DNA of 64,000 nt, from the NCBI GenBank assembly GCA_963575715.1, contig CAUYTW010000222.1, forward strand, positions 1 to 64,000, given 5' to 3'. The notes under the pieces were generated by a model, which saw only the letters and a list, made by a program, of their open reading frames with translations, was not told the DNA's origin and did not search any database. This DNA comes from Gammaproteobacteria bacterium (lineage in GTDB: Bacteria; Pseudomonadota; Gammaproteobacteria; CAIRSR01). Made by a program: the position numbers and the translations under genes. Of the stretch, positions 1 to 64,000 are shown piece after piece; position 1 is the stretch's first letter; each line of letters starts with the position of its first letter.

Positions 1-2
1 AT

Positions 3-1079
3 TCATCTGAATTGTGGCTCCTTACGGGATAAAAGCCGTGTAAAAGCGTCATGCGTAATTCCACTGGGATTGCTCGTCACCGTGCCGCTGCCCGTTCCCG
101 TTTTCGCCACCGTGAGCCGCGTCGCCGCCAGCAAATCTTTCGACAGTCGCGCCACGAACGCGTCGTCGTAGCCGCCTCCGAAAGAACCCTGAGCGCCGCC
201 GCCCGTGCCCGGGAAGTTGGAGGATTGAGTCTCGCCCGCCACGAACACCGCGTCGGCGGTCACCGCGAGCGCATTAGCCCAATCATAATCAGAGCCGCCC
301 AGGTAGGTCGATTGAATCAAGGGATCGATGATGACCGGACGAGAGGGATCGTGCTCGCCGAGTGAAAAGCCGTAACGGTCTGATAGTTCTCCTTTTTCGC
401 CGACCATTCGATAAGCGACTTGAATGAACTTGCGTTTTCCATCAATGATTTGCCAGGCGACAGGCGGAGTAAACGTGAGGAGAGAATTTCCGTCGTTTTC
501 AATTTTGAGGCCGCCGTCTTTTTCTATTTCTAATTTTCCGGCTGCGATTTTTAATTCAATCGCGCTGGCGTCATTTCCAGACGCGACCGTGAAAATTTTT
601 TCGGCGTTTTTCCCTCGCGCCACGATATTTATTGAAATCCCTTGCCAAACTTCTCCCAGACTGATTGCTTCCCAAGTAGAAATATTGGATTGCCATTTCG
701 ATTTGTCATTTCCGTGAAAATAACTGACGTGCGTTTCAGACGGATGTGTACCCGTTGGTTTTGCATTTCCATTGACGAAATTTTCAACAACGGAATAGGA
801 CGGGGCTGGCGGCCCAATAAAATCTTTTTCGTAATGCGGTGTGAGATTCCAAACTATTTCGCCGTTTTTAGTAATAAAAAGCGGCCCAGCGAGCGTGCGT
901 GCCGAAAAGGCCACGCGTGCGTCGGCTTGGCCCTGATTTTCCTCGAACGGAATCGAGAGAGCGGCGAGAGCTTGATTGACTTTGGTTTTATCCGGCGCGG
1001 ACGTCGGGGTGGTGGCATGAACGGAGGCTATCAGGGTGGTGAACAACAAAATTGTTGACGCCAGAACTGAAGATTTCAT
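3..1079 (-). CDS. Secreted SBBP beta-propeller repeat protein, C-terminus probably truncated
   Basis: The protein has 358 residues. A signal peptide covers about residues 1-22. A long beta-rich N-terminal domain typical of SBBP proteins follows; its early motif FEENQGQ is a hallmark of that family. One SBBP repeat starts at STYLGGSDYDWANALAV and runs to about residue 315. The family is extracellular or periplasmic, and usually carries many SBBP repeats and far more than 358 residues. Here a single repeat is followed by a Gly/Thr-rich linker (GTGSGTVTSNPSGI) and then 16 residues without family character. The stop is at 3-5. The linker normally continues with a Cys-containing segment, so the tail looks replaced. 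On the coding strand the last 50 bases contain a small GGCT/AGCC hairpin followed by ATGA, which resembles the element ends described elsewhere in this window. The family call is firm; the truncation is inference. Confidence 0.75.
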   Translation of the reverse strand: MKSSVLASTILLFTTLIASVHATTPTSAPDKTKVNQALAALSIPFEENQGQADARVAFSARTLAGPLFITKNGEIVWNLTPHYEKDFIGPPAPSYSVVENFVNGNAKPTGTHPSETHVSYFHGNDKSKWQSNISTWEAISLGEVWQGISINIVARGKNAEKIFTVASGNDASAIELKIAAGKLEIEKDGGLKIENDGNSLLTFTPPVAWQIIDGKRKFIQVAYRMVGEKGELSDRYGFSLGEHDPSRPVIIDPLIQSTYLGGSDYDWANALAVTADAVFVAGETQSSNFPGTGGGAQGSFGGGYDDAFVARLSKDLLAATRLTVAKTGTGSGTVTSNPSGITHDAFTRLLSRKEPQFR

Positions 1080-1127
1080 TTTAATTTTTTCCTAGGATTT
1101 CTTGAATGGAAAAGCCTGTTTGTAATG

Positions 1128-1150
1128 AACCCAAGTTGCTACCTATATAG
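1128..1150. repeat. Half copy of palindromic repeat family D
   Basis: The sequence AACCCAAGTTGCTACCTAT matches one arm of the inverted repeat at 61086-61176. A small TCCGTT/AACGGA hairpin follows it directly. Only one arm is present, in the leader of the SBBP gene. Confidence 0.6.
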
Positions 1151-1172
1151 CTGTTCCGTTATAAAACGGACT

Positions 1173-1342
1173 AGGAGTTACGCAGTTGAACTTGTTACTC
1201 TATAAAAGGATTGAGTTTTTTCTGTCATTTTGCGCGCAGTCGCAGAACTCAAAATCTCTATCAGTATAGATGGATTCTGCGACTCCGCTTCGCTGCGCGC
1301 AGAATAATTGAAATTGTTCAATTTTAAACAACGTAACTCCTA
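1173..1342. mobile_element. MITE family A, copy 1
   Basis: This element of about 170 bases begins TAGGAGTTACGCAGTTGAA and ends with the imperfect inverse ACGTAACTCCTA. The interior holds a second long palindrome built from CTGCG(A)CTCCGCTTCG and its complement, plus TTTTTTCTGTCATT. Five more copies occur in the window (30057, 37322, 38209, 40843, 44392). There is no coding capacity. TA at both ends suggests a TA target duplication like that of IS630/mariner-type elements; this is inference, because no transposase is present here. Confidence 0.85.
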
Positions 1343-1437
1343 CGCATATTAGATTGAATTAAAATTTTGTATTTTAACTTTATTGTGGTTAAAATAAAAA
1401 TGTTTTATCCAAATCAACTAAATCGGAGTGCATGGTC

Positions 1438-3007
1438 ATGCGTAAAAATGTACTAATATTTCATCACTTTCCCCTTATACTCGCGAGTGCTTTGACACTG
1501 ATTACACCCGCTCGGGCTGACATCAACAGTGATCTGGCTGCTCATTAGACATTCGATGACTGATCATCAAATTTCCTTGCTGGTTTGAGACCACACCCAT
1601 CAGGGGGATTAGTTAAATTTGACAACGATGCGTAAGCATCGTTATCCTTTTTTGTAACCCCCTCGTTTACGGGGAGGCAATCCACCGACCTCAATCTGTC
1701 GATGGCTTTGTCATTCGACAGATGAGGTCGGATGCGGATTGAAACATATTGATGGCCAGAAAGTAGCTGACAAAGTTGATTCTTATATTAATTTTAACAA
1801 CAATAACGATGACTTGCGGATCGGCTGGACGGAGGAGGATGGAGGCGCAGCCAATTCAATGTTCAAAGGTGCGATGGATGACATTCGGCTTTACAGTCGT
1901 GCTCTGACCGATGCGGATGTGCAGGAACTGTTCGCGGGCGCAATATCTCAACCTGATTTTTCCATCACCAATATTGCGCTTAGTCCCACTGCACCAGCCG
2001 CCAATGGCACCTTTAGTGCTTTAGTCACGGTCAACAATAATGGAGATATTGGTGGCGATGCCGGGAAGCTTTCCATTTGGGCGAATAAATCTGTTTTACA
2101 GGTATGTGGTGCCGTAGCTGACAAGTCAGTTGCCGTGGGTCGAATTGAACCTGGTCAAAGTACCGTTGTGACGGTTACTGGCATCCCGGCTGGAAGCGTC
2201 ATCGGTAGCAAAAAATTGCTTGCTTTCATAGACGCTGCCTGCTCTACCGCTGAAACGGATGAAACCAATAATCAGACGATCAAGGCTTATAACGTAATTG
2301 GGATCTCTGATTTTGTAGTCACGAATATTGCCATCAAGCCGGCTGCTCCCATGCCAAACACGACTTTTAGTGTTATGGTCACCATCAAGAATCAGGGAAC
2401 AGCGGTGGTTAATGCTGGAAAGCTGGCGCTTTGGGTCAATTAGGCCCCGGTGCCGTCTTGCGGAGCCACAACGGCCAACAAAGTAGCAGTGATTGGAACG
2501 CTGGCGGCAGGCGCAGTTAGAACCGTGACTTTCACCGGACTCGCGGCAGGCGGTGCTGGCAAGAAGACACTCCGTGCCTTTGTCGATAGTGCTTGCGCAA
2601 CCAACGAATCCAGTGAAACCAATAATCAACTGACCCAGAGTTATACAATTCCCGGCCAGGCTGATTTCGTAGTCACGGGCGTTGTTATCACGCCCGCAAC
2701 GCCTGTGGCTAACGGTGTATTTAGTGCTGCAATCACCGTCAAAAACCAAGGAGCGGTAACAGGTAACGCAGGTTTCCTCGATATCTGGACCAATCAACCT
2801 ATTATCCAGACGTGCGGTGATACGGGCGATGGTTGGGCAGCCGTGGGTGAGTTGAACGCTGGTCAGAGCAAAACAGTCACGGTGGTTGGATTGCCCGCCG
2901 GCATTTCCGGTGTAAAGACGCTGCGTACTCTGATCGATAGTTGGTGCGAAATCAGCGAGTCGAATGAGACAAACAATCAGTTTACCAAGACAATTACCGT
3001 CAGATAA
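1438..3007 (+). pseudogene. Broken secreted LamG-CARDB protein gene
   Basis: An ATG at 1438 opens a signal peptide of about 28 residues ending in PARA, then DINSDLAAH. A stop (TAG) stands where LamG proteins usually have Trp in an HWTFDD motif, and a TGA follows six codons later. Element B1 then interrupts the gene (1568-1745). Coding resumes at about 1746 with the end of a LamG domain (YSRALTDADVQELF) and three CARDB-type adhesion modules, recognisable by TNETNNQ-like ends (DETNNQ, SETNNQ, NETNNQ). A further TAG at 2441 lies inside the second module; one base change from CAG would restore NQAPVPSCG. Most of the LamG core is missing, so the insertion came with a deletion. The reading frame is otherwise clean to 3007, which suggests recent decay. 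Confidence 0.8.
1568..1745 (-). mobile_element. Family B structured element, copy 1 (inverted), ending at ATGA
   Basis: Read on the minus strand it begins GTTTCAATCCGCATCCGACC and ends CAGCAAGGAAATTTG, immediately followed by ATGA (1567-1564). Its internal parts match the copies at 26410 and 56523: a CTCATCTG/CAGATTGAG hairpin, a CCTCcccgtaaacgaGGAGG hairpin, a GATAACGATG/CATCGTTGTC hairpin, then GGTCTCAAACCAGC. CAATCC near the start can pair with GGATTG after the first hairpin. No target duplication is visible. It sits inside the LamG-CARDB gene. It is probably a non-autonomous transposon or ncRNA related in behaviour to the HEARO-type elements here. Confidence 0.75.
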
Positions 3008-3027
3008 CTTGATTGGAGTCTACTACT

Positions 3028-3073
3028 AAATGCGTGGTCGCTCGCTTTCTCTAACGAGCATCCACGCATTTTT
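3028..3073 (+). terminator. Rho-independent terminator after the LamG-CARDB gene
   Basis: AAATGCGTGG pairs with CCACGCATTT, the stem continues with CGCTCG/CGAGC, and a run of five T follows. It lies 20 bases after the stop at 3007. Confidence 0.8.
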
Positions 3074-3190
3074 GCACGGTATGCGACGGAATTTTTGCCA
3101 GCCATCAAGATCACGCTAATTTTTTCAGCTAGATTGATTCCCGCGAATAATCCACGCGGGATCTATTCAGGAAAAAATTGTACGGCCTAT

Positions 3191-3289
3191 TACGGGCTGA
3201 CCGCCGGGAAAGACCGGCATTTTTTAGACGGTTGCAAAACCGTTTCCTTTTCTCTCAGCCCTCACGGGCGAGGTTTCTCGGAGACACTG
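3191..3289 (+). mobile_element. HEARO/IscB-type element 3' part, ending at the start codon of the next gene
   Basis: It contains ACGGGCTGACCGCCGGG followed by AAAGACCGGC (hairpin), then ACGGTTGCAAAACCGT (hairpin), then CCCTCACGGGCGAGGTTTCT and CGGAGACACTG. The next four bases are ATGA (3290-3293). The same modules in the same order occur in the fuller element at 15863-16201. GGAG lies six bases before the ATG and can act as Shine-Dalgarno sequence for the gene at 3290. Sequence from about 3100 to 3190 may be a decayed 5' part of the element, but I see no clear match there. Confidence 0.75.
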
Positions 3290-3796
3290 ATGATAAAAAA
3301 TAAAGTTATTACCAATTTTCTTTGCGTTGCCACTTTACTTACCCATCAGAGTGTAGTTAGGGCGGATGACAATGACCAGGATCAGAAGCAAAAATGCAAT
3401 AACTGCGGGGTCGTAACTGCTATACAGATACGAGAAAGTAGCGGTGGACCTGGCTTGGGAGCCGCTGCTGGGGCACTGGCGGGTGGATTGCTAGGAAATC
3501 AAGCTGGAAAAAGCGATGCGGTCTCGAATACTGTTGGCGGAACCGCAGCCGCTATCATTGGTGCGGCAGGTGGTGCTCTCACCGGCCATTACGCAGAAAA
3601 AGCCATGAGTGACACCAAGGAATGGAATGTTACCGTGCGAATGAATAACGGCGAAACCAACACGGTCACGATGAAATCTGATCCCAATGTACAAACTGGC
3701 GACCAGGTACGCGTGGCTGGCGGAGCGTTAGTTCGCCTTCAGGAAGCGACGAGAACAAAAGAAAAAGAATTGGATGATGATGAAAAAGATGAGTAA
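3290..3796 (+). CDS. Glycine-zipper 2TM outer-membrane-type protein
   Basis: The protein has 168 residues. A signal peptide covers residues 1-23 (cleavage after VVRA). The mature part has a CNNCGVV segment and then a glycine zipper (GLGAAAGALAGGLLGNQAGK, then GGTAAAIIGAAGGALTG), as in 17-kDa-antigen/SlyB-like proteins. A soluble beta-like tail and an acidic end (DDDEKDE) follow. Such proteins sit in the outer membrane or periplasm and affect envelope integrity. An upstream in-frame extension exists, but the ATG at 3290 directly follows the GGAG of the element right end and places the signal peptide at the N-terminus, so I chose it. The leader, and probably the ribosome binding site, come from the element. 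Confidence 0.8.
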   Translation: MIKNKVITNFLCVATLLTHQSVVRADDNDQDQKQKCNNCGVVTAIQIRESSGGPGLGAAAGALAGGLLGNQAGKSDAVSNTVGGTAAAIIGAAGGALTGHYAEKAMSDTKEWNVTVRMNNGETNTVTMKSDPNVQTGDQVRVAGGALVRLQEATRTKEKELDDDEKDE

Positions 3797-3835
3797 AAAC
3801 CACTAACTCTGCTGGTAGTTTTTGCTGTAAAAACT

Positions 3836-3857
3836 CCTCGATCCCGAAAGATCGAGG
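3836..3857. terminator. Short hairpin between convergent genes
   Basis: CCTCGATC pairs with GATCGAGG across a six-base loop. It lies between the glycine-zipper gene and the convergent DsrC-like gene. The hairpin resembles the one in the second-type element ends at 17080 and 19830, so it may be an element scrap rather than a dedicated terminator. The following GGGGGAAAAA gives no proper U-tract on the plus strand. Confidence 0.4.
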
Positions 3858-3875
3858 GGGGAAAAATACTATATT

Positions 3876-4220
3876 TTAATAGCCACCTTTGGTCTTGGTC
3901 TCGGGTAGACCAGCGATCTTGGGTGCTTGTTTGGCGGGACCCAACGGAAACAAAGCATAAATATCCTTGGTATCTACCTTTTCACCCCAAAAATCCTCTA
4001 ATCCTTTGACTATTTTTCGCATGTTGGGCTGTTCACCGCCATGATTCAAATATAAATCGCGTAAATAGTTGATTACATCCCAATGACGCTGAGTCAGGGT
4101 AAGGATGCTGTCCTGTTTTGCCAAAGCAGCGGCTACTTCTTCATTCCAATCATCAATATTAACCAAATAGCCATTTTTATCAATTTCGATTGTCTTGTTG
4201 CCTACTTCAAGTGACGACAT
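3876..4220 (-). CDS. DsrC-like protein lacking both C-terminal cysteines
   Basis: The protein has 114 residues and aligns end to end with the canonical DsrC at 10643: GYLVNIDDWNEEVA against GYLINLSDWSEDIA, and ALFPLGPAKQ against ELFPYGPAKQ. DsrC carries sulfur on two conserved cysteines in its C-terminal arm (ACRYAGLPKPTGCI). Here the arm reads APKIAGLPETKTKGGY, so both cysteines are gone and the end is altered. TusE keeps the penultimate Cys, so this is not TusE either. Cysteine-less DsrC homologues (RspA-like) are thought to be regulatory, since they cannot transfer sulfur. It is convergent with the glycine-zipper gene and lies 2.7 kb from dsrA. The family is certain, the role is open. Confidence 0.85.
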   Translation of the reverse strand: MSSLEVGNKTIEIDKNGYLVNIDDWNEEVAAALAKQDSILTLTQRHWDVINYLRDLYLNHGGEQPNMRKIVKGLEDFWGEKVDTKDIYALFPLGPAKQAPKIAGLPETKTKGGY

Positions 4221-4340
4221 CGCTGATTCTCCGATACATTTTTGCTAACGTTTGCTAACAAATGCACACTGAAGGTAACTTTTCAGTGAGGGGGTATCTC
4301 CCAATGGTTGCGAAAAGTCACCTTCCCACAACCGCGCATA

Positions 4341-4387
4341 AAATAAAGAGAATAGCTTGGTTATCGCTATATATTCTCTTTATTTTT
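4341..4387. terminator. Long AT-rich hairpin, terminator-like in both directions
   Basis: AAATAAAGAGAATA pairs with TATTCTCTTTATTTTT across a loop of about 15 bases. U-rich runs occur on both sides. It lies in the 476-base gap (4221-4696) between the DsrC-like gene and the Cas6-like gene, where I see no gene. It could end minus-strand transcription from the Cas6-like gene. Confidence 0.55.
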
Positions 4388-4582
4388 CAATACCATAAAG
4401 ATTTTATTCTGCAAAAGATTGCTTACGGAAACCGCATACCTTTCCAATAACAACAAATTAATTATATCTGCAAAATTTCAGTACTGTCAAACTGTTGGCT
4501 ATTTTTGAGCTACTATACTAATGTAGGATTTATTACTAACTATAAGTAATAATTAACAAATCAAATACTATGCGTGAGCTTC

Positions 4583-4623
4583 TTTTCCTCCTCGCTCTAA
4601 GGCGAGGTTTCTCGGAAACTTTG
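4583..4623 (+). mobile_element. HEARO/IscB-type right-end relic without a gene
   Basis: TTTTCCTCCTCGCTCTAAGG, CGAGGTTTCTCGGAAACTTTG, then ATGA (4624-4627). This is the same right-end module as at 22141 and 60661, with small changes. The ATG opens only a 12-codon frame, so no gene was captured here. Confidence 0.6.
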
Positions 4624-4696
4624 ATGACTTTCTGTTGGCCAAAGCATGACATTTTTGCATAAATAAACTATAATCAAATAGTTAATTTTTTACTTG

Positions 4697-5428
4697 CTAA
4701 GAAATTAGCACAGAAAAACGGTCTGTATCGGCTAACGCCTTGTGAGGGATAAATAACCCACAACCTAAAATTCTGCGGGGTCCAAGTCCGCGTCGCTGAA
4801 GTTCGATTGCATCCTCGGGACGAAGATCGGCCACCAACAAACTCCGGGTAACGCAAGGCCCTTTTGGGGTCATCAAGACATTTAATTTTCCCGCCAACAT
4901 CTTTTTAAACCGTACCGCCATTGCTTGAAGTTCGCGTGCTGCATCCGCCAGAAAAACACTTTCATCGTCAGTGACATTGGAAACCACTACATGACGAGCA
5001 TAAAGGGCTGGTTGGTAAACTAAGCGACGTTCCAGCGCCTCTCCTGTTATTAACGAAGAATTTGCTATCGTCAAGGTTTGTCCCACCAATGCGGAACGAG
5101 CATCCGCTAACCGTGAACGAGGGAGACGCAGGGTCAGACGGGTGCGCTTCGTTAAATAAATCATGTCCGACCCCTTTTCAGGGCGCTGCCAGCCATTACC
5201 TGAGTCACCGCCATGAATCAAATGCAATCCAACGTGTGGCTCTGTGTGCCACCAGGATAATCGTTCTTGTATTGCTTGCGACAAGGCCCAGGCGTGGTCT
5301 ACCGGCAAACTCCGACAGGTGATGGTAAAAGCCAGGTCCACCATGTCGTCGGCGACATGAATTGGGGAACAATTCTCTTGCCAGTATGGATTGCTCGACG
5401 CGACATGATTGCCATCATTTGCGTTCAT
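4697..5428 (-). CDS. Orphan Cas6/Cmx6-like (type I-MYXAN) protein
   Basis: The protein has 243 residues. Patterns match the Cas6 subtype-MYXAN (Cmx6) family as I know it: VDLAFTITCRSLPVDHAW near residue 30, SGNGWQRPE near residue 77, LTLRLPRSRL near 98, a central GQTL, and a C-terminal glycine-rich RSLLVADL...LQRRGLGPRRILGCGLFIPHK. Cas6 proteins cut CRISPR precursor RNA and recognise RNA hairpins. No cas1, cas2, effector genes or CRISPR array is present in this window, so it is isolated and may act on another RNA or be a relic. The start codon ATG (5428-5426) directly follows an element right end (5429-5479), with GAGG four bases upstream. The next minus-strand gene lies upstream at 5495. Confidence 0.65.
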   Translation of the reverse strand: MNANDGNHVASSNPYWQENCSPIHVADDMVDLAFTITCRSLPVDHAWALSQAIQERLSWWHTEPHVGLHLIHGGDSGNGWQRPEKGSDMIYLTKRTRLTLRLPRSRLADARSALVGQTLTIANSSLITGEALERRLVYQPALYARHVVVSNVTDDESVFLADAARELQAMAVRFKKMLAGKLNVLMTPKGPCVTRSLLVADLRPEDAIELQRRGLGPRRILGCGLFIPHKALADTDRFSVLIS

Positions 5429-5479
5429 AGATCCTCGGCGTGGAAATCCATCGATCCCGAAGGGGCGAGGGTTCTTGAC
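5429..5479 (-). mobile_element. Minimal HEARO/IscB-type element, second right-end type, ending at ATGA
   Basis: On the minus strand it reads GTCAAGAACCCTCGCCCC, a CGGGATCGATGG hairpin part, TTTCCACGCCGAGGATCT, then ATGAAC, which is the start of the Cas6-like gene. The first bases GTCAA match the left end of the copy at 60247 and the last part matches the right ends at 17123 and 19874. It therefore looks like left end joined to right end with everything between deleted. Confidence 0.65.
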
Positions 5480-5494
5480 TGTGCTATAACTACG

Positions 5495-6199
5495 TTAATC
5501 TATTGGTAAATTACGCCGTAATTTATCACGATCAATCCACCAATCTCCCTGAACCAGATTATCAATGGCCTCAGCCAAGCGTGGCAGGAACCGGACCGGG
5601 TCGTCCAGTTCATTGCCAATTAACCAGGCATCGAATTCTCCCTGGGTCAGCACCCCACGATGACGTCCAGCCACGAGAGTGAGCAACTGTTGAGTGTAAT
5701 CGACAAGATGCTCATCTTCTGCATCCTTGCTACGCAACCGTGCCACATAGTGGGCGGTGACCGCCGCAATCGGAGGCATATTGGACTCAGGCGGTGTTTC
5801 CTCAATGAGATGTTGGAGGATTGCTACCGTCCATGAGGGTGAAATTGGGTAGGTAACTGCTAGCCAGATTCCATGGCCCAACGCGGTTAGAGAGCCAGAC
5901 TGATTAGCGCGAAACAGGATGCTACAGGCACGCACAGCTTCCTCCCAGTGCCCTGCGGCAACAAAGATGGAAAATGCCTCAGATGCCCGCTTCCAGGCTT
6001 CCTCATTCTGCTCTAGATCAGCAAGACAATCCCCCAACTCCAACAAAATATTGGCGCGAATTTCGGGATTATGATCCTCTGGAAGCGTCAGTAAACGTTT
6101 TTCCCATTCTTGCTGTTCTCGCTGTAAGCGTGCGACCGCAGTTATCAGATCGGAATCATCATCCATGTCGACTAAAGTGTAAGGATTAAGCTGCTTCAT
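5495..6199 (-). CDS. Uncharacterised alpha-helical repeat protein (TPR-like)
   Basis: The protein has 234 residues. I do not recognise the family. The sequence is mostly helical, with TPR-like stretches (ILLELGDCLADLEQNEEAWK, then ASEAFSIFVAAGHWEEAVRA), no signal peptide and no membrane segment, so it is probably cytoplasmic. The acidic N-terminus (DMDDDSD) precedes a coiled region. It lies 66 bases upstream of the Cas6-like gene on the same strand, with the small element in between, and 12 bases downstream of the small ORF at 6212. The three may be co-transcribed away from dsrA. Confidence 0.55.
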   Translation of the reverse strand: MKQLNPYTLVDMDDDSDLITAVARLQREQQEWEKRLLTLPEDHNPEIRANILLELGDCLADLEQNEEAWKRASEAFSIFVAAGHWEEAVRACSILFRANQSGSLTALGHGIWLAVTYPISPSWTVAILQHLIEETPPESNMPPIAAVTAHYVARLRSKDAEDEHLVDYTQQLLTLVAGRHRGVLTQGEFDAWLIGNELDDPVRFLPRLAEAIDNLVQGDWWIDRDKLRRNLPID

Positions 6200-6203
6200 T
6201 CAG

Positions 6204-6227
6204 GGCTGCCTTTAGGTAAAGGCAGCC
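6204..6227. repeat. Perfect hairpin between two minus-strand genes
   Basis: GGCTGCCTTT pairs with AAAGGCAGCC around a four-base loop. It overlaps the stop codon of the small ORF and lies just before the start of the next gene. It lacks a T-tract, so attenuation or translational control is more likely than termination. Confidence 0.5.
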
Positions 6228-6391
6228 TCAAGGCGATCTTCCCAATTTTCCGGAGTGTCGGGAAATGGTGGTCGGACATCCATGCGAAAAAATCGTTCAC
6301 CTTGACGCGCCTGTTCTTGAATAATGGGAATAAGTTCATGAAAGGAACTTAGATTGTGACATTGTATTAGTATTTCACTCAGGTACAACAT
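6212..6391 (-). CDS. Small hypothetical protein (59 aa)
   Basis: An ATG at 6391-6389 opens a 59-codon frame ending with TAA at 6214-6212, 12 bases before the next minus-strand gene. The product begins MLYLSEILIQCHNLSSFHEL and ends with a charged, proline-rich part (RMDVRPPFPDTPENWEDRL) that looks like real protein rather than chance translation. A weak GAG lies about nine bases upstream of the ATG. No family recognised. It is short but its close spacing supports an operon with the gene at 5495. Confidence 0.5.
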   Translation of the reverse strand: MLYLSEILIQCHNLSSFHELIPIIQEQARQGERFFRMDVRPPFPDTPENWEDRLEAAFT

Positions 6392-6882
6392 AAAATACTC
6401 GGGAGAATATAATAGGCTAGTTTTTCTTAAAATCGACCCTTAAATTTCGGGGGACATTTATTACTCCAAACCAAAATATTTTTGAAGTAATTTAGGGATG
6501 GACATTTTACGCAGATTTTTTGTAATATGCCTCATAGTGAGTGAGTAGCTAAATTATTTAATAATTTATTAAGGTATTATTCAGAATGAATATCCTGGTT
6601 GGAGTATATATCCTGAGAACACTTCCCCCGATGGATATGTGGCGACCTTAAGGATTGCTCATTACACTACATCTCTTTATTAAGCACCCTATTGATTTTT
6701 ATCCTAAAATTCCATGAATAACGTAAAAGTTACCGTGTTCGTGGTTAAAAATTATGGATGTTGGCTTGGGAATCTTTATTCCAAATTAATTACTCGGATA
6801 TTTTCTCAAGAAATGACGGGGTGCTTATCCAACGAATTTGTTCTTGTAGTAAAATCCCTTCACGTAAGGAGTAAAGATCGCC
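6392..6882 (+). promoter_or_regulatory. Intergenic region upstream of dsrA
   Basis: This stretch of 490 AT-rich bases without a credible gene separates the divergent minus-strand genes from dsrA, so promoters for both directions should lie here. The only clear signal is AAGGAG at 6866-6871, the ribosome binding site of dsrA. I could not assign a confident -35/-10 pair. Confidence 0.4.
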
Positions 6883-8109
6883 GTGGCTAAACAAATGCAT
6901 AGTACTCCCATGCTCGACCAACTTGAGAGCGGGCCGTGGCCAAGCTTTATTACTGGGCTTAAACGCTTGGCCAAAGATAACGACATGATGGTGGATCTCC
7001 TTGGGCAGCTCGAGCATTCTTACGAGACGCGCAAGGGATTTTGGAAAGGAGGCACGGTTGGCGTCTTTGGATATGGTGGTGGAATTATCCCGCGTTTTTC
7101 CGAGGTAGCGAATAAGTTCCCAGATTCAGCCGAGTTTCATACTTTGCGCGTTCAGCCTCCGGCGGGAATGCACTACTCTACCAATCTTTTGCGCAAGATG
7201 TGCGATGTTTGGGAGAAGCATGGTTCTGGCTTGATCGCTTTTCATGGTCAGAGTGGCGACATTATGTTTCAAGGCATTCGCACTGATAAAGTGCAAGCTG
7301 CCTTCGATGATTTCAACGAAATGGGATTTGACCTGGGGGGAGCGGGTCCTGCGGTGAGGACCAGCATGTCGTGCATTGGTCATGCGCGTTGTGAGCAATC
7401 ATGTTATGACACTGCCCGCACCCATCGGGAAATTGTTAATACCTTCCTTGATGACATGCACCGTCCGGCCCTGCCTTATAAATTCAAGTTCAAGTTTTCT
7501 GGTTGTCCGAATGATTGCATGAACTCGGTGCAACGTGCCGACATGGCGGTCATTGGCACCTGGCGTGATGACATGCAGGTTAATCAGGAAGAGGTTAAGG
7601 CGTTTGTTGCCAGCCGTGGTCGTCAATATGTGGTGGACAATGTCACCTCTCGTTGTCCGACCAAGTGCATCAGTCTTAATAATGATGACACCCTGGCGGT
7701 AGATAATCGCAATTGTGTACGGTGCATGCATTGCATCAATGTCATGACTAAAGCTCTTAAGCCTGGAAATGATCGTGGTGTTACGGTGCTAATCGGTGGC
7801 AAGCGTACCCTTAAGATTGGCGATCTGTTTGGAACCGTGGTTGTGCCCTTCATGAAGTTAGAATCCGAAGAAGACATGGAACGGCTGCGTGAAATTGCGC
7901 AAAACAGCATTGACTTTTTCGCAGAAAATGCTTTGGAGCATGAACGTACCGGTGAAATGATAGATCGTATTGGACTTGTCAATTTCCTGGAAGGGATCGG
8001 AGTAGAAGTCGATCCTCATATGATTGCTCATCCTCGCATCAGTTCTTATGTACGTATGGACACTTGGGATGAAGAAGCAGCTAAATGGCAGGAGCGTAAA
8101 GCTGGTTGA
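6883..8109 (+). CDS. dsrA: Reverse dissimilatory sulfite reductase, alpha subunit
   Basis: The protein has 408 residues, near the length of Allochromatium DsrA. With DsrB it forms the cytoplasmic siroheme-[4Fe-4S] enzyme that, in sulfur oxidisers, oxidises DsrC-bound sulfur to sulfite. The siroheme/cluster-binding cysteines are in SCIGHARCEQSC and SGCPNDC. The inserted ferredoxin domain shows CPTKC and CVRCMHC. The start is GTG at 6883, 11 bases after AAGGAG; the next residues (MAKQMHSTPMLDQLESGPWP) match the family N-terminus. It is the first gene of the cluster. Its neighbours dsrEFH mark the oxidative rather than the reductive type. Confidence 0.97.
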   Translation: MAKQMHSTPMLDQLESGPWPSFITGLKRLAKDNDMMVDLLGQLEHSYETRKGFWKGGTVGVFGYGGGIIPRFSEVANKFPDSAEFHTLRVQPPAGMHYSTNLLRKMCDVWEKHGSGLIAFHGQSGDIMFQGIRTDKVQAAFDDFNEMGFDLGGAGPAVRTSMSCIGHARCEQSCYDTARTHREIVNTFLDDMHRPALPYKFKFKFSGCPNDCMNSVQRADMAVIGTWRDDMQVNQEEVKAFVASRGRQYVVDNVTSRCPTKCISLNNDDTLAVDNRNCVRCMHCINVMTKALKPGNDRGVTVLIGGKRTLKIGDLFGTVVVPFMKLESEEDMERLREIAQNSIDFFAENALEHERTGEMIDRIGLVNFLEGIGVEVDPHMIAHPRISSYVRMDTWDEEAAKWQERKAG

Positions 8110-8154
8110 CGAAATGTGTTACTTTATTTTTTGTGCTTGACATAATTTTTATGT

Positions 8155-8194
8155 GTAAAAGGGAATCGCGCTGGATGGCGTAATTCTCTTTTAC
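8155..8194 (+). promoter_or_regulatory. Hairpin in the dsrA-dsrB gap
   Basis: GTAAAAGGGAAT pairs with ATTCTCTTTTAC (one G-U pair) around a GC-rich loop, in the 184-base gap between dsrA and dsrB. dsrA and dsrB are usually closely spaced, so the gap is unusual. A mild transcription or stability element for adjusting dsrA and dsrB output is possible. Confidence 0.4.
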
Positions 8195-8293
8195 CGTAGT
8201 TTAATTAGTTCCTGATGCTGTAAGGGTATTGAGGCACTCAGGCGTGCCTGTTCAGGCGAAAAATTTCTAAACATTCGAAATTTGGAGGTTACA

Positions 8294-9364
8294 ATGGCCG
8301 AATTGCGTCCACCTATTGAGAGTGGCGTACCGGACCCTTTCCAGTATATGCATCCGGTATTACGCCGGAATTATGGTCAATGGAAATGGCATGACCGCCC
8401 GCGTCCGGGTGTGTTGCACCATGTTGCTGAAAGTGGTGAGGAGGTATGGTCGGTACGGGCCGGTACCCAGCGTCAGATGGACCTCTACACGATTCGTAAG
8501 TTATGTGATATTGGTGAGCAGTATGGTGAAGGTTATGTGCATTTCACTATTCGCAGCAACATTGAGTATTTGTTAAGCGATAAAAATAAAGTTGCTCCAC
8601 TTATCGAAAAATTGCAGATAGAAGGTTTTCCAGTCGGAGGAACAGGCAATTCGGTTACAATGATTGCCCATACTCAAGGTTGGTTGCATTGTGATATTCC
8701 TGGTACCGATGCTTCGGGCGTGGTAAAGGCGTTAATGGACGAACTTCATGAAGAGTTCGTGCGTGAAGAAATGCCAAATCGCGTTCATTTAACCACTTCA
8801 TGCTGTCAGATCAATTGTGGTGGCCAGGGTGATATTGCCATTAATGTTCAGCACACTAAACCGCCAAAGATCAATCATGATTTGGTGGCCAATGTTTGCG
8901 AACGTCCTACGGTCGTGGCTCGTTGCCCCGTAGCGGCAATTCGTCCCGCGATGGTGAATGGAAAACCATCGCTAGAAGTGGATGAAAAGAAATGTATTTG
9001 CTGCGGTGCGTGCTATCCGCCGTGTCCGCCCATGCAGATCAATGACCCAGAGCATTCCAAGCTGTCGATCTGGGTTGGCGGGAAGAATTCCAATGCTCGT
9101 GGTAAGCCGCAGTTCCACAAGTTAGTAGCAGCGGGTATTCCTAATAATCCTCCACGTTGGACAGAGGCTGCGAGCATTGTTAAAAAAATTCTCAGTGTCT
9201 ATAAAAAAGACGCTAAGGATTGGGAGCGGCTCGCTGACTGGGTGGATCGGATTGGATGGCCACGTTTCTTTGAACTGACCGAACTACCTTTTACCAAATT
9301 CCATATTGACAATTGGCGAGGCGCGCGTAATAGCCTTAACGCATCTACCCATATCCGTTTCTAG
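8294..9364 (+). CDS. dsrB: Reverse dissimilatory sulfite reductase, beta subunit
   Basis: The protein has 356 residues. It is the partner of DsrA in the alpha2beta2 sulfite reductase. Visible cluster ligands are TTSCCQINCGG and CERPTVVARC, followed by a ferredoxin insert CICCGACYPPCPP. An in-frame TTG lies further upstream, but the ATG at 8294 has GGAGG at 8284-8288 and a normal N-terminus (MAELRPPIESG), so I chose it. DsrB carries the catalytic siroheme side in known structures. Confidence 0.97.
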   Translation: MAELRPPIESGVPDPFQYMHPVLRRNYGQWKWHDRPRPGVLHHVAESGEEVWSVRAGTQRQMDLYTIRKLCDIGEQYGEGYVHFTIRSNIEYLLSDKNKVAPLIEKLQIEGFPVGGTGNSVTMIAHTQGWLHCDIPGTDASGVVKALMDELHEEFVREEMPNRVHLTTSCCQINCGGQGDIAINVQHTKPPKINHDLVANVCERPTVVARCPVAAIRPAMVNGKPSLEVDEKKCICCGACYPPCPPMQINDPEHSKLSIWVGGKNSNARGKPQFHKLVAAGIPNNPPRWTEAASIVKKILSVYKKDAKDWERLADWVDRIGWPRFFELTELPFTKFHIDNWRGARNSLNASTHIRF

Positions 9365-9391
9365 GCGATGGGATAAAAGGAAAAGCTGCAT

Positions 9392-9784
9392 ATGAAGTTT
9401 GGCATCATGGTGAATGAAGGCCCTTATCAACACCAGGCTTCGGATAGTGCGTATCAATTCGCAAAAGCGGTGCTGGACAAGGGCCATGAGATTTATCGTG
9501 TGTTTTTTTATCACGATGGTGTAAACAACGGAACGCGCTTGACCGTCCCTCCCCAGGACGATCGCAATATCGTTAATCGTTGGTCGGAACTCGCCGCCAA
9601 GCATGGTATTGATTTAGTAGTGTGTGTGGCGGCTGCTCAACGGCGCGGTATTCTTGATGAAAGCGAAGCCAAACGGCACGGTAGGGACGCACATAATATT
9701 GCCGCTGGTTTTCGGATCTCTGGTCTTGGCCAGCTCGTCGAAGCGGGTATCCAAGCGGATCGTTTGGTCGTATTTGGTGATTAA
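9392..9784 (+). CDS. dsrE: DsrE, sulfur-transfer subunit of DsrEFH
   Basis: The protein has 130 residues, exactly the usual length. DsrE2F2H2 is a cytoplasmic heterohexamer that hands persulfide sulfur to DsrC. The active cysteine is Cys78 in DLVVCVAAAQRRG, matching the known Cys78 of A. vinosum DsrE. The start ATG has AAGGAAAA 13 bases upstream. It is related to TusD. It follows dsrB by 27 bases. Confidence 0.96.
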   Translation: MKFGIMVNEGPYQHQASDSAYQFAKAVLDKGHEIYRVFFYHDGVNNGTRLTVPPQDDRNIVNRWSELAAKHGIDLVVCVAAAQRRGILDESEAKRHGRDAHNIAAGFRISGLGQLVEAGIQADRLVVFGD

Positions 9785-9798
9785 GGGGAGAATTGAAG

Positions 9799-10176
9799 AT
9801 GGCGGATGAAGGCGGAACTATTAAGAAGTTTATGTTTGTCAACCGTAAGCCTCCTTACGGTACCATTTACGCCCTGGAATCCCTGGAGGTGGTATTAATT
9901 AGTGCTGCCTTTGACCAAGACGTAAGTTTGGCGTTCCTTGATGACGGTATTTATGAATTGATCAAGGGTCAGAATACAAAAGGTCTGGAGATGAAGAATT
10001 TTTCTCCGACCTATCGGGCGCTAGAAGGTTATGATATCGAGAAGTTGTACGTGACCCGTGAGTCATTGGAGGAACGTGGTATCTCCGAGGACGATCTGGT
10101 AGTTGATGTGCGGGTTGTCAGCTGTGCCGAGATGGCGGATCTGATGGCCGAACAGGATGTGGTTTTAAGCTTCTGA
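9799..10176 (+). CDS. dsrF: DsrF, subunit of the DsrEFH sulfurtransferase
   Basis: The protein has 125 residues and is related to TusC. It forms the DsrEFH hexamer with DsrE and DsrH; it has a DsrE-fold (KFMFVNRKPPYGTIYALESL at the N-terminus). GGGGAG at 9785-9790 supports the ATG at 9799 rather than the in-frame TTG two codons earlier. It starts 14 bases after dsrE. Confidence 0.95.
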   Translation: MADEGGTIKKFMFVNRKPPYGTIYALESLEVVLISAAFDQDVSLAFLDDGIYELIKGQNTKGLEMKNFSPTYRALEGYDIEKLYVTRESLEERGISEDDLVVDVRVVSCAEMADLMAEQDVVLSF

Positions 10177-10186
10177 GGAAACTAAG

Positions 10187-10486
10187 ATGCTGCATACGGT
10201 CAATAAGTCGCCGTTCGAACGCAATACCATGAAAAGCTGTTTAGCTTACGCCAAGCCCGGCAGCGCGGTTCTGCTTATAGAGGACGGGGTCTACGCTGCC
10301 TTAGCGGGTACCACGATCTCGGATATGGTCCAACAGGCTATGTCCCAGGTATCTGTCTATGCCTTAGGTCCCGATTTAGATGCTCGGGGCGTGGGAAAAC
10401 GAGTCATTGATGGGGTTAAGGTCATCGACTATGCGGGATTTGTCGATTTGGTTGTTGAACATCCTAACACCCAAGCTTGGTTGTAA
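10187..10486 (+). CDS. dsrH: DsrH, subunit of the DsrEFH sulfurtransferase
   Basis: The protein has 99 residues and is related to TusB. The N-terminal region MLHTVNKSPFER is typical. A cysteine at residue 18 (MKSCLAYAK) corresponds to the single conserved Cys of the family. It lies 10 bases after dsrF with GAGGAAACTAAG as ribosome binding site. It completes the DsrEFH set that is diagnostic for sulfur oxidation. Confidence 0.95.
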   Translation: MLHTVNKSPFERNTMKSCLAYAKPGSAVLLIEDGVYAALAGTTISDMVQQAMSQVSVYALGPDLDARGVGKRVIDGVKVIDYAGFVDLVVEHPNTQAWL

Positions 10487-10642
10487 ATAAATTATAAATA
10501 ACCAGTTTATCTTGGAAATTAATTACAATCACAGTCTAATAGATTTATTTATTGTGAAGTGTAAAATTTTTTAGATAGGCTTAATCAGATCAGTTGGGGT
10601 TTGCTATGCTTACCTCAATCTTCCTGGGAGTTAAAAAGATCC

Positions 10643-10978
10643 ATGGCAACTATCGAAGTTAATGGTAAATCAGTCGAAGTGGATGAAGAGGGCTATCTCA
10701 TCAATCTAAGCGACTGGAGCGAAGATATCGCGGAACGTTTCGCAGGGGATGATAATGCGCAACTTACTCCGAATCATTGGGAAGTAATTACTTTCCTTCG
10801 TGAATATTATAATGATTACCAAATTGCTCCGGCGGTACGAGTACTGACCAAAGCTATCGGTAAAAAATTGGGGCCAGAAAAAGGTAACAGCAAATATCTT
10901 TATGAGTTGTTCCCTTATGGACCAGCTAAACAGGCTTGTCGTTATGCTGGGTTACCGAAACCCACAGGCTGTATTTAA
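10643..10978 (+). CDS. dsrC: DsrC, sulfur-carrier protein and substrate of DsrAB
   Basis: The protein has 111 residues. It carries sulfur between DsrEFH, DsrAB and the DsrMKJOP membrane complex. Both redox cysteines are present in the C-terminal arm ACRYAGLPKPTGCI (residues about 100 and 110). The ATG at 10643 has GGGAG 12 bases upstream; an in-frame ATG at 10601 would add 14 residues not found in the family. A 156-base AT-rich gap in front and a strong terminator behind suggest a separate transcription unit or extra expression, as is known for dsrC. Confidence 0.97.
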   Translation: MATIEVNGKSVEVDEEGYLINLSDWSEDIAERFAGDDNAQLTPNHWEVITFLREYYNDYQIAPAVRVLTKAIGKKLGPEKGNSKYLYELFPYGPAKQACRYAGLPKPTGCI

Positions 10979-10986
10979 AATTTTTT

Positions 10987-11015
10987 CGGGGATCTATTTG
11001 GATCCCCGAATTTTT
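10987..11015 (+). terminator. Rho-independent terminator after dsrC
   Basis: CGGGGATC pairs with GATCCCCG across a six-base loop (TATTTG), followed by AATTTTTAT. It lies eight bases after the dsrC stop, inside the cluster, and should raise dsrC transcript levels relative to dsrMK and later genes. Confidence 0.9.
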
Positions 11016-11086
11016 ATGTTTTCAATTTCTCCGACAAACATTCTGATATTGATTATCTGGTTGAGATCCTTGAAGGAATACTGAGC

Positions 11087-11812
11087 ATGACAGTGCTTAC
11101 GGTTTTGTACGCGCTGCTTTTCTACGCGGCGGCGGCAATCCTAGTAATCGGTGTGCTCCGCCGCATCGTAATTTACACTCGTTCTCCCGCACCGTTGCGG
11201 ATTACCACCATGCCAGCTCCCCTTACGTTTGGTGGAGTAGTTTTACGCATGGTTCGGGAAGTTTTTTTCTTTGAAAGCTTGTTCAAATCTACTAAATGGA
11301 CATGGCTATTTGGATGGCTATTTCATATTTGCATGGCGGTGGTATTGTTGCGTCACTTGCGCTACTTTCAGCATCCTGTGTGGAAAGGCGTCGAATTTAT
11401 TCAGCTCTTTGGTAAATACGCCGCGTTTGGTATGGTAGTCGGGTTGGGTGGTTTATTGGTGCGGCGGTTATGTGTGGATCGGGTACGCTACATCTCTAGT
11501 CCTTCCGATTATCTTATGCTTGGTTTATTAATTGGCATTGTTTTATCCGGGTTGAGTATGACTTTTCTCGTCCATACTGATATTGTGGCACTCAAGGCAT
11601 TCTTACTGGGCTTAATGTGTTTCGCATGGCAGCCTCTTCCCACAGATACTTTTTTGTTATTGCATCTGACCTTGGTCGCTATATTAATGATAGTTTTCCC
11701 CATTTCGAAACTGTTACATGCACCCGGGGTTTTCTTCAGTCCTACTCGTAACCAAGTGGATGATGCCCGTGAAAAAATGCATGTAGCGGCATGGACTCTG
11801 GATAAGACTTAG
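11087..11812 (+). CDS. dsrM: DsrM, cytochrome b-type membrane subunit of DsrMKJOP
   Basis: The protein has 241 residues with about five to six transmembrane helices. It is related to NarI, carries b-type hemes and exchanges electrons with the quinone pool. Histidines for heme ligation occur in membrane segments (LFHICMAVVLLRHLRYF, and LLLHLTLVA). GAAGGA lies 15 bases before the ATG. It works with DsrK on DsrC disulfide or trisulfide chemistry. Confidence 0.93.
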   Translation: MTVLTVLYALLFYAAAAILVIGVLRRIVIYTRSPAPLRITTMPAPLTFGGVVLRMVREVFFFESLFKSTKWTWLFGWLFHICMAVVLLRHLRYFQHPVWKGVEFIQLFGKYAAFGMVVGLGGLLVRRLCVDRVRYISSPSDYLMLGLLIGIVLSGLSMTFLVHTDIVALKAFLLGLMCFAWQPLPTDTFLLLHLTLVAILMIVFPISKLLHAPGVFFSPTRNQVDDAREKMHVAAWTLDKT

Positions 11813-11815
11813 TTA

Positions 11816-11845
11816 AGTAAAATTAAAACTTAATTTTACTTTTTC
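11816..11845 (+). terminator. AT-rich terminator between dsrM and dsrK
   Basis: A perfect 11-base stem, AGTAAAATTAA with TTAATTTTACT, is followed by five T. It lies four bases after the dsrM stop. The stem has few G/C pairs, so termination may be partial. Confidence 0.6.
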
Positions 11846-11936
11846 TGAGAAAAATCTCTTCCGTTCCGGGGAAGATACCAAGAAAGGTTTAGGTAGACCA
11901 AGCCAGCTCATGGCGCGGATTTAGTGGAGGAAGCTC

Positions 11937-13436
11937 GTGGCTGATTTTGATGTTCCAGTATTGGGTGATTATCCGATTTGTCCTATACCCGCGATTAAAC
12001 CAGAGGCGATGAAAGGCCTCAAACCATTTGTTGTTAACAATCCCATGCATAACACCGATCTCGGTTTTCCCGGGACCTTGGTGGATAATTGGCAGGAAGC
12101 AGCCATTGCAAAAATGGATGATCTTTTAAAAAAGTATCGTTCATTTCAGGTATTTTTAGATTCTTGTGTAAAGTGTGGATCCTGTACGGATAAGTGTCAT
12201 TATTTCATTGGAACCGCTGATCCGCGCAACATGCCGGTAGCACGTCAGGATCTATTACGTCAAGTATATCGTCGTTATTTTACCTTTGCGGGCAAATATT
12301 TTCCCAAATTAGTCGGTGCGAAGGATTTGACACGCGAGGTTCTAGACGAGTGGTATAGCTATTATCACCAGTGCTCGCAATGTCGGCGCTGCTCGGTCTA
12401 TTGTCCTTATGGAATCGATACTGCCGAAATATCAATGGCGGCGCGTGAAATTATGGATTCCGTTGGACTGGGCCAAAAATACACTAATGAGATTCTCGGC
12501 AAGAATATAAAAATTGGCAACAATCTAGGTTTACCCCCTGCAGCTATTCGTAATACCTTAGAAGGTCTTGAGGAAGATGTTGCGGATGCAACCGGTGTTA
12601 CGGTTCGTTACCCCTTAGACGAAAAGGGGGCAGAGGTCATGTTGGTTACTCCCTCAGCTGATTTCTTTGCAGAACCGCATATTGAGGGTCTTATTGGTTA
12701 CGGTAAAGTATTCCATCAAGCAGGAATTTCTTGGACATTGTCTTCCAGCGCATCGGAAGCAGCCAATTTTGCTATGTTCATTGGTTCCTATGCCAATATG
12801 AAAAGGGCTGCTACCCGTATTCGTGAAGCTGCGCTGGATCTTGGAGTGAAACGAATTGTAGTCGGCGAGTGTGGACATGCTTGGCGTGTGGCTTACAGCT
12901 TTTGGAATACCATTATTGGTCCTTTTGATTTTCTCGATTCTAAGTATCCGGTACCTCAGCACATCTGTGAATTTACTTATGATCTATTGAGACGTGGAGC
13001 ATTAAATCTGGACAAATCGGCCAATGATCATCGAATAGTAACTTTTCATGATTCCTGTAACGTTGCGCGGGCTTCGCGTATGGGTGGTATTCCTGGTGGG
13101 CAATATATTATTCCCCGGGAACTAATCAAGGCAAGTTGTAATCATTTCGTGGATATGTCTCCAGAAACAATTCACGAACAGACTTATTGTTGCGGTGGTG
13201 GCGGTGGTTTGCTCACTGATGATTTGATGGATCTGCGCATCAAGGGAGCCTATCCTAGAATGCAGGCTTTACGTCAGGTGGAAAAAGAGCACGGTGTGAA
13301 TTACCTTGCCGCAATCTGCGCCATTTGTAAGAGTCAATTCTTTAAGGTACTGCCGTATTACAAGTTTGACCGTGAGATGATTGGCGGTGTGCATCAGTTG
13401 ATCAGTACCGCTATTCAACTCGGGACCAAGGAATAG
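11937..13436 (+). CDS. dsrK: DsrK, HdrD-like iron-sulfur catalytic subunit of DsrMKJOP
   Basis: The protein has 499 residues. It is a cytoplasmic, membrane-associated subunit thought to act on DsrC. Two ferredoxin motifs (CVKCGSCTDKC and CSQCRRCSVYC) are followed by C-terminal CCG-type cysteine clusters (FHDSCNVARASRMGG, CCGGGGGLL, AICAICKSQF) that hold the special [4Fe-4S] site of heterodisulfide reductases. The start is GTG at 11937 with GGAGG six bases upstream. Confidence 0.95.
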   Translation: MADFDVPVLGDYPICPIPAIKPEAMKGLKPFVVNNPMHNTDLGFPGTLVDNWQEAAIAKMDDLLKKYRSFQVFLDSCVKCGSCTDKCHYFIGTADPRNMPVARQDLLRQVYRRYFTFAGKYFPKLVGAKDLTREVLDEWYSYYHQCSQCRRCSVYCPYGIDTAEISMAAREIMDSVGLGQKYTNEILGKNIKIGNNLGLPPAAIRNTLEGLEEDVADATGVTVRYPLDEKGAEVMLVTPSADFFAEPHIEGLIGYGKVFHQAGISWTLSSSASEAANFAMFIGSYANMKRAATRIREAALDLGVKRIVVGECGHAWRVAYSFWNTIIGPFDFLDSKYPVPQHICEFTYDLLRRGALNLDKSANDHRIVTFHDSCNVARASRMGGIPGGQYIIPRELIKASCNHFVDMSPETIHEQTYCCGGGGGLLTDDLMDLRIKGAYPRMQALRQVEKEHGVNYLAAICAICKSQFFKVLPYYKFDREMIGGVHQLISTAIQLGTKE

Positions 13437-13497
13437 GCGTTCTCTAGCAATAATTGTCTACCATTCTAAAGAACTCTCCTGGTGGAGGAGAATTGTC

Positions 13498-15444
13498 ATG
13501 GCAATAACGAAAGAAGAAATGGGCAGTCAAATCAAGAATTTTACCTTCCGTCGTTTCAAAGATGGCGATAGCCAATGGCACCGCATGACCGATCGCATCT
13601 TTATTGGCGATAAGTCGCACAAGTGTCCCACTTATGTCCATCGGACTCCACCGTGCCAGGGTAGCTGCCCCGCCGGAGAGGATATCCGCGGTTGGCTTGA
13701 CATTGTACGTGGGCTTGAAAAGCCGCCCAAGGGCATGACCATGCAGGAATATGCCTTTCGTCGTTCAACCAATGCCAATCCGTTTCCTTCCGTGATGGGA
13801 CGGGTTTGCCCTGCTCCATGCGAGGATGGATGTAACCGCAATCAACTTGAAGACCACGTTGGCATTAATTCTGTTGAACAGTATATCGGTGATGCTGCTC
13901 TGAAGGCGGGTTTCAAATTTACTGCCGGTCCTGATACGGGTAAGCGTGTCGCTATCGTCGGTGGTGGTCCGGCTGGATTGGCAGCGGCCTATCAGCTTCG
14001 TCGTCGTGGCCACGCCTGTACGATTTTTGATGAACACTCCCAGTTGGGTGGGATGATGATGTGGGGTATCCCGGGTTACCGAATGCCCCGCGATATTCTT
14101 ATGGGTGAAATCAATCGCATTGTCGAAATGGGTGTGGATGTTCGTCTTAATACGCGGGTGGGGAGTGATATCCCGTTGGCTGATGTGGAGCGCGATTACG
14201 ACGCCATTTTGTTAGCCATCGGTGCGCAGAGTGGTCAAGCTCTGCCAATTCCTGGATCAGACGCACCTAACTGCCTAAGTGGAGTTGCTTTTCTGGATGC
14301 GTTTAATGATGGACGCTTGAAAGCGGTAACCGGTCGGGTGATCGTGATTGGCGGTGGTGATACTTCCGTCGACGTTGCGACCGTGGCCCGTCGTCTAGGA
14401 CGCATTACGGCAATCCACGAAAAGGATCGTCCTGAGCATATCATCATCAATCAGACCGCACACGATGTCATTGAAACTGCTGCTCGTCAGGGTGCAGATG
14501 TCCTGCTTCTTTCGCGTTCACCAATTCATAAGATGAATGCTGCCAAGCATGAGGTCGAGGACGCTCTGCGTGAGGGCGTGGAAATCCAGGGTAGCGTCGG
14601 GCCAATCGAGGTAATTAAGGGGCCGGATGGTCGTGCCACGCATTTGCGGGTTCATCGGTTGACAGAGAAAACTAAGACACCTATTCCAAATACTGAAATG
14701 GATTTGGAATGTGACATTATCGTCGCCGCCATCGGTCAGGGGGGAAATCTTGCGGGGATGGAATCCTTTAATAACGGTCGTGGACTCATTAATACCGACC
14801 GTCATTTTCAAATACCGAATCGGCGTGGTTATTTTGCAGTTGGCGATATTGTCAAGCCTCATTTGCTTACTACGGTTATTGGTCAAGCCACGGTGGCAGT
14901 GGAATCCATCGAAAAGTATTTAGCTGGTACCGATCTGGGCAAGCGCCCCAAGGTGGACGTGCGCCACTTCGACCTCATGACCAAACTTCAAGAAGCGGGT
15001 TTACAACCCGATGAGTATAATCATGAGCAGGTATGGGGAACTTCGGAGTCTAAATTTGCGGTTCATAACTACGAGGACCGTGCAACACAGGAAATTGTTT
15101 CGGCGGATATGTTATTTCTTGGACATTTCAAGTACACGGAACGTAATAAGCGCGGCTACCATAACGTAGACAGTACTAACGTTATCGGTAATTTCATGGA
15201 GCGCATGATTCCTCTCACCGAACCATTGGTGGTGGAAGAGGCCAAACGCTGTATGAGTTGTGGCATGTGTTTTGAGTGTGATAACTGTGTGATCTTTTGC
15301 CCGCAGGAAGCAGTTAAGAAGACACCCAAGAATCAATCGACAACTGGCCGTTATGTCTACACTGATTATGCTCGATGCATCGGTTGTCATATTTGTGCTG
15401 AAGTTTGTCCTACCGGGTACATCCAGATGGGAATGGGCGAGTGA
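13498..15444 (+). CDS. dsrL: DsrL, iron-sulfur flavoprotein NAD(P)H:acceptor oxidoreductase
   Basis: The protein has 648 residues. It is a cytoplasmic GltD-like flavoprotein that interacts with DsrAB in sulfur oxidisers and couples them to NAD(P). Seen: N-terminal cysteine cluster (CPTYVHRTPPCQGSC and CPAPCEDGC), FAD-binding GGGPAGLAAA, NAD(P)-binding GGGDTSVDVATVARR, and C-terminal ferredoxin motifs CMSCGMCFECDNC and CIGCHICAEVC. GGTGGAGG precedes the ATG. Its stop overlaps the dsrJ start (TGATG). Confidence 0.95.
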   Translation: MAITKEEMGSQIKNFTFRRFKDGDSQWHRMTDRIFIGDKSHKCPTYVHRTPPCQGSCPAGEDIRGWLDIVRGLEKPPKGMTMQEYAFRRSTNANPFPSVMGRVCPAPCEDGCNRNQLEDHVGINSVEQYIGDAALKAGFKFTAGPDTGKRVAIVGGGPAGLAAAYQLRRRGHACTIFDEHSQLGGMMMWGIPGYRMPRDILMGEINRIVEMGVDVRLNTRVGSDIPLADVERDYDAILLAIGAQSGQALPIPGSDAPNCLSGVAFLDAFNDGRLKAVTGRVIVIGGGDTSVDVATVARRLGRITAIHEKDRPEHIIINQTAHDVIETAARQGADVLLLSRSPIHKMNAAKHEVEDALREGVEIQGSVGPIEVIKGPDGRATHLRVHRLTEKTKTPIPNTEMDLECDIIVAAIGQGGNLAGMESFNNGRGLINTDRHFQIPNRRGYFAVGDIVKPHLLTTVIGQATVAVESIEKYLAGTDLGKRPKVDVRHFDLMTKLQEAGLQPDEYNHEQVWGTSESKFAVHNYEDRATQEIVSADMLFLGHFKYTERNKRGYHNVDSTNVIGNFMERMIPLTEPLVVEEAKRCMSCGMCFECDNCVIFCPQEAVKKTPKNQSTTGRYVYTDYARCIGCHICAEVCPTGYIQMGMGE

Positions 15445-15854
15445 TGGTAGGAAAAAGTATGTTGAATACTCGTTCATGGGGGTTTGGATTGTTGATGGCG
15501 GTGGTATTGTTAATCATTACTCCGTTGTCTGAAGCCTACCAGGTGCCTATTCCTACGCCTCCTAAGGGTCGTGGTGGTCAGTGTGTGGAGGATACTCAGT
15601 TCATGAGGCGCAACCACATGAATCTGATCTTTCATAAACGCGATTTGACCATGCGCCAGGGAATTCGTACTCCTACTCATAGTCTCAAGGAGTGTATCGG
15701 GTGCCATGCTGGGCAGCGGCCGGATGGTACTTATATTCCGGCCAATGATGAGGGACAGTTTTGCCAGAGTTGCCATAGTTATGTCGGTGCCCAGCCAGAT
15801 TGTTTTGAATGTCACGCTACCACGCCGGCCATTCTGCCGGCCAACCAGCCGTGA
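15444..15854 (+). CDS. dsrJ: DsrJ, triheme cytochrome c of DsrMKJOP
   Basis: The protein has 136 residues. It is a periplasmic cytochrome c anchored by an uncleaved or cleavable N-terminal segment (GFGLLMAVVLLIITPLSEA). Three heme sites are seen: CIGCH, CQSCH and CFECH. Cys in GGQCVEDTQFMRRNHM corresponds to the unusual Cys ligand known for one DsrJ heme. The start ATG overlaps the dsrL stop as TGATG; a second ATG at 15459 with GGTAGGA in front is an alternative. dsrO follows only after a 345-base gap filled by a structured RNA element. Confidence 0.94.
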   Translation: MVGKSMLNTRSWGFGLLMAVVLLIITPLSEAYQVPIPTPPKGRGGQCVEDTQFMRRNHMNLIFHKRDLTMRQGIRTPTHSLKECIGCHAGQRPDGTYIPANDEGQFCQSCHSYVGAQPDCFECHATTPAILPANQP

Positions 15855-15862
15855 GCATAGCG

Positions 15863-16201
15863 GTAAATCACCCCACGGCTAAAAGCCGAGGGCTTTAATA
15901 AAATAAAGCTTGATTTACCAGCTTGAGTCCAAAACATCGGACTACGTTGCAACGAAGTACAAGATTCACCTACGAATGATTCCTCAGTTCGTAGCTCTGA
16001 AAGCGGCAGTTGCAAAGTTCGCAAGAACCGAAGCTGCGCTGCAATATTGACGAGGGGAGCCACACCGCAAGGTGTATGTTACCAAGCCCGTAAGGGCTGA
16101 CAGCCGGGAAAGACCGGCTTTTTTGACTGACGGTTTTTCCCGCTAAAACCGTCTCCTTTCCTCCCTGCCCGGCTAAAGCAGGGGGTATCTCGGATACAAT
16201 G
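15863..16201 (+). ncRNA. Standalone HEARO/omega-RNA-like structured element between dsrJ and dsrO
   Basis: This structured stretch of about 339 bases has no ORF and ends at ATGA (16202-16205), the start of dsrO. GGTAAATC (15862-15869) pairs with GATTTACC (15912-15919); the copy at 60247 has GTCAATC and GATTGAC, so an A-T pair is replaced by C-G. Inside, CGGCtaaaaGCCG matches GCCCtaaaGGGC there, and GTCC/GGAC matches TTCG/CGAA. ACTACGTTGCAACGAAGTA is identical in both. Further 3' come GCCCgtaaGGGC, GCCGGgaaagaCCGGC, an ACGGTTTT/AAAACCGT hairpin and CTGCCCGGCTAAAGCAGG. The copy at 60247 is joined to IscB coding sequence, which identifies the family. HEARO RNAs are known to lie next to iscB and to sit in front of ATGA or GTGA. 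No nuclease gene accompanies this copy. Confidence 0.8.
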
Positions 16202-16939
16202 ATGAAGAATGAACTTACTGACCAAGGCCGGCGTGGCTTTCTTGGTACTGCGACGACCACTGTGGTTGGCCTCGCTGCCGTTCCCGGCCTTTCCCTGGTG
16301 GCTTTTGCCCGTTCTCCAGATGTCCCCGTAGATGATAAGTCGCGGTGGGGTATATTAATTGATGCGAATAAATGCAAGTCGGACTGTACAGCTTGCGTCA
16401 CTGCCTGCAACACTGAAAATGGTCTTACGGGTCACGGTCGTCCTACTAGTGATGCGCAGTGGCTACGTAAGGTTCAATTAAAAGATAAGTCTACGGGGCG
16501 GATTTTATCTTTACCCGTGGGCTGTCAACATTGTGAAAAACCACCTTGCGTAGATGTTTGTCCGACGGGTGCATCTTTCAAACGAGCCGATGGCATTGTT
16601 TTGGTCGATAAGCATATTTGTATTGGTTGTCGATATTGCATGATGGCTTGCCCCTATAAAGCTCGTTCCTTTGGTCACGAGGAGAAGCATGATCAGAATC
16701 CACACTCCCCACGAGGCAAGGGAACTGTTGAGGCGTGTACTCTATGCGTCCATCGCGTTGATGCTGGTCAACTACCATCCTGTGTAGATGCCTGTCAAAA
16801 AATAGGACACCAGGCGATGATTTTTGGGGATCTTAAAGACCCTAACAGTGATATTGCTAAACGTCTTGCCAATGAGTCGAGCCGGCAATTACGCGAGGTT
16901 TTGAATTTAAATACCGCTGTTCGTTATCATGGGATGTAG
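16202..16939 (+). CDS. dsrO: DsrO, periplasmic iron-sulfur subunit of DsrMKJOP
   Basis: The protein has 245 residues. A Tat signal is present (QGRRGFLGTATTTVVGLAA). Four ferredoxin-like cysteine motifs follow (CKSDCTACVTAC; CQHCEKPPCVDVC; CIGCRYCMMAC; CTLCVHRVDAGQLPSC), as in DsrO, HybA and similar electron-transfer subunits. It passes electrons between DsrJ and DsrP. Two ATGs are adjacent (16199 and 16202); I chose the second because it lies at the element's ATGA boundary. The expected ribosome binding site is weak (GGATACAATG), so expression may depend on the RNA element upstream. Confidence 0.93.
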   Translation: MKNELTDQGRRGFLGTATTTVVGLAAVPGLSLVAFARSPDVPVDDKSRWGILIDANKCKSDCTACVTACNTENGLTGHGRPTSDAQWLRKVQLKDKSTGRILSLPVGCQHCEKPPCVDVCPTGASFKRADGIVLVDKHICIGCRYCMMACPYKARSFGHEEKHDQNPHSPRGKGTVEACTLCVHRVDAGQLPSCVDACQKIGHQAMIFGDLKDPNSDIAKRLANESSRQLREVLNLNTAVRYHGM

Positions 16940-17000
16940 CCGGGGTACTTTGTTTTTTTTTGATTAAAACTAAAAAATCAGAATATCAGGGATATTTTTT

Positions 17001-17123
17001 TACGGGCTGACAGCTGGGAAAGACCGGCACTTAATTCAGGCTAAAGCCATTGATTTTAACATCAAAGGCAGCGTTTCCTCCCCTCGACTTTTCGGGATCG
17101 AGGGGTTTCCATGCCGAGGATCT
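17001..17123 (+). mobile_element. HEARO/IscB-type element 3' part between dsrO and dsrP
   Basis: TACGGGCTGACAGCTGGG then AAAGACCGGC is the same module as at 16094 and 3191. A linker, a CCCCTCGA/TCGAGGGG hairpin and TTTCCATGCCGAGGATCT follow, then ATGA (17124). This is the second right-end type, also found at 5429 and 19831. GAGG lies four bases before the dsrP ATG. The 5' RNA part is missing. Confidence 0.7.
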
Positions 17124-18338
17124 ATGAAAAATATTTATTTTCGTGAAATGAAAGAAACGGGCCAGACTTACTGGTTAGTACAAGGATTACTGAGTATTTT
17201 AATTTTGTTGGCGCTTGCTGCAGCTCACCATATGGAGACAGAAGGCCATTGGGTCACAGGAATGAATAACCAGGTTGTGTGGGGACTGCCTCATGTCTTT
17301 GCTGTATTTTTAATTGTTACTGCTTCTGGAGAATTAAATCTGGCATCCATTGCCTCGGTTTTTGGTAAGGCTCCCTATAAACCATTGGCGCGTCTTTCCG
17401 CTTTAGTGGCCATTGCTCATCTGGTTGGTGGCTTAATGGTCCTGGTTTTGGATCTGGGTCGACCTGATCGCCTTATCGTAGCAATGACAAGTTATAACCT
17501 AAAGTCTATATTTACTTGGAATATTTTACTTTATAACGGATTTATCGTCTTAGCGGTAATTTATTTATGGACGATGATGGAGCGTCGTTTCAATCCTTAT
17601 ACAAAATTTGCAGGTCTTGGTGTATTTGTCTGGCGAATCATCCTTACCACCGGAACTGGTTCTATCTTCGGTTTTCTGGTTTCTCGTGATGCCTACAATG
17701 CGGCCATAATGGCACCAATGTTCATCATTATGTCATTCTCGTATGGAACCGCTATTTATCTCATGACACTTGAAACCCTTGCTTACTGGGGGAAGAGGCC
17801 AATTGGTGAGGAACTGATTACGCGTCTCAAAAATCTTTTAGGTATTTTCACAGCGGCGTCTTTCTATTTTTTCCTCGCTTATCATCTGACCAATTTATAT
17901 GGAGCACAACGCCAAGGGGTTGAATATTTTTTATTAGGAGGAGATAGCCTCTATTCAAAAATCTTTTGGATTGGACAAGTTTTCATCGGTACGATAGTTC
18001 CATTGGCCTTGCTCTATAGTCAGCTTGCTCGCTCTCGATTAGTTATCTATGGAGCTTGCATACTGGTGGTTCTTGGTGGACTTTCCCAGATGTACATCAC
18101 TATTATCGGTGGTCAGGCCTACCCAATTACCATCTTCCAAGGCTACGAAGTAAGCAGTAGCTTCTTTGATGGCCAAGTGGCAACCTATATCCCGACAGTT
18201 TACGAGGCCATGCTGGGAATTGGCGGTTTCGCTATCGCTGCCTTTATGGTGATTATGGTTACTCGTATGTTGCCATTTATTCCAAGTAGTTTGGCGGATG
18301 CGGACGTTGACGAACGTTTGATTGCTAAGGAACATTAA
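17124..18338 (+). CDS. dsrP: DsrP, NrfD-family quinone-interacting membrane subunit
   Basis: The protein has 404 residues with about ten transmembrane helices. It belongs to the NrfD/PsrC group and links the periplasmic DsrJO pair to the quinone pool. Typical parts are WGLPHVFAVFLIVTASGELN near residue 55 and VLDLGRPDRL near 112, the latter a common NrfD-family motif. The start ATG abuts an element right end; GAGGATCT serves as ribosome binding site. The first residues (MKNIYFREMKETGQTYW) match the family, so the element has not cut into the protein. Confidence 0.94.
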   Translation: MKNIYFREMKETGQTYWLVQGLLSILILLALAAAHHMETEGHWVTGMNNQVVWGLPHVFAVFLIVTASGELNLASIASVFGKAPYKPLARLSALVAIAHLVGGLMVLVLDLGRPDRLIVAMTSYNLKSIFTWNILLYNGFIVLAVIYLWTMMERRFNPYTKFAGLGVFVWRIILTTGTGSIFGFLVSRDAYNAAIMAPMFIIMSFSYGTAIYLMTLETLAYWGKRPIGEELITRLKNLLGIFTAASFYFFLAYHLTNLYGAQRQGVEYFLLGGDSLYSKIFWIGQVFIGTIVPLALLYSQLARSRLVIYGACILVVLGGLSQMYITIIGGQAYPITIFQGYEVSSSFFDGQVATYIPTVYEAMLGIGGFAIAAFMVIMVTRMLPFIPSSLADADVDERLIAKEH

Positions 18339-18351
18339 AGTTCATCATGGT

Positions 18352-18389
18352 TTAGCCGCCTAGAAAATAGTTTTATTTCAGGCGGCTAA
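18352..18389. repeat. Hairpin between dsrP and dsrN
   Basis: TTAGCCGCCT pairs with AGGCGGCTAA around an AT-rich loop of 18 bases. There is no T-tract. It could stabilise the upstream transcript's 3' end or attenuate dsrN. Confidence 0.5.
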
Positions 18390-18417
18390 CTAGCTTTCAT
18401 CAAACGGCGGAGAGACC

Positions 18418-19785
18418 ATGGCCCACTTAATGATCTCCGCAGCACACAAATCATCAGGTAAGACCACCATTAGTTTGGGTCTATGCGCCGCGCTGCGTGC
18501 AAGAAACGTTAAAGTTGTCCCCTTCAAGAAAGGTCCTGATTATATTGATCCGTTATGGTTGAGTCTGGCAAGTGGCCAACCCTGCTATAACCTAGATTTT
18601 TGGACCATGACGGTTGAAGAAATTCATGAGAGTTTTTCCTGCCATAGCGCACAAAGCGATATTGCTCTGGTGGAGGGTAATAAGGGACTTTATGACGGAA
18701 TGGACTTGGAAGGGCGCGACAGTAACGCCGCTTTGGCCAAATTGTTGAAAACTTCGATAGTATTAGTCATTGATACTCAAGGTATTACCCGTGGTATCGC
18801 TCCGCTGGTTCTTGGCTACCAAAATTTTGATCGTGAAGTACACATTGCGGGAATCATCCTCAATAAAGTGGGAGGAATTCGCCACGAAACTAAATTACGT
18901 AAAGTACTCGCGCACTATACTGATGTCCCGGTTATTGGATCTGTGGCCAGGGATGATCGATTAACCATCGTTGAACGCCATTTGGGATTAGTCCCCAGCA
19001 ACGAAAACAGTTCTGCTTTTGATCTAATTAATCAAATTGGATCTTTAGTGGCTGACCAAGTAGACCTAGAAGTCATTCAAGCATTAGCACAAAGCGTCTC
19101 CTCACCTTCATCTTTTTCAACGATTTATCCTGCGTTACAAGGACCAACGGTGCGTATTGGCATTCCCAGGGATGCTGCCTTTGCCTTCTATTATCCAGAT
19201 GATCTGGAAGCATTGCGCCAAGCGGGTGCTGAATTGGTATTTTTTGATACCTTACAAGATCATTTACCTGATGTGGATGGTTTATTTATCGGTGGTGGTT
19301 TTCCAGAAGTTCAAATGGACGCACTCGAAACTAATGTATCACTAAGAGTGGAAATCAGCTCTGCTGTGGAGAATGGCATGCCGGTCTATGCGGAATGCGG
19401 AGGCTTGATGTATCTTGCTCGACGTATTCAATGGGGTGATCGTTCGCGCTTGATGGTTGGTGCTTTACCCGTTGATGTTATTATGACTAATAAACCAATT
19501 GGTCGGGGTTATATTCGCCTGCGTGAAACCAACGATCATCCTTGGCCAGTAAACGGGCCAATGGTTGAGGTTCCCGGCCATGAGTTTCATTATTCTCACC
19601 TGGATAACCTTGAAGTTAATTGTAATTTTGCTTATCAAATCAAACGTGGCGTTGGCATTGATGGTTTTCATGATGGCCTTATTTATCGTAATGTCCTAGC
19701 CTGCTATTCTCATCAACGTAATACTCGCGCCAATCCATGGGCAGCAAGTTTCGTTGCCTTTGTAAAAAAGAATAAAAAATTCTAA
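18418..19785 (+). CDS. dsrN: DsrN, siroheme amidase
   Basis: The protein has 455 residues. It is a homologue of cobyrinic acid a,c-diamide synthase (CbiA/CobB); in dsr clusters it amidates siroheme for DsrAB. The N-terminal ATPase part has a P-loop variant (SAAHKSSGKTTISLGL), and the C-terminal glutaminase domain shows PVYAECGGLMYL with its catalytic Cys, and a His in PGHEFHYS. GGCGGAGAGACC precedes the ATG. It is the last gene of the contiguous cluster; dsrR, which follows in A. vinosum, is not here. Confidence 0.94.
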   Translation: MAHLMISAAHKSSGKTTISLGLCAALRARNVKVVPFKKGPDYIDPLWLSLASGQPCYNLDFWTMTVEEIHESFSCHSAQSDIALVEGNKGLYDGMDLEGRDSNAALAKLLKTSIVLVIDTQGITRGIAPLVLGYQNFDREVHIAGIILNKVGGIRHETKLRKVLAHYTDVPVIGSVARDDRLTIVERHLGLVPSNENSSAFDLINQIGSLVADQVDLEVIQALAQSVSSPSSFSTIYPALQGPTVRIGIPRDAAFAFYYPDDLEALRQAGAELVFFDTLQDHLPDVDGLFIGGGFPEVQMDALETNVSLRVEISSAVENGMPVYAECGGLMYLARRIQWGDRSRLMVGALPVDVIMTNKPIGRGYIRLRETNDHPWPVNGPMVEVPGHEFHYSHLDNLEVNCNFAYQIKRGVGIDGFHDGLIYRNVLACYSHQRNTRANPWAASFVAFVKKNKKF

Positions 19786-19830
19786 CTATTAAATTCCATA
19801 TAATCAATAAATACGGATGAAAGTCAAAAA

Positions 19831-19874
19831 TTCCTCGATCCTTCGGGATCGATGTGTTTCGACGCCGATGATCT
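19831..19874 (+). mobile_element. Second-type element right end before the crcB-like gene
   Basis: TTCCTCGATCCTTCGGGATC forms a short hairpin, then GATGTGTTTCGACGCCGATG and ATCT, then ATGA (19875). This matches the right ends at 5429-5479 (minus) and 17123, with GAGG changed to GATG, so its Shine-Dalgarno part is weakened. About 45 bases remain. Confidence 0.65.
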
Positions 19875-20456
19875 ATGAAAAATAAATGGTTAAAATTGGT
19901 CTTAGTGATAGTGTTTAATTTTTGGACATGCGCGGCATTATCTCAAGATGTTATTACACCAATAATTCCTGCTTCTGACAAAATTCATTCCGATTCCACT
20001 GCTCCCGTAAAAAATCGTTATTTTCCAGAAATTTTTGCCATTACAACGGTTGCTTCAATATTATCTACCATCAATCCTACAATTTCGGCAATTATTATTG
20101 GTGGTGGTCTAGGCTCATTGAGTCGTTATACTGTATCACAAGGGGTTAGTCATTGGGTTGATGGCTCTTTTCATGGCACAATGGCGGTCAACATAATTGC
20201 TTCTTTTATTTTTGGAACGATAACGGGTTGGGTTGCGCGTGGCGATTCTGGGATAGCTAATACTGCCTGGCTGGATTTAATGACAACGGGTTTTCTTGGT
20301 GGTTTTAGTACATTTTCGACTTTTGCTAAAGATACGGTAGAAATTGCTCGCGAGGAAGGAATTCTATTTTCGGCTCTTTATACTGGATTTTCCGTGGGTG
20401 TATCGGTTGTGGCGATATTAGCTGGTGAATTTGTAGGAACTCTACTATTACCATAA
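19875..20456 (+). CDS. crcB: CrcB/Fluc-family fluoride channel with an N-terminal extension
   Basis: The protein has 193 residues. Residues from about 70 match CrcB/Fluc: GGGLGSLSRYTVSQGV, GTMAVNIIASFIFG, and the diagnostic GFLGGFSTFSTFA. Fluc channels export fluoride as double-topology dimers and are normally about 125 residues. Here about 65 residues precede the domain and start with a signal-peptide-like stretch (WLKLVLVIVFNFWTCAALSQ) and a polar linker, which is odd for this family. No fluoride riboswitch was recognised upstream; the leader is an element end. It stands where dsrR would be expected. Confidence 0.75.
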   Translation: MKNKWLKLVLVIVFNFWTCAALSQDVITPIIPASDKIHSDSTAPVKNRYFPEIFAITTVASILSTINPTISAIIIGGGLGSLSRYTVSQGVSHWVDGSFHGTMAVNIIASFIFGTITGWVARGDSGIANTAWLDLMTTGFLGGFSTFSTFAKDTVEIAREEGILFSALYTGFSVGVSVVAILAGEFVGTLLLP

Positions 20457-20472
20457 CATTCAGAGAAATAAA

Positions 20473-22523
<2,051 letters not shown>

Positions 22524-22524
22524 G

Positions 22525-22569
22525 GTCAACTAACTTCATCCTACAGAGCAAGGGTTCTCGGAAACACTG
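22525..22569 (+). mobile_element. Degraded HEARO/IscB-type element after glnB
   Basis: GTCAACTAACTTCATCC, then AGCAAGGGTTCTCGG and AAACACTG, then ATGA (22570). This is the same layout as at 22141, only 340 bases away, but with the hairpin decayed. The ATGA is followed at once by TTAG, so no gene starts here. The rest of the gap up to 22644 shows nothing further. Confidence 0.6.
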
Positions 22570-22644
22570 ATGATTAGCCATCTATGCCCTTGAAGCGCAT
22601 ATCACGTTAATTTAGCACAGTACAGCCTCTGAGATGATCGTTTA

Positions 22645-23382
22645 ATGCGTCAAATTATTTTAGATACTGAAACCACTGGCCTTGAACCAGGCGCGGGCCA
22701 TCGTATCATTGAAATAGGATGTATCGAGCTAATTGATCGTCGCTTGACCAAACAACGCTGGCATAATTACCTCAACCCAGATAGAAAGATTGACGCCGGA
22801 GCGGCTGCGGTCCATGGAATCACCAACGATTTCTTAAAAAACAAGCCACGTTTTAGCGATATTGTTGAAGACTTAATTAATTTTATTCGTGGCAGCGAAT
22901 TGATTATCCATAATGCGCCCTTCGATGTCGGATTTATTAATAATGAATTGCGCCTAGCTGGTAGTCAGTGGGGACGTGTTGAAGATATTTGTCGAGTTAC
23001 CGATACTCTAGTTTTGGCGCGAGGTTTATATCCCGGTCAAAAAAACAGTCTGGATGCGCTGTGCAAACGCCATGGAATAGACAATTCCCACCGCAATCTC
23101 CATGGTGCCTTGCTCGACGCTGAAATACTGGTTGAAGTTTATCTGGCGATGACCGGAGGACAAGTCAGTTTGTCCCTCGGAGGAAACGTTGAACCTGTGC
23201 GCGCCAGCAGCCTTACGCCTCTCCGTATTTCTGGAAATCGACCCAAGTTACCGATAACTGCGCTCACGTCTGAGGAAGAAGTAGCTCATCAAAAAAAATT
23301 AGACGACATTGATAAAGCAAGTAACGGCAATTGCGTGTGGCGTCACATGGATGCCGCAGTGACGTTTGGAGTCCACGCCTAA
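22645..23382 (+). CDS. dnaQ: DNA polymerase III epsilon subunit (3'-5' proofreading exonuclease)
   Basis: The protein has 245 residues. The DEDDh exonuclease motifs are present: ILDTETTGLEPG (Exo I), HNAPFDVGFINNEL (Exo II), and HGALLDAEILVEVYLAMTGG (Exo III, with the catalytic His). It removes mismatched 3' ends in the polymerase III core. The start ATG at 22645 gives the family N-terminus MRQIILDTET. It is convergent with glnE; about 100 bases separate them. Confidence 0.95.
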   Translation: MRQIILDTETTGLEPGAGHRIIEIGCIELIDRRLTKQRWHNYLNPDRKIDAGAAAVHGITNDFLKNKPRFSDIVEDLINFIRGSELIIHNAPFDVGFINNELRLAGSQWGRVEDICRVTDTLVLARGLYPGQKNSLDALCKRHGIDNSHRNLHGALLDAEILVEVYLAMTGGQVSLSLGGNVEPVRASSLTPLRISGNRPKLPITALTSEEEVAHQKKLDDIDKASNGNCVWRHMDAAVTFGVHA

Positions 23383-23484
23383 TACTTGCGGTCCATTCAT
23401 GATGACCTGCTGCGCATTGGTAGGTGCCGCTGACAGCCCTGCTGCGCTTGGCTACACAATGGATTGAATCATCAAGGTTGCTTG

Positions 23485-26394
23485 CTATCCATGGATCGCT
23501 TCGACATGTTGTTGCCATAGGTGAGTCACATCACGCCGGTATTCGTCGAGGGTGTTATCGAGTTGTTCAACTGGAAAACAAGCCGCCTCACCTTGAAGCG
23601 TGGCGTGATGAGTCGCACGGCGCAAGTAGCGGTAGGCCTCCTGAAGTGTCACAACATCTGCTGACGAAAGTAGCCCACAGTCACGCAAAGTGTCGAGCTG
23701 GCGAATATTGTCGGTCCATTGGGTCAATCCGGGATGGTCGTGGGCATGGCGGAGCACCAGGTATTGGACTAAAAATTCGATATCGGCGATTCCGCCCCGA
23801 TCTTGCTTGAGGTTGAATTGGTGCTCAGGGTTTTTGCTACCCAATTCAGCACGCATCCGCTCGCGCATTTCTCGTACTTCCTGACAGAGTATTGCTGGAT
23901 TCCGTTCGCGGCACAGAATTTCGTGGCGAATCGCCCGGAAAGATTCTCCTACCGCCGCGTCTCCTGCCACCGGGCGCGCGCGAACCAAGGCTTGTTGTTC
24001 CCAAGTCCAAGCCGCCGTGCGTTGGTAGCGGTCGTAGGCATCCAGACTCGTGACCAGCAGCCCCGACGCGCCACTCGGACGCAGACGTAAATCAAGCTCG
24101 TACAGTTTTCCAGTTGGCGTATGGGTCGTGAGGAAATGAATCATTCGTTGGGCCAGACGCAAAAAGAACACACCAGTATCAATGGGATGCGCACCATCAG
24201 TGGGCGCGGTTACCTCGCCATCGTGGAGAAAAACGATATCCAGATCCGAGCCATAACCCAGTTCGATTCCACCCAGTTTGCCATAACCAAGGATGGCGAA
24301 GCCTCTGGCGTCCGGGTTACCGACGCCGAGGTAGGGGGGGTGCCCATGTTTTTCCACCAGATCGCGCCACGCTAGGTCCAAGACTTCCCCAAGGAGCACT
24401 TCGGCGAGTTCAGTGAGATGGTCGCTCACCACCATCAATGGCAAAACGCCGGTGATGTCTGCCGCCGCTACTCGGAGGGCGTTGCCATGCCGAAAATGGC
24501 GCAGTGCTTCCATCTCGATCTCAAGGTCATTCCCAGGTAGGCGCGCCATAATTTGACGCAAGGCGTCCGCCAAAACGGCGCGGCGCGGAGGGGTATAGAG
24601 AATACGTGGATCGATCAGCTCGTCCAACAGCAGCGGAAAACGTGCTATCTGATGCGTGATCCAGGGACTTGCTGCGCACAGACGTGCCAGTTGCGACAGC
24701 GCGAGTGGATTCTCGACCAGTAGGGCAACATAGGCGGTGCGGCGTCCAATCGACTCCAGCACAGTCACCAGCCGATCCACTGCCGCGCTGGGGCGGGAAA
24801 TCTTGCTCGCGGCCGCGAGCAGTAACGGTATCAATCGATCCAGGCGTTCCTGGCCACGTTCTGAAAGCGCGCGTACCGCCGCCGAGGTTCGCAGCCGTGC
24901 GAGCACCGCAGCGACCGACGGCTCCATCCCCAATTCCGCTAATAGTTGCGTGGCGCGCTCCGGTTCGAGCAGCCCGTGCCACAGGGCTTGGAGATCGTCG
25001 GATTTACCTTCAAGGACGGTCTCGTTTTGTGGCGAAGCGAAAACCCGCTGAAAATGATCATGAACACGGGTGAGATGTTGGTCCAGATCAGATTGAAACC
25101 TTTCCCAGGAAGAATAACCCATGGCCACGGCGAGACGCGCGCAAGCGATTGCATCGCGGGGCAAGGTTTGAGTTTGTTGATCGTTGTACTCCTGGAGGCG
25201 ATGCTCTACGTTGCGAAGGAATATATAGGCGTTGACCAGTTCAAGTACCACGACATCGGGCAGTAACCGTAAACGACCCAAAATTTCCAAAATGGGCAGC
25301 AAGCGTGGATCTTGGAGTTCGGGAACCCGCCCACCACGGGTAAGCTGGAAAACCTGAACAATGAATTCGATTTCGCGGATCCCGCCAGGGCCGAGCTTGA
25401 CATTGCCGATTAAGCCCTTGCGGCGTACTTCGGTGGCGATTAATTCCTTCATTTCGCGCAATGCGTCCATCGCGCCGTAATCGAGATAACGCCGGTAGAC
25501 AAAAGGACGCAGGAGTTTGAGCAATGATTGCCCGGCGTTGCGATCCCCGGCGACCGGGCGTGCTTTGATTAGCGCGTAACGTTCCCATTCCCGTCCATGT
25601 GATTGGTAGTAATTCTCCAGAGCGTCGAAACTCACTACCAATGGCCCCGATTCACCAAAGGGACGCAAACGCATATCGACGCGAAATACAAAACCAAGGG
25701 GAGTTGCCGTTGACAGTGCCTTAATTAGCCGTTGACCGAGGCGAATGAAAAATTCGGAATTGCTGATGCTGCGCCGACCTCGGGTTTCTCCGTCCTCGGG
25801 GTAGGCGAAAATAAGATCGATATCGGAAGAAAAATTGAGCTCCTGGGCGCCGAGTTTTCCCAGGGCCAGCACCACCATTGATTGTGGCGCGCCGATAGGA
25901 GAATGAGGAACACCCAACTCTCGCTGCAACCAAGTGGTTAAATGATCGAGGGCGGCGTCAATCGTGGCGTCAGCGAAGGCCGATAACTCGGCAACGGTGG
26001 TCTGGTAGTCGGCGCGGCAGGCGAGATCGCGCCAGGCGATTCGCACCATTTCCCGTCGCCGGAGCTGGCGCAGGCTGGCTGCCAACATTGCTTCATTGTT
26101 GACTCCTACCAAAGCTGCCGCGACGCGGCGCGGATATTCGCCGATGTCATAGTCACGTATCAGATCGCCGCTATCGGCGAAGTCAGTAAGTAGCGCAGGG
26201 TCGGCGACACAGAGACGGGAAACAAATTCGCTCGCCGCCCATACCTTCGGCAATTCGGCAAGCAACACGGGATCGGCAAGGGGTGCTATCTGGCGTGCAG
26301 CGGCGGCGCTTACATATTGATCAAAACCACGGGCCACGGACTCGCTTAATGAAGAGCACAAGTCGAGAACGGCTGAGGTAATGGATGTCATCAT
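23485..26394 (-). CDS. glnE: Glutamine synthetase adenylyltransferase/adenylyl-removing enzyme
   Basis: The protein has 969 residues. Two nucleotidyltransferase domains are seen: N-terminal deadenylylase with LGKLGAQELNFSSDIDLIF, and C-terminal adenylylase with GYGKLGGIELGYGSDLDIVF. Helical GlnE-type linkers follow each. It adenylylates or deadenylylates glutamine synthetase according to PII (GlnB) and glutamine. Two ATG codons are adjacent at the start (26394 and 26391). A run of GTT/AAC triplets and a family B element lie directly upstream. Confidence 0.95.
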   Translation of the reverse strand: MMTSITSAVLDLCSSLSESVARGFDQYVSAAAARQIAPLADPVLLAELPKVWAASEFVSRLCVADPALLTDFADSGDLIRDYDIGEYPRRVAAALVGVNNEAMLAASLRQLRRREMVRIAWRDLACRADYQTTVAELSAFADATIDAALDHLTTWLQRELGVPHSPIGAPQSMVVLALGKLGAQELNFSSDIDLIFAYPEDGETRGRRSISNSEFFIRLGQRLIKALSTATPLGFVFRVDMRLRPFGESGPLVVSFDALENYYQSHGREWERYALIKARPVAGDRNAGQSLLKLLRPFVYRRYLDYGAMDALREMKELIATEVRRKGLIGNVKLGPGGIREIEFIVQVFQLTRGGRVPELQDPRLLPILEILGRLRLLPDVVVLELVNAYIFLRNVEHRLQEYNDQQTQTLPRDAIACARLAVAMGYSSWERFQSDLDQHLTRVHDHFQRVFASPQNETVLEGKSDDLQALWHGLLEPERATQLLAELGMEPSVAAVLARLRTSAAVRALSERGQERLDRLIPLLLAAASKISRPSAAVDRLVTVLESIGRRTAYVALLVENPLALSQLARLCAASPWITHQIARFPLLLDELIDPRILYTPPRRAVLADALRQIMARLPGNDLEIEMEALRHFRHGNALRVAAADITGVLPLMVVSDHLTELAEVLLGEVLDLAWRDLVEKHGHPPYLGVGNPDARGFAILGYGKLGGIELGYGSDLDIVFLHDGEVTAPTDGAHPIDTGVFFLRLAQRMIHFLTTHTPTGKLYELDLRLRPSGASGLLVTSLDAYDRYQRTAAWTWEQQALVRARPVAGDAAVGESFRAIRHEILCRERNPAILCQEVREMRERMRAELGSKNPEHQFNLKQDRGGIADIEFLVQYLVLRHAHDHPGLTQWTDNIRQLDTLRDCGLLSSADVVTLQEAYRYLRRATHHATLQGEAACFPVEQLDNTLDEYRRDVTHLWQQHVEAIHG

Positions 26395-26409
26395 GTTGTT
26401 GTTGTTGTT

Positions 26410-26577
26410 GTTTCAATCCGCATCCGACCTCATCTGCCGAATGACAAAGCCATCGACAGATTGAGGTTGGTGGATTGCCTCCCCGTAAACGAGGAGGTTA
26501 CCAAAAAGATAACGCATCGTTGTCTAATTTAATTAATCCCCCTGAATGGGGAGGTCTCAAACCAGCAAGGAAATTTG
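26410..26577 (+). mobile_element. Family B structured element, copy 2
   Basis: It begins GTTTCAATCCGCATCCGACC and ends AACCAGCAAGGAAATTTG, followed by ATGA (26578-26581). It has the same series of hairpins as at 56523, but the third hairpin is shortened (GATAACGCATCGTTGTC). It fills the gap between the divergent-from-nothing 5' end of glnE and the 3' end of dsrS. No plus-strand gene begins at its ATGA. Confidence 0.75.
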
Positions 26578-26600
26578 ATGAGCCTGCCAGGTAAACGGAA

Positions 26601-27743
26601 TCAACGAGGACCGACATCCCGGCGCAAGATAGCAATTTGTCCTACAAGCAAGGTGCTTACCGGCTCTAGCTTGCGGTGCATGAGGGGGCCGATAGCGGTG
26701 GTACGGGAAAAAATCGGGCGGACCACAGCATAGCTTAATCGGGAAAAACAGAGCATGGCGCATAATTCAGGAACCAAATCCGGTACCACGGCACGCAACT
26801 CCCGCAAACCCGAGGGTGCAGCATCCAGTAATTCCGCTCCCGTACACATGGCTTGTCCATCGGCGAGTAAATTCTCTATCTCGGCCTCGGGCAATGCCGG
26901 ACGAATTGGCGCGAAATAAGCCGCCACCGTTTCAAGCCAGGCATTGACCACATCCTGATTGGGGGAACGGCGTAAAATTTCGCCGGCAGCCCATAGCCAA
27001 CCTTGGCCCGCGCCGGATAATATCCGTGTGAGCATCACCGCATAGGGATTACCCGCTGCGGCCAATGGCTCCAATAGCGGAGTCAAGATGGCGCTATCCG
27101 CGCGTGGCGGTGGGAGACCAGGTAAGGCGTCGGGCAGTGCCTGGATAAAACCCAAAAGATAAGCGGCGTTACGCCGTGCCAGCGACCACAGGCGAGTTTG
27201 TTGGCGCACGTTCAGTAGCCCCGGCTGTAAAACCAATCGCACCGAGGCCGTTACCGCATTCGGCTCTTCCTCGAAGGGCAAATTCTCGACCAGATATTCC
27301 GCGAGTACCGCTCCCATTGTCCCGCGCGCCACACATTCGCGTTCTAACATGTGTCGGGCATTATCGGCACTGGGCAAGGCCCACCATGCCCGACGGGCTA
27401 GTTCATCGGTCAAGCCTGCGGCGTGGACCACCGCGACCACTGCCTCGGGTTCACCTAATAACAACAGTTGCTCCAGATGCAGGTCACGGGTTTGGCCCAT
27501 TCGCGTCCATCGTTGTAAAAATATCGGAAAACCTTCTGGCGAACCCAAGACTTGACCGGAAATTAACTCGCGCACGACGCGGAGATAACGATCAGCGCGT
27601 CCCGTAGGATTAAGCGTCAGCGCGCTTTCTCCCTCGGGAACGAGACCGTGAACAGTCAAGGCTACCTCGTTGATTCGCAACGCCTGAAGGTCATTGGCGA
27701 GCAAAACATAGAGGCGCAAAGCATCTTCTGGAGAGAGTTCCAT
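26601..27743 (-). CDS. dsrS: DsrS-like protein
   Basis: The protein has 380 residues. It is soluble, mostly helical, with no cofactor motif. The N-terminus (MELSPEDALRLYVLLANDLQ) and the blocks RWTRMGQTRDLHLEQLLLLG, EPEAVVAVVHAAGLTDELAR and RAWWALPSADNARHMLE fit what I know of DsrS, a cytoplasmic protein found with dsr clusters of sulfur oxidisers and linked to dsr expression or efficiency. In A. vinosum it follows dsrN and dsrR directly; here it is 7 kb away and on the other strand. dsrR is not in the window. Confidence 0.75.
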   Translation of the reverse strand: MELSPEDALRLYVLLANDLQALRINEVALTVHGLVPEGESALTLNPTGRADRYLRVVRELISGQVLGSPEGFPIFLQRWTRMGQTRDLHLEQLLLLGEPEAVVAVVHAAGLTDELARRAWWALPSADNARHMLERECVARGTMGAVLAEYLVENLPFEEEPNAVTASVRLVLQPGLLNVRQQTRLWSLARRNAAYLLGFIQALPDALPGLPPPRADSAILTPLLEPLAAAGNPYAVMLTRILSGAGQGWLWAAGEILRRSPNQDVVNAWLETVAAYFAPIRPALPEAEIENLLADGQAMCTGAELLDAAPSGLRELRAVVPDLVPELCAMLCFSRLSYAVVRPIFSRTTAIGPLMHRKLEPVSTLLVGQIAILRRDVGPR

Positions 27744-27840
27744 CGAAGCGAGCCAAGGAAGGTGAGCGACCTCGAAATGGGTAATTCCGAGTGAGTTAGC
27801 GATAACGAGTGTTTACACATTAGGGGGCGAACTCCAAAAG

Positions 27841-29910
27841 TCAATTTAGTGTCAAGTTAAGTTTTAACCACAGTGATCGCCCAGGTTCATTGATGCGGGT
27901 TGCTTGGTCATAACCAGTAACCATCGCGCCGCCCCGGCTGATGAATTCTGCGTAAGTTTTGTCAAATAAATTATCCACGCCCCCAGTAATTAATAGCCCT
28001 TTTTTTGGACGATAGCCAGTATTGAGTGAAAACACGCCAAAGCCGCTGCTGTCGCCAAGGTCTTGCCCGACGATGTTGCCCTTGTCAAGATCGTACCGGC
28101 CCTGTTTAGCTACCAGGCGCAGCAACGCACCGACCGTCCATACCTGGTTGTCGTAAGTTAGCCCCAGTCGTCCCTCCAGCGGTGGCATTTGGGCGAGTGC
28201 GGTACCATCGGTGTCATTGTTGCCATGAACGTAGGCAAGGGTGCCATCAATTTTCCATCTATTATCAAGCGCATAGGAAACTCCAGCCTCACCACCCCAG
28301 GTAGTCGCGTCAACGTTGCGCACGATGCTGGCAACGCGTGTGCCCATACCATTGATCGCTGTTTTAGTGTAATTGGATTGCACCATCAGGTAATCATCAA
28401 TCTTGTTGTAAAAACCAGAAATCGAAGCGGTTATTCGATCATGATTATAAATCCAGCCTAGATCGAGCTGGTTGGTTTTTTCTGAGCGTGAATGAAAGGC
28501 ACTCAAGGTAGTGGCGCTTTCCTTGGTAGCCGAGATTAGCTCCCAATAATCCGGGAAGCGATTCGTGCGGCCCAAGCCCATATAGACAGTGGCAGGCATT
28601 CTGGCAAGATCGCGCTCGAACCGTGCGAAACCACTGACGAGATTGGTGTCGCGTTCCTGGTTGGCGGTAGGATTGGCAACCTTTGCCGCCATCATGCCGG
28701 ATCCAATTGTCAACATGGCGCGCTTGTCCTGAACTTTCCAATTATCGGCGCGCAGACCAATAATCAATTTATCTTGTTGGTTGAGATAATGACTCAATTC
28801 ACCAAATAGTCCGTGGTTGTGAAAATTGGCATCCTCGACGCGGCTCGCGTTGGTGTAATCATCAGCCATCGCACCCATCCCTGTGCGTAAGGTGTGGATG
28901 TTAGTCTGGTAATCCACGCCCAGGGTAGTTTTTGTCGCAGCAGAGAATTTCAACGTGGTAGCAATGCGTCCGCCAGTAGTTTTTCGATCAGGATTGCTGA
29001 CCATTTTTTTATCGACACTAGTGACCGGACGCAGACTATAATTATCCATCACATGATCGACATAATTGTAATAAATATTAGCTTCAAATTTATCGAACAC
29101 CTTGGAAATCTTGCTTTTTTCAAATTTCAAACCAAGATTATCACGTTTGAATTTCACGCCATCCATACTCCGATCACCATAAGCCGCTTCGCCATCGCTT
29201 TGTAATCCGGTGATTTCCATTCGGGTATTGGCATCGGGTGTCCAGCCGAACGCGCTACCGGTGCTCCAGCGAGTATAGGTCGAATGCACGGAGTTTCCCG
29301 CACCGTCCTTATAATCATCAGAATCCGAGCGGGTGGCAGTGCCTTGAAAATAAAAATCTGGCGTACCGGCACGTAAATCCATGACTTGATCATTTCGTCC
29401 AAAACTGCCACCGGTGAGGCTACCGTTGAATTTCCAACCACTTTTCTCGAAACGTTTCAAATTGCGCTCGAACAATACCGTACCGGCGGAATTACCCGGT
29501 CCATGTAGTACGGACTGCGGACCTTTAATCACGGTGATGCGGTCATAGGATTCGGGAAATACATAAGCGGTTGGCGGATCCATGCGCATTCCACAACCAC
29601 CAAGCACGTTTTCACCGTCAAGTAGAATATTGACACGCGAAGCTGCCATGCCGCGCAATACTGGATCGCCATCAGTGCCACCCTTACGAATTACTGAAAA
29701 ACCGGGAATATTTTTTAAATAATCAGCACCATCATGCGCGGGTACTGGCTGACGTGGAGCCTTGGGATCGGTAAGAACGACAAGTGGATCAGCCATCATC
29801 GGCGCGGTGACTACGACCTCTTGCAGACGCGTTGATTCCTCGGCAAGTCCATGGTTGGCAAAAAAGACAAGCGTCGCCATGGGAAGTGAAAGTAATAAAT
29901 TGTTATTCAT
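27841..29910 (-). CDS. TonB-dependent copper receptor (OprC/NosA type)
   Basis: The protein has 689 residues. A signal peptide (about 1-23) is followed by a TonB box-like EVVVTAP and a plug domain with DGADYLKNIPGFSVIRKGG, LRGMAASRVNILLDGE and the copper-receptor signature GGCGMRMDPPTAYVFPESYD. A 22-strand-type barrel ends in LKLNLTLN. The family imports copper across the outer membrane using TonB energy. It is transcribed alone on the minus strand, 97 bases before dsrS. The 490-base leader holds a MITE copy. Confidence 0.88.
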   Translation of the reverse strand: MNNNLLLSLPMATLVFFANHGLAEESTRLQEVVVTAPMMADPLVVLTDPKAPRQPVPAHDGADYLKNIPGFSVIRKGGTDGDPVLRGMAASRVNILLDGENVLGGCGMRMDPPTAYVFPESYDRITVIKGPQSVLHGPGNSAGTVLFERNLKRFEKSGWKFNGSLTGGSFGRNDQVMDLRAGTPDFYFQGTATRSDSDDYKDGAGNSVHSTYTRWSTGSAFGWTPDANTRMEITGLQSDGEAAYGDRSMDGVKFKRDNLGLKFEKSKISKVFDKFEANIYYNYVDHVMDNYSLRPVTSVDKKMVSNPDRKTTGGRIATTLKFSAATKTTLGVDYQTNIHTLRTGMGAMADDYTNASRVEDANFHNHGLFGELSHYLNQQDKLIIGLRADNWKVQDKRAMLTIGSGMMAAKVANPTANQERDTNLVSGFARFERDLARMPATVYMGLGRTNRFPDYWELISATKESATTLSAFHSRSEKTNQLDLGWIYNHDRITASISGFYNKIDDYLMVQSNYTKTAINGMGTRVASIVRNVDATTWGGEAGVSYALDNRWKIDGTLAYVHGNNDTDGTALAQMPPLEGRLGLTYDNQVWTVGALLRLVAKQGRYDLDKGNIVGQDLGDSSGFGVFSLNTGYRPKKGLLITGGVDNLFDKTYAEFISRGGAMVTGYDQATRINEPGRSLWLKLNLTLN

Positions 29911-30056
29911 GAATGTTATCCAGATTTTTAAAAATTACGCGTGAAAGGATTATCATAAAGCAGCGAATATTAGACGAGGGCAGCTACACAATAAATGCGA
30001 CACAGTGTCGCGTGGCGAATTGCCGCAGGGATCGTTAAGTAGATATTCATAAGTAG

Positions 30057-30225
30057 TAGGAGTTACACAGTTGAATTTGTAACTCTATACAAGATTGAGT
30101 TTTTTCTGTCATTCTGCGCGGAGGGCGCGTTAGCGACGGAGTCGCAGAATCTATATAGATGGATTCTGCGACTCCGCTTCGCTTCGCGCAGAATGACTTC
30201 CTATTTTTCAACTGCGTAACTTCTA
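30057..30225. mobile_element. MITE family A, copy 2
   Basis: It begins TAGGAGTTACACAGTTGAA and ends CAACTGCGTAACTTCTA. The interior holds TTCTGCGCGGAGG and TTCGCGCAGAATGAC arms and GATTGAGTTTTTTCTGTCATT. It lies between the divergent TonB receptor and the response regulator. The rest of 29911-30362 shows nothing else I can assign. Confidence 0.85.
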
Positions 30226-30362
30226 AGTAGTATGATGATATTTAAATATAATAATTTTTATACCGATTCTTTAAGGCGTTCACGGACTTTTCAGCTTTGC
30301 ACTAATTGAGCTAAACTGTAAATGATATAAGTTTTCTTTTTTTTATAGTCATATGATCTAAA

Positions 30363-30401
30363 TCTCCCCGCACTCAAAGGCGGGATTTTTCGGAGACACT
30401 G
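30363..30401 (+). mobile_element. HEARO/IscB-type right end before the response regulator
   Basis: TCTCCCCGCACTCAAAGGCG, GGATTTTTCGGAGACACTG, then ATGA (30402). The hairpin CCCCGC/GCGGGA is degenerate but the terminal CGGAGACACTG is intact. GGAG lies six bases before the ATG of the next gene. Confidence 0.7.
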
Positions 30402-30773
30402 ATGAGCAATTCCAAGACTATTCTGGTTGTTGATGATAGCAAAGTGTCAAGGATGATGATTCGGGCTTTCATTCTTGAAAAATATCCTGACTGGATAATT
30501 GAAGAAGCAGCTACCGGCGAGGAGGCACTGGAAAAAATCCGTACTATTGTTCCAGACTTAATTTCAATGGATGTCAACATGCCAGGCATGGGAGGATTAG
30601 CCGCTGCAGGAAAATTACGTGAAGAATGCCCCTTTGCACATATCTCCCTACTTACTGCCAATGTTCAGGAAGCTACTCGCCAAAAGGCAAAATTACTTGA
30701 TGTTGGCTTCATTGAAAAGCCTATTACCAGACCACGTATTCAAAAAATGATTGAAGTATTGGTTGGTGCATAA
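30402..30773 (+). CDS. CheY-like single-domain response regulator
   Basis: The protein has 123 residues, a receiver domain only. Acidic pair in VVDDSKVSR, phosphorylation Asp57 in ISMDVNMPGMGG, switch residues in LLTANVQEATRQK and the Lys of FIEKPITRP. There is no output domain. The stop codon overlaps the start of the next gene (TAATG), which encodes a CheC-like phosphatase, so the two probably form a phosphorylation/dephosphorylation pair. The GGDEF protein follows. Confidence 0.92.
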   Translation: MSNSKTILVVDDSKVSRMMIRAFILEKYPDWIIEEAATGEEALEKIRTIVPDLISMDVNMPGMGGLAAAGKLREECPFAHISLLTANVQEATRQKAKLLDVGFIEKPITRPRIQKMIEVLVGA

Positions 30774-31393
30774 TGTTTGAATTATCCGAAATGCAACACG
30801 ATGCACTTGTAGAGGTTTTTAATATTGGCGTGGGGCGCGCAGCAGCTTCAATGAGCAGCATGGTAAACGAAGAAATTTCTCTTTCGGTGCCATCGATTAA
30901 CTTTTTAAATCTTCAAGACGCAGCCACAATTTTAGAAGGGCAAGGAAGGGAGAATAAAAAAGTCTGTGGTGTTACTCAGCATTTTGAAGGTGCTTTCAAC
31001 ACCGATGTTGTCCTGATGTTTCCAGAAGATAAAAGCCTTGAACTTGTCCGCATAATGGTTGGTGAATCCATTCCGCTGGAACAATTAACTGAAATGGAGC
31101 AGGAGGCAATGAGTGAAATTGGAAATATTCTCCTAAATTCCTGCATGGGAACAATGGCGGATATTCTCGGTACTGAAATGAATGGTTCATTGCCAGTATA
31201 TCAGGTCGGCAGTACTGAAGAAATCCTTGGAGTGTCAGATAAAGGAAACGAAAGTTTTGTATTAATTTTAAGGATTGATTTTATCCTGGAGAAATTAAAG
31301 ATCAACGGTCATGTCGCGTTTGTAATGGATGCAGATGCCATGAAAGATACCTGCCGGCATATTGATCAGTATCTTTTCGCGTTTACGGGATAA
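30773..31393 (+). CDS. CheC-like CheY phosphatase
   Basis: The protein has 206 residues. Both CheC/CheX active-site helices are present: LVEVFNIGVGRAAASMS and MSEIGNILLNSC, each with the E-x-x-N pattern. CheC proteins dephosphorylate CheY-P. It overlaps the upstream receiver gene by a base and precedes the GGDEF gene by 30 bases. I infer a small signalling operon linking a receiver to c-di-GMP output. Confidence 0.85.
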   Translation: MFELSEMQHDALVEVFNIGVGRAAASMSSMVNEEISLSVPSINFLNLQDAATILEGQGRENKKVCGVTQHFEGAFNTDVVLMFPEDKSLELVRIMVGESIPLEQLTEMEQEAMSEIGNILLNSCMGTMADILGTEMNGSLPVYQVGSTEEILGVSDKGNESFVLILRIDFILEKLKINGHVAFVMDADAMKDTCRHIDQYLFAFTG

Positions 31394-31423
31394 TTACTCA
31401 TAATAAATGGCAAAGGGCGATTC

Positions 31424-32383
31424 ATGTTAAAAACACATCTAGAACTTTTTATAAATACGCTCAATGCCATAAACATGGGAATTATTTTGGTGAATAATGA
31501 ACAGCAGATAATTTTTCTGAATGCCTGGATGAAGCAACATGCACAATTTTCACAAAACGTAGAAGGATCGTTACTGGTTGATGTTTTTCCGGAAATAAAA
31601 AAGGGGCGTATCCATGAGGCTATTAAAAGCGCAATTAACCATAACCTTGCTTCCATTCTTTCCCAAACCCTGAACAAGTCACCATTTCCACTATTCTCCT
31701 CTCCGATTAATAGAAAAAATGGCCTTCGTATGCAGCAAGCAATCCAGGTAGTGCCGATTCATCTTGCAGACTCACCTCGCCATTGCTTGATACAAATCAA
31801 TGATGTTTCCCTTTCTGTATCTCGAGAAAAATTACTCCGCGATCAATCCTTATTACTGCGTGAGCAATCCTATCTTGATGCATTGACAGGAATTGCCAAC
31901 CGTCGTCGCTTCAACGAATACGTCGAAGATGAATTTCGCCGGGCAAAGCGCGCCACGTCACCATTTTCGCTGATCATGATTGATGTTGACCATTTTAAGC
32001 TGTATAACGATTATTACGGTCATCTGGCAGGAGATCAATGCTTGAAACAAGTGGCTATGACATTGATTAGAGTTATCAAAAGGCCCGCTGATCTTTTAGC
32101 TCGTTATGGAGGAGAGGAATTCTCGGCAATTCTTCCTGATACCAATTATGAAGGTGCGAATAAAATAGCGAAAGATATGCTTGCGAGCATACAATCCCTT
32201 CATTTGGAACATGTCAGGTCACTTACCGCACCTTATATTACCATTAGCATTGGTGGAACCACGAGAACGCCAGAAGAGAATCAACTGGTAACTGATCTCA
32301 TCAAAGTTGCCGATCAAGCGCTTTACTATGCGAAACAAACCGGCAGAAATAGAGCTATTTTTGCGACGAATTATGATGATTAA
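31424..32383 (+). CDS. PAS-GGDEF diguanylate cyclase
   Basis: The protein has 319 residues, without membrane segments. A PAS-like sensor covers about residues 1-125, followed by a short coiled linker and a GGDEF domain (LDALTGIANRRRFNEY to the end). The active site is intact (RYGGEEFSAILPD), and RPAD five residues before it forms an inhibitory I-site. It should make c-di-GMP with product inhibition. It is probably co-transcribed with the CheY/CheC pair. Confidence 0.9.
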   Translation: MLKTHLELFINTLNAINMGIILVNNEQQIIFLNAWMKQHAQFSQNVEGSLLVDVFPEIKKGRIHEAIKSAINHNLASILSQTLNKSPFPLFSSPINRKNGLRMQQAIQVVPIHLADSPRHCLIQINDVSLSVSREKLLRDQSLLLREQSYLDALTGIANRRRFNEYVEDEFRRAKRATSPFSLIMIDVDHFKLYNDYYGHLAGDQCLKQVAMTLIRVIKRPADLLARYGGEEFSAILPDTNYEGANKIAKDMLASIQSLHLEHVRSLTAPYITISIGGTTRTPEENQLVTDLIKVADQALYYAKQTGRNRAIFATNYDD

Positions 32384-32421
32384 TGTGATAGATTTATGTT
32401 CTAATGATTCTGGTAAATATT

Positions 32422-35400
32422 TTATTGTTCACTTCGCATTCTAGGTAAACAATTCGGATATTCTCGTTGTAAAAAAGATAAAAATCGCTCACGGACTAAG
32501 CAACGAAGATTCCAGATGGAAGAAGCATCGGTGGCGCTCATCAAGGCGCGTAATTCCATCGATCGGTCTGAAGTGTTGGTAACATCCAACCCCCAGGTTT
32601 GTCCATCCCAAAGTGGACTATCGGTTAATATCCGTTTGAGTTCACGCCGTCCCTCATCCACAGGAAAAGTGTAATCAACGTAAAAAGATACCGTTCCGAG
32701 TAGGTCTGAATCAATACGCGTCCAATTTTGAAATGGATGTGTTATAAAATAATTGATAGGAAGCACAAAATGACGCTTGTCCCACAGCTCGACTACCACA
32801 TAGGTAGCGCGAATTTCGGCAATTCTGCCCCATTCTCCTTCGACCACTACCACATCATCCAGACGAATGGGTTGTGTGAGTCCAATCTGAATTCCCGCAA
32901 TCAAATTTTCTAAAATTTGACGTGCGGCCACGCCTGCCACTAATCCCGCAACTCCCGCTGAAGCTAAAAGGCCGGTACCGATTTTTCTGGCTTGAGGAAA
33001 CGTCATTAAAATTGCTGCGATGGTGACAAGATAAACTATAATGGTGACAATTCTGCGGAGAATTTGTACCTGGGTCTGAACACGACGCGATTTAAGATTG
33101 TCCCGAACATCAAACCTGCAACGCTCCGACACAATCTCCTCGACCATGGCCATCAATCGGTCGCTTAACCAAGAAATTCCCACAATCCGCGCCACTTCCA
33201 GGATTTGTTGCAATAAAGGTTGCCATTCCGTCGTCAACCGCAGCCAGGGAAGAAAAAATTGCAAGGCAACACTTGCCAGAATCATTCCCACCGGTTTACG
33301 CCCATAGCGAATGATGGTATTACCTAGCGCGCTACCCAGACGTTCAATGATCAAGCCGACAAACACCAACAGCAACAGGTTCCCAAGTAAAATCGCGCTG
33401 ATTATCCCCAGAAATGGCTCCCAACCAATTTTACCGACAACCAAATCACCCAAGCCTGACAGCGTCAGCAGTACAAATCCTCCTCCCAATACTAAAAGTA
33501 TTCGTAATCCGCGAGCCAGGGGAACAATAATTTCCTGTGTCCATAATAATCCAAAAACTGCATGATCAAGGGCATAATTTTTTAGAAAGATGTTTAGATC
33601 GTCAAGCAGCCCATGTAAAATCATGCCGGTGATTAAGACACTCACCAGAAGTAGCCAATAGTCGGCAATCGCCCAGGCCAAATTCAAATAACCAACTAAT
33701 CCCACCACAGAGGCGATCCATAAGACCATCCATAGGGGCTGGCTAATAATTCGTAAATATTGAGACAGGAGGCGTCCATCAAAAAATTCATTCAAACGTT
33801 CGAGCAATGCCTGACGAGCTTTTGATAGCGGCAAAAACATGAATGTCCAGTAAACCATGAACAATCCGTCAATAGCCGCAATAATTGAATTTTGCAAGAC
33901 GGTCAGATGGCTTAATAAAGTGATTACCCCTAACAATTCGACACTTGCTAATAGAACAATCATACGCCGATAAAATCCGTGGGAACGGCGCTCCAACGGT
34001 ACCTCGGGGGCAGCCCATAATAGCCAGACAAGATTGGTCTGTGCCTTAAATATGGGTATTACTAAAGTCAAAGTGGTGATGATCGCTAAACTTGGGCCCG
34101 GGGCCTGAAACCACCAAGGAATGGCAATCAACATCGCAGCTAAGATAATCCCGCGCGCATTGCCACGGAGAATTCGTAGTGCTGTGCGCCAACTCGTAAC
34201 CGGTATTCCTTGTGCCAGGCGTGAAACAGCTCGCTGTTCAATTCGAAACAGCACTCGTTGACCAAACTTCCACAAAATTGCCAAAAATAATTCACTGGCG
34301 ATAAGAAATATCCATTGTGTGAATGATGCGGTTGCTGCTTGCCTAAAGGTAGCCTCCATGCTTAATTTTATCTGATGCCAAATAATTGCCGGGGCCTTGA
34401 CTAATCCAGTAACTAAATTCCACCATTCTTCCGCAGATTGTGGCCACGGCTGGCGTTCCAATAAATTCGCCTTGATCCGCGCTTGGTAGGTATTATTCAT
34501 TCGCTCGGCCATTTCGGCGAGATTTTTTGCCTGCTGATTTAAGCGTTCCCGACGAGTAACAATAGCAATTAAAAGATCATCAATGACTTTGAGTGCATCG
34601 TGACGCGCATTTTCATCGCTACTGTTCAATTCTCGTTGTTCAGCAAGAGGTGCGCGTTGTTGGGTAAATAGTTGATAACGCCTTTCCAATAAGTTCAACA
34701 GATCATCGGTTGTTTTTCGTAAATTCTTCAGTTGAACAAAATTTTCTTTTAGCGTTCTAGGCTCAACGTTTTTTGTTTCTACGAGGTCCAGCCAGTGAGC
34801 CATGTTATTATCGGTCTTGGCCGCTTGTTCATCCAGGCTAACCAATTTGGCTTGCTCTTCTGCGCCTTGGGTATTGATATCAAGCAACAAGCGATGCATA
34901 TCACCAAGTTGCCCGTGATCTTGTCGTAAACGCTGCCGCGACTCGTCGGCGCGTTCTAATAGCGTCTGACGTGTCCGTGATAATTCTGTGCTTAACGCTT
35001 GTTGTGCTTCCTGCCGACTTTGTTCCTGTTGAACGTGGTAATATTCCTCGACCTTAAGCTGCCACTGTTCCGCTAAAATTCTTTTTTTCTGATTGAGATC
35101 GAGCCATTCCTGACCAATCACTAAATGTTGTTTAGCGAGTTCCAACGCGGCTTGCTTTTTGGAAAGCATATCTTGATTCAATTTGAGCTGCTCGACTAGA
35201 TTATCGCCTCCCTCTTCCGTTTTGACTGGATTGCGCAATAATTGCTCCTGCGCCTTTAATTTTTGAATGCTTTGCTCCAAATTTTTTATTTGCTGAGTTG
35301 TGTTGGTATTGTCGGTAATAATTTCATCTTCACGCAGTTTAAGGGTCTGCGTATCCAGTCGGGCTTGTGTTACCAGAGCTTCGGTAACTTGGCTGGCTTG

Positions 35401-35688
35401 CAAGCTTTGCAATTTTATGTGCATTTCGGCGCTAGCGGCGCGCAATTCACTTTGCTGTCGTTCTAGTGCCGAGCTGTCCTTAGCCAGAGATTGCCATTGA
35501 ACGTTTTGTTGTTCCGTTGCTTTGCGTGCATCAATGGGCGTTGTGACAGATACATTTTCCTGAACATCCCCACCAAGCAGCAATTGTGGAAAATTCAACA
35601 AAACGAATAACAAGCATCGACTAAAAATAAGCCCTGGGAAACCAGTACGCCTTAGTGAGATTCGACGAGTTTGTGCTTCAATGATCAT
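32422..35688 (-). CDS. MscK/KefA-type large mechanosensitive channel
   Basis: The protein has 1088 residues. A signal-like hydrophobic start (about 20-40) is followed by a long periplasmic coiled-coil region rich in Gln and Glu (about 45-420), many membrane helices (about 450-800) and a C-terminal MscS domain. The pore helix reads SAGVAGLVAGVAARQILENL, followed by QPIRLDDVVVVEGEWGRIAEI. It opens on hypo-osmotic stress. Its start overlaps the stop of the upstream YejF-like gene (TAATG), so the two are translationally coupled. Confidence 0.9.
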   Translation of the reverse strand: MIIEAQTRRISLRRTGFPGLIFSRCLLFVLLNFPQLLLGGDVQENVSVTTPIDARKATEQQNVQWQSLAKDSSALERQQSELRAASAEMHIKLQSLQASQVTEALVTQARLDTQTLKLREDEIITDNTNTTQQIKNLEQSIQKLKAQEQLLRNPVKTEEGGDNLVEQLKLNQDMLSKKQAALELAKQHLVIGQEWLDLNQKKRILAEQWQLKVEEYYHVQQEQSRQEAQQALSTELSRTRQTLLERADESRQRLRQDHGQLGDMHRLLLDINTQGAEEQAKLVSLDEQAAKTDNNMAHWLDLVETKNVEPRTLKENFVQLKNLRKTTDDLLNLLERRYQLFTQQRAPLAEQRELNSSDENARHDALKVIDDLLIAIVTRRERLNQQAKNLAEMAERMNNTYQARIKANLLERQPWPQSAEEWWNLVTGLVKAPAIIWHQIKLSMEATFRQAATASFTQWIFLIASELFLAILWKFGQRVLFRIEQRAVSRLAQGIPVTSWRTALRILRGNARGIILAAMLIAIPWWFQAPGPSLAIITTLTLVIPIFKAQTNLVWLLWAAPEVPLERRSHGFYRRMIVLLASVELLGVITLLSHLTVLQNSIIAAIDGLFMVYWTFMFLPLSKARQALLERLNEFFDGRLLSQYLRIISQPLWMVLWIASVVGLVGYLNLAWAIADYWLLLVSVLITGMILHGLLDDLNIFLKNYALDHAVFGLLWTQEIIVPLARGLRILLVLGGGFVLLTLSGLGDLVVGKIGWEPFLGIISAILLGNLLLLVFVGLIIERLGSALGNTIIRYGRKPVGMILASVALQFFLPWLRLTTEWQPLLQQILEVARIVGISWLSDRLMAMVEEIVSERCRFDVRDNLKSRRVQTQVQILRRIVTIIVYLVTIAAILMTFPQARKIGTGLLASAGVAGLVAGVAARQILENLIAGIQIGLTQPIRLDDVVVVEGEWGRIAEIRATYVVVELWDKRHFVLPINYFITHPFQNWTRIDSDLLGTVSFYVDYTFPVDEGRRELKRILTDSPLWDGQTWGLDVTNTSDRSMELRALMSATDASSIWNLRCLVRERFLSFLQREYPNCLPRMRSEQ

Positions 35689-37316
35689 TAAACGATTTCA
35701 AAAGCTGCTGTGATTAATGCGCGCGTATAGGAGTCACGAGGATTATGGAAAATTTCATTGGCGCGGCCATGTTCTACTACCCGGCCATCACGCATGACGA
35801 TTACTTCGTCAGCGAGCGCCCGGACCACTTTCAGGTCATGACTGATGAAGAGATATGCTAGGCGATGGCGGGTTTGGAGCGTTCGAAGCAAATCAATGAT
35901 TTGCGCTTGAACTGAACGGTCGAGGGCAGAGGTAGGTTCGTCTAGGATGACCAGTCGTGGCTTGAGCACTATCGCTCGTGCGATGGCAATCCGTTGGCGC
36001 TGACCACCCGACAATTCATGGGGATAACGATAACGCAGCTCTAGGTCCAGCCCCACTTCATCAAGGGCAGCCGCAATTAATTGTTGGCGTTCGGTGGCAT
36101 CACGCCCGAGACGATGGACCGTGAGTCCCTCGCCGACGATATCCTCCACCGAAAGCCGTGGATTCAAGCTACCGAAGGGGTCTTGAAAGACAATCTGCAT
36201 CTCTCGACGCACGGGTCGTAGCCGGCGTAGCGTCAAGGAATGAAGATCCTGTCCTAGAAAACGTATGGTTCCCTGGCTTCGTTCTAGGCGTAACAGTGCC
36301 AATCCAAGCGTCGTTTTGCCTGAACCGCTCTCGCCTACCACACCCACAGTGTGACCCTCACGGATCTCCAGGGAAATTCCGTCCACCGCGCGTACTTGAT
36401 CAACGATACGGCGCAGCACGCCACGCCGGATGGGAAACCACACGCGCATATCGCACGCTTCCAGAACCACGGGCGCGTTAAGGGCCGCTGCTGGTGGTCG
36501 GCCTCCCGGCTCGGCAGCGAGCAAGTGTTGGGTATAGGGATGGCGGGGGTGATCGAGGACTTCCACTACGGTCCCGGACTCGACAATGCTTCCCGCGTTC
36601 ATAACGCATACCCGATCTGCGACCTTGCGGACGATTCCCAGATCATGCGTGATGATGAGCAACGCCATCCCCAGGCGTTCACGTTCTGTCTTGAGCAATT
36701 GCAAAATTTGCGCCTGAAGGGTGACATCAAGCGCGGTGGTGGGTTCATCCGCGATCAGCAGATCAGGCTCGTTGGCCAAAGCCATGGCGATCATGACCCG
36801 CTGGCGCTGGCCACCGGAAAGTTGATGCGGAAAGGCATCAAGACGCCGTTCGGCCTCAGCCAAGCCAACTTCACGCAACAATTCCAAGGTGCGAATCCGG
36901 GCAGCGCGGCGATCAAGACCACGATGGACGATGAGGGTTTCGGCGACTTGCCGTTCCACCGTATGGAGTGGATTGAGCGAGGTCATCGGCTCCTGAAAGA
37001 TCATGGCCACGCGGTCGCCACGCACCTCGCGGAGGTGCGCGGAACTTGCTCCAACCAATTCCCGACCCTGAAGACGGATGCTGCCCCGTGGATGAGAAGC
37101 CAGCGGATACGGCAGAAGTTGCAAAATCGATAACGCGGTGACGGATTTACCCGAGCCACTCTCGCCCACCAAGGCCAGGGTCTCACCCTTGCGGATAGTG
37201 AACGAAACCCCGTCCACCACGGTTTTTGACCCGAAAGCCACTGTTAAATCGTTAATTTCGAGCAAAGAAGAATTGTTTTCAATGCTGTTTGGTTTCCACA
37301 ACTCATTATCTTTCAT
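35688..37316 (-). CDS. yejF: YejF-type ABC transporter ATP-binding protein (two fused ATPase domains)
   Basis: The protein has 542 residues. Two nucleotide-binding domains are seen: Walker [13 protein letters not shown] and [12 protein letters not shown], signature [14 protein letters not shown] and [14 protein letters not shown], Walker [13 protein letters not shown] and [12 protein letters not shown]. This layout is that of the peptide/microcin C importer ATPase YejF. The permeases and binding protein (yejABE) are not next to it. It overlaps the mechanosensitive channel gene downstream, and a MITE lies directly before its start. Confidence 0.88.
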
Positions 37317-37321
37317 AAAAT

Positions 37322-37434
37322 TAGGAGTTACGCAGTTGAAAAATATAGGCTCAACATTTTGAAGCGGTTCAGATGAACATTGAGTGATTTTTATAGCGGA
37401 ATTAAACGGTTAAAGTTTAACAGCGTAACGCCTA
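37322..37434. mobile_element. MITE family A, diverged short copy 3
   Basis: It begins TTAGGAGTTACGCAGTTGAA and ends TTTAACAGCGTAACGCCTA. The interior is unlike the other copies and shorter. Its last three bases (37432-37434) form the stop codon of the convergent-reading trmB gene on the minus strand. Confidence 0.65.
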
Positions 37435-38127
37435 AAATTTTCGAATGAAGATGAGATCCCGTACTCCGTATCCCAGACCCAGGCCCCGACTTTCAAACCG
37501 GGTGAGGAGTCGCTCCGGCGGACGCGGACTAAAAACACCGACCCCCGCCGGATTGATCCAACCAGGTGCCGCCGACAGTACGGTCATCATTTGCAGCGCG
37601 TAGTCTTCCCAATCCGTTGCTAGGTGAAATTGCCCACCGATGGCGCATTTATTCCCCAGGAGCGTCACGAAATCGGGTTGAAGCAGCCGACGTTTATGGT
37701 GTCGTTGTTTGGGCCAGGGATCGGGAAAAAGGAGATAAATCCGTTGCAGGATTCCATCTGCAATACAACAACACAATACTTCGACAGCATCAGCCGCGAA
37801 TAATCGGACGTTATGAATCTCCGCTTCTTGTAAGCGCCCGAGTAGGCGGCCAATCCCCGGACGATGGACCTCAATCCCCAGAAAATTGACCTCAGGGTTA
37901 GCAGCCGCCAGGCTTACCAGGAACTCTCCGTTTCCAAAACCGATTTCTAGCCATATAGGTGCATCACGTCCAAATGCGGTGCTTAAATCCAGCATCCCAG
38001 TGTTTGCTTCCAGACCATAACAGCCCCAGAGAGTATCCAAATTTCGTTGTTGAGCATCGGTAATACGTCCCACGCGCCGCGTAAAACTGCGGACTGTGCG
38101 TGGGATCAAGGTGCGCGCCGTGTGCAT
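37432..38127 (-). CDS. trmB: tRNA (guanine-46-N7)-methyltransferase
   Basis: The protein has 231 residues. SAM-binding motif LEIGFGNGEFLVSLAAANP followed by GIEVHRPGIG, and the catalytic/substrate motif FPDPWPKQRHHKRRL are classic for TrmB. It methylates G46 in the tRNA variable loop. Its stop codon lies within the end of a MITE copy. The neighbouring gene nadK is divergent, with another MITE copy between. Confidence 0.95.
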   Translation of the reverse strand: MHTARTLIPRTVRSFTRRVGRITDAQQRNLDTLWGCYGLEANTGMLDLSTAFGRDAPIWLEIGFGNGEFLVSLAAANPEVNFLGIEVHRPGIGRLLGRLQEAEIHNVRLFAADAVEVLCCCIADGILQRIYLLFPDPWPKQRHHKRRLLQPDFVTLLGNKCAIGGQFHLATDWEDYALQMMTVLSAAPGWINPAGVGVFSPRPPERLLTRFESRGLGLGYGVRDLIFIRKF

Positions 38128-38208
38128 GACCGTTCCTCAAAGTGGAAAATAGGGATAAATGTACGCAAGTGCCTGGGCATGCTTAAAAAAATTAAAATTT
38201 ACTTAATT

Positions 38209-38390
38209 TAGAAGTTACGCAGTTGACAATTAAAAATTTCAGTCATTCTGCGCGCAGCGAAGCGGAGTCGCAGAATCCATCTATACTTATAGAGATTCTG
38301 CGATTACGGTCGCTAACGTGCCCTCCGCGCAGAATGACAGAAAAAACTCAATCTTGTATAGAGTTACAAATTCAACTGCGTAACTCCTTA
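38209..38390. mobile_element. MITE family A, copy 4
   Basis: It begins TAGAAGTTACGCAGTTGA and ends TTCAACTGCGTAACTCCTTA. Internal arms are TCATTCTGCGCGCAGCGAAG and CTCCGCGCAGAATGACAG. It lies in the divergent promoter region of trmB and nadK and creates a false N-terminal extension of the nadK frame. Confidence 0.85.
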
Positions 38391-38459
38391 AAGAATATGA
38401 ATTGCTTCAGTAGTAATCATTGTTTACCATTGGCTAATTACACCTGGATTGATCAAAAA

Positions 38460-39329
38460 ATGAAATTTTCCTTTCAAACAGTCGCGTTGATTGGCAAATA
38501 CGCAACGCCGACCATCACCGTACCGCTGCTGCGCCTTGCGGATTTTTTATCCGAGCAGGGGATAAACGTGGTAATCGACTCTCTTGCAGCCGAACATATT
38601 AAACATAATCCTTATCATACCGTCGCGCTCGATAAAATGAATGGTGTGGTTGACCTTGCCATCGTTCTTGGTGGAGATGGCACCATGCTGAATATCGCAA
38701 GAACCTTGGCTCCATTTGAGATTCCATTGGTAGGCGTGAATCAGGGTCGGCTAGGATTTCTTACCGACATTTCACTTGACAATATGGAATCCACTATCGC
38801 CGATATCATAAAAGGTAAATTTGTCATTGAACAGCGCATGTTGCTGTTCACACGTATTCTGCGCGATGGCGTTGAAGTATTCAACGCACTCGCTTTTAAT
38901 GATGTAGTGGTGCATCGCGGTAATATCAGTAACATGATTGAATTCGAAGTACGTATAAACGGCGAATATCTCTACAATCAACGTGCAGATGGGCTGATTG
39001 TGGCAACTCCAACCGGATCGACCGCTTACGCATTGGCTTCTGGTGGTCCTATTTTACATCCTGGTCTCAATTTGATTACATTAGTGCCCATATCTCCTCA
39101 GACCCTGAGCAATCGTCCTATCGTGTTAAAGAGCGAATCCGTATTAGAAATATTGATGCACCGCTCCTCCAATGTCCCAGTGCGTTTTGATAGCCACACG
39201 TATTTCGACCTGCGCCGTCATGACAAACTAGAAGTCATGCGTTACCCGTCTCCGATTTCCTTGCTCCATCCGCTGGGGCATAGTTATTATCATACCTTGC
39301 GCGAGAAACTGCACTGGAATAATGCCTGA
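38460..39329 (+). CDS. nadK: NAD kinase
   Basis: The protein has 289 residues, close to the 292 of E. coli. It phosphorylates NAD+ to NADP+. The GGDGT motif reads [15 protein letters not shown]; the substrate motifs are [11 protein letters not shown] and [17 protein letters not shown]. The open frame reaches back to 38223, but that part is translated MITE. The ATG at 38460 gives the normal N-terminus ([14 protein letters not shown]). The ATG at 38397 is an alternative without family support. Confidence 0.94.
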
Positions 39330-39370
39330 ATCAAATAATTCATTATGCGAATTCGGAAAACAAAGTAAAT

Positions 39371-39409
39371 TACCTTATGGCTAAAGTCGTGAGTTTCACG
39401 GGGATACTG
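39371..39409 (+). mobile_element. HEARO/IscB-type right-end relic before hemL
   Basis: TACCTTATGGCTAAAGTCGT, GAGTTTCACGGGGATACTG, then ATGA (39410). It is more diverged than other copies, but keeps the order stem-loop, GTTTC, GGGGATACTG, ATGA. GGGGA gives a usable ribosome binding site for hemL. Confidence 0.55.
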
Positions 39410-40693
39410 ATGATTAAATCAAAAGAATTGTATGCTAGGGCGTGTTTGCTGATTCCGGGCGGAGTCAACTCTCCCGTGCGTGCCTTTCGTGGAGTGGGAG
39501 GTGAACCAATTTTTTTCCAGCGCGGCGAAGGGCCATTCATTTATGACGAGGATGGTCGGCGTTATATTGATTATGTAGCGTCGTGGGGTCCATTAATTGT
39601 AGGCCATGCCCATCCCGCTGTGATTCGAGCAGTTCAGGAGACTGCGACGCGAGGACTGGGTTTTGGCGCACCGACCATGTTGGAAATTACCATGGCCGAG
39701 CGCCTAACCAGCTTCATGCCATCGCTGGAGCGGATACGTATGGTCAACTCCGGGACAGAAGCAACCATGAGCGCCATCCGGCTCGCACGGGGGTATACCG
39801 GACGAGATAAAATCGTCAAATTCGAGGGCTGTTACCACGGCCATTCCGATGCGCTGCTAATTAAGGCGGGTTCAGGGGCGCTCACCCTAGGCGTGCCGAG
39901 TTCCGCAGGTGTTCCCGCAATCATCGCCGAGCACACCCTCACTTTGAACTACAACGATCTCGATCAGGTGCGCGAGGTTTTCGCACGGCTTGGCGACCAA
40001 ATTGCCTGCCTGATTGTTGAGCCAGTCGCAGGCAATATGAATTGCGTGCCACCTCGTCCGGGATTCCTGGAAGGATTACGTGAAGAATGTGACCGCCATG
40101 GTGTCGTGCTGATTTTTGACGAGGTGATGACCGGCTTTCGGGTTGGACTCGGAGGCGCGCAAGGCCGTTACGGCATTACACCTGACCTCACGACCCTGGG
40201 TAAGGTAATTGGGGGCGGATTACCTGTGGGTGCTTTTGGCGGACGACGCGCAATCATGGAGTACCTTGCACCACTTGGTTCGGTTTATCAGGCGGGAACG
40301 CTTTCAGGAAATCCAGTGGCAATGGCGGCGGGCCTTGCCACCCTGGAATTGGTGAGTCATCCGGGATTCTACGCAGACCTTGAAAATAAAACGCATCGCC
40401 TTACCTCGGGCCTGACGGCTGTTGCTCGTGCGCGGGGAATCCCTTTTACCACACAACAAACAGGCGGGATGTTTGGTTTATTTTTTACCGGAGAGGAATC
40501 CATTCATAATTATACGCAAGTGATGAACTGCGATGTATCACGTTTTCGTATGTTCTTTCATGCGATGTTGCAACGCGGAATATATCTCGCGCCCTCTGCT
40601 TTCGAGGCAGGTTTCGTTTCTAGTGCCCATACCGTAAATGAAATTGATGCCACCATCGCTGCGGCAGACGAGGTTTTTTTAGAATTTGCATAA
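39410..40693 (+). CDS. hemL: Glutamate-1-semialdehyde 2,1-aminomutase
   Basis: The protein has 427 residues (E. coli 426). It makes 5-aminolevulinate for heme and siroheme, which DsrAB and DsrJ need. PLP enzyme motifs are clear: N-terminal [37 protein letters not shown], and the PLP Lys in [18 protein letters not shown]. The open frame starts 33 bases earlier, but the ATG at 39410 gives the family N-terminus ([11 protein letters not shown]) and follows the element's GGGGA. Confidence 0.96.
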
Positions 40694-40742
40694 AAACCAA
40701 TAAATAAATTTTGACATTTCTAGATAGAGCTGCGTAGGATTT

Positions 40743-40779
40743 TTGATAACGCCACGAGAACCAGAATGTTGCGAGTGAA
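40743..40779 (+). repeat. Short repeat family E, copy 1
   Basis: TTGATAACGCCACGAGAACC followed by AGAATGTTGCGAGTGAA matches 51879-51915 at 31 of 37 positions. It lies just after hemL. No coding or structural role is evident. The 630-base gap 40694-41327 otherwise contains MITE copy 5 and no credible gene. Confidence 0.5.
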
Positions 40780-40842
40780 TTTTCTCGGCTTTTGCTTCGA
40801 TTGGCGGCATGATGCAACAAAGTATGTTGTATTCAAATTATG

Positions 40843-41012
40843 TAGGAGTTACGCAGTTGAAAAATACGAAGTCATTCTGCGCGAAGCGAAGCGGAGTCAA
40901 AGAATTCATTTACATAGATTCTGCGACTCCGGTCGCTAACGCGACCTCCGCGCAGAATGACAGAAAAAACTCAATCCTGTATAGAGTTATAAATTCAACT
41001 ACGTAACTCCTA
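40843..41012. mobile_element. MITE family A, copy 5
   Basis: It begins TAGGAGTTACGCAGTTGAA and ends TTCAACTACGTAACTCCTA. Internal arms: GTCATTCTGCGCGAAGCG and CCTCCGCGCAGAATGACAG. TA at both ends. Confidence 0.85.
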
Positions 41013-41327
41013 TTATGTTGAATTCTTTCCGCCTGCCTTCTGATTTTTCTTCTGGCGCGTCGCAATTTCCTCCAGCAGTGGGAACTTTTTACACTGATTC
41101 CCAGGCTGGTTATTTTCGCCTCTGCATTGTTCCGGTCTTGTGCGACACTATGTGATTCACTGCTAACTATTTGAGGCAATTCATTCCATGGCTAAGGCCA
41201 GCAGCTCTCTTGCAATTTTTTGTCAAACCAGGATTGCGAAAATCACAGAAAAAAACGATCAAAAACTCTTTTTTCCATGCGACAGCGCATTGGGCCTCGC
41301 ACGGAAAGCATTGACGCGAGGCGCTAA

Positions 41328-43409
41328 ATGGAAGATGCAACCATCGTCATCTCCCAGGTCAAATTACGGCGTATAGAGGAACGCGCCCGCAAGTTAGCCC
41401 TGGAAAAATCCTTCCTCCAGTTGGCCATTCACATGATGAATCAGCTCAGTACCGCGCCCGGGCTGGAAAACACGCTGGGTACGGTACTCCACGTCGTCAC
41501 TGAAAATATCGGTGGCCGGGCCGCGACGATTACCTATTGGATTGGATCGGAAATTCATGTGATGGATATATACGGCACTCATAGAAAAATTGAGTGCATT
41601 GACGACACCTTGGTACTTAACGTCATCGCAGCCCACCAGCCAATTGAAGAAGAGCAAGACTTTCGTGAAACCTTCATGACTTCGCCCGGCTTTAATAAGG
41701 CATGGAGTTGGGGCTACCCGTTGTTGGTTGGCACTGAATTAATCGGAGTGTTCAAGATCGACGGGCTTCATGTCTCGGCGCGTGATTTCAGCACTATCCT
41801 GCCAACTTTTTTTCACTATGCGGCGCTGATCGTCAAGAACGAAATTTCCGGTCAGAGTCGTCTCCAGCAAGCCTACGAACACCTTCGCAAAAGCAACGAG
41901 GCGCTGCTTCAGGAAATCACTGAACGTGAGCGCGCCGAGGCAGCGCTGCGGCTTTCCAACCAGCAGCTCGCCACTGCGCGCGATGCTGCCGATACCGCCA
42001 ATCGTGCTAAAAGCGCGTTCCTTGCTAACATGAGCCACGAAATCCGCACACCGTTAAATGCTATCTTGGGTTTTGCCCAGGTCATGCAACGAAGTTTGGC
42101 GCTCGACACCAACGACCGCGAAAATCTTGCGATCATTCAGCGTAGTGGTCGCAGCCTTCTGGGTTTAATCAACAATGTCTTGGAGATGTCAAAAATTGAG
42201 GCCGGACGCCTCCAGATTAGCGTGCGATCCTTCGATCTTCACGCTTTGCTTGAGGATCTTCGTTTGATGTTTCGGTTACCCGCGACGAGCAAGGGCTTGC
42301 GGTTGGAAATTACCCTCGCCGACGGCTTGCCGCAGTACGTAATCGGCGACGATGGCAGGGTCCGCCAGATTTTGGTCAATCTCCTCGGTAACGCCATCAA
42401 ATTCACCGACCGTGGAGTGGTGGCGCTGCGTGCCAGGGCATTGCCCGAAGTGAAGAATTGGCGTCTTGAAATCGAGGTCGAGGATACCGGCCCAGGTCTC
42501 GCGGCGAGTGAGATGGCCCGGCTTTTTCAATCCTTCGAGCAGACTGCGATTGGCATTGAAAAAGGTGGCACTGGACTCGGCCTCGTGATTAGTCGTCAGT
42601 ATGCCCGAGCCATGGGCGGCGATATTGTGGTGTCAAGCCAGATCGGCACTGGCAGCGTGTTTCGACTCACGCTTCCAGCAGGGGTTGGCGATCCATCTGC
42701 CGTTGCCGTCGTTCCCCGGCGAGTGACCGGCCTACGAGCAGGGCAGGAAACCCGACGGATTTTGATAGTCGATGATCAGGCTGATAATCGCCTGTTCCTG
42801 CGTCGTCTACTTGAACCACTCGGCTTTGACATTCATGAAGCAGTAGATGGAGCCGCCGCGCTAACTGCTTGGACGGATTCGCGTCCGCATTTGATTTTGA
42901 TGGATCTCCTCATGCCGGTCATGAATGGACATGAAGCGATTCGGCGCATTAGAGAACAACCCGATGGCCATAATTGTCGAATCGTCGTACTCAGCGCCAC
43001 GGTTTTTGATGAGGACCATGATGCCATCTTAGCGAGCGGTGTTGATGGCTATCTGCGCAAGCCCATCACCGACGATGAGCTATTAGCGGTCATTGGACAG
43101 CAACTCGGCATGATTTATGAATACGCGACAGCAGAATCTACAGTGCCTCAATCGCTCGTGCCCTGTCTCCCCGACGAGGCGGCAGTAGCGCGAATTCCAC
43201 CAGTGACGCAAGATGCGATGCGTCACGCCATCGCGCGCGTCAACGATCTCGAAATGCGTAATTTGATCGAACAACTACCCCCAGACCAGGCAATGACCGC
43301 TGAAGCACTACGTCATTTGCTCGATAGTTTCGATTGGGACACACTTGAGACTTTACTAAAACAGTTCAATGTTTGTTTCAATCCACATCCGACCTCATCT
43401 GCCGAATGA
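41328..43409 (+). CDS. Hybrid sensor histidine kinase (GAF-HisKA-HATPase-REC), C-terminus truncated in a repeat
   Basis: The protein has 693 residues, soluble. A GAF-like sensor covers about 30-175 and a coiled-coil 180-230. HisKA has the phospho-His 237 in FLANMSHEIRTPLNAILGF; the ATPase has N, G1 and G2 boxes (NLLGNAIKFTDRG, DTGPGL, GTGLGLVIS); the receiver has Asp526 in LILMDLLMPVMNG. A helical tail of about 75 residues follows. The last 11 residues (FNPHPTSSAE and before) are encoded by family B repeat 4, so the original C-terminus has been lost, possibly an Hpt or other output part. GAGG lies six bases before the ATG. Confidence 0.88.
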   Translation: MEDATIVISQVKLRRIEERARKLALEKSFLQLAIHMMNQLSTAPGLENTLGTVLHVVTENIGGRAATITYWIGSEIHVMDIYGTHRKIECIDDTLVLNVIAAHQPIEEEQDFRETFMTSPGFNKAWSWGYPLLVGTELIGVFKIDGLHVSARDFSTILPTFFHYAALIVKNEISGQSRLQQAYEHLRKSNEALLQEITERERAEAALRLSNQQLATARDAADTANRAKSAFLANMSHEIRTPLNAILGFAQVMQRSLALDTNDRENLAIIQRSGRSLLGLINNVLEMSKIEAGRLQISVRSFDLHALLEDLRLMFRLPATSKGLRLEITLADGLPQYVIGDDGRVRQILVNLLGNAIKFTDRGVVALRARALPEVKNWRLEIEVEDTGPGLAASEMARLFQSFEQTAIGIEKGGTGLGLVISRQYARAMGGDIVVSSQIGTGSVFRLTLPAGVGDPSAVAVVPRRVTGLRAGQETRRILIVDDQADNRLFLRRLLEPLGFDIHEAVDGAAALTAWTDSRPHLILMDLLMPVMNGHEAIRRIREQPDGHNCRIVVLSATVFDEDHDAILASGVDGYLRKPITDDELLAVIGQQLGMIYEYATAESTVPQSLVPCLPDEAAVARIPPVTQDAMRHAIARVNDLEMRNLIEQLPPDQAMTAEALRHLLDSFDWDTLETLLKQFNVCFNPHPTSSAE

Positions 43410-43434
43410 CAAAGCCATCGACAGATTGAGGTCG
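43375..43434 (+). mobile_element. Family B element, 5'-part only (copy 4)
   Basis: GTTTCAATCCACATCCGACC and the hairpin CTCATCTG...CAGATTGAGGTCG are present, then AATGAAAG; all the downstream hairpins are missing. It overlaps the 3' end of the hybrid kinase gene and supplies its stop codon. Confidence 0.65.
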
Positions 43435-43476
43435 AATGAAAGCTAAACCCGGATTATCGTGACCGAGATTGTTAAA

Positions 43477-43989
43477 TTACGCAATTGCTCCAGAATTTTC
43501 CGTGGACGGGCGAAATTTGTTATTTACAACAAGCTTGAGACCTCCCCCACGATTCTCGTCCGGCCAAGTCTGTATATAGCGTTTCAAAAGTCGGTTCTCG
43601 AATTGATAGGCATTAATTGAGGCCCGCATTACGTCTCCCATGGATACTATCCCGCATAGCTTACCTTCCTCAATGACTAATAAATAACGAATTTGGTGAC
43701 GATTCATCACATGCAGGGCGTGTTCAGTACTATCATCGGGGATGCAGGTAATTACATTATTCGACATTAGATCTATCACTTGATAATCAACGGTAACATT
43801 ACCCTTTTGATTAAGTGAGGAAAGGATGTCACGCTTAGTCAGGATACCTTTTATTTGATTTTCTTCCATCACTACCACTGCACCCACATCGTGTTTGGCC
43901 ATTATCATCACGGCATCACGTACTTGTTGTCGAGAGTCTACAGAGTGAACCTCATTTCCTTTTTCCATAAGTATGTCATTAATATACAT
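43477..43989 (-). CDS. Tandem CBS-domain protein
   Basis: The protein has 170 residues with two CBS domains (MAKHDVGAVVVMEENQIKGI near residue 35 and MNRHQIRYLLVIEEGKLCGI near 95) and a basic C-terminal tail. CBS pairs bind adenine nucleotides and regulate partners; no catalytic domain is present. The frame extends 13 codons further, but the ATG at 43989 has GGAG nine bases upstream and starts MYINDILMEKG, the usual beginning of such proteins. It is convergent with the hybrid kinase gene. Confidence 0.85.
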   Translation of the reverse strand: MYINDILMEKGNEVHSVDSRQQVRDAVMIMAKHDVGAVVVMEENQIKGILTKRDILSSLNQKGNVTVDYQVIDLMSNNVITCIPDDSTEHALHVMNRHQIRYLLVIEEGKLCGIVSMGDVMRASINAYQFENRLLKRYIQTWPDENRGGGLKLVVNNKFRPSTENSGAIA

Positions 43990-44106
43990 AATATTTTCTC
44001 CACATTTACACATGAGTGAGCAAATCATGAATTTAGTTTTGTGTTAAACAGTATAGTAATTTAGTCAATTTTGCAGGAATATTTCATTGATGTCTACAAT
44101 ATTAAT

Positions 44107-44313
44107 TTATAGGGTATGTTTTTTTATGGTATAAAAAATAGATGGAATAAAATCAGAGCTAAACTTTAGTATTATATAACCCTTGGGTGGCAGGACGAAA
44201 CGATCTGTCATAAGATTCAAGATATTGAACCAAAACTGCGTTGCAACATGGGTGAAAAGAGCGAGAGCCGAAAGGTTCTCTGCCTGAACTTTAACCGTAA
44301 TCGTTTTTTGCAT
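44107..44313 (-). CDS. Doubtful small ORF (68 aa)
   Basis: A 68-codon frame begins MQKTITVKVQAENLSAL and ends in a lysine-rich tail. No family recognised and no good ribosome binding site. It may be a fragment of a longer gene or chance. Downstream (44314-44391) lies a weak half-copy of the MITE end (GTTACTTAAGGGA and AGTAACTCCCTTTAA). Confidence 0.25.
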   Translation of the reverse strand: MQKTITVKVQAENLSALALFTHVATQFWFNILNLMTDRFVLPPKGYIILKFSSDFIPSIFYTIKKHTL

Positions 44314-44391
44314 CAGAAAGTTACTTAAGGGATTTTTTATAACCGATTGAAAAGGTTGAATCTATTTTTTACTGAGTAACTCCCTTTAAAT

Positions 44392-44603
44392 TAGGAGTTA
44401 CTCGGTTGAAAATTGAAATTTTAAGTCATTCTGCGCGCAGCGAAGCGGAGTCGCAGAATCCATCTCCTATAGAAATTCTGAGATTCTGAGTTCTGCGACT
44501 GCACGCAGAATGGCACGGGCGCTAACGTGCCCTCCGCGCAGAATGACAGAAAATAAAAAACTCAATCCTTTATAGAGTTACAAATTCAACTGCGTAACTC
44601 CTA
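44392..44603. mobile_element. MITE family A, copy 6 (longest)
   Basis: It begins TTAGGAGTTACTCGGTTGAA and ends TTCAACTGCGTAACTCCTA, 212 bases. The middle shows a partial internal duplication (AGATTCTGAGATTCTGAG, then two GCAGAATG segments), which explains its length. Confidence 0.85.
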
Positions 44604-44639
44604 TCAAAATCAAAAACACAGGAGGACGGCGCTTCTGCA

Positions 44640-44676
44640 CCATGGCTAACGCCAAGGGTTTCTGCGCCGAATTTGA
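44640..44676 (+). mobile_element. Possible element right end before gmhA
   Basis: CATGGCTAACGCCAAGGGTT, TCTGCGCCGAATTTGA, then ATGA (44677). Hairpin GGCtaacGCC, then GGTTTCT, then ATGA copies the pattern of the other right ends, with a GCGCCGAATTTG end that mixes features of the C- and B-type ends. The similarity is weaker than for other copies. Confidence 0.4.
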
Positions 44677-45267
44677 ATGAACAATTTACCGAACTTTTTT
44701 CAAAAAGAGATTAGCAAAACCATCGACGTTTTTATTACGCTTCGGGAAAACGTTGAACTCATCGAAAAAATTCGTGCCATCACGAAGCAGGTTTGCTCCG
44801 CGCTCCACAATGGGAACAAAATATTGCTGGCAGGTAATGGCGGCAGCGCAGCGGATGCCCAGCACATTGCGGGAGAATTGGTGAATCGTTTCAATTACGA
44901 TCGGCCAGGTTTGCGTGCCTTCGCCTTAACTGTCGACACATCGGTGCTTACCGCGATTGGCAATGATTATGGATATGAAAAAATTTTTGTCAGACAACTT
45001 CGTGCGGTTGGTGTGAAAGGCGATATATTTTGGGCATACTCAACTTCTGGACGTTCCCCAAACATTCTCTTGGCAATGGAGGCGGCACGAGAGCTTGGGT
45101 TGTTCGTGATTGGCTTTACCGGATTACATGGATGGGAAAGGTCCGGGTTATGCGATATTTCAATTGAAATTCCTTCTACTGAAACGCCGAAGATCCAGGA
45201 AGGGCATTTGCTCCTGGGCCATATCATTTGCGGATTGGTTGAAGCCATGATGTTTCCTCGGACTTAA
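44677..45267 (+). CDS. gmhA: Phosphoheptose isomerase (sedoheptulose-7-phosphate isomerase)
   Basis: The protein has 196 residues, SIS fold. It starts heptose synthesis for lipopolysaccharide core. Motifs LLAGNGGSAADAQHIAGELV, TAIGNDYGYEKIFVRQL and STSGRSPNILLAMEAA are those of GmhA. DUF3300 gene follows after 30 bases. Confidence 0.92.
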   Translation: MNNLPNFFQKEISKTIDVFITLRENVELIEKIRAITKQVCSALHNGNKILLAGNGGSAADAQHIAGELVNRFNYDRPGLRAFALTVDTSVLTAIGNDYGYEKIFVRQLRAVGVKGDIFWAYSTSGRSPNILLAMEAARELGLFVIGFTGLHGWERSGLCDISIEIPSTETPKIQEGHLLLGHIICGLVEAMMFPRT

Positions 45268-45297
45268 ACATCCATCCAATTTGGCGAGTATCGGTTC

Positions 45298-46677
45298 ATG
45301 AGAAGTCTCCGAACAATTTGGTTTCCCGTTCTGATCGGGATTGTCTTTCTAACTGAGGGCTGCGCTGCCACCATCGGGCAGGAAAATGGGCGTTTTTCGA
45401 CTGAACATATCGAACAACTAGTTGCTCCCATCGCTCTTTATCCCGATGCATTGCTGGCTCAAGTATTGATAGCGGCAACCTATCCGCTTGAGGTTATTCA
45501 GGTAGCGCGCTGGGCACGACAGCACCCGGATTTGTCGGAAAAAAAACGGCAAGCTGCCTTAGCGGAAGAGCCGTGGGATCCCAGTGTAAAATCATTGACC
45601 GCTTTTCCAGGTGTACTTGAACGCATGGAAGCAGAATTAACCTGGATGGAAAATTTGGGCAATGCCTTTCTTGGTCAACAGGATGAAGTCATGGATGCTG
45701 TCCAGCGTCTACGAACCCGTGCGCAGGCCGCAGGTTACCTGGAAAATACTCCTCAGCAAAAAATCGTGACGAGAGATAGGGTGATTTTTATCGAGCCAGC
45801 CCAGCCAGAGGTGATTTACGTACCAACTTATAATCCTACTTTGGTTTTCGGTGATTGGCGTTACCAAACGATTTACTATCCCAATTTTCAAATTGCCGCC
45901 TATCCACAATCAAGAAATAATTCAAATGCCGGATTGATTACATTCGGGGTCGGGATGTTGGTTGGCGGTATTCTTTTTAGTCAGTTTGACTGGCATCATC
46001 GTTATGTTACGGTTAATCATCAACGGCATTATTTTGACCACCGGGATCAATACTATTTTCCACACAATGAAAGCAATGCTCCCATTCAATGGCAGCATGA
46101 TCCCTTTCATCGGCACAATGTCCGTTATCATACTCCTATATTAGAGCGTTATTATTCCCAAGAGCATAATCAGCCTGATTTTTCTTCCGCAGGGTTCAAG
46201 GAAAGATACACCCGCCGCCATCCTGCGGTTCCCAATCTAAACCGAGAAGAAAGAAATAATCATGGACGGCGCTCGTTGTTGCAGCACTTTGATCACCCTG
46301 CAACGGAAAATTCATCATCGATCACGACTGTAGATATAAAGCCAGATCGTGATGGAAGGAGCATTTTCCGGCGCAAGATTTCTCGCCCCGTGAGGGATTC
46401 AGGTTCAATTCAAGAAAATAATGCAATCTTGCCCGAGCGTCTCGAATCAAGGCGTTTTGGACGCCCGATGATAGGGAATTCATCAAATCCGGGTCGTAAT
46501 AATGAAAATTTCTTGCGTTATCAACCAGCGACCTCTGGTTTTAACATACCCGAATCACGTCATTCTACAACTGAAAAAGTGAAACCACGGCCTTCCCTCG
46601 AATCATCACGATCCTTTTCTCGTTCGCGCTTCGGGAGAAAAAATCATGATGCAGGTAATTTTTCGATTGGTGAATGA
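45298..46677 (+). CDS. DUF3300 lipoprotein
   Basis: The protein has 459 residues. A lipoprotein-type signal is seen (LIGIVFLTEGC). Residues about 35-185 form the DUF3300 domain (IALYPDALLAQVLIAATYPL, then PEVIYVPTYNP). A membrane-like glycine stretch (GVGMLVGGILFSQF) lies near residue 220. The remaining half is low-complexity, rich in His, Arg, Asn and Ser. Function of the family is unknown; it is envelope-associated. Confidence 0.85.
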   Translation: MRSLRTIWFPVLIGIVFLTEGCAATIGQENGRFSTEHIEQLVAPIALYPDALLAQVLIAATYPLEVIQVARWARQHPDLSEKKRQAALAEEPWDPSVKSLTAFPGVLERMEAELTWMENLGNAFLGQQDEVMDAVQRLRTRAQAAGYLENTPQQKIVTRDRVIFIEPAQPEVIYVPTYNPTLVFGDWRYQTIYYPNFQIAAYPQSRNNSNAGLITFGVGMLVGGILFSQFDWHHRYVTVNHQRHYFDHRDQYYFPHNESNAPIQWQHDPFHRHNVRYHTPILERYYSQEHNQPDFSSAGFKERYTRRHPAVPNLNREERNNHGRRSLLQHFDHPATENSSSITTVDIKPDRDGRSIFRRKISRPVRDSGSIQENNAILPERLESRRFGRPMIGNSSNPGRNNENFLRYQPATSGFNIPESRHSTTEKVKPRPSLESSRSFSRSRFGRKNHDAGNFSIGE

Positions 46678-46717
46678 CGGCTCAATATGCCGAGTTTATA
46701 AAGGAAAATAAAAACGA

Positions 46718-50432
<3,715 letters not shown>

Positions 50433-50461
50433 ATGATTAATGCAAATGTCAGAGGCAATTT

Positions 50462-50686
50462 ATGTCAACCGAACGATTCATCGCGCGTAATGTAAAATGC
50501 AATGGTTGTGTCACCACGATCCAAAAAAATTTACTTGCTCTACAAGGTGTGGAATCCGTGGAAGTAACACTGCCAAAAAAAGAATCAGGTGGCGGAAATA
50601 GTACCATTGAGGTAAATGGTACCGAATTATCGCGGAAAATAATTAGCGCCCGCCTAGCGGAACTTAACTATCCGGTGGTTGAATAA
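50462..50686 (+). CDS. Small heavy-metal-associated (HMA) domain protein
   Basis: The protein has 74 residues, a single ferredoxin-like HMA fold. The metal site is CNGC in RNVKCNGCVTTIQKNLL. It resembles CopZ-type copper chaperones, though an insert (KKESGGGNST) lies in the middle. No copper ATPase is near. It sits between dapB and kdsD, six bases before the latter. Confidence 0.8.
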   Translation: MSTERFIARNVKCNGCVTTIQKNLLALQGVESVEVTLPKKESGGGNSTIEVNGTELSRKIISARLAELNYPVVE

Positions 50687-50692
50687 ATTATT

Positions 50693-51721
50693 GTGGATAA
50701 TCGCGACAAATTTTTTTCAGAAAAGCCAGTGTATCATGATAAAGGAAACGACGAGGCAGAAAGACTACGTCGATTGGGACTTGCCGTAATTGAAACCGAA
50801 GCAAACGCGGTAGCACGCCTAGCGCGACGCATTGATGATTCCTTTGTGGCGGCCTGTCATTATTTACTTGCCTGTAAGGGGCGAATAGTTGTTATCGGTA
50901 TTGGTAAATCGGGTCATATTGGCGGAAAAATCGCTTCCACTTTAGCGAGTACCGGTAGTCCCGCTTTTTTTGTCCATCCGGGAGAAGCCAGCCATGGCGA
51001 TTTGGGCATGATTACCGTTCACGACGTGGTTCTTGCATTGTCTAATTCAGGAAACACCGAGGAAATTCTCACCATTCTGCCCCTGATTAAACGCCTTGGG
51101 GTACCCATGATCACCCTTACTGGTAATCCAGATTCCCTGCTGGCTCGTAACGCTACCGTAAATATTGATGTTGGTGTAGAACAGGAAGCCTGTCCCCTGG
51201 GCCTTGTTCCCACAGCGAGTACCACCGCAGCGTTGGCGATGGGGGACGCGTTAGCTATCTCCTTACTTGAGGTTCGTGGTTTTACTGCCGAGGACTTCGC
51301 GCGCTCTCATCCTGGCGGTAGCTTGGGACGGCGCTTGTTATTGCGGATCGATGATTTAATGCATTCTGGAGAAGGGATTCCCCGCGTTCGGCAAGAAGTA
51401 CGAATTAGCCAGGCATTGGTGGAAATGACCCGCAAGGGTTTGGGCATGACGGCTGTAGTTGATGCGGCGGGAAAAGTGGTAGGCATCTTTACCGATGGAG
51501 ATCTGCGTCGCACCTTGGACCATGAGCTGGATGTTCACACTGTTGGGATCGCCGAGGTTATGACACGCGGTTTTCGACATGTCCCTCCTGGCTTCCTTGC
51601 TGCTGAGGCATTACAGTTGATGGAAACACATAAAATCAATTCATTATTAATTATTAACCAGGAAGGCTTACTGATTGGCGCAATCAACATGCACGACTTG
51701 TTGCGAGCGCGGGTAATCTAA
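50693..51721 (+). CDS. kdsD: Arabinose-5-phosphate isomerase
   Basis: The protein has 342 residues, SIS domain followed by two CBS domains, as in KdsD/KpsF/GutQ. SIS motifs: IGIGKSGHIGGKIASTLAST, FVHPGEASHGDLGM, SNSGNTEEI; CBS parts: GIFTDGDLRRTLD and MHDLLRARVI. It makes arabinose-5-phosphate for Kdo. GTG start at 50693. The N-terminal 20 residues are unusually polar. Confidence 0.93.
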   Translation: MDNRDKFFSEKPVYHDKGNDEAERLRRLGLAVIETEANAVARLARRIDDSFVAACHYLLACKGRIVVIGIGKSGHIGGKIASTLASTGSPAFFVHPGEASHGDLGMITVHDVVLALSNSGNTEEILTILPLIKRLGVPMITLTGNPDSLLARNATVNIDVGVEQEACPLGLVPTASTTAALAMGDALAISLLEVRGFTAEDFARSHPGGSLGRRLLLRIDDLMHSGEGIPRVRQEVRISQALVEMTRKGLGMTAVVDAAGKVVGIFTDGDLRRTLDHELDVHTVGIAEVMTRGFRHVPPGFLAAEALQLMETHKINSLLIINQEGLLIGAINMHDLLRARVI

Positions 51722-51878
51722 AATTTTTCTCCATTGTGATTGCAAGCAGAAAATTATTAAGCGGTTGGGTACTAAAGTTATGATTAGTAATGCCGATAAA
51801 GATTAAAATAGGCTATTTATATCCCATTTAGTGGTAATGGAATATTTATAATCATACGAATCAATTTTGTTTGATTCC

Positions 51879-51915
51879 TTGATGACGCCACGAGCACCAG
51901 AATGCCGGGAGTGAA
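51879..51915 (+). repeat. Short repeat family E, copy 2
   Basis: TTGATGACGCCACGAGCACC followed by AGAATGCCGGGAGTGAA matches 40743-40779. It lies in the 557-base gap 51722-52278. A 74-codon frame (51902-52126) overlaps it, but I see no family, no good ribosome binding site and no reason to call it a gene. Confidence 0.5.
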
Positions 51916-52278
51916 ACTCCCCAATTTTATCAAAAAAGGTACACCCGGCTTAAAGTACCATATCAAGCAACCTGGTATCGGTGACTCCACTATGGCCATG
52001 GCGTGTCTGCCGACGTGCTGTACACCGGACCTTGAAGTCAGGGCAACCATGGTTTTTTTAGTACACGCAAGCGTTTACACCCGGGACTTCCCTCGGGCAA
52101 CCGCATACTTTGACTGGTTAAAGTAGTATCCAAAATTTAACTTCAAGGTAGTGCGTGATTGAAAATCAAACAACGATTTATACGCGATTTATTTCACGGT
52201 TAACACAGCAGATTTTCTCGCTAATTTTTATAAAACCAACAGCATTCAATTTAAAATTTTAGAATGCGGAGACATACC

Positions 52279-55200
52279 ATGGCCATCACGACTGATTTGC
52301 TTGTTGATTATAATACACTTCAAATTCAAGCTCTTGACACCGCTACAATCGCCGCGATATCGACAATCGATGCCGCTACGCTTAATACCAGTCAGCTACA
52401 GGCATTACGAACGCAACAGATACCTTACCTCACAACGGCGGCAATTGCGGCCATAACGACGACAGGCGTGCAGGCTCTAACCACGGCACAAGTGGTAGCG
52501 TTGACTTCAGCTCAAATTGGGGCGTTCAAAACTACGCAGATTGCGGCCTTGACCACGTCGGCGGTAGCTGCAATCGAAACTGCCGATCTCCGTGCTTTGA
52601 GCACCGTGGCAATCTCGGTTTTGACCACAGGCGGCATAAAGGCATTGACCACAAGCCAGATATCGGCGTTGAGTTCCGCGCAAATCGGGGCATTCAATAC
52701 TGACCAGGTGGTGGTATTAAGTACAAAACAAGTGGTGGCATTGAATTCAGTGCAAATCGGGGCGTTCAAGACCGCGCAGGTCGCAGCTTTGACTACCTCG
52801 GCGGTGGCGGCCATTGAGACCGTTGACATTCCAGGACTGAACACCGCAGCGATTGCAACGCTGAATACGGCTGACATCCAGGCATTGACTACAAACCAGG
52901 TGTCGGCGTTGGGTTCATCTCAAATCGGGGCGCTCAGAACCGATCAGGTGGTCGTTCTAAGCACAAAACAGGTAGTGGCGTTCAATTCGACGCAAATCGG
53001 CGCGCTCAGGACTGGGCAAGTTGCAGCCCTAACCACGTCAGCGGTGGCGGCGATTGAAACCGCCGATATCCCAGGGTTGAATACCGCAGCGATTATGGCG
53101 TTGACCACGGACGGCGTAAAGGCGTTAACCACAAGTCAGGCGTTAGCGTTGAGTTCGACTCAATTCATCGCGTTCACGACCAACCAGATAGGCGCGTTGA
53201 CCACGACGGTAGTAGGGTCGCTTAAAACCAGCTTGGTAGTAGCACTGACCACGAAGCAGGTCATTGCGCTGGGTTCGGCACAAATTGGCGCGCTAAAAAC
53301 CGGACAGGCTGCGGTACTGACGACCTTAGCGGTTGCAGCTATCGAGACCGCTGACATCTCCTCTTTGACCACCGCCGCGCTTGCAACATTGAGCACGTCT
53401 GGCATACAGGCATTGACCACCAGTCAGGTACAGGCGTTGATTTCAGCTCAAATCACGGCGCTCAAGACCGACCAGGTAGTGGCCCTAACCACGAAACAGA
53501 TAGTGGCGTTACTCTCGTCGCAAATCGGCGTGCTCAAGACCACACAGATCGCGGCATTGACTACGGCAGCGGTTATGGCCATCGAAACTGCCGACATTCC
53601 AGCGTTGAACACCGCCGCGATTGCAGCGTTTACCACGACAGGTATACGGGCATTGACCACCAACCAATTGTCAGCATTGGAATCAATTCAATTCAGAGCA
53701 TTAACGACCAGTCAGGTGGCGGCGTTGACCACGGTGGCGGTGGCGGCGATTAAGACCGACTTAATGGCGGTGATGACCACAAGTCAGGTGGTGGCGTTAA
53801 GCTCAATTCAAATTGGAGCGCTCAAGACTGGGCAGGTAGCCGCGTTGACCACCTCAGCGGTGGCGGCCATTGAGACCACCGACATCCCGGCGTTGAGCAG
53901 TGCCGCGATTGCAACATTGAACACGGCAGATATTCAGGCATTGACCACGAAACAAGTGGTGGCGTTGATTTCAACGCAAATCGGCGCGCTCAAGACCACG
54001 CAGGTAGCCGCGCTGACTACCTCAGCGGTGGCTGCCATTGAGACCATCGATATCCCAGCGTTGAATACCGCAGCAATCTCAAACTTGACTACGGATGGCG
54101 TACGTGCATTGACCACCAATCAAGTATCCGTGTTGGGTTCGGTACAAATCGCCGCGTTCAAGACCGACCAGATAGTAGCGTTGACCACCAAACAGATAGT
54201 GGCGTTGAGTTCAAATCAAATCAAAGCATTCACGACCAATCAGGTAGCGGCGTTGACCACGGCGGCAGTGGCGGCGATTGAGACCGTGGATATCCCGGGC
54301 TTGACCACGGCGTCGATGTCTAATCTGACTACCGCTAGCATCCGCGCGTTGACCACGAGCCAAGTGCTGGCATTAAATTCAGTTCAAGTCAGGGCACTCA
54401 AGACGGACCAGATTGCAGCGTTGACCACGACCGAGATCGCGGCGCTCAAGACTGATTTAGTGATTGTTCTGAGTACTAGTCAAATAGTAGCGTTGAGTTC
54501 GGCGCAAATCGGAGCGTTTAAGACTGTCCAGATCGCGGCGTTGACCACGGCGGCGGTAGCGGCAATCGAAACCGTGGATATACCAGGTTTGACCACTGCG
54601 TCAATAGCTAATCTGGCCACGGCTGGCGTACAAGCATTGACTACGAGCCAGGTGTTGGTACTGAGTTCAATTCAAATCGGCGCTTTCAGGACCGATCAAA
54701 TCAGGGTACTGACCACCCGGCAAATGGTGGCGTTCGATTCAGCACAAATTGGAGCGTTCAAAACCATCCAGATCGCAGCGTTAACCACAGCAGCGGTGGC
54801 GGCAATCGAAACCACCGATATCCCGGGCTTGACTACGGCGTTGATGTCCAACTTGACCACGGCAGGTATTCAGGCGTTGACTACAAACCAGGTCTTGACC
54901 TTGAGTTCGCTGCAAGTCGGGTCACTCAAGACCGATCAAATAGTGGCGTTAAGGACAACGGCAATCGTGGCTTTGACCACCATTGGTATACAAGCGCTGA
55001 ACACGAATCAGGTGTCGGCAATGAGTTCGGTCCAAATTGGAGCATTCAAGACCGCGCAGATTGCGGCATTGACTACGTCAGCGGTGGCGGCGATCAAGAC
55101 CGCTAATATTCCAGCACTGAACACCGCAGCTATCGCGGCATTGACCACGGCCGATATTAAGGTATTGACCACGAACCAGATAGTGGCGTTGAGTTCGGCT

Positions 55201-56436
55201 CAAATCGGAGCACTCAAGACTGACCAGGTGGCGGCGTTAACTACGTCAGCGGTGGCAGCAATCGAAACCACCGATATTCCGGGATTGACGACAATGGCGA
55301 TCTCAACCTTGACCACGATGGCGATAAAGGTTTTGACTACTGGCCAGATAGTAGCGTTGACTTCAAGTCAAATCAGGGCATTCATGACCGATCAGGTGGT
55401 AGCGTTGACCACGGCTGCGATAGCGGCTATCGAAACCAGGGACATTTCAGCGCTGACCACTTCGGCAGTGGTGGTGTTGAAGACTGATCAAGTTAGGGCG
55501 CTAACAACCGCGCAACTCATAGCCATGACTACCGTGCAATCATGCGTCCTAACGAGTACGCAAATTGGTGCCATGACGACCGCTCAAACTAATGTGATAG
55601 CGACTCGCACGCCGCTTGTTCTTGATTTGAACGGCGATGGAATCGTGCATACTGTGGGATTGGATGCTGGGGTCAAGTTCGATCTTGCTGGGACAGGGAA
55701 AGCGCGACCCGTGGGTTGGGTTGCCGCAGAAGATGGACTCCTGGTTGCCGATATCAATAAAGATGGGAAGATTAACGATGGTAGCGAATTGTTCGGTAGT
55801 GCCACGATATTGCCGAATGGAAACATGGCTAATAACGGCTTTGAGGCACTCAAAGCGCAGGATACCAACCAGGATGGCGTGGTAAACGCCCAGGATTCAG
55901 GATGGAATGACCTGATGGTTTGGCAGGACGCTAATCAGAATGGCAAGAGTGAGCAGGGAGAGTTGCTTTCTCTGAATAAACTCGGCATTACCAAGCTTAA
56001 CCTGACATTGGATAATACGGCGACTCCTGAGTGGCAAGGTGGAAATTGGGTAGGCTTGATTTCATCTTATGAAACCACGAATGGAACACAGCGCGAATTA
56101 GCGGATGTATGGCTCCAGTATGATGATCCGCAATCGAAAGTCTCGGGAATGGCTTCCGCTATCGCGTCCTTCGCGGAACAATCAAGTAACGATGTTGAAC
56201 AGGCAGGAAGCGATTCGCCAGTCAGGAATTTAGCAGAGGGCAATAGTATTGATTACGGGTCGCTGGGAGTTGTACCACAAATGCTTCACAAGCTGCGTCT
56301 TTTCGATGCAAACGGTAATCCGATCAAGCCACTTACCATGACATCCATCAGTCAGGATAGCGGCACCCGGCCGGATGATAAGCAAGCCAAGAATGACATT
56401 TTGAACACGGGTTCCCTCGTATCGAGAAAACCATAG
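52279..56436 (+). CDS. Giant octapeptide-repeat protein, probable type I secretion substrate
   Basis: The protein has 1385 residues. From about residue 15 to 1110 it is an unbroken run of about 135 octads of the type QVxALTTx (A/Q/D at 1, I/V at 2, L/F at 5, T/S at 7), in higher-order blocks of 10 or 12 octads opening with QIGAxKT and AVAAIETAD. A regular period with small hydrophobics suggests a beta-solenoid. Residues 1111-1385 form a C-terminal domain common in secreted repeat proteins, with calcium-type loops DLNGDGIV, DINKDGKIND, DTNQDGVVNAQD and DANQNGKS. No Cys-rich or RTX nonapeptide repeats. No signal peptide, consistent with type I export. The ATG at 52279 has GGAG eight bases before. 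A terminator follows; the ABC exporter and HlyD genes are next. Confidence 0.8.
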   Translation: MAITTDLLVDYNTLQIQALDTATIAAISTIDAATLNTSQLQALRTQQIPYLTTAAIAAITTTGVQALTTAQVVALTSAQIGAFKTTQIAALTTSAVAAIETADLRALSTVAISVLTTGGIKALTTSQISALSSAQIGAFNTDQVVVLSTKQVVALNSVQIGAFKTAQVAALTTSAVAAIETVDIPGLNTAAIATLNTADIQALTTNQVSALGSSQIGALRTDQVVVLSTKQVVAFNSTQIGALRTGQVAALTTSAVAAIETADIPGLNTAAIMALTTDGVKALTTSQALALSSTQFIAFTTNQIGALTTTVVGSLKTSLVVALTTKQVIALGSAQIGALKTGQAAVLTTLAVAAIETADISSLTTAALATLSTSGIQALTTSQVQALISAQITALKTDQVVALTTKQIVALLSSQIGVLKTTQIAALTTAAVMAIETADIPALNTAAIAAFTTTGIRALTTNQLSALESIQFRALTTSQVAALTTVAVAAIKTDLMAVMTTSQVVALSSIQIGALKTGQVAALTTSAVAAIETTDIPALSSAAIATLNTADIQALTTKQVVALISTQIGALKTTQVAALTTSAVAAIETIDIPALNTAAISNLTTDGVRALTTNQVSVLGSVQIAAFKTDQIVALTTKQIVALSSNQIKAFTTNQVAALTTAAVAAIETVDIPGLTTASMSNLTTASIRALTTSQVLALNSVQVRALKTDQIAALTTTEIAALKTDLVIVLSTSQIVALSSAQIGAFKTVQIAALTTAAVAAIETVDIPGLTTASIANLATAGVQALTTSQVLVLSSIQIGAFRTDQIRVLTTRQMVAFDSAQIGAFKTIQIAALTTAAVAAIETTDIPGLTTALMSNLTTAGIQALTTNQVLTLSSLQVGSLKTDQIVALRTTAIVALTTIGIQALNTNQVSAMSSVQIGAFKTAQIAALTTSAVAAIKTANIPALNTAAIAALTTADIKVLTTNQIVALSSAQIGALKTDQVAALTTSAVAAIETTDIPGLTTMAISTLTTMAIKVLTTGQIVALTSSQIRAFMTDQVVALTTAAIAAIETRDISALTTSAVVVLKTDQVRALTTAQLIAMTTVQSCVLTSTQIGAMTTAQTNVIATRTPLVLDLNGDGIVHTVGLDAGVKFDLAGTGKARPVGWVAAEDGLLVADINKDGKINDGSELFGSATILPNGNMANNGFEALKAQDTNQDGVVNAQDSGWNDLMVWQDANQNGKSEQGELLSLNKLGITKLNLTLDNTATPEWQGGNWVGLISSYETTNGTQRELADVWLQYDDPQSKVSGMASAIASFAEQSSNDVEQAGSDSPVRNLAEGNSIDYGSLGVVPQMLHKLRLFDANGNPIKPLTMTSISQDSGTRPDDKQAKNDILNTGSLVSRKP
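52318..55608 (+). repeat. 24-base tandem repeat tract coding for octapeptides
   Basis: About 137 direct repeats of 24 bases, consensus like GTGGCGTTGACCACG plus nine variable bases. Larger blocks of 240 and 288 bases recur, for example the GCGGTGGCGGCCATTGAGAC segments at 52799, 53859 and 54027. Copies vary mostly at silent and exposed positions. The antisense strand has many artificial open frames over this region. Confidence 0.9.
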
Positions 56437-56460
56437 TCTAAAACGTTGTTTTTATTCAAG

Positions 56461-56497
56461 CAGCCGATTCGTTGATCCAGCGAATCGGCTGTTTTTT
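56461..56497 (+). terminator. Strong rho-independent terminator after the giant repeat gene
   Basis: CAGCCGATTCG pairs with CGAATCGGCTG around TTGATCCAG, then seven T. It separates the substrate gene from the exporter genes. Confidence 0.92.
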
Positions 56498-56522
56498 TAT
56501 TTTTGCAGCATCATAATGTTCT

Positions 56523-56700
56523 GTTTCAATCCGCATCCGACCTCATCTGCTGAATAACAAAGCCATCGACAGATTGAGGTCGGTGGATTGCCTCCCCGTA
56601 AACGAGGAGGTTACCAATAAAGGATAACGATGCTTGCGCATCGTTATCTAATTTAACTAATCCCCTGAAGGGGGAGGTCTCAAACCAGCAAGGAAATTTG
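56523..56700 (+). mobile_element. Family B structured element, copy 3 (fullest), at the exporter start codon
   Basis: It runs from GTTTCAATCCGCATCCGACC to CAGCAAGGAAATTTG, then ATGA (56701). Hairpins in order: CTCATCTG/CAGATTGAG; CCTCcccgtaaacgaGGAGG; GATAACGATG(CTTG)CGCATCGTTATC; CCCCTGAAGGGG. CAATCC pairs with GGATTG around the first. AAGGAAA lies six to eleven bases before the ATG and is the likely ribosome binding site of the ABC transporter. Confidence 0.8.
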
Positions 56701-58872
56701 ATGACCGGTACTAAAACAACCGACCACCTCACCACGGCGGTCCAATGCCTTGCAGCGGTTGCCCAGCATCACGGGATCACACTGTCGCCCGAAAAGCTCA
56801 CCCATGATTATGCTCTTGAACGTAAAGAACCAAATATCGAACATCTGGTACGAATGGCGGAAGATCATGGTCTGAAGGCGCGCCATAAATCTATCAACTG
56901 GGAGAAACTCTTATCACTCAAGGGAATTTTTCCCGTACTCGCCAAACTTGATAATGGCAATTGGATCATTATTGTGGGAGTACGTCGGGAAAAAGATATT
57001 GTCCGTGTTGCTATTGTGGATCCACTTGAGGAGAAAACCAATTTATTGTTTCTGGAATCCAGTCAGTTTTGTACCCGGTGGAAGGGCGACACCATTTTTA
57101 TAAAAAAAAATTTTTCGCTACTGGATGAAAATCAACCATTTGGATTTCGTTGGTTTTTACCTGAAATCTTTCGGCAACGTGCAGCATTTCGAGATATTGC
57201 GATTACTGCAATCATATTAACATTGCTTGCTTTAGCTTCACCGATTTTTTTTCAGTTAGTTGTTGATAAAGTTCTGGTACACGAAAGCTATACAACCTTA
57301 TATGTACTTACCGTAGGAATGCTGATTACTGTTTTTTTTGAGGCGGTATTTAATTTTATACGTCAATATTTGATATTAGGAGCGACTAACAAAATCGATA
57401 TGCGGTTAACGCGACGGAGTTTCGCGCATCTTTTATCATTACCGATTGATTTTTTTGAGTCATCCTCAGCAGGAGTCATCATCCGACACATGCAGCAAGT
57501 AGAGCAGATTCGACAATTCTTGACAGGAAGTTTATTTATGACATTATTGGAGTTGTTAGGATTTATTATTTTTTGTCCACTGCTATTTTTTTATAGTGTA
57601 CGTTTATCAATAATCGTTTTTATTTTTGCAGGACTCATGGCGTTAGTAGTTGCGATTCTAATTAAGCCTTTTCGTATACGCCTAGAAGCATTATATACAG
57701 CGGAAGCCAAGCGACAGGGATTGCTGGTCGAGGCAATTCATGGTATGCGAACCGTCAAAGCCCTGGCGCTGGAACCGGTACAACGGCGTGAATGGGATAA
57801 TAAAAGTGCAAATTCAATTATCAATTATTTCAAGGTTGGTCAGATATCAAATATAGCTGTGACATTGACTCACAGTTTAGAAAGGTTGATGAGTATTACG
57901 ATATTGGCAGTAGGAGCCAGGGAAGTTTTTGCGCATGATCTGTCACTAGGATCGCTGATTGCCTTTCAAATGATATCTGGTCGCGTATCTGGTCCACTCG
58001 TTCAAATTGTTGGTTTAGCTAATGAATATCAAAAAATTGCAGTTTCAGTGCGGATGCTAGGCGAAGTAATGAATCGTCCCGAAGAAGGACGAAGTCGGGG
58101 GATTGGTTTGCGACCACATTTATTAGGTGGCATCACCTTCGAGCAAGTTAGTTTTCGTTATCCTAGTTCAGCGAGTAATTGTCTTGATGATATTTCTTTG
58201 GATCTAAAACCAGGAATGATCGCGGGGGTCGTTGGACGGAGCGGTTCCGGGAAAACAACATTGACGCGACTGATCCAGGGTATGTATTCAGTAACTCAGG
58301 GTGTCATTCGCATGGATGGCCTGGATATCCGCGAAATTGATCTTTCCCATCTGCGCGGTAGCATTGGTGTCGTGCTTCAGGATAATTTTATCTTTCGGGG
58401 TACTGTGCGTGACAATATTATCGTGGCAAAGCCAAATTCCACCTTGAATGAAATTATCAAAGCGGCTCAAGCCGCCGGTGCTGATGAATTTATTGAACGG
58501 TTACCGCAAGGATATGATACTTTCCTTGAGGAAAATGGTTCCAACCTTTCTGGTGGACAAAAACAACGAATTTCAATTGCGCGGGCTATCTTGCCAGCGC
58601 CACGGATTTTAATTTTGGATGAAGCCGCGAGTGCGCTGGATCCAGATAGCGAAGCCATCTTCATTCGGAACCTTGCGCGGATTGCCGTTGGCAAGACAGT
58701 TATCATGGTCTCTCATCGTTTAGCTACGTTAATAAAAGCTGATGTTATTATCGTGTTTGAACGTGGGCGTATTGTCAATATCGGGACGCATTTTGAATTA
58801 CTGTCTCGTTGCGAAATATATCGCCATTTGTGGTACCAACAAACCGGGATGCCCAATTTCCGTGATGAATAA
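56701..58872 (+). CDS. Type I secretion ABC transporter (peptidase-C39-like, HlyB/LapB type)
   Basis: The protein has 723 residues. An N-terminal C39-like domain (about 10-135) lacks the catalytic Cys-Gly, so it is a docking domain as in HlyB. A six-helix membrane domain follows (about 155-430), then an ATPase with Walker [17 protein letters not shown], signature NLSGGQKQRISIARAI and Walker B ILILDEAASALD. It would export the giant repeat protein. The start is the ATG at 56701 at the element boundary; an in-frame TTG directly upstream belongs to the element. It overlaps the HlyD gene by eight bases. Confidence 0.92.
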   Translation: MTGTKTTDHLTTAVQCLAAVAQHHGITLSPEKLTHDYALERKEPNIEHLVRMAEDHGLKARHKSINWEKLLSLKGIFPVLAKLDNGNWIIIVGVRREKDIVRVAIVDPLEEKTNLLFLESSQFCTRWKGDTIFIKKNFSLLDENQPFGFRWFLPEIFRQRAAFRDIAITAIILTLLALASPIFFQLVVDKVLVHESYTTLYVLTVGMLITVFFEAVFNFIRQYLILGATNKIDMRLTRRSFAHLLSLPIDFFESSSAGVIIRHMQQVEQIRQFLTGSLFMTLLELLGFIIFCPLLFFYSVRLSIIVFIFAGLMALVVAILIKPFRIRLEALYTAEAKRQGLLVEAIHGMRTVKALALEPVQRREWDNKSANSIINYFKVGQISNIAVTLTHSLERLMSITILAVGAREVFAHDLSLGSLIAFQMISGRVSGPLVQIVGLANEYQKIAVSVRMLGEVMNRPEEGRSRGIGLRPHLLGGITFEQVSFRYPSSASNCLDDISLDLKPGMIAGVVGRSGSGKTTLTRLIQGMYSVTQGVIRMDGLDIREIDLSHLRGSIGVVLQDNFIFRGTVRDNIIVAKPNSTLNEIIKAAQAAGADEFIERLPQGYDTFLEENGSNLSGGQKQRISIARAILPAPRILILDEAASALDPDSEAIFIRNLARIAVGKTVIMVSHRLATLIKADVIIVFERGRIVNIGTHFELLSRCEIYRHLWYQQTGMPNFRDE

Positions 58873-60211
58873 GTTTTTTTTGACTCGTACTAGATCAACC
58901 GATATTGATTTTCTTCCAGACGCAGATGCCATTGAGCAACGCCCGCTGGGCGGGGTAACACGTTGGACTTTATATTCCTTAGCCTGGCTGATTGTTGCGC
59001 TTATTACCTGGGCGAGTATTGCTGAAGTTGATGAAATCGTGGTTGGCTATGGAAAATTGGCAACCACGCAACCGAATATAACAGTTCAACCTCTTGAAAC
59101 TGCGATTATTCAATCCATTAATGTGCGTGTTGGGCAATTAGTTAAAAAAAATCAAAAACTTGCATCACTTGATCCAACATTTGTAATTGCCGATGAATCA
59201 CAATTGCGCGGCAGGCTTGCGAGCCTGGACGCAAGAGTCAAACGCCTAGAGTCGGAACTAACCCGGCATGATGGAAAGTTCAACAAAAATCGCACCGAAG
59301 ATGAACAACTTCAGGATCAGATTCGTGCAGCACGACAAGCAAGTTATCATTCACGCCTTACTCAATTCAACGAAACCCTGGAAAAATTGAAAGCATCCCT
59401 TTTAACGAATCAACGTGATCAACAGCTACTAATGGCCCGAGTTAAATTGCTCAAAGAAATGGAAGTAATGCAGGAACGTTTAGTGGCAAAAAATATTAGC
59501 GCCCGGCAATACTACCTTGAGGCCCAGGAAAAACGTCTTGAAATTGATCGTGACTTGGGCGTGGCTCAATACCGTGAAGCGGAAATTCGCAGGGAAATTT
59601 CCGCCGAGCAGGCTGGGCGCGAGGCTTTTATTAAAGAATGGGATCAAAAAACTATGGAAGAATTAGCGCAAATACGCGATGATCGTGACAGTATTTCTGA
59701 ACAATTGCAAAAAGCTCAAAAACGTCACACCCTGGTAACTTTGGAAACTCCAGCAGACGCGATTGTGTTGGATATTGCCAAGCGTTCCATTGGTTCTGTG
59801 ATTCGGGAGGCTGAATCATTAATTACCTTAGTACCTCTTGATGTACCACTTGAAGCCGAAGTACAGATTAACGCAGCCGACATCGGTTTTGTAAAAAAAG
59901 GCGATATTGTACGAATTAAATTAAATGCTTTTCCTTTCCAAAAGCACGGCACTTTGTCAGGTTCGGTAGAAGTTGTTAGCGAGGATGCTTTTTCACGAGA
60001 TTTGTCACAAAACATAGCTGGACAATCCGATGTTTACTATCTTGTTCGCGTTGCCTTGGGATCAATACATCTTGAAAATGTAGGGCGAGATTTTAGATTA
60101 ATTCCTGGATTGACTTTGTCAGCCGAAATTAAAATAAGAAAGCGATCAGTAATTTCATTTTTCCTTTATCCGCTCATCCGTGCTTTAGATGAAGGACTTC
60201 GTGAACGATAG
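58865..60211 (+). CDS. HlyD-family periplasmic adaptor of type I secretion
   Basis: The protein has 448 residues. Short cytoplasmic N-terminus, one membrane helix (TLYSLAWLIVALITWASIAE, about 33-52), long coiled-coil hairpin (about 110-300) and a beta-barrel/lipoyl end (VRIKLNAFPFQKHGTLSG). It links the ABC transporter to a TolC-like outer-membrane channel, which is not in the window. A longer frame from 58742 is only read-through of the upstream gene; ATG 58865 gives MNKFFLTRTRS. Confidence 0.92.
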   Translation: MNKFFLTRTRSTDIDFLPDADAIEQRPLGGVTRWTLYSLAWLIVALITWASIAEVDEIVVGYGKLATTQPNITVQPLETAIIQSINVRVGQLVKKNQKLASLDPTFVIADESQLRGRLASLDARVKRLESELTRHDGKFNKNRTEDEQLQDQIRAARQASYHSRLTQFNETLEKLKASLLTNQRDQQLLMARVKLLKEMEVMQERLVAKNISARQYYLEAQEKRLEIDRDLGVAQYREAEIRREISAEQAGREAFIKEWDQKTMEELAQIRDDRDSISEQLQKAQKRHTLVTLETPADAIVLDIAKRSIGSVIREAESLITLVPLDVPLEAEVQINAADIGFVKKGDIVRIKLNAFPFQKHGTLSGSVEVVSEDAFSRDLSQNIAGQSDVYYLVRVALGSIHLENVGRDFRLIPGLTLSAEIKIRKRSVISFFLYPLIRALDEGLRER

Positions 60212-60246
60212 ATCGGTAAAAATATAACCATCCATCAAACCGCGCA

Positions 60247-60702
60247 GTCAATCATCCGGCCCTAAAGGGCGAGGCTTGTGAAAACAAGTCCGAGATTGAC
60301 CAGCCTTATTTCGAAAAATCGAACTACGTTGCAACGAAGTAAAAGCTTGTCCTGCGTGCAGTCCAAGTTTGCAACATCGCGTCGATACAACGACGGCTTG
60401 GGTTAATCGTTTACAACAACTGGCACCAATTAGCGCCATTCTAACTCGACAAAAACGGATTAAAGGTTTTCAAACCGGCGATATGGTTAAAGCAATTGTC
60501 GAGAAATGGAAGAAAGTCGGTATTTATATTGGCCGTGTGGCGGTACGTGCAATGGATAATTTTAACATTCAGACCGCTAATGAAGTAATACAAGGTATTG
60601 GTTATCAGTATTGTAAATTTATTCAAAAAAGTGATGGTTATGGCTACGAAAACCGTCTCATTTCCTCCTCGCCCTAAAGGGCGAGGTTTTTCGGAGACAC
60701 TG
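60247..60702 (+). mobile_element. Internally deleted IscB (HEARO/ISC) transposon
   Basis: Left end: GTCAATC (60247-60253) pairs with GATTGAC (60294-60300), enclosing GCCCtaaaGGGC and CTTGTgaaaACAAG hairpins. TTCGaaaaatCGAA and ACTACGTTGCAACGAAGTA follow, matching 15920-15952 in the standalone RNA. The RNA part breaks off near 60350 and joins IscB coding sequence. Right end: AAAACCGTCTCATTTCCTCC, TCGCCCTAAAGGGCGAGG, TTTTTCGGAGACACTG, then ATGA (60703). It has one clear left and one clear right end and is the reference copy tying the relics in the window to IscB. Confidence 0.8.
60360..60677 (+). pseudogene. iscB: iscB remnant (two conserved blocks fused by deletion)
   Basis: The frame reads SPSLQHRVDTTTAWVNRL and QQLAPISAI, a block that in IscB proteins lies before the HNH domain, and then jumps to KGFQTGDMVKAIV, GRVAVRAMDNFNIQ and YCKFIQKSDGYGY, which is the C-terminal (TAM-interacting/PLMP-like) end of IscB. 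The N-terminus, HNH and last RuvC parts are missing. About 105 residues remain of a protein that is usually about 400 or more. It cannot be an active nuclease. Family recognition rests on remembered IscB sequences, not on a search. Confidence 0.75.
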
Positions 60703-60722
60703 ATGAACCAAAATATCTTTCA

Positions 60723-60965
60723 CTAGGAAAGGTCCGTCCTCAGCCATTTAACTAAATAATAGAGCCGCACGCCTTCCGATGAACGCGCTGGACCGATGAC
60801 AACGGCAGGATGCAAATTTTTTTCTGGATTGGCATGCTGCAATGCTTCTGTTTCATTAGCCATGGCAATGACTACGCCTTCCGGGTAACGTTTACGATTG
60901 ATGTTTGGACTGTTAATCAGTGCCGCAATTTCTGTAACCTGATTGGGATCGAAATGAAAGTTCAT
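60723..60965 (-). CDS. Small hypothetical protein (80 aa) starting at an element end
   Basis: The protein has 80 residues and begins MNFHFDPNQVTEIAALINS. No family recognised; no membrane segment. The middle shows a positively charged turn (NINRKRYPEGVVIAM) and the end VRLYYLVKWLRTDL. An in-frame ATG seven codons earlier exists, but the ATG at 60965 lies at the right-end relic GGAGATACTG and has GGAG at good spacing. It could be a cargo or a regulator; it lies between two element ends. Confidence 0.55.
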   Translation of the reverse strand: MNFHFDPNQVTEIAALINSPNINRKRYPEGVVIAMANETEALQHANPEKNLHPAVVIGPARSSEGVRLYYLVKWLRTDLS

Positions 60966-61020
60966 CAGTATCTCCAAAAAACACAACCTTTATAGGGCAG
61001 GAAGAAAAAGACGGTTTTGG
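60966..61020 (-). mobile_element. HEARO/IscB-type right-end relic on the minus strand
   Basis: Reverse complement reads CCAAAACCGTCTTTTTCTTC, CTGCCCTATAAAGGTTGTG, TTTTTTGGAGATACTG, then ATGA (60965-60962). This matches the right half of the element at 15863-16201 (AAAACCGTCTCCTTTCCTCC, CTGCCCGGCTAAAG) with decayed hairpin. Confidence 0.6.
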
Positions 61021-61085
61021 CAAGCACTACTTATTAAATTTGTCTAGTAATTAAAGTAGGTATTCATTTTTAGTATTTATTAGAA

Positions 61086-61176
61086 AACTCAAGTTGCTAC
61101 CTATTTGCCTTTCTCCCCTCTCCCTTTGGGAGAGGGGCTATTTAGTTATCCATCATAATAGGTAGCAACTTGGGTT
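61086..61176. repeat. Palindromic repeat family D, full copy
   Basis: AACTCAAGTTGCTACCTAT and ATAGGTAGCAACTTGGGTT form the outer arms; an inner hairpin CCCCTCTCCCTTTGGGAGAG lies between. The other half-copy is at 1128-1150. It lies in the leader of the gene at 61232. Confidence 0.7.
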
Positions 61177-61231
61177 AGAAAATACTCGCTTTATTTATGC
61201 ATAGATTACTATAATTTCGAGGATTTAATAT

Positions 61232-61720
61232 ATGAAAAAATATTTATTAGCTTTAATTATCTTAGGAAGTACCATGAATACCGCATTTGGCAATGAAAAA
61301 GTTGGAGACATTAACTATCCAGAATTAGCTTCTGAGCAGCCTTTTTTTAATGCGAACAAGGCGGCGTTTATCACTACTACATCTTTTGCATTTTTAACCA
61401 TCGCATCTGCCATGGGTGCAGCGACCGCTGCGAGAGTATCGAATACCTTTGGCATTTTTTCCTATTCAGCCTTGGCGATCGGTGGAGCTGCTGCGTCTAT
61501 TGCTGCGATTACTGCCTGGATGAACCTTGGTGATAACACAGAGGCTAGTACTTATTTTCAAAAAGTTGGAGAGCATGCCGGAATTGCTGTGGCAGGTGTC
61601 TTTCAATTTACTGCGCAAGTATTAGTTATGTCGATTGTTCAAGGATTGGCGCAAGGAACATCAAGGGCTATTTCTCGTTCGATTGGTGGCGAAGATCAAA
61701 CCATTCGCATTACTCGATAG
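61232..61720 (+). CDS. Secreted hypothetical protein with glycine/alanine-rich membrane segments
   Basis: The protein has 162 residues. A signal peptide covers residues 1-20 (LGSTMNTAFG). Then two or three hydrophobic, Ala/Gly-rich stretches (FLTIASAMGAATAARVS, YSALAIGGAAASIAAITAW, and GVFQFTAQVLVMSIVQGLAQ) and a short basic tail. No family recognised. It could be an inner or outer membrane protein. GAGGA lies eight bases before the ATG. Confidence 0.6.
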   Translation: MKKYLLALIILGSTMNTAFGNEKVGDINYPELASEQPFFNANKAAFITTTSFAFLTIASAMGAATAARVSNTFGIFSYSALAIGGAAASIAAITAWMNLGDNTEASTYFQKVGEHAGIAVAGVFQFTAQVLVMSIVQGLAQGTSRAISRSIGGEDQTIRITR

Positions 61721-61771
61721 TTAATTTATCTGCGGAGGGTATGGCGTGGTACCACGCTAATCACCAATTCT

Positions 61772-63010
61772 ATGACTCGTTCTTCTTTTAGCCATCCGCA
61801 CGCGCGGGCCATTCTCAAGCCTGGCCGTGAGCGTTCTCTATTGAATCGGCATCCCTGGGTTTTTTCAGGAGCGATAAACCAAATTGAGGGAGATCCGCAA
61901 CCCGGAGATATCGTAGCTATTCATGACGCTACTGGTCAAATGCTGGGAAGTGGTTTTTACAATCCCCACTCTCAAATTCGACTACGGCTGCTCACCTTTA
62001 GCACCGAGGCAATAACCGAAATTTTTTTTACTGATCGGTTAAAAACAGCGGCTGAATTACGTGCTCGATTTTTGAGTTCCAAGGTCACGGCCGCGCGCTT
62101 GGTGCATGGCGAAGGAGATGGCCTGCCTGGTTTGATCATTGATCGCTACGGCTCGGTACTAGTGGCGCAATTTCATACCTTGGGAATGACTAACTTACGT
62201 TCACGCATCGTCGATTTGTTACGACGTATTTTTACCCCCATAGCCATCGTGGAGCGTTCCCCAGCACTCAAGGAAGAAGGTGTCACTGCTTCTTCCGGTA
62301 TTCTGTGGGGAAAAATTCCGCATTCTTCTTGGGCTGACTCAAGCGGCAACCCTGGATGGTTGGAGGTCGTCGAGCACGGAGTGCGTAGTTGGGTAGATGT
62401 GCTAGGGGGACAAAAAACTGGCATGTTTTTAGATCAGCGCGATAATCGTCGGCGAGTCGCAAAACTAGCGGCGGCCACCAATGACATGCGACTACTCAAC
62501 TGTTTTTCTTACACCGGCGGTTTTAGTCTCCACGCCGCGCGACAGGGAGCGATGACCACCTCCGTGGAAATAAGTGCCCCAGCTCAGGATGTAGCCCGAA
62601 AAAATTTTTTATTGAATGATTTAAGTCCGGTGCGTCATCGTTTCGAAACCGCAGATGTCTTTGATTGGCTGCGCGGTTGTAACGAACGTTATGACCTGGT
62701 AGTCCTAGATCCACCCGCCTTTGTTAAGCACCGCTCTCATCTTGAACAAGGAGCTAGGGCCTATAAGGATATCAATCGCCTGGCTCTGGGCCTGGTGGAA
62801 CCGGGAGGATTGTTGATGACTTGTTCGTGTTCGTCGCACGTTGACTGGTCCATGTTCCAAAAAATCCTTTACGGCGCGGCCCGTGAGGCGGACCGGCCGA
62901 TCCAGGTTATTTCTCGTCACGGTCAACCCCTGGACCATCCCTTCAGTCTCTATCACCCTGAGGGAGAATATCTGAAGACTTTTTTGTTACGTGTGAACAC
63001 AACCAATTAA
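61772..63010 (+). CDS. rlmI: 23S rRNA (cytosine) methyltransferase RlmI-like
   Basis: The protein has 412 residues. An N-terminal PUA domain (LKPGRERSLLNRHPWVFSGA) is followed by a central domain and a SAM-dependent methyltransferase with GGQKTGMFLDQRDNR, LLNCFSYTGGFSLHAARQGA and the catalytic DPPAFVKHRSHLE. This is the RlmI/YccW layout, m5C1962 of 23S rRNA in E. coli. Convergent with mutL, 12 bases apart. Confidence 0.9.
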   Translation: MTRSSFSHPHARAILKPGRERSLLNRHPWVFSGAINQIEGDPQPGDIVAIHDATGQMLGSGFYNPHSQIRLRLLTFSTEAITEIFFTDRLKTAAELRARFLSSKVTAARLVHGEGDGLPGLIIDRYGSVLVAQFHTLGMTNLRSRIVDLLRRIFTPIAIVERSPALKEEGVTASSGILWGKIPHSSWADSSGNPGWLEVVEHGVRSWVDVLGGQKTGMFLDQRDNRRRVAKLAAATNDMRLLNCFSYTGGFSLHAARQGAMTTSVEISAPAQDVARKNFLLNDLSPVRHRFETADVFDWLRGCNERYDLVVLDPPAFVKHRSHLEQGARAYKDINRLALGLVEPGGLLMTCSCSSHVDWSMFQKILYGAAREADRPIQVISRHGQPLDHPFSLYHPEGEYLKTFLLRVNTTN

Positions 63011-63022
63011 AAAATAATCAGA

Positions 63023-64000
63023 TTACCCCCGTAGGAATAATCGATCCAAATCTGCCAAACGTAATTGAATCCAACTGGGGCGGCCATGAGTGCATTGGCT
63101 ACCATGTTGAGTGACCTCTATGTCGCGTAATAAGGCGTTCATCTCGGAGAGTGATAGACGACGTTGCGCACGCACTGAACCGTGGCACGCTAGGGTAGAG
63201 AGAAGATGATTGAAATGTTCGCTAACCTGTGTACTCACTCCGTATTCAGCAAAATCTGCCAAGACATCCTTGATAAGAGCAGCCACGTCTCCTTGTGCCA
63301 GCAAGGCGGGAACTTGGCGCGCCAATAGAGTTCCCTGTCCCAGTCGATCCACCTCCAAGCCTAGTTCGGCGAGTTCTGCGGCGCGCTCCACGGCGAGATC
63401 GGCAGCCTGTTCTCCTACTTCGACTGTGATTGGCATCAGTAACGATTGACGACGGAGTCCCGCTCCCAGTAACGCCGCCTTTAAGCGCTCATAAGTGATG
63501 CGTTCGTGAGCAGCGTGCATGTCTACCAGAATCAAACCATGAATATTTTCCGCCAGGATATAAATACCATGCAGTTGGGCCAAAGCGTAGCCCAGCGGCG
63601 GAATGGGTGTTGTAGCCTCTTCGACCTGCCTGGAAAAATTGAATGGAGAAACAGAGAGAGTCTGGAAAGATGGCGTATCCTTACCCTGATTCCGAGTTGA
63701 TTCATCATCCGGTATCCGTCGTAGATAATCGACGCATGGTTCTTTTTCTTGGTCAAAGTCAACGACTTTTTCGTATTCGTCTCGGTCTACTCTGTTCCGA
63801 GTCGGTACGGTTGGCATGACGGCAGTTGTAATCTCGGTTGCGGGGCGTGTGGTTGCGAGAGCCTGACGCAATGCGCGCATCAAGAATTCATGGACGGTGC
63901 GCGAGTCACGGAAGCGTACTTCGTGTTTAGTCGGATGCACATTTACATCGATTCGCTCTGGATCGATGGCGAGGTATAGCACATAGGCCGGATGACGTCC
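63023..64000 (-). CDS. mutL: DNA mismatch repair protein MutL, C-terminal part (runs off the window)
   Basis: The N-terminal ATPase part lies beyond 64000. Seen are the end of the ATPase region ([36 protein letters not shown]), a low-complexity linker, and the C-terminal dimerisation domain ([33 protein letters not shown]) ending [21 protein letters not shown]. The internal GTG at 63982 is not the real start because the conserved frame continues to the edge. The C-terminal domain lacks the DQHA...E endonuclease motif in the form of human/Bacillus MutL, as is usual for MutH-containing proteobacteria. Confidence 0.94.

Follow-up and report, generated by a model that had tools for sequence, protein, structure and literature searches.

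The DNA between dsrJ and dsrO in the window (the whole 64-kb stretch that was analyzed) is, with a probability of about 0.8, an omega-RNA-bearing MITE of the IS200/IS605-type IscB group, inserted immediately 5' of the ATGA with which dsrO starts. We compared this gene junction between the source genome (G000; 3.70 Mb in 363 contigs, 99.4% complete) and three relatives in the same family (G001, G002 and G003, of which G002 belongs to a different genus), and found that positions 15863-16201 of the forward strand are one precise insertion of 339 bp. Excision of these 339 bp rebuilds GTGAGCATAGCG/ATGAAGAATGAAC, which aligns without gaps to GTGAGGATAGCA/ATGAGCAATGAATCC of G003, and likewise to the junctions of G001 and G002. 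In the empty sites dsrJ and dsrO abut as GAGGACAGCA/ATGAGGAATGAACC (G001), GAGGGATCGCT/ATGAGGAACGAATG (G002) and GAGGATAGCA/ATGAGCAATGAATCC (G003), and the occupied site in the window reads GAGCATAGCG/339 bp/ATGAAGAATGAACT. Relative to these three sites, neither a target duplication nor a loss of bases was found at the dsrJ-dsrO junction. The insertion thus bears a hallmark of the IS200/IS605 type: it is precise, lacks a target-site duplication and lies beside a fixed short target (ATGA/GTGA).

The original prediction had described a stretch of about 339 bases that parts dsrJ from dsrO and ends at the dsrO start, and this interval is exactly the inserted element. The prediction had also named a finding that would speak against it, namely that the region is an ordinary spacer conserved in relatives; the region is absent from all three. 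A plain dsrJ-dsrO spacer that merely resembles HEARO is ruled out by these empty sites, and the strength of the HEARO match (E = 1.4e-17) and the 129 related copies in the genome, both described below, leave that reading practically no weight. In G003 the searches for HEARO, the RRXRR domain and Y1 transposases found nothing, and there is a single degenerate match to the hairpin of the element.

The flanking genes are those of a dsr operon. The upstream gene is called dsrJ by its position between a dsrL-like gene and dsrO (15405-15854, forward strand); it carries heme-binding CXXCH motifs, its true start lies inside the ORF, and a Pfam search of this ORF gave no match. The downstream gene, dsrO (16202-16939, forward strand; Pfam Fer4_11), encodes the 4Fe-4S protein of DsrMKJOP and is 78-81% identical to its orthologues in the family. 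The target tetranucleotide ATGA (16202-16205), seen in all three empty sites, consists of the ancestral start codon of dsrO and the base after it.

The ends of the element are shared with other copies (left end GTMAATCACC, right end ..ACAATG), as are subterminal hairpins at both ends. Between the scaffold and the right end lies a conserved hairpin (GCTGACAGCCGGGAAAGACCGGC) with a T-run, terminator-like in the dsrO copy (16096-16124), and the right end itself (16126-16201) contains two inverted repeats and reads GGATAC where many siblings have the Shine-Dalgarno-like GGAGAC. We propose that TnpA acting in trans moved this non-autonomous element and chose ATGA, so that the element sits at the start of dsrO because ATGA is its target.

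Omega-RNA scaffold, guide position and candidate nucleases

The covariance search that the prediction had suggested gave a clear result: 15863-16065 on the forward strand matches the whole Rfam HEARO model (RF02033) with 92.7 bits, above the gathering score of 83, and this is the only Rfam hit in the 64-kb window. The predicted fold of the element strand is more stable than 100 of 100 shuffles (z = -4.8). The element is also standalone, as predicted, in that no nuclease gene adjoins it and dsrO comes straight after it. The set of model hairpins is incomplete, one being missing: the hairpin that spans positions ∼129-173 of the HEARO model is retained in the nearest full-length sibling and gone from the dsrO copy, and alignment to siblings and model indicates that the scaffold is ∼36 nt shorter than theirs.

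A related element at 60247-60702 (forward strand), made up of a degraded HEARO, an IscB trace and a right end, also stops at ATGA. Its HEARO match (60247-60394, 44.1 bits) lies under the gathering score, and its RRXRR match (60354-60458, 25.8 bits) belongs to an IscB remnant of ∼100 codons from which most of the protein is missing; the earlier description of this copy as IscB-linked is therefore right as to the trace, but what is linked is only this remnant. Compensatory changes between the two copies had been claimed for three helices, and we found pairing-preserving two-sided changes in four (P1, P2, P3 and the following hairpin).

Across 89 copies, pairing is kept at 96.5% versus 79% in shuffles, with 216 versus 78 two-sided changes, although such shuffles do not remove the relatedness of the copies. 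RNAalifold on the same 89 copies recovered 15 pairs only, since the middle aligns poorly, and was used as support only; the dsrO copy keeps 15 of these 15 pairs. As far as these alignments reach, the conservation of pairing shows selection on the RNA of the family at some time, and not on the dsrO copy now: covariation may be inherited from mobile ancestors, so that it is no proof of present use.

IscB omega-RNA guides lie immediately 5' of the scaffold. In the dsrO copy the 16 nt at this position (15847-15862, forward strand; AGCCGTGAGCATAGCG) consist of the 3' end of dsrJ, stop codon included, and 8 nt of spacer, in line with the prediction that dsrJ would provide the guide. Only its own site matches this putative guide exactly in the genome, where no second full target was found; all other matches are no better than those of a reversed control, which rules out a guide aimed elsewhere in the genome. 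A phage-directed guide was likewise rejected, the one exact viral match lacking ATGA or GTGA after it and being within chance for the size of the collection.

The search for an intact iscB, also suggested in the prediction, succeeded in part. One contig (C351) holds a complete element in the order HEARO-iscB-tnpA, whose IscB (392 aa) is the only intact one found in the source genome and aligns with solved IscB structures across the RuvC and HNH regions. This element has the right end TTTATAA and flanks that are not ATGA, and so belongs to a different subfamily from the dsrO copy. Other IscB traces are an internally deleted gene (323 aa, C62) and fragments on C61, C122, C222 and elsewhere; in this assembly the IscB relatives close to the ATGA subfamily are fragments only. 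TnpA gave three matches above the curated cut-off, two of them intact and one interrupted by a stop, and one of the three lies within the C351 element. Neither a TnpA nor an intact IscB of the exact subfamily of the dsrO copy was found in the 363-contig assembly, which breaks at repeats, so that an intact copy could be absent from it; the mobilizing enzyme is for this reason postulated.

Several of these loci have features of their own. A free-standing IS200-like tnpA (147 aa) without HEARO ends lies at 1180-1623 of contig C342, which also holds a second copy, interrupted and likewise without such ends. On C62 (locus L239, 5517-6742), the highest-scoring HEARO in the genome (166.5 bits) precedes the 323-aa IscB frame, which seems to lack in-frame RuvC-II and HNH and keeps the C-terminal part; judged by its reading frame, this IscB may be decayed or may be a nuclease-dead binder. 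At 1637-3984 of contig C187 in G001, an ATGA-type IscB gene (417 aa) is followed directly by an IS630-like transposase gene, which probably cuts its 3' end.

These data bear on a use for the element that the prediction had proposed, in which the scaffold serves an IscB in trans. An IscB from elsewhere would load a processed omega-RNA whose guide is the dsrJ 3' end, and element-free copies of the chromosome, in which guide and ATGA are reconstituted, would be cut, so that the element is kept. A scaffold above the Rfam cut-off with all 15 alifold pairs retained, the pairing held across the family and the existence of an intact IscB that has its RuvC and HNH regions speak for such a mechanism, but that IscB belongs to the TTTATAA subfamily with no ATGA neighbor, the scaffold has lost one hairpin, the covariation may date from mobile ancestors, and the genome offers the guide no further full target. 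We therefore find the proposal unsupported and consider it improbable. For an inserted MITE, the omega-RNA would now probably be a passenger, given that no cognate nuclease was found and that the scaffold lacks a hairpin, although transcription of the operon could include it, the dsrJ 3' end then serving as guide.

The dsrO leader and the dsrP start

Insertion 5' of an ATG would replace the 5' leader of the gene, and siting before start codons would be possible because the ATG is left intact. The right end of the element abuts the ancestral dsrO start at 16202, in agreement with the predicted leader position, and an additional in-frame ATG lies inside the element at 16199. Judged from the sequence, dsrO has acquired a new 5' leader. 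In all three relatives a GAGG stands six or seven bases ahead of the dsrO ATG; the displaced site in the window is GAGC, as expected if use of this old Shine-Dalgarno was lost. The element carries a Shine-Dalgarno-like GGAG of its own, mutated to GGAT in the dsrO copy. This motif is present in 16 of 33 right ends of the ACNTG type and in none of the TTTGG type, which excludes the element as a general supplier of Shine-Dalgarno sites. A consensus scan of the element found no promoter for dsrO. A terminator-like hairpin with a T-run lies at 16102-16124, but shuffles yield as many such sites (mean 0.9).

The next gene start of the operon has been used as well. The right-half remnant of a related element (17003-17123, forward strand, with a hairpin at 17006-17028) abuts the dsrP ATGA at 17124, and in G002 the dsrP start is bordered by a full HEARO whose right end is of another type; no element was found at this start in G001 or G003. 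It looks, from these borders, like independent use of the same dsrP start codon in two genera, the alternative being the replacement of an older copy.

The second role offered by the prediction was that the element had become a leader RNA controlling dsrO, with the terminator-like structure at 16102-16124 and the right-end hairpins uncoupling dsrO from dsrJ. The position of the element as the dsrO leader, the hairpin with its T-run, the altered native Shine-Dalgarno and the remnant at dsrP are all compatible with such domestication. The same hairpins, however, are common to more than 200 copies at unrelated sites and are hence transposon parts, the single terminator-like site does not exceed the number in shuffles, the element-borne GGAG is mutated in precisely this copy, and the relatives give no sign of a conserved insertion. 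We regard a domesticated leader as unlikely, and retain the inserted MITE as the preferred reading, within which guide activity in trans and regulation of dsrO are both possible.

Copy number, target motif and start-codon siting

The prediction had treated the dsrO copy as a singular case, and this was mistaken: it is one of at least 129 copies with a general siting at start codons. The whole source genome contains 129 HEARO matches, 63 of them above the curated score, which rules out a single exceptional insertion. HEARO matches number at least ∼30 each in G001 and G002, in a search that scored no more than 34 candidates per genome, and in the comparison set, 398 other genomes from the phylum, only two have any, one each. 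When up to 3 mismatches are allowed, the 23-nt hairpin GCTGACAGCCGGGAAAGACCGGC is found 213 times in G000, 73 times in G001, 52 times in G002 and once in G003, versus 0 matches to a reversed control in each of the four genomes. Three of these copies are in the window, at 3196, 16096 and 17006. The first belongs to a shortened element without HEARO (3187-3289), whose right end GGAGACACTG abuts ATGATAAAAAATAAAG at 3290, the likely start of a secreted-protein-like gene of unassigned family (ORF to 3796). Many of the G001 loci (L247-L295) have identical or near-identical ends and scores, which suggests, from the sequences, a recent burst; G000 copies, unlike these, are ∼91% identical to their nearest sibling.

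Oriented copies have a common left end (GTCAATCACC or GTAAATCACC), no shared motif was found in their left flanks, and their subfamilies are split by the right end. The four bases that follow are ATGA in 54 of 58 copies of the ..GACANTG type and in 19 of 19 of the ..ATTTGG type; for the ..GCATTTG type they are GTGA in 11 of 12. Because the right-end patterns used for these counts stop before the motif, an artefact of the patterns is ruled out. Neither the pheT start of three relatives nor the serC start of the two relatives read has an element, and both show ATGA at the border; together with the empty dsrO sites, these starts indicate that ATGA is part of the target. The transposase TnpA of IS200/IS605 elements has the TAM as its target motif (PMC11870625), and the IsrB of Desulfovirgula thermocuniculi has the TAM NTGA (PMC9581776), which both ATGA and GTGA fit. 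ATGA would then double as the TAM of the cognate IscB. This IsrB differs in that it lacks HNH, and the present motif comes from insertion sites, not from cleavage.

We analyzed siting on the fetched HEARO loci, a part of the copies in the genome. In 27 of the 55 ATGA-bordered copies whose right end was recognized, the bordering ATG opens an ORF of 100 codons or more; about half have no long ORF directly after them. In the window, which served as control, gene starts account for 19 of the 674 ATGA sites and intergenic DNA for 82. The observed 27 of 55 exceeds the 18.8% expected at starts if coding insertions were purged (p = 4e-7), an expectation drawn from this single 64-kb stretch, in which the genes were picked by hand. 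Genes of G000 with an element right before the start include pheT, serC, gltA, petA and ccoP, and copies in the sister genomes are sited in the same way. Profile alignment placed the N-termini at 1-to-1 for pheT, serC and yggS, 5-to-5 for citrate synthase (gltA), 3-to-5 for tadA and 1-to-6 for dut, and in the sister genomes it likewise gave true starts for ccoO, pdxA and feoB (G001) and for HU (G002, 1-to-1). Of the GTGA subfamily, only 1 copy in 18 sits at a gene start, which fits the scarcity of GTG as a start codon. One further HEARO element of G000 (contig C77, ∼26492) lies before an ftsZ-like start (MKFEFTDTYNQDAVIKVMGVGGG), and the frame that follows is soon broken; this may be a pseudogene, a duplicate or a sequencing error.

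Known systems and meaning

The element is like the HEARO/IscB omega-RNA (RF02033) in scaffold structure, in the guide position in the 5' flank and in its mobile context, but differs in that it is not followed by a nuclease ORF, lacks one model hairpin and is present in at least 129 copies. Altae-Tran et al. reportedly described standalone omega-RNAs in Ktedonobacter racemifer in 2021; that case is similar in having many scaffolds without an adjacent IscB and few IscB genes, whereas here the number is larger, the cognate nuclease of this subfamily has apparently been lost, and copies are sited systematically at the start codons of housekeeping genes. Non-autonomous IS200/IS605 derivatives (MITE/PATE) are likewise short, without a transposase, with subterminal hairpins and precise, duplication-free insertion; the present element, in contrast, carries the scaffold of a nuclease guide RNA and has ATGA or GTGA at its right border. 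A 2009 report on HEARO is said perhaps to have named ATGA/GTGA as the integration motif already. Standalone omega-RNAs are thus a known kind, and it is the scale and the start-codon siting that look new.

RNA-guided transposon nucleases such as IscB are the ancestors of Cas9, and to our knowledge the natural role of many orphan guide RNAs has been little tested. The present lineage of sulfur bacteria has more than 100 orphan omega-RNA elements, with about half of the analyzed ATGA-ended ones at gene starts, and identical genes with and without an element in close relatives provide natural test sites. Siting at gene starts would explain how such elements can multiply in a compact genome while doing limited damage, and how they might turn into gene leaders. 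Much more tentatively than for the insertion itself, we suggest that a transposon family with the start codon itself as its target and TAM motif has replaced the leaders of dozens of housekeeping genes in three or more genomes of a single bacterial family, and that it entered the same operon repeatedly and independently, at dsrO and dsrP here and at dsrP in a second genus, with omega-RNA guides that record the ends of the upstream genes. If this is true, an RNA-guided transposon would act as a genome-wide remodeller of 5' leaders that tolerates, or even exploits, insertion before essential genes.
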